Origin: Spirogloea muscicola
Taxonomy: Eukaryota; Streptophyta; Zygnematophyceae; Spirogloeales; Spirogloeaceae
Length of the DNA: 31,166 nucleotides
Reading direction: 5' to 3'
Assembly: GCA_009602725.1 (NCBI GenBank)
Contig: WELB01000114.1
Location: 294,474 to 325,639 of the forward strand
Shown here: positions 1 to 31,166 of the stretch, in pieces
How positions within the stretch are numbered: the stretch's first letter is position 1
Layout of the letters: every line of letters starts with the position of its first letter
Translations under genes and position numbers: made by a program
Notes under the pieces: generated by a model
What the model was told of the DNA's origin: nothing
The model's database searches: none
The model's input: only the letters and a program-made list of their open reading frames with translations

Positions 1-139
1 CCTCCCCGCCCCGCCGCCGCTCGTCCTTCCCGGCGCCTCCCACAGGTCCGCCCGCCAGCTCCGCGCCGCAGCCACCGCCGCCGCCGCCGCCGCCGACGGC
101 AAACGCCGACGGCAGTGCCGCTTGCTGCCCGTCGCGCAG

Positions 140-831
140 TGTGGAATGGGACGCGATGGCGACGCAGTCGGCCAACTACCGCGCTCTGGGCCTGGCCTCC
201 GACCCCAACCTCCGCGGCGCCCGCGCCGCCGGACGCGGCGGCGGCGACGGCTCCGCCGCCGGGCTGCTTGACGAGGACGCTGCACCTCTGGACGAGCTGC
301 GAGACGCCGACGCCGGCGCCAGCGGCAGCGACGACGAGCCGGATGGTACGCTGCCCTTCTTCGTCTTGACAAAGCCGTTGCCAGGCTGCGCCATGCTCTG
401 CTTGCGGCAGCGGCTTCTCAGTGGTCTGTCCTACTGCGCGGCGCGCTGCGCAGAGCTGCGCGCTGCGCTGGGGAAGAAGCGCAAGGCCGGACCTGGGGCG
501 CCCATCCAGCGGCTCACCAAGATGCAGAGGCTCTATGTTGGGCGGCTTGTCAGCAAGCACGGCGAGAACTTCACTGTGAGTGCGCAATTATGTATCTAGC
601 CAGCACCTAATGCAACTGTAAGCCCGGATCTACCGGAGCACAAGTTATATGTTATCACCTGGTTATGATAGTTTGTTCCTGACCAGCTACCTCTCGCTGC
701 AGGCCATGGCGAAAGACATCAAGCTCAACCGCATGCAGCACACTGTCGGAGCCCTGCGGCTGCTCTGCAGACGGTGGCACGCCCATGAGAAGGGGCCTTC
801 TCAGACATCACCCAAGCAGCCTGTAGATTAG
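140..831 (+). CDS. NOP16: NOP16-like nucleolar protein, 5'-partial
   Basis: Likely 60S ribosome-biogenesis factor acting in the nucleolus. Two exons are visible: about 140-575 (donor GTGAGT at 576) and 703-831 (acceptor CTGCAG ending at 702), joined in phase 0, with a TAG stop. The NOP16 signatures are the N-terminal VEWDAMATQ...NYRALGLASDPN block and, across the splice junction, VSKHGENFT-AMAKDIKLN-QHT. The latter matches the family pattern of a KHG-DY-AMARD-K-NYYQHT motif near the C-terminus. The first visible codon is in an open frame running leftward through a Pro/Ala run, and a CAG acceptor ends at 139, so the basic N-terminal exon probably lies before the window. Positions 346-453 form a possible frame-neutral intron of 108 bp (donor GTACGC, acceptor GCGCAG) that would remove a Cys-rich stretch foreign to the family. 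The family call is from remembered motifs and is moderately firm. Confidence 0.72.
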
Positions 832-1946
832 TGAGTTTACCTTCACGGATCAACGTGGAGCTTTACTCTTGTATTCTACATCTTTCGTCTGCTTACTAGG
901 GTTACTGAGCAGCCGCCCGCAGTGGTCCCCACAGTCGTCCCCCAGCTCCTCTGGACATTGTTCATTCTTTTGTGGGCTGGCCTTAGATAGCCCTTGCCTC
1001 CAAGCTGCTTCTTCTCCTGTCCTACATGGCCTCTTCGTTTGGCTGTAAAGTGCCATGAGGTTCAGCACTTGCCTGCTGCAGTTTGGTTAGGAGGCAAAAT
1101 GAGGTGAGGTTCCTGGTCAGTTACCCTGGTCATCTTTTACGACCTAGGTAGCTGCTTTAGCTGCTGCTGTTCATGGGTCAAGTAGTAGTAGCGGGACAGT
1201 GCTGCAAGAGAAGTGTAACTTCCGACATGTTCACAGGTTAGTGGCCTTTCCAGTTTCCTGTCACTAAGACGATAATTGATGCAACTTGGGACACTTTGAT
1301 GGCAAGGGAGAGCATGTAGTTTATACTCCATCAGATCACAGGTTCTTCAGTACGCATGTGATGCATGGTCTGGGAGCGTCTGTAAACCTGCTGCATAGGG
1401 AGAAGGCCAGCAGTCACCTTATGATATCAAATGTTGCCCCTATTCCTTTCATAGCCCTCACTGACATCTAGTCAGGCCATGTAAGCTGTGGAGGTGAGTG
1501 TTTAGTATGTAGCAATTGATAGCTACTTCTTACGTCTAACAGCTAACTTCTTGTCAGCAGAAAGGCGTGTTCTGAATCTGTACAAGCAGCCTCACAAGGA
1601 GAGAGAATACTGTGATTCATCGTCCTGCTCTTGTGCGACTTTGGATAAGTTTGTCCTCGATTCCAGCAACAAATCTGCTCCAGTATCTGCTGATACTGTT
1701 GCTGGAGATTCTAGCCCTCTTCTGGGCTTCCATGTCGAGCGTGTTGTATGCGGCTGACAGGATGTACACCGCTGGATGCAGCCTGCAAGATGAGCTGGTC
1801 ATTGGAATACACTCATATTACCTATGCTGCAGTGGCACTAGTAACCAAGTTTGCCCGCTGTGTGACCTGCGAACACACCAACAAAGAACAGCAAAGGAGA
1901 TGCTAGCCTAACAGTAACACCCCAAGCTCTTGAATCTGCACAAAAT
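832..1946. other. Convergent 3' intergenic region NOP16 / J-domain gene
   Basis: No convincing exon on either strand. A TGTAA, the usual green-algal polyadenylation signal, lies at 1044-1048 and could serve NOP16. A degraded inverted copy of the dispersed repeat module lies at about 945-1000. The short open frames show no family features. Confidence 0.5.
945..1002 (-). repeat. Dispersed repeat module, inverted degraded copy
   Basis: Read on the minus strand, this stretch carries GGCAAGGGCT, then GGCCAGCCCA, then AAAAGAATGAACAA. This is the order seen in the module copies near 12158-12215 and 27780-27835. Similarity was judged by eye. Confidence 0.5.
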
Positions 1947-4360
1947 CTACCTGTCTTCGGGAGCGCTGTTGTGTGTCCAGCTACTGGTCGAGCTTCTATG
2001 AAACTTCCTCTCTGCCAAGTAAGGTATTTCTGCAGAAGTGTTGCTACGACCTGCAGCAGGTATCTGAGCACTGCTGTCAAACATCTCAAAATACCATCCC
2101 CCTTGGTCATGCCTTCTACACCTTGGCTCAAACAGCCAGTACCTGCAAATAGATAACAGAGATTCGAAAATTTTACTGTGCATGCCTATAAGCGGACACA
2201 ATTATGCAGGAAAGCATTGCAGAGATTACCGCATCGTGACAAACCTTTGTGCCACAGGTCTCTGACAGTGCATGGCTGGAGCCCAAAGAAGTAGAACTAC
2301 TGCAGGTCAAATAGCAGGCAAGGGCTAACCTGGAAGAAACCAGATGTGCCCGTCGGGCTCGACAAACACAAGGCTGGCGTGCACCCCGTAGCTCATACCA
2401 CTGCATGTACCGCACCTGCAGGCACCTTCATTGTGCACCCGAGACATCTGTGAGGCCTATCTGTCCATGTGAATGAGATGACAGCTGACTGAGTAGGAAG
2501 GCTAAGCTGCAGACTGACCACTGCAGTGTATACTTCACTGATGGCCTTCATAAAACACACTGCATCACAGCAACACTACAGGATGAAAGACTGATACTGC
2601 TACAGTCTCAAGGCTATATCTCAGACAAACCAAGCAGGCACTTAACAGTAGCCAAGCATGCAAGCTTCCACAGTCAGCGAGGAGGGGAACTGGATCTGAA
2701 GTACACGCTTACCATTGGCAACTGGTGGTGCATTACAGTGTGGGTCCTCCTGCCTTGAGCAGAGAAGATTGAGCAGCTTCTGGCACCATTTACGGTGCTG
2801 CCCAAACCCCAAATCCGGCCCAACAACAGTGGCCTGCCGGGCAGTTCTGCACCGCCTGTACCAAACACACTGACACAGTCCACAGCTTCCTCACCACCGA
2901 GATGCTGCAGCAGCTCCTCCTCCTCGTTCTGACTTACTGGATGCTCAAGAGTATGGGAGCCCTCCCTCAATTGCGCACTCGAGAGGCTCTCTCTCGTCGC
3001 CACTGCGACAATCTTCCCATGAAGCTCGAGTTCCAGGGCGGCAAAGGCGGCCTCTCTCCGCTGGGAGTTGTCTTGCGTTGCCTGCACGGAGCATGCAGCT
3101 CCTCCTGCAGCCCTAGGCTCTCCCCGACGTGACCACTCCTGGCCTGCGCATCTTTCTTCCACGCCCTCGAGTCTCTTCTCTGGCGCTGTCCCGGCTCCAC
3201 CCTCTTCCACTGTCTCAAGCAAGGAGCTGCTCCCAGGATCTTGCGCTGTGACGAGAGTCTGCGCTGCCGTACCGCAGGACTCAATCCCCACCCGGTGGTA
3301 TTCACGCACGGCGCCCAGCAACTGCCGTCCCGACACCAGCTGGAGGACGTCGGGGACCGAGATGTGCGAGCGCTCCTCGGCTTCGAAGCAGGCTGGCAGC
3401 CCCAGCTCCAAGCCCACCTCGAGCGGGGGCCCAAAGTAGGCCCTCTTTAGGGCTGCGTGGAGCTCCCCATGCACCCGGTCTTCAATGGAGGCCCTCAGGT
3501 CCCGCCGGCCAGGCGCGCCGGGAATTGCGGTCGTGTGCACGGCCCTGGTGACGAGCACCCTGTAGTATCGGAGCCACTCGGCCACGTCCGATCCCCCCGT
3601 GTCCCACTCCTGACTGATGGAAGCTTCACCTGCATTGTGATGGTAAGACGAACTGGGCGCCGCCGAAGCACTGGAGCTGGACTGTGATCGAGCAGGGCTC
3701 GCCTGCGCGTCGTAGATGGCGCGGCGACGGGGCTCCGACAGGACCTGCGGACGTCGGAGAGCACCTCTGTCCTTATGTAACAGAGACTCGTGGCAGGAGC
3801 GCCGTTGCGGCTGGCATGACGCGAACCTGGGCCTCTCAACTGCAATGCGGGGCCACAGGTCAGCAGCGGTACCTCGTACGCGGCCGCCAGGCGGATGAAG
3901 AGCTCGGTGTCGTCCGCGCCGGAGCCAGGCTGCGGCGAGCCCGCGCCGGCGGCGGCGGGGCCTGGCCCCCCGCGAGGCCTGGCGTCGGGGTGCAGCCGCT
4001 TGGCCCTGCCGTAGAAGGCACGCTTGATGGCCGCGGCGTCGCAGCCCCGCGGCACGCCCAGCACGGCGTACAGGTCCTGCTCGGCCGCCTCGCCCGGCGC
4101 CGTCGCCAGCAGCCGCGCCTGCACGCCGCTCACCGCGCCGCCAGAGGCGGCGTCAGCGGCGGCGTTCGCCTCGCGTACCGCGCGCGTCCGGCATCGTGAG
4201 CGGCCAGCCCGCACGATCGAGCGCCGAGCTCCCATTCCGGCACGGGGCCGGAGGAGCGCAGCAAGCGTGCACATAGCAAGTAGGGCTGCCTCACCTCGCG
4301 CCGCGCGGCTTGCTGGAGCCGCTGCGCGAGGGCCGCGGCGGAGGCGGCGCGCGCGGCCAT
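1947..4360 (-). CDS. J-domain (DnaJ-like) protein, probably organellar
   Basis: A co-chaperone that should stimulate an Hsp70 through its J domain. Five exons on the minus strand: 4360-4295, 4118-3873, 3744-2713, 2415-2330, 2142-1947. All phases agree (0,0,0,2) and the product is about 541 residues. The start is ATG 4360 in an Ala/Arg-rich, acid-free N-terminus (MAARAASAAALAQRLQQ...) that looks like a mitochondrial or plastid presequence. The J domain spans about residues 37-118: DLYAVLGVP, KRAFYGRAKRLHPD with the catalytic HPD at 65-67, and the YE-VLSEPRRRAIYDAQ end split by the second intron. The middle part contains ALKRAYFGPPLE, LPACFEAEERS and VLQLVSGRQL. The C-terminal exons give VRYMQWYEL, a Cys-containing segment, then WLFEPRC and GGWYFE. 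This layout resembles a plant J-protein family with a conserved C-terminal WLFEPRC...GGWY block; that family comparison is from memory. The function of the C-terminal part is unknown. The last about 35 residues are low-confidence because a short terminal intron cannot be excluded. Confidence 0.85.
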
Positions 4361-4826
4361 GGCCGCGGCGGAGGCGAACGGCGGCGGGCGGGCCCTCCAG
4401 CATTCTCGGGCTGCCGAGTGGCGTTGGCTTCGACTGCCACGTGGGCCTGGCTAGCTGTTGATAAGCGGCGGGCTGCCGGCGGCCGCTACGCCGGCAGCAT
4501 ACGAAGCCGTCGATGAGATCATCGGATGGTGGAAAACGGGTCGGTGGTACCGGGGGGGGCGGCCCGCTCTCCGTGGCCTGCCACTTGGCCGAGCGAGGGT
4601 GGGCGGGCTGGTGGTTGTGAAGCCTGTGATTGGGCGCGCTGCTCACCACGTTGGCACCACGGGCGCCGCTGACTGGCTGCAAGGACGCCAGGCTGGCACG
4701 AGGCATGCCACGCGGCGGCCTCCGGATAAGGGGCGCATCGCGGCGGGGCCAGCTGGCGCCCCGGCCCAGACGGCCCGACGGCTTCAGTATTGCGGCCCCC
4801 CCGGCTGGCCCGCCGCCCCCGCCGCC
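4361..4826. promoter_or_regulatory. Divergent promoter region, J-domain gene and LysM gene
   Basis: GC-rich gap between two outward-facing genes. No TATA box or named motif stands out. The long overlapping open frames on both strands here are products of base composition. If the LysM gene starts at 5218, the region extends to 5217. Confidence 0.45.
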
Positions 4827-5117
4827 ATGGCCGCCTCCGCAGCCGCCGCCGCCGCCGCCGCCGCCGCGGCGTGCGTGCTGACGCTGGCCGCGCTTNGCCC
4901 GCAGCCACCGCCGCACGGGGCTCCGGCGCCGTCCGGCTGCACAGCGCGGGCTGCGATGCGTCTGCGCTGCCGGCGGCGCAGCGGGAGCGAGCGCCGCTCG
5001 CGCCGTCGGCACTCCTTGGCCTGTGCGGCGCACGGCTGCGTCGGCAGGGCTGCTCCGTCCTCGCCCCCCTCCCCAGCCCCTTCCTCCAGCCCTGCCGATG
5101 GCCGACCTGCCTTCCCG
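4827..5117 (+). other. Candidate 5' exon of the LysM/coiled-coil gene
   Basis: ATG 4827 sits in an excellent context (GCCGCCATGG). It opens a 97-codon frame with a poly-Ala start, an Arg-rich middle and a Ser/Pro tail, ending at donor GTGAGC (5118), phase 0. The first usable acceptor in the same phase ends at 5160, which makes an intron of only 43 bp, unusually short. The alternative is that translation starts at ATG 5218 and this stretch is untranslated. One ambiguous base (N) at 4895 falls inside it. Confidence 0.35.
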
Positions 5118-5217
5118 GTGAGCTGAGCTGCCCGCAGCAGCAGCCCCTCGTTAGTGCCAGGTCTCAGTAGGGCATCATGCCCTCCCAAGATCGTTCGTAC
5201 CTCGTGGCTGGAGGAGC

Positions 5218-8200
5218 ATGTATAACAGATTCCCGATCGGGCAAGTGACAAGACTTGGCGCTGAAGCTGCTACTGGTCCCTCGTTGTCTGCAGCCAGTCG
5301 GGGCCTCACCGTGAAGGCCGTCTCGTCGTCCAGAGGCAACAATGCACAAAGCAGCTCCTTTGCGTCGCCTGGAAGTGCTAGCTCCCGGCCATCCCCGCGA
5401 CCGCGGACCTTTGTAAGTCCAGTGTCGACTCCGGCGGCCGCTGCTGTCGCGTGTGTTCAGGGCTTGTCAAGATAGCTCCAGTGTTTCAAGTGCCCTTGGT
5501 CTGGACTCGCGTGTGTTCAGGGCTAGTCAAGATAGCTCCAGTGTTTCAAGTGCCCTTGGTCTGGACTTGGGCTGTGACTGTGGCCTGATCACGTCGTGCT
5601 GTTGTCGCTGCTTTCAGCAGCAAGCTTTGGGCCAGAGGAGCGTGTACAGGGTGCAGCCGGGTGACACGCTCTCCAGGATCGCGGCCAAGCACGGCCTGAC
5701 GCTCTCTCAGCTTCTGGCGTTGAATGTGGGCATGGATGAGGTGATCGTGGAAGGACAGGAAGTCAATGTTCAGTCTGGTGGCAGGCAAGGAAGCCTGGTG
5801 ACTCTGAGAGGCGTCTCAGAGAGCTGGAGAGGCAGCCACTCGTCCTTCTCCAACCAGCCGCAGAGCGGCGCTGCTGCTGGGCCACTGTCTAGGTTCCTGC
5901 TGTACGGGCTCGCGGTAGCGGCCCTTGTTGTGGCCGTCAGGGGATTCTTGTCCAGGCACAGTGCCACAGAGGAGGCTGATATTGAGGAGAGAGGCTCCCA
6001 GCTTCAGCTAGCAAATTTGTCGAGGAGGGCAGACAGGGCCGGGGCGACTGTTTCTGCTGGGGTCACGCAGCGAAGCACGTCCAAGGACGCAGGGGATGAC
6101 GGGACAGCCAGCGGGGCAAGGGCGGCAGCGGCAATGGCTGATCGACACGGGGCTCTGCAGGAGCCGCGGGCTGCCGAGCAGTCAACTCCCACGAGGCAAG
6201 TGGGAGAAAGTCGCCAGGCCGCAGAGGAGGGAGGAAGGAGTCTTGAGCAGGTACTAAGAGATGCGCAGGCTTCCAGCCAGACACAGCTCGCAGGAAAACA
6301 GCAAAAGCTGGAGGATGTCACAGCTCAGCTTGAGCGTGCTGTCATGAAGAGCAAGGAGGTCGGAAGTCTCCAGCTGAAGGCTGTGGAAGAACGGGAGCAG
6401 GCGAATCTCGCTGCTAAGAGAGCCGCCGAAGACTTGCAGAAGCTGGAGGGATCGCACGCCACCTTGGTTGCCCAAGTCGAGGAGCTCCAAGGCAAGCTGC
6501 AGGCCGCATTGCAGGAGAAGAAGGAAGAGGCTGCAAGAAGGGCCGCATTGGAAGATGCTGAGAGGAAGAAGGAGGACGATGTAAAGAGGCTACAGCAGGC
6601 CGTGCAGGAGGTGGAGGGCAGGCTGAGCGAGACGAGCCAGCAGCTCGGGGCGGCGAAGAAGGAGAGTGAGGAAGTCCGGGCAAAGCTGGAAGCTCAGCTG
6701 GACGAAGTTGCAGGTCAGGTGGCTGCATTGCAGAGAGAGGGAAAGGAGGCCAGCGATGCAGAGGAGCAGCTGATCAGCCAGATGGAGCGGGAGCACGAGG
6801 ATGAGATGGGCAGCTTGAAGGCGGTTGCAGCCGTGGAGAAGCGGGTGCTTGAGGAGCAGGTGGATGAGCTCAAGAGGAAGCTTAAGAAGGCCGCTAGGCC
6901 TGGAGCAGCTGTGGCAGATAGCATGGAGACTCTGCAGGTAAGACAAGTCCTTGCCAGTATCCTAACAATACTCGTCGTTCTGCGTGACTTGCAACTGGGG
7001 CACTGTGAAAATCCGTAAGCAGCCCGTGGGCCTGGACTCAACACTCATTGACAGGTTTTGGGCTTCACCTACACCCGTGAATTCTTGAACCTCCTAACAG
7101 ATGCATATTGACCTCGAGTGACCGCAGCGAGAGATGGACGACAAACAACAGCAGCTGTCAGTGACAAGGGAGCTCGTTGACCACTACATGAAGGTTGACA
7201 AGGAGCGCGACCAGCGCATCGTCGAGCTGGAGAGACGCATTGCTGGCAGGAGCTTGTTGACGACCTCCGACGGTAGCTACCCAAGCAGGGCCCATTCACA
7301 CTTGCAATGTTGATGTCGATCTTATACCATCATGACTCATCAACTCTGCAGTGTCATTAATCCAGAAAGCACACTGGAGCAAAGAGCACAGAATCCATCA
7401 TGTTGTATGTGTGCTCAAGCGTTGCTGCACCAGCAGAAGAACAGCTGTTGCTTTGTCAGTGGCCTTGATGGAGCGTCTGCTGGTGCAGGAGCGTTGAAGC
7501 AGCTGCGGCGAGCAGCTTGGTGAAACTCCTGGAACCTGAAGGGGATGCTGGGGAGGACCTTGACCGACTACGGGAGCATATGGAGCAGAGTGAAGCAGGC
7601 CACCGGGAGGAGGTCAAGGGCCTTCTCAGCCAGCTAGATGCCTCTCAGTCTGTTCCTGAGCCAAATCTTGAATTCGCAGAGACCATGCATCAAACATGGC
7701 CCACATTGGCTTCCTTGTGGGCAAGCCTCTTTACACCGTTCTTCAACTCTTTGCACCATCATCCCGGTTAGGTGGCTGCATCGTAACGGTGCTGTTGTTT
7801 TGAGCATCTTGAGTGCAGATCTCTAGCCAAAAAGTTGGAAGCACAAATTGATGAAGCAAAGGAAATGCTTGCTACCGAAAAGCTCAGGAGTAAAGAAGCG
7901 GCTGGGAAGGTGGACACCATGGAGCTCCAAAGCAAGGAGCTGGCTTCAGCTGTCCAGATGGCCAAAGAGCTGGAAAACAGGGCTGATCAGGTGGAAGGCC
8001 TGCTAAAGAGGAGGGAGACGGAGCTGTTGAAGGCCTTAGAGGAAAGGGAGCAGAAGGTCACCCAAGCACAGGAGAGGATAGAGAGCCTGAAGACTGCTGT
8101 GGAGGAGGAAAGGCAGATGAGGTTCGCCAGCCAGGCCAAGGTTGGTGTGAGCAACGACGTACTTAGGCCTGTGGCGGAAGAGAACAAGCGACTCAAGGAG

Positions 8201-10664
8201 GAGCTTGCACAAGCAAAGGCAGGTGTGGCCGCTGCAGAGAGCGAGAATCAGAAGCTCGCCAGGGATCTGGAATGTGTCAGCACGCGGCTTCGGGAGGCAG
8301 AGGATGTCATGTTGAAGCGCCAGCAGGCAAGCGCAGCTGAAGCTGAAAAAGCTCGCGAGCTCGCACAGCAGAGGGAACAAGCAGCTGCACAGGCCCGGGA
8401 AGAAGCAAGGAGTGAGCTGCACAAGGCAATGTCTCTGTTGAAGAAGAGGGACTCAACCGTAGAGGAGATGAAGGCTGAGGCCGTCAGGACAGCTAAGCAG
8501 ATGGAGCAGCTGAAGAGGGAGGCTGCCGAGGCTCTAGCTGCCAAGAAGCGCGAAGGCGCTGAGCTGGAGAAGGTCAGAGCGGAGGCTCATGAAGCTCGTG
8601 CGAAGCTGACAGCCCGGGAAGAAGCAGTGACCGAGCTGCAGAAGGCAATGTCTCTGTTGAAGAAGAGGGAGTCAACCATAGAGGAGATGAAGGCTGAGGC
8701 CATCAGAACAGCTAAGCAGATAAGGCAGCTGAAGAGCGAGGCTGCCGAGGCTCTGAACGCCAAGCAGCGGGAAGCGGCTGAGCTGGAGAGGGCCAGAGCG
8801 GAGGTTCATGAAGCTCGTGCGAAGCTGACAGCCCGGGAAGAAGCAGTGACCGAGCTGCAGAAGGCAATGTCTCTGCTGAAGAAGAGGGACTCATTCATAG
8901 AGGAGATGAAGGCTGAGGCCAGTAGGACAGCTAAGCAGATGGGGCAGCTGAAGAGCGAGGCTGCCGAGGCTCTGAATGCCAAGCAGCGGGGAGCGGCTGA
9001 GCTGGAGAGGGCCAGAGCGGAGGTTCATGAAGCTCGTGCAAATCTGACAGCCCGACAGCCAGACCAGGCTGGGACGGTCGGCAATCTGCAACCGTCTGAG
9101 AGCACAGTCAGCTTGACAGAGCTGGTATTACGTCACCGAGGCATGCTTGCTGATGCAGAGCAGGCGTTCAATCAAGCCCTTGGAACAGGTGTGTAGCGCC
9201 CACCTTCATAGCTGCACATTGTGCCTACCCTGTTGTAGTGCTATTGGAATGCGCACACGTCTGTGCCAAAGTGTGAATGTCATTATGCGAACGCAAGTGC
9301 AAAAGGAGTAAGCCTCTGGGTCATACACGCTTGTTATGTTAGAAGTAGTACTCATGCTACATAAGTCGTCTCAATTGAACAAGGGCGAGCTCGTCGGCAA
9401 GCTCTTCAAGCTGCAGTAGACAGCACTCTCCTACTTGAAGAGAACATGGGCTGCTGTCTGCACGTCTGGGGCTGGCAGAAGTGCAGCCTAGTCACTGACT
9501 GGCACTCCTTCTTGCAACTGCCACTCTCAGACATCACCCCATCTCCAGACGCGTGGGAATTGCTTGGCAACGTGGAAGCTGTGCGGGAGCAGCTCTCTTT
9601 GCTAGAAGAGAGGTTACAGAGTGCCCTGGAAGCAGAGGTCATCAAGGCTCAGCAGCGCGAAGAGGAGCTGGAAGTGAACCTTTCGGTGATGAAGCAGAGA
9701 GAGGCAGATCTAGTGTCACAGCTAGAGCAAGCCCGTGCCTTGTCAGAAGAACAGGCCGGTTTATCTGCGCGGCAGGAGATGGAGCGGCAAGGAGATGATC
9801 AAGGTGCGCACGAAGAGCAGCAGACTTTGACAGCTTTGCAATCACAGCTGGCAGAGCTCAAGGCGCAATATGATGTGCAAGGGAGGCAACTCAAGCTGTT
9901 CAAGAGGCAGGCCGACAGTGTACTGAAGGAAAGGGATGAAGTCACCCAGGTTCTGAAAGAACAACATCAGCAGGAGATAGCCCAGCTCAAGGAAGACCTC
10001 ATGCAAGAGTAGGTCATGTGCACAAGCCCCGAGCATGCTTGTACTCATCTCATCTTGATTAACCTCCAGAAGTCCACTGCTTTTCAAATACTGCTGGGAT
10101 ATTCACAGGTCTCGAATGAAAAGATTAGCTCAACCACATGTTGCTCGCGACTTAGATTCCATAGCATCAAGTCCGTGGACCTGGAGAGGCCCACCTTTGT
10201 ATGGTCTCACTTCTGCAATCTTGGTGCCTGCCAGGTTCCGTAGGACACCTGAGACGCCAAGGGAGGTCCTGGAGGAGGGAGCTGGCGAATGGACGAAGGA
10301 GCTAGAGCATGAGGCTGCACGCCTCTCCATACAGGAGCCAGGCTCCAGAGATGCAAGGTCTATCACTAGGCCAGAGCTTGAGAAAGGGCCCGCGGATGAG
10401 GCCGCAACCCCGACACAGGCGCTGGCTGGCCTGGATGAGAGGCTACGGGCAGCCGAGGACAAGGCTGAGCAGCTTGCTACCGAGGTGCGCCAGCGGGTAA
10501 CTAGGCAGATGGAGTGGACGGGGGGACCCACGGAGCTCCGCAAGAGTGACGGCAACGGCAGCTACAACAGCAAGGGGGATGTACAGCGAGCGCAGGAGAT
10601 TAAGGAACGTGTGGCTGCAATGTGGCAACAGATGCTTCCAAAGAAAAGTGCCCGAGACCCATAA
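5218..10664 (+). CDS. LysM-domain, single-pass membrane, long coiled-coil protein
   Basis: Not a family I recognise as a whole. Hand-built exons: 5218-5412, 5618-6937, 7128-7272, 7500-7647, 7819-9188, 9384-9455 (tentative), 9531-10008, 10109-10664. All junction phases agree and the product is about 1,427 residues. Order of parts: a Ser/Ala/Arg-rich N-terminus with a TVKA-VSSS site that looks like plastid transit-peptide cleavage; LysM at about residues 74-118 (VYRVQPGDTLSRIAAKHGLT ... LLALN ... VIVEGQEVNV); a membrane helix at about 158-176 (FLLYGLAVAALVVAVRGFL); then Glu/Lys/Gln/Ala-rich heptad coiled coil to the end. It holds about three copies of a 73-residue repeat near 797-1013. LysM modules bind N-acetylglucosamine glycans such as peptidoglycan or chitin. 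A role tethering a membrane to such a polymer is inference. The exon 7500 and 9384 boundaries use weak sites (AAG acceptors, GTCTGT/GTCTGC donors) and are the least sure. The gene might begin at 4827. Confidence 0.75.
5447..5566 (+). repeat. 60-bp tandem duplication in an intron
   Basis: Two head-to-tail 60-bp copies (5447-5506 and 5507-5566) differ at one clear position (T at 5465, A at 5525). Both contain GTGTGTTCAG. They lie in the intron just before the LysM exon, whose acceptor is at 5617. The unit length is a multiple of three and the frame into the LysM exon stays open across it. Confidence 0.9.
8402..9050 (+). repeat. 219-bp (73-residue) coding tandem repeat, three copies
   Basis: AAGGCAATGTCTCT recurs at 8423, 8642 and 8861, exactly 219 bp apart. 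Each unit encodes ELxKAMSLLKKR(D/E)S, then EEMKAEA, TAKQ, and an Ala/Glu/Arg helix ending KLTAREEAVT. Copies 2 and 3 are the most alike, and the third fades at about 9050. The unit is fully within one exon of the LysM/coiled-coil gene. Confidence 0.92.
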
Positions 10665-11040
10665 TGGACTATGTCCGTGCTTCGGGTTGAGTCTGTGGCT
10701 TGCACTGTACTTGCAGTGATCATTGAGGCCTTCGAGCCCAAAATTACCGCCAGCTGTGGAGGAGGCTTTGATATTTGTAGTCAGTGTGCACCCAGTGTGC
10801 ACCCAAAACCAGGACAAATCTTGTCCTGAGGCACGCGCAATTCAAGTGGAGTCGGTCTCCACTACTGATGGTAGCTAGTAAGCCGCAACCACTACCTGAC
10901 AAGCTCCGTGGTCGGCCCCATGAGGAGTGGCCCTGTCCTGCATGCTGGTGGAGCAGTGACTGGGAAAAGCCTTGTATGTGCCCTAATGGGTGATCATTCT
11001 GCAAGTGAAGCCCTGTGCTAAGGGTGGCTTGAAAGAAACC
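10665..11040. other. 3' flank of the LysM gene, no gene seen
   Basis: No exon with family features on either strand. A short direct duplication of GTGTGCACCCA occurs near 10785-10805. Otherwise nothing was recognised. Confidence 0.45.
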
Positions 11041-11540
11041 AGTGCGGAAGCTGGCTAATAGGAGACTTCAGCACCCACAGGAAGCACATGCAAATCTGCC
11101 GATAAATCGAAGTACCGCCACAGAAACGCAGTGGCCTGGCGCAGAGTGCGCCCAGCACGCTGATGAATAGCAAGAGAGTGAATACGCTTGAGAGTGCTGA
11201 TAAAGGCAGCGAAAAGCAGAATCGTACTAAAGCTGGCAACTATTGCTGGCGGAATTCTAGCATGCTCCAAGCTCCCCCCCCAAATGCAAAGACGTGGGTC
11301 AACCGGCTGGGCTAGATGAGTCAACCGGCTGGGCTAGATGCTTCAAGAGGGAGGACCCCTCTCTCGTAGACGCCAGGACATGTCCACAGTGCATATATAC
11401 GAGTGAACTCCTCGGAGGTGGTCTTGTCATGCATAACCTTTCTGTGCTCTGCGTGGGTCGTTGCCCCAGTCAGGCACAGCCGACATGGGTGCTCTTCTTC
11501 TGAAAGCGTCAATTAGTACAGCGCTGAGGTTGCAGGCGAG
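11041..11540 (-). repeat. Degraded retroelement tail fragment
   Basis: Same order of short matches as the regions at 28080-28500 and 28860-29280: CGCCAC...GGCCTG, GCGC..CCCAGCACGCTGATGAA, a GGAAT..TAGC..GCCC-like block followed by a run of C, CAACC.GC..GGGC, GAGGA, and finally CAG.CACAG.CGACATGGGTGC. It is read as an old copy of the 3' end of the non-LTR element found intact-to-broken at the right edge, in the same (minus) orientation. A 22-bp tandem duplication (GTCAACCGGCTGGGCTAGAT) at 11297-11340 lies within it. Similarity was judged by eye. Confidence 0.5.
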
Positions 11541-11581
11541 GCCGTCCGCTGCGTACTTCAGCGTGATCTCAGGTGGCTGCT

Positions 11582-11750
11582 GGGTACTCAATAGTCCCTG
11601 GTAAGCAGGTGCAGGTTCTCGGGGTAGCGGGTCCCCTGTTTACAGCCAGAGGCGGCAGCCAAAGCGCAGACCGGCACGCAGATGCAGCGCGTGTCCCATT
11701 GACCGCTGCAGCGTCAATGACAGGCGCATGCGGTACACCTAGGCGAGAGT
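11582..11750 (-). repeat. Dispersed repeat, copy A (pair with 27532-27709)
   Basis: Shares a long colinear match with 27532-27709. It starts with CTCAATAGTCCCTGGT, passes through CTCGGGGTAGC.GGTCCCC, CACGCAGATGCA.CGCGTG and GACCGC.GCAGCG, and ends with GCGCATGCGGTACA.CT.GGCGAGAG. No open reading frame is conserved between the copies. It is best read as part of a retroelement-derived untranslated tail. Confidence 0.8.
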
Positions 11751-11994
11751 GCCTGCCGCGTGTTGGATCGGCCTGCTTCCCGTGGGAACGTCGGGACACT
11801 GTGCTGCGCGCTAGGCGGTGCAGGAGCTCGAGCCACCGAGCGCCGAAGGCCCCCGCAGAGGTCAGCTGGCAAGGGGGAAGAGCTCGCCCTCCCGTTGATC
11901 CCTCTGTTGGTAGCAGCAGCCGCTCCCTGTGATGGTCAGCAGGCTTGGCCTCCTTGCCTCGGGAGCGGCACTGGCCGCTGCATGCCCTGCCTGG

Positions 11995-12215
11995 TGGAAG
12001 AAGTGGCTCTCCCGATGCAGGCAAGGGCTGTGAATAGGCAGCCCGGGAACGAACGGAGGGTGGAAGGGGGCAAAAGGGCGGCAACTCAGAACTGGAGGCA
12101 GGGATGCGGGGGGGGGTTGGCGCTTGTCGCAGGGTCGTCCCCGCTGGCCGGGAATTGAATTGGGGCTCGCCCATTGAGGATAGGGGCTGGACAAGCCAGC
12201 CCAAAAAAGAGTGAA
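11995..12215 (+). repeat. Two dispersed repeat modules
   Basis: Two copies of the GAAGTGGCTC.CCC ... GGCAAGGGCTGTGA ... CAGCCC module: 11998-12048, and 12158-12215, where it runs GGCTCGCCCATTGAGG, then CCAGCCCAAAAAAGAGTGAACAA. The second copy has a close inverted match at 28650-28715. Confidence 0.65.
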
Positions 12216-12519
12216 CAAAGAACGAGAAGGGGGCCAGAGGAAGCGCTAAGAAACCCAAAGCACACAAAGAAAGAAAGCAGAAAGCAGCTGGGGCGCCCCC
12301 GGGGACGGCGACGCGGCGGCAAGCCCGGTGGCCCGCCACGTGGCGGCTGCCCGCCCCTCCCCCGGGGCGCGCATGCAGCTCGGAGCCCGAGGGACGGGCG
12401 GGGGCGCCCTGCATTTCCCCACGGTTTTGACGGCGGGGCCGCCGCCTGCCCGCCTGCTCGTATCCCTTCCCACCCGGGGCGCGCGATCGCGACCCCTCCA
12501 GGAGCGCTCCCGCCGCTCC

Positions 12520-12545
12520 CGCCGCCGCCGCCGCCGCCGCCGCCT
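12520..12545 (+). repeat. GCC/CCG trinucleotide run
   Basis: Uninterrupted CCG-type repeats just upstream of the oleosin start codon, probably in its 5' leader. Similar runs occur at 76-95 and 4846-4867. Confidence 0.8.
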
Positions 12546-12561
12546 CCTCGGAGCCGGCGCC

Positions 12562-13834
12562 ATGAAGGGCCAGCAGCAGCGCGGCGACCAGGGCGACTTT
12601 GGCATGCCCAGCCAGCTGTCGACCCAGGGCCAGGGGGTGCGTCGCCGCCGCTGCATGGCCACTCCCCCTCCACCGCTGCAGGCCTTGCCGGCAGCTGCCT
12701 CGGGACGCGCCTCCTCAGAAGCGCAGCCCTGCGCCGGCCGCGAGCCGCGCCAGATTCTGGCAGGAGCCGATCTGCCGCATTGCAGATTCGAGGCCGGCAG
12801 CCTGCAGCAGCAGCATTTGCGTGCGCATGCCGGCAGACGATCGGCGTTGTCGTTGCAGCATCTGTGCTGTCTACTGCCTGTTTGCCTCGGCACATCGAAG
12901 CGCGGAGGGGCTTCACCAGAGGCTTCACCTGCATGCCTGCAGCCTGCTCATCAAGTTATCTAGGCCGAGATGATGCCTGCCGATGTGCTCCCTGCGAGCA
13001 CTGTGCATGCTTCGCAGCTGCCCTGACCTTGCTATCCTCGTCAAGATGTCGTTTCTCATTATCGCCTCACACCTGTCCGTCTTTTCTCAGGGCAACTGGC
13101 GCGCCAAGGATATCCTCTTCCTTCTCCTGACAGTTGGCACTGTCGGCACGGTGGCAACTGTAGTCATCGGTGGTACCGTCATTGGAGGAGGCGGCTTCCT
13201 TCTGCTTATCAGGTGAGCTGAAGATATCCGATAGTTGCGTCGTGTTGTGTCCACGTCGTCTGGGAGCTGACTGAATGCCAGCCAGTAAGGGGGGACTTTG
13301 GGAAACAAGTCACTGGTGACCGAGGGACATATGCATGGCAGCAAATCTGGTTGCGAGCACCTCATGCTCATCCAGCCTTGTGGATCAGATGCCTGTCAGC
13401 CTCTAATGTGACATTTGCCTTGCGTTGGCAACAGCCCCCTTCTGCTGCTGTTCAGCCCCATCCTCGTCCCATTGTTCCTCACCACTGTGACTTTGGGCGG
13501 AGGCGCCCTCGCGTTGGTGGTTGGCGGATCCCTCTTCTTCGGCTTTGTGTCCTGGCTTTGGAACTGGTGGACTGGCCAGAAGCCGCCTGGAGCTGATACC
13601 CTGGAGGCGGGCTTCGACAAAGTCCGAGGGCAAGTTGGTGAGTGGAACGTACCACGAGCACGTCAGAGACTAACGAGCAGTGCCAGTGATTGCTGTCAGC
13701 ACATTGTATAGTATGTATGCGGGACCTGCACAGGTAACATGGTTCTTGCCTTTGCAGGACAATTTGGTGAGAAGGCGCGAGAGACCATGCAGTACGCAGG
13801 GCAACAGACCAAGTCCGCTGTGGGGCAGCAGTGA
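12562..13834 (+). CDS. Oleosin (lipid-droplet coat protein)
   Basis: A structural protein of oil bodies that inserts a hydrophobic hairpin into the triacylglycerol core. Exons 12562-12636, 13091-13212, 13435-13637 and 13758-13834 join in phases 0, 2 and 1 and give 158 residues, a normal oleosin length. Donors are GTGCGT, GTGAGC and GTGAGT. The N-terminus (about 1-30) is short and Gln/Gly-rich. The hydrophobic stretch (about 33-105) carries the diagnostic proline knot PLLLLFSPILVP at residues 67-78, an exact P-x5-S-P-x3-P. After it comes the typical post-hairpin box WNWWTGQKPPGADTLE, then an amphipathic C-terminal helix ending AGQQTKSAVGQQ. The start ATG follows GGCGCC and is the only start in phase. 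The long overlapping open frames on both strands are GC artefacts. It is convergent with the thiolase gene. The family call is firm; the alga-type subfamily is not resolved. Confidence 0.93.
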
Positions 13835-14585
13835 GGAACGGGAGAACAGGCTTCATCCACCACAACAACGCCTATCCAGATTTCTTCGTAGTATAATTTG
13901 GAGAGCTGGCTGAATTGCAGGCTTTGAATGTTTCTTCATCTCTCTCAGATGCCACATGTAGACAAGCATGCTTATGGACGAGGATACTTTGGGCTTCATG
14001 GAATAAGTGGCGCAACTTGCATGCAGATTTAGCTTTTTTTGCAGCTGTTTGAGATGACAATATGCTGTCAACCACAGAAAGTTACTCCTTTCTGAATGTC
14101 TCAGTCTGGCTACGCTTGAGTGCATGTCTTTGAGACAAGGCTGTCCAGCATCTCAGAAAAGTCTCTTAAACTGTCTTGACAAAGACGTGTGCAGACATTT
14201 TATGTAACTGGGGACATCAAGATGTGCACTTTGTCAGACACGTAGCCAAGTGCCGATAGAATGTTTATAGCAGACTGAGTAACCAATTTTGAGATATGGA
14301 GGAGCAGAGTACCATCAAGTTTTCAGCCTACGTATCAAAATGAAAAGTAGGGCATGACATGTTCACGTTCTGACAGCCGAAGCCAAACCCCAAAACGTAT
14401 ACAGCAACAGACTTCGTATAACAAACAAGGGCAACTGGGTCATGCCCAGGACCCGGGCTGAGTGAGCATTCTTCAATCAGGCCACTGAAAGTCTTTCAGG
14501 ATTTTAAGCTCCCTCCCAGGTAATCTTTCAAACCCCCTCACACTTGGCTGCAGCATTCGAATGAGATCCTGGCCAAGGAGCATGA
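13835..14585. other. Convergent 3' region oleosin / thiolase
   Basis: AT-richer than its surroundings and without a supported gene. A TGTAA at 14203-14207 may be the oleosin polyadenylation signal. No clear signal for the thiolase was found on the other strand. Confidence 0.45.
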
Positions 14586-19116
<4,531 letters not shown>

Positions 19117-19424
19117 CGCGCAGGCGAGGGCCTCTGCCTGACTACAACTGGGGCGTGTTGGGCGGGGCGCCCGCGCAACAAGCCGGCAGGGGACCAGAGG
19201 AGCGGGGCGCGGTGGCGTGCGACGGCGCGGGAAGGGCGCGACCGTCGGAGGCGCGAGGCTGCGGGCGAGCGAAAGAGCGCGGCGCTGGGGCCGGCGGGGC
19301 GCGCGGCGGCNGGGGCGGCGGCGGCGCCGGAGGTGGCTGCGGCGATGAGCTGGGAAGATAGAGGAGAGGCGGGGGCATCCGCGGAAGGAGAAGGCGGGAG
19401 CTCCTCCCCTAACGAAAAGCGGGG

Positions 19425-19500
19425 CCTCCCCAGTGGGGCGAAATGCGGGAAGTGGCTCTCCCAAACGGGGGCGACGGCTGGAGAAACAGCCAGCCCGAAG
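19425..19500 (+). repeat. Dispersed repeat module in the divergent promoter
   Basis: Contains GAAGTGGCTCTCCCAAACGG, then GGCGACGGCTGGAGAAACAG and CCAGCCCGAAG. This is the same order as the modules at 12158-12215 and 27780-27835. It extends left with a second partial copy (GGGGCCTCCCCAGTGGGGCG). Confidence 0.6.
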
Positions 19501-19775
19501 ACACTTGACAGGGGCCGAAATCAGAAGCGTCCAGGAAGCGTTTCCTTCTCGTTCTAGACAACACATTATCAAATCGGGCCAAACGAACCGAGTTGCCCGG
19601 GCGCCCCTCCGGGCAGCCCGGGCAGCAGGGGGAAAAAGCGCCGGACCCCGCACCCCCCCCCCCCGGCAGTGACGCTGACGCGGCGCCAGCGGCCCCCCAT
19701 CCCGGCGAACGGGACGGCCGGCGCGTGTCCCCGGCGGAGCGCCCCGTTCCGTCGGCGCGCTTCCCCCCGGCCGTT

Positions 19776-19787
19776 TTTGGCGCCAAA
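19776..19787 (+). promoter_or_regulatory. E2F/DP binding palindrome upstream of MCM6
   Basis: TTTGGCGCCAAA is a perfect two-sided match to the E2F consensus TTTSSCGC. It lies 66 bp upstream of the MCM6 start codon. MCM genes are classic E2F targets in plants and animals. Confidence 0.8.
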
Positions 19788-19853
19788 CCGCGGCTTCCCG
19801 CGCCCGCGCAAATTCCTTCCGCCGGCGCCGCCCGCGCCCCGCTCTCCGGCGCC

Positions 19854-26054
<6,201 letters not shown>

Positions 26055-26403
26055 GCTCCGCTGCTCCTTCCTCGAGTCAGAGAAGCGTGTTGTTGAGACC
26101 TCTACGCCAAGTGCACAGCAGCAACGGGCGCTGGCAAAGCGAGTCCTTCAAGGAGGGGAACTGAAGAAGGGCACGTACCTTGCACCCATGGTTCCATCTT
26201 GGGGGCCCAGATCCGCGCGGCCGCCACCTCGTTTGCGAGACCTTTCCTTTCTCACCTGGCTTGATGGCGCCTCCTGAGACGAGACGTGAGGCCAGTCTAT
26301 GTCCGCTGGCCGAGCGGCTGACTCGTTGGCCAGGTCGTGCCCCGCCAGAAGCTTCTGGCTTGCCCAGCCGGATGCGAACGCGATCCTCTTCCTTCACTCG
26401 CTT
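26055..26403. other. MCM6 3' flank, no gene supported
   Basis: A 93-codon open frame (26180-26461, +) and a 106-codon frame on the minus strand are Pro/Arg-rich with no recognised domain. The right end of the plus frame runs into the inverted-repeat arm. It may be a retroelement-derived remnant in plus orientation, but that is unproven. Confidence 0.4.
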
Positions 26404-26628
26404 GGCGCGCTCTAAGTCAGGCCTCCGGCTTTCGTGGCGGCGCTCCAGCTCCCCAAGTTAGCTTGTCAGATTTGTTTGTGCTCACCCGTGGGTACTAATG
26501 TCATCTTAGGTACCTTAGATTAGGTCTCCGTATTATGTAGCATTGTTTAGTCTGCACTCGACTCTGCCTGAACAATGTATTGGCTTGAATTGGCCTCCCT
26601 TTCAATTCATGTGCCCCGCGCGCCTTCT
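26404..26628 (+). repeat. Left arm of a ~225-bp inverted repeat
   Basis: The reverse complement closely matches 28725-28948 end to end, from GAAGGCGCGCGGGGC through AGGCCAATTCAAGC, ACATAATACGGAGACCTAA, CACGGGTGAGCACAAACAA and GGAGCTGGAGCGCC to CCTGACTTAGAGCGCGCC. Few substitutions separate the arms, so it is fairly recent. Confidence 0.88.
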
Positions 26629-27139
26629 CTCTCTTCCTTCACTATGACGCGCCTTCCTGTTACTGACTTGGCGATCCTGAGTGGGCCCTGAACAGCCCAT
26701 TCCCAAACTGCAGCTCTGCGGTATGTAGATAAATGCTCTCTAGAGCTCTCTAGACCCCCCTCCATCTGCCACCCCCTTTTCCTCCGAGAGGGCGTTTTCC
26801 AGGTCTTTCTAGACTGCCAGGTCGCTCTGCAAAAGATTGTACATTATGCCTACCCGATCCGTGAGAGGGTTAACACGGCACGTCAACCTCACTTGCCAAC
26901 ACGCCTGGTGGTGGCCCCCTCATCGCCGCTGTGTGGTCACATTGAACAACTATGACTGTAGCAGCCTGGTCACATTGGTCGGAAAGTTGCTGTCGAGTGC
27001 GCACATCATATGACAGGAGATGCATTTGTCCCATCGCTACAAAGGGCGTTTAGGGCTCAGTGGCCCGACTTCTAGCGGCTTGCTTGACCCAGCAGCTGCG
27101 GTAGGAGGATGAGCAGCCCAACTTTTACAAAGCTTGCCC
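26629..27139. other. Gene-free AT/CT-rich stretch
   Basis: Contains a short tandem GCTCTCTAGA (about 26735-26755) and pyrimidine-rich runs. No exon, RNA gene or recognisable element was seen. Confidence 0.45.
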
Positions 27140-27990
27140 GAAGTGGAAAGCTAGCCCAGGAAGAATGAACAAGGTACATGGTCGAAAGGGCGCCAGAATC
27201 ACAGCGCCAGAACCACACAGCTATGCAAGAGATTACAGCGCACGGGAGCTTAGTAACCCCGAGTCAGCAGCCGCAAGTTGGAGTAGAGAAGCAAATACAG
27301 CTGATGATGTGGCAAAGGGCTGTGACAAGCCAGCCAGAGTAGCTGAAACAGCTCTGAGAATGTGAGGCAATGGCTGTGCAAGGCCATCCCATAGAAGTGA
27401 AGTGAAGCCCAAAATAGAAGACTCCTCCAGTAGAGGGCGATGACTGTGAGTGGCCAGCCCAAGAAAAGGATGGATAAGTGATGAAGGGGCCAGAGCATGT
27501 GCTGAAGCCCACAGCGACTCAAGTGGTCACGGTGCTCAATAGTCCCTGGTGAGCACTTGCAGGTCAGGGAATCTAGTCTCGGGGTAGCAGGTCCCCCCTC
27601 GATACCCAGAGGCTGCAGCCAGGAGTCGACCGCCACGCAGATGCAACGCGTGCGCCAGTGACCGCAGCAGCGGCACTGGCGAGCGCATGCGGTACATCTG
27701 GGCGAGAGATGAAAGACTTCTGGGCGAGAGAGCCCAGGAAAGAAAGAAACAGCTCTTTGAATGCAAGGCAATGGCTGTCAGAAGAAGTGGCTCGCCCAAT
27801 GGGGGCAAGGGCTGTGAGAGGCCAGCCCAAAAGAAGTGAGCTCTTCCGAAGGGGGCGGAGGCTGTGAAAAGCCAGGCCAGAGAATATGGACAAGGTCCTA
27901 AATGGCCGAAAGGTGCGAAAACCACACAGCTACGCAAGAGACTACAGCGAGTGGGAGCTTACTAACCCCGAGTCAGCGAGAAAGAAGGCG
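27140..27990 (+). repeat. Array of modular short repeats
   Basis: About five to six imperfect copies of a ~50-bp module (GAAGTGGCTCGCCCAATGGG, then GGCAAGGGCTGTGAGAGGCC and AGCCCAAAAGAAG). Clear copies lie at 27783-27833 and, directly abutting, 27834-27885. Partial ones are near 27145-27170, 27370-27405 and 27430-27465. The array is bracketed by a direct repeat (27160-27262 and 27886-27985) containing CCACACAGCTA.GCAAGAGA, ACAGCG and CCCCGAGTCAGC. The dispersed repeat copy B (27532-27709) is embedded. No conserved protein frame was found. Confidence 0.8.
27532..27709 (-). repeat. Dispersed repeat, copy B (pair with 11582-11750)
   Basis: Colinear with 11582-11750, about 16 kb away, in the same orientation, with a few small insertions or deletions. 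Its left edge (CTCAATAGTCCCTGGTGAGC) resembles the motif at 28082-28100 and 28858-28878, linking it to the retroelement tails. Confidence 0.8.
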
Positions 27991-28079
27991 CGCAGTGCGC
28001 ATGAGATCGAAGGAGAGGCCAACACTAGCCTTACAAAAATTTTGGTAACGAAGTAATGAGTTGGCTGAGGGGGGCACTA

Positions 28080-28640
28080 ATATCCTCGAGTGAGCACATA
28101 CATATCTGACAAGCTAAGCTGAGGAGCCAGACCACCACCACGGAAGCCATTAGCCTGGCCTAACGCACGCCCAGCACGCTGTGTATCGCGAGTACCTTGG
28201 AGCACTGTACCCTCAATGGTTGCTGCATCCTATAGCAGGCAATGCTGGGCTTGCGGGACGCTAAGATGCCCTAAGCTACCCGCCCGAGCACGTTGGCGGA
28301 CATCGACATGTTGTGCCAGGCGATGGAGGAGGGAAGACCACTTCGTTTCGTAGCCGCCGTGTATGTCCATGGCGCATGGGAACAAGTGGTCGCCCGGGGG
28401 GGCGGTCCTCATAATGTCGCTCCTCCTTCTCCGCATGATCTGTCGCCCAACCTGGCACAGTCGGCGTGGGTGCCCCCCAGTCAGCAGGCGAAAGTCGATT
28501 AAACTTGCAGCTAGAAAAGAAGCGAGGCACCCCGACGAGACCCGGAGGTGGCAGCCAAAGCGCGGCCTGCCCGCAAGTGCGCTACGTGACCGGTGGAGGA
28601 AGAAAAACGGATAGCCGCACACTGAAAACCTGGGCAAGCG
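28080..28640 (-). repeat. Second retroelement tail, degraded
   Basis: Parallels 28858-29290. It begins with TGAGCACA.ACA..TC.GACAAGCT and has CCACCAC.GAAGCC, then a run encoding, on the minus strand, CHGY-like and RLR motifs, then GGCACAG.CGGCGTGGGTGC. Translation on the minus strand is broken relative to the right-hand copy. It includes a 135-codon frame (28230-28637) that I do not treat as a gene. Confidence 0.6.
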
Positions 28641-28649
28641 ACCCAGCGG

Positions 28650-28715
28650 CGTTGTTCATTCTTTTCTGGGCTGGCTTTTCTCAGCCCCTAGTCTCAATGG
28701 GCGAGCCCTTTTTCT
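28650..28715 (-). repeat. Dispersed repeat module, inverted copy
   Basis: GTTCATTCTTTTCTGGGCTG, then CTCAGCCCCTA and CAATGGGCGAGCCC is the inverted counterpart of the module at 12158-12215, and more distantly of 945-1002. Confidence 0.75.
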
Positions 28716-28724
28716 TCTTGAAGG

Positions 28725-28948
28725 GAAGGCGCGCGGGGCGCATGAAATGAAATGGAGGCCAATTCAAGCAAATACATTGTTTAGTCAGAGTCTAGGGCAA
28801 ACTAAACAGGGCTACATAATACGGAGACCTAAACTAAGGTGCCTAAGGTGACATCAGTATCCACGGGTGAGCACAAACAAGTCCGACAAGCTTACTTGGG
28901 GAGCTGGAGCGCCACCACGAAAGCCGGAGGCCTGACTTAGAGCGCGCC
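28725..28948 (-). repeat. Right arm of the ~225-bp inverted repeat
   Basis: Inverted match to 26404-26628; the arms enclose about 2.1 kb. It is continuous with the tail of the broken reverse-transcriptase element to its right, so it is probably part of that element's 3' untranslated end. Confidence 0.88.
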
Positions 28949-29226
28949 CTGCACGTTGATGAAGGGCCAATGCTTGCGAGCGCTGCAAACTAAGTGAGAG
29001 CTGCATTCTATGATATGCAACTAAGGCCTGCGGAATGCTGGAGTGGCCCAAGCTGCCCCCCCGACTTAGACGACCCGCATCAACCAGCCCGGGCCAGATC
29101 CTTGTTCAGGGAGGACAATTTTACGCCGTAGCCTCCGTAGATATCCATGGCACATGGATAAAGATGGTCCCCTCGGGGATGGTCCTGGTAGTGCCGCTCC
29201 TTCTTGCGCTCCACGCTGGACGTGGC

Positions 29227-31166
29227 CTAGCCAGACACGGTTGACGTGGGTGCGCCAGCCTTGCATGCGTTGATCAGTACCACGTCCAGGAGCAGACGAG
29301 GCCCACCGCCCCGGGGGGTGGCGACCACATCCAGACGCCGCACATATGGCTTGCAGCGGCTTGAGGAGATTGGCATGATGCCGGACACCTCCATCGCCGG
29401 ATGATACCCCGCCTCTCGCACAATTCCAAACATAGTGTCCCTGATTAAGTCGTGGGAGGCAATGCGCTCACCCCCCTCAACACATCTTCGCATATGAGCA
29501 GCTAGATCGATCATCGGCAATGTGGCCACACTCGCACTGGCAGATGGCAGCCAAGCAAGGGGGGGGGAGGCCGAGGCGGTGGTGGAGCGCTGTGCGAAAG
29601 AGGTTGTCTGTGAGCCGAAGGGACTAGTATATCGGCAGAGCGTTTAGCCACTCAGACGCGCCCGTGGAGCTGATGGAAAGGAGCCAGGTGGGGCCACGTC
29701 CATCGTCCTTGAGCAGTCTTTTCAATTCAAGGCGGCCTGCACGTCCCCAGCGTGAGTGTAGTGCGCCTGCGCTTTCCTGTCAGAACAGCGTGCCCATGCG
29801 GCAAAATCTACATGACCCTCTGCAGGTGTTGGTAAAGAGCGCGAGAGGTCATGCAGTGCTGCGGTCAGGGAAAGCTGGAAGGGTAGGTTCTCTGTTGCAA
29901 CACCCGCTATAGTGGGTGCTAAAACAGCCTGGCCCCTCAGGATGAAGCGACTGGAGATGGTGGAGGCCACTTGGGCCCAGCAACCCAGGTGAGCTGCTTG
30001 GGACAGGCGAGCCAGTGGACGGCACCCAAGGCCGCCTTTGCTGGTAGGAAGGGTACACTGTAGGATGGCAGCCGGCGTGGCAGATGCATTGGGATGGTCC
30101 ACCAGGCCGTGAAGAGCCTGTTGGAGTCTGGAGTCCACGGTAGAGTAGATGGCGCTTAGTGCAGAGGTGGGGGGAACAGTCCGCAACAGGTAAGTGGGAC
30201 GCTGGGCCACATAGCGGGTGAGGATGGCCACCGCAAGCTGCGTGTCCTGTAAGGAGGGGAGGGCCGGAAGGGTCTGGAGATGGTTCTCAAGGGTGGACTC
30301 CACAACTTGCTCCACATGCCGAGCAGCCCCCAACGGGGCTCCAAGCACCACCATGCCGATTGGTGGGGTCTGGCACCCAGCCGGCAGCTTGATGGAGGGA
30401 GGGATGCCGGCTGGAGACCAGGCTGAACCCTTCTCGGCCCGGATGTTGAGGCCGAGGCTGTGAAGCTCGCGCTCCAACGTGCTGTAAGCGCTGGTGACTT
30501 CAGTCGGGAGTCCCACCATGGTGGTGTCGTCGGCGTAGCTTGGGACTAGCACAGCAGGGTGGGCCTCCGCCGTATTACGCAGCGCCCGTAGGTGTGCCAG
30601 TGCAAAGAGGAACCCAACCAAAGGCTCCCTGCCGGGTGCCTGTGCTGGATTGCAAGACCACCTGTGACGTGCCCGCTCCCCAGAGCAGGCGGGAGGGTGC
30701 TCCGTAGGAGCACCGGAAGAAAGGGATGAGGGAGGGGGAATGCGTGCGCAGCTCCTCGACGATGACACCTCTGTCAACGCTGTTAAACGCATTCTTCACG
30801 TCCACTGAGAGCGCCATCCAATCGGAATTGCAATCCAGGGCATCCTGTAGACCATGAACCACTGTCTCCGCGCCTGCAGACAGCCCTGCGCCAAGCTGGT
30901 GGGGGGAGAAGTGGAGCTGCGCCGCCTCTCTGTTCTGCTGGAATAGGGTCTTTGAAACCAGTCGGGTAAGGACCTCGCCCATCGCAAGTTGGTCGGACGC
31001 CTCCGGTGGGCTTGGAAAGAGCGAGCAGGGTCCTGCTGTGAGTGCCGCCCGGGCCTTGGGTGGGAGAAGGCCGCGCGCCACCGCTTGGCACACTTTGTGC
31101 AGCAGACTGAAGTCACCCGCCTCGTCGTCCAGCCAGAGCTCGCGAAGGTGTTCAAAGAGCATGCCC
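29227..31166 (-). pseudogene. Broken non-LTR retrotransposon ORF (RT plus endonuclease-like C-terminus), 5'-truncated by the window
   Basis: Reverse transcriptase of a LINE-type mobile element, read right to left from beyond the window edge. Seen: VDVKNAFNSVDRG (motif A, Asp), a GTRQG motif, then, in a different frame, FALAHLRAL and the catalytic YADD (SYADDTTMVG). The thumb-like part follows, with PTSKGGLGCRPLARLSQAAH. Further on are LRLTDNLFRTALHHRLGLP, Cys/His residues of a zinc knuckle, SHDLIRD, and RRLDVVATP...LLLDVVL, which resembles the restriction-like endonuclease end of R2/NeSL-like elements. It is disabled: there is a frameshift in the GTRQG region (about 30690), another after 29722, an in-frame TAG near 29620, and a further shift near 29530. 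The 3' tail continues into 28725-29226. Family assignment below non-LTR is uncertain. Confidence 0.85.

Follow-up and report, generated by a model that had tools for sequence, protein, structure and literature searches.

The window, a 31,166-nucleotide stretch of DNA (57% GC, two N), carries a gene for a protein of unusual architecture, in which one LysM domain is followed by one membrane helix and then by two blocks of heptad coiled coil that together span about 930 residues. This architecture is real. The same order had been proposed in an earlier note on this DNA, and it is recovered at the positions given in Table 1 by Pfam, Kyte-Doolittle hydropathy, AlphaFold2 (AF2), and periodicity analysis. 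We put at roughly 45% the probability that the protein is a membrane-anchored green-algal tether, with the LysM on one side of the membrane and a dimeric rod on the other, and that it fixes a scaffold at one membrane domain.

The gene model comprises seven exons on the + strand (5218-10664) and encodes 1,398 residues plus a stop codon with no internal stop. The junctions were placed by hand, and the six GT-AG introns (171 to 230 nt) have matching phases throughout. The stop-free frame containing exon 2 extends for 533 codons, compared with a longest of 385 in 200 mononucleotide shuffles of 5218-10664, and six of the seven exons have a coding-like GC pattern that is low at codon position 2 (about 0.7/0.4/0.65), with exon 1 the least coding-like (0.51/0.71/0.58). 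Exon 2 contains the LysM, the membrane helix, the linker, and the start of the coiled coil in a single open frame, but this frame lacks any ATG upstream of the LysM, and at least one upstream exon is therefore needed. We counted 86 splice-compatible upstream first-exon chains, and the chosen exon 1, which begins at the first ATG downstream of an in-frame stop (5152-5154), is the simplest of the possible ones; it carries all of the targeting information and is the weakest part of the model. Neither TGTAA nor AATAAA is present on the + strand from the stop codon to 12.5 kb, and the 3' end is thus unsupported. We note that intron 1 holds a 60-bp tandem duplication (98% matching) at 5447-5567.

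Table 1. Features of the LysM gene and its product; coordinates are those of the window, and a slash marks an exon boundary.
Feature	Position	Strand	Residues	Remarks
Exon 1	5218-5412	+	1-65	Possible organelle transit peptide; donor TTT/GTAAGT, phase 0; weakest exon
Exon 2	5618-6937	+	66-505	440 open codons; splice sites TTTCAG/CAG and GCAG/GTAAGA
LysM domain	5645-5767	+	75-115	Pfam, PDB phmmer, AF2, Foldseek
Single membrane helix	5882-5962	+	~154-180	Hydrophobic core 158-172; Kyte-Doolittle, AF2
Main coiled coil	6218-9148	+	~266-1045	Three introns within span; end approximate; periodicity tested to residue 1025
Exon 3	7128-7272	+	506-553	Acceptor CAG/CGA, donor ACG/GTAGCT; in phase
Exon 4	7503-7647	+	554-601	Phases agree with those of exons 3 and 5; weak donor CTCA/GTCTGT
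Exon 5	7819-9188	+	602-1058	Acceptor GTGCAG/A, donor ACAG/GTGTGT
Tandem repeats	8383-9054	+		About three 219-bp units (73 residues each) within the coiled coil; Tandem Repeats Finder, 3.1 copies, 91% match
Exon 6	9417-10008	+		Trp/Cys-rich insert (~1060-1101) and second coiled coil (~1102-1254); phases match
Exon 7	10235-10664	+		C-terminal tail; acceptor TGCCAG/GTTCC, open until stop codon TAA

Several other genes are recognizable in the window. A divergent neighbor with a DnaJ domain (Pfam E 3.4e-8) lies on the - strand at 3498-4259, and the stretch between it and the LysM gene (4,200-5,200) is 64 to 87% GC in 100-bp steps and may be a shared promoter region. Pieces of a thiolase gene are present at 14725-16642 on the - strand (Thiolase_N E 3.2e-15, with Thiolase_C under its cut-off); PDB matches to the thiolase exon are led by 2wua, then 2c7y and 2wu9 (both 3-ketoacyl-CoA thiolase 2), with 2iik ranked lower, and we take the first three to be plant proteins and the last to be human. 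Together with the introns and the base composition, this ranking suits a green-algal source. Pieces of an MCM6 gene are at 19929-25186 on the + strand (MCM_N E 4.3e-10, MCM lid E 1.1e-16, and the MCM6 C-terminal domain under its cut-off), and open frames at 29725-31165 on the - strand resemble a LINE-type reverse transcriptase by eye, but Pfam finds nothing in them at E up to 0.01.

The domain belongs to the LysM family (PF01476), as it both scores above the curated profile cut-off and has the strand-helix-helix-strand fold. The earlier note had placed a LysM at residues 74-118, and the Pfam profile search finds it at 75-115 (E 1.2e-10, 41.5 bits versus a cut-off of 20.9). Among 16 distinct PDB sequences matched by phmmer at E up to 1, LytE (8i2e) is the best (E 1.7e-14, summed over repeats), and the NlpC/P60-type protein 4uz2 is second (E 2.4e-8). 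AlphaFold2, given the LysM-helix segment and 15 bacterial LysM pieces (overall mean pLDDT 74, pTM 0.43), models the strand-helix-helix-strand core with block-mean pLDDT of 92 to 96 (segment residues 11-50). The top Foldseek ranks are all LysM structures; the two matches at E <=0.001 are both chains of the 4uz2 NlpC/P60 endopeptidase, and next is the LysM of the Volvox chitinase 5k2l (E 1.6e-3, 35% identity), such that the nearest LysM folds are those of peptidoglycan enzymes and chitinases, an algal one included. The human LysM solution structure 2djp is among the weaker matches (phmmer E 0.043, Foldseek rank 25), and the eight NCBIfam matches all overlap the LysM and are all far under their cut-offs. 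Intracellular eukaryotic LysM proteins exist (the LYSMD and TLDc types), and a LysM alone is thus no proof of glycan binding.

The membrane helix has a Kyte-Doolittle value of 2.2 over residues 158-176, and 19-residue windows at >=1.6 are confined to residues 152-177; AlphaFold2 predicts a helix at residues 154-180, with block-mean pLDDT of 70, 91, and 75 across it. Arg 157 flanks the helix on its N-side, and Arg 173, Arg 178, and His 179 flank it on its C-side, with acidic residues after. This slight positive bias on the coiled-coil side slightly favors a rod on the cytosolic or stromal face. There is no Arg-Arg pair immediately ahead of the helix. Residues 1-70 are rich in Ser, Ala, and Arg, with one acidic residue, and a hydrophobic signal peptide is absent from them in the preferred model (best 11-residue Kyte-Doolittle, 0.67). 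The plastid transit peptide that the earlier note thought possible is compatible with this N-terminus, although composition is no proof and it would be encoded in the least coding-like exon. An alternative upstream ATG at 4827 (4827-5117, + strand) has an alanine-rich hydrophobic start and would give a different N-terminus via some splice chains.

The coiled coil had been put at about 1,200 residues; a long heptad coiled coil is indeed present, but its length is about 930 residues, in blocks at ~266-1045 and ~1102-1254, with a linker and a tail that give no clear signal. For each segment, we set the strongest hydrophobic period within 3.4 to 3.72 against those of 500 shuffled versions of its hydrophobic pattern. 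The whole span 266-1230 has a periodicity of ~3.5 residues that none of the 500 shuffles reach, and within it the numbers of shuffles reaching the observed value are 3 (266-390), 0 (391-505), 9 (506-600), 0 (601-800), 0 (800-1025), and 4 (1100-1230), with best periods of 3.46 to 3.58. The corresponding counts are 236 of 500 for the linker (186-265) and 48 of 500 for the tail (1231-1398). Net charge is -18 for residues 266-1045 and -14 for 1111-1256. With exon 6 alone, AlphaFold2 predicts helices at ~1102-1181 and ~1186-1254 after a low-confidence start, and the Trp/Cys-rich insert between the two blocks (residues 1060-1101; window 9419-9544) has a low-confidence model with no long helix and no family at its cut-off in Pfam or NCBIfam. 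The rod likewise has no Pfam family at cut-off. CC_CEP152-bind (E 0.0012, 18.7 bits, cut-off 21), DUF948 (15.2 bits, cut-off 37.2), and Exonuc_VII_L (9.4 bits, cut-off 35.9) were dismissed as generic coiled-coil matches.

The rod seems to have been recently lengthened by duplication, as the second and third of its tandem repeat units (aligned at 8378-9034) differ at only 11 of 219 bases. Differences between units by codon position (9/12/15, 10/15/12, and 3/3/5) are spread about evenly, so they show no trace of purifying selection and do not argue for coding.

The LysM, the helix, and ~240 coiled-coil residues (266-505) are encoded in one uninterrupted exon, and no splicing event can therefore detach the LysM from the whole coil. 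This largely excludes the outcome that the earlier note had named as its refutation, a transcript in which the LysM exon is separate from the coiled-coil exons. It also weighs against a fusion in the model of two genes, one for a LysM-membrane protein (exons 1 and 2) and another for a separate coiled-coil protein (exons 5 to 7), which we consider extremely improbable. In favor of such a fusion, exons 3 and 4 measure only 145 nt apiece and the model includes a weak donor, but all six GT-AG junctions match in phase and there is heptad signal on both sides. The + strand also lacks TGTAA and AATAAA from exon 2 to the stop, a weak argument as there is none beyond the stop either.

In the proposed tether, the coiled coil would dimerize into a rod standing off one membrane face. 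Coiled coils rise 0.15 nm per residue, and the first block, if unbroken, would form a rod of ~115 nm. The LysM on the opposite face would pin the anchor, most likely by holding a GlcNAc-containing glycan, and the protein could then fix a scaffold at one membrane domain, perhaps in the manner of FimV/HubP in bacteria or MFP1 on thylakoids. A tether or scaffold had been suggested before, and a membrane anchor joined to a glycan-type head and a long dimeric rod is most naturally read in this way, although it is from these parts that we infer the function.

The plastid is our tentative choice of compartment, given the lack of a secretory signal peptide, the basic Ser/Ala-rich N-terminus, and the slight positive bias on the coiled-coil side of the helix; the rod would then face the stroma, with the LysM on the side of the intermembrane space or thylakoid lumen. 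A more elaborate version, which we regard as very improbable, is a plastid counterpart of the bacterial polar hubs, in which a LysM housed in the thylakoid lumen or between the two envelope membranes would grip a relic or re-purposed GlcNAc glycan, and the dimeric rod in the stroma would mark a division, pyrenoid, or eyespot site. Core green algae, Chlorella among them, are not known to have more of the peptidoglycan pathway than MURE, DDL, MRAY, and MURG. Passages of one study describe these four alone as present throughout Viridiplantae, with the rest lost repeatedly and the full pathway retained in some prasinophytes (PMC4815162); with the pathway mostly lost, a plastid peptidoglycan ligand is doubtful. 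The cited papers disagree on plastid peptidoglycan in green algae, however, as the LysM/LytM hydrolase DipM was not found in green algae according to an excerpt of PMC4015805, whereas an excerpt of PMC9954125 describes evidence as mounting that the chloroplasts of green algae have a peptidoglycan layer. If the protein is plastid located, the question becomes what ligand of the GlcNAc type is left in a lineage believed to have shed most of this pathway.

Other locations and roles have to be weighed against the tether. Chlorella-type algae have a chitin-like glucosamine wall, and chitinase LysMs are among the nearest folds in Foldseek, both of which would suit a cell-surface anchor with its LysM outside the plasma membrane on a GlcNAc-containing wall and its coiled coil in the cytoplasm, linking the wall to the cytoskeleton or cortex. 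This is doubtful, as the simple model has no signal peptide and signal-less export of a 150-residue N-terminal tail would be unusual. Through certain splice chains, the ATG at 4827 could provide such a signal, but its chain with the most convincing donor (GTGAGC) would call for an intron of 43 nt, compared with 171 to 230 nt in the model, and chains from this ATG with introns of 145 to 346 nt rely on GTGCG-type donors (among the 14 of 86 chains listed). Also unlikely is an endomembrane protein resembling animal LYSMD3/4 with an added rod, acting as a golgin-like vesicle or membrane tether in which the LysM does not bind glycan. LYSMD3 and LYSMD4 are animal proteins in which a LysM precedes one membrane helix without a signal peptide, as here, but they are small and have no long rod; the human 2djp structure is one of our weaker matches, and bacterial and plant-type LysMs match better in both sequence and fold. 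Golgins are long rods with one membrane helix, but theirs is at the C-terminal end, unlike that of the window protein.

A thylakoid or pyrenoid scaffold, the green-algal functional counterpart of MFP1 or SAGA1/2, would position starch or the Rubisco matrix and use the LysM as its carbohydrate module. This is quite improbable, and we know of no LysM that serves as a starch-binding module. There are 0 matches in the window protein to the consensus of the Chlamydomonas Rubisco-binding pattern, although this is a weak test, as the pattern is described as restricted to Chlamydomonas relatives in passages of PMC13167743. In favor of such a scaffold, MFP1 has a predicted transit peptide, a membrane anchor, and a C-terminal coiled coil (passages of PMC10801857), and the parts of PMC13167743 at hand speculate that SAGA counterparts with carbohydrate-binding domains exist in other algae.

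A full-length relative was not found in viral, bacterial/archaeal, or plasmid collections, a non-eukaryotic scope that says little about relatives. With the LysM-membrane part as query, viral contigs gave one match, covering 16 LysM residues only, and with the C-terminal part they gave none; at least 16 loci in bacterial and archaeal genome contigs and one in plasmids match, all in the LysM only. None of the 17 loci among the matches listed, two of which are truncated or N-masked, has a hydrophobic stretch after the LysM in its open frame (Kyte-Doolittle >=1.7 over 19 residues). In the open-access literature, covered as titles, abstract starts, and passages, no protein is described with the order LysM, membrane helix, and long coiled coil; the available passages of PMC11289646 and PMC4678213 contain nothing on this layout, and a lectin survey names algal LysM combinations without the word 'coiled' in the main text available (PMC6362431). 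Very large algal LysM proteins do exist, as an algal 'Lysine motif' protein is tabulated with phosphosites at residues 2264 and 2290 in an excerpt of PMC5441111. Excerpts of other papers report one LysM protein unique to Prototheca wickerhamii (PMC7941945) and a Trebouxia chitinase with LysM (PMC12712428), and the green-algal LysMs in the passages and structures covered belong to chitinases, to MIN1, or to proteins that also carry peptidase, F-box, or other lectin domains (passages of PMC12712428, PMC6362431, and PMC3276157).

Among known systems, the closest functional parallel is offered by the FimV/HubP proteins of bacteria. Like the window protein, they have a LysM on the N-terminal side of one membrane helix and a very long acidic region C-terminal to it, although that region is largely unstructured in FimV/HubP and a heptad coiled coil here (PMC12918733, passages). 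They form a LysM-membrane-cytoplasmic hub in which the LysM binds peptidoglycan and is needed, together with a second periplasmic domain, for polar placement, as described in the same passages of PMC12918733. The FimV-type TPR domain is not among Pfam or NCBIfam models at E up to 1 in the C-terminal 340 residues of the window protein, and in the preferred model residues 1-70 have no hydrophobic stretch that could act as the signal peptide delivering the LysM to the periplasm. The window protein is therefore not filed under FimV/HubP, and its gene is eukaryotic and intron bearing. MIN1 of the Chlamydomonas eyespot, a C2/LysM protein tied to the organization of this plastid structure, is likewise a green-algal LysM protein of unusual architecture (PMC3276157, in part). 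Pfam gives no match to a C2 domain across the three parts that cover the whole window protein. The membrane span of MIN1 lies between its C2 and LysM, and in place of a C2 the window protein has a C-terminal part of ~1,200 residues.

Plant-lineage comparisons are similarly partial. PPASP, found in streptophytes with the peptidoglycan pathway, also combines one LysM with one membrane helix, but its 21-residue membrane region is N-terminal and its LysM C-terminal, whereas the LysM precedes the helix here, and the passages of PMC4815162 describe no coiled coil to compare with the long C-terminal part of the window protein. In MFP1, a putative transit peptide and a single membrane anchor close to the N-terminus precede a long C-terminal coiled coil, and the window protein has the same succession of membrane anchor and coiled coil; MFP1 differs in having a Tat signal and, in the passages of PMC10801857, no LysM is described. 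It is a thylakoid-anchored coiled coil that places starch granules, even when retargeted to the inner envelope (PMC10801857, same passages). SAGA1 and SAGA2 of the Chlamydomonas pyrenoid also pair a carbohydrate module with a coiled coil in an alga, but they have CBM20 where the window protein has LysM, and Rubisco-binding motifs in addition (PMC13167743, in part); the Pfam search finds no CBM20 in the window protein. Membership is thus shown in none of FimV/HubP, PPASP, MIN1, MFP1, SAGA1/2, and LYSMD3/4, and the order matches no named family compared here, in agreement with the earlier note, which could not name the architecture. An algal tether built from a membrane-fixed LysM and, at its far end, a very long rod would be of a new kind.
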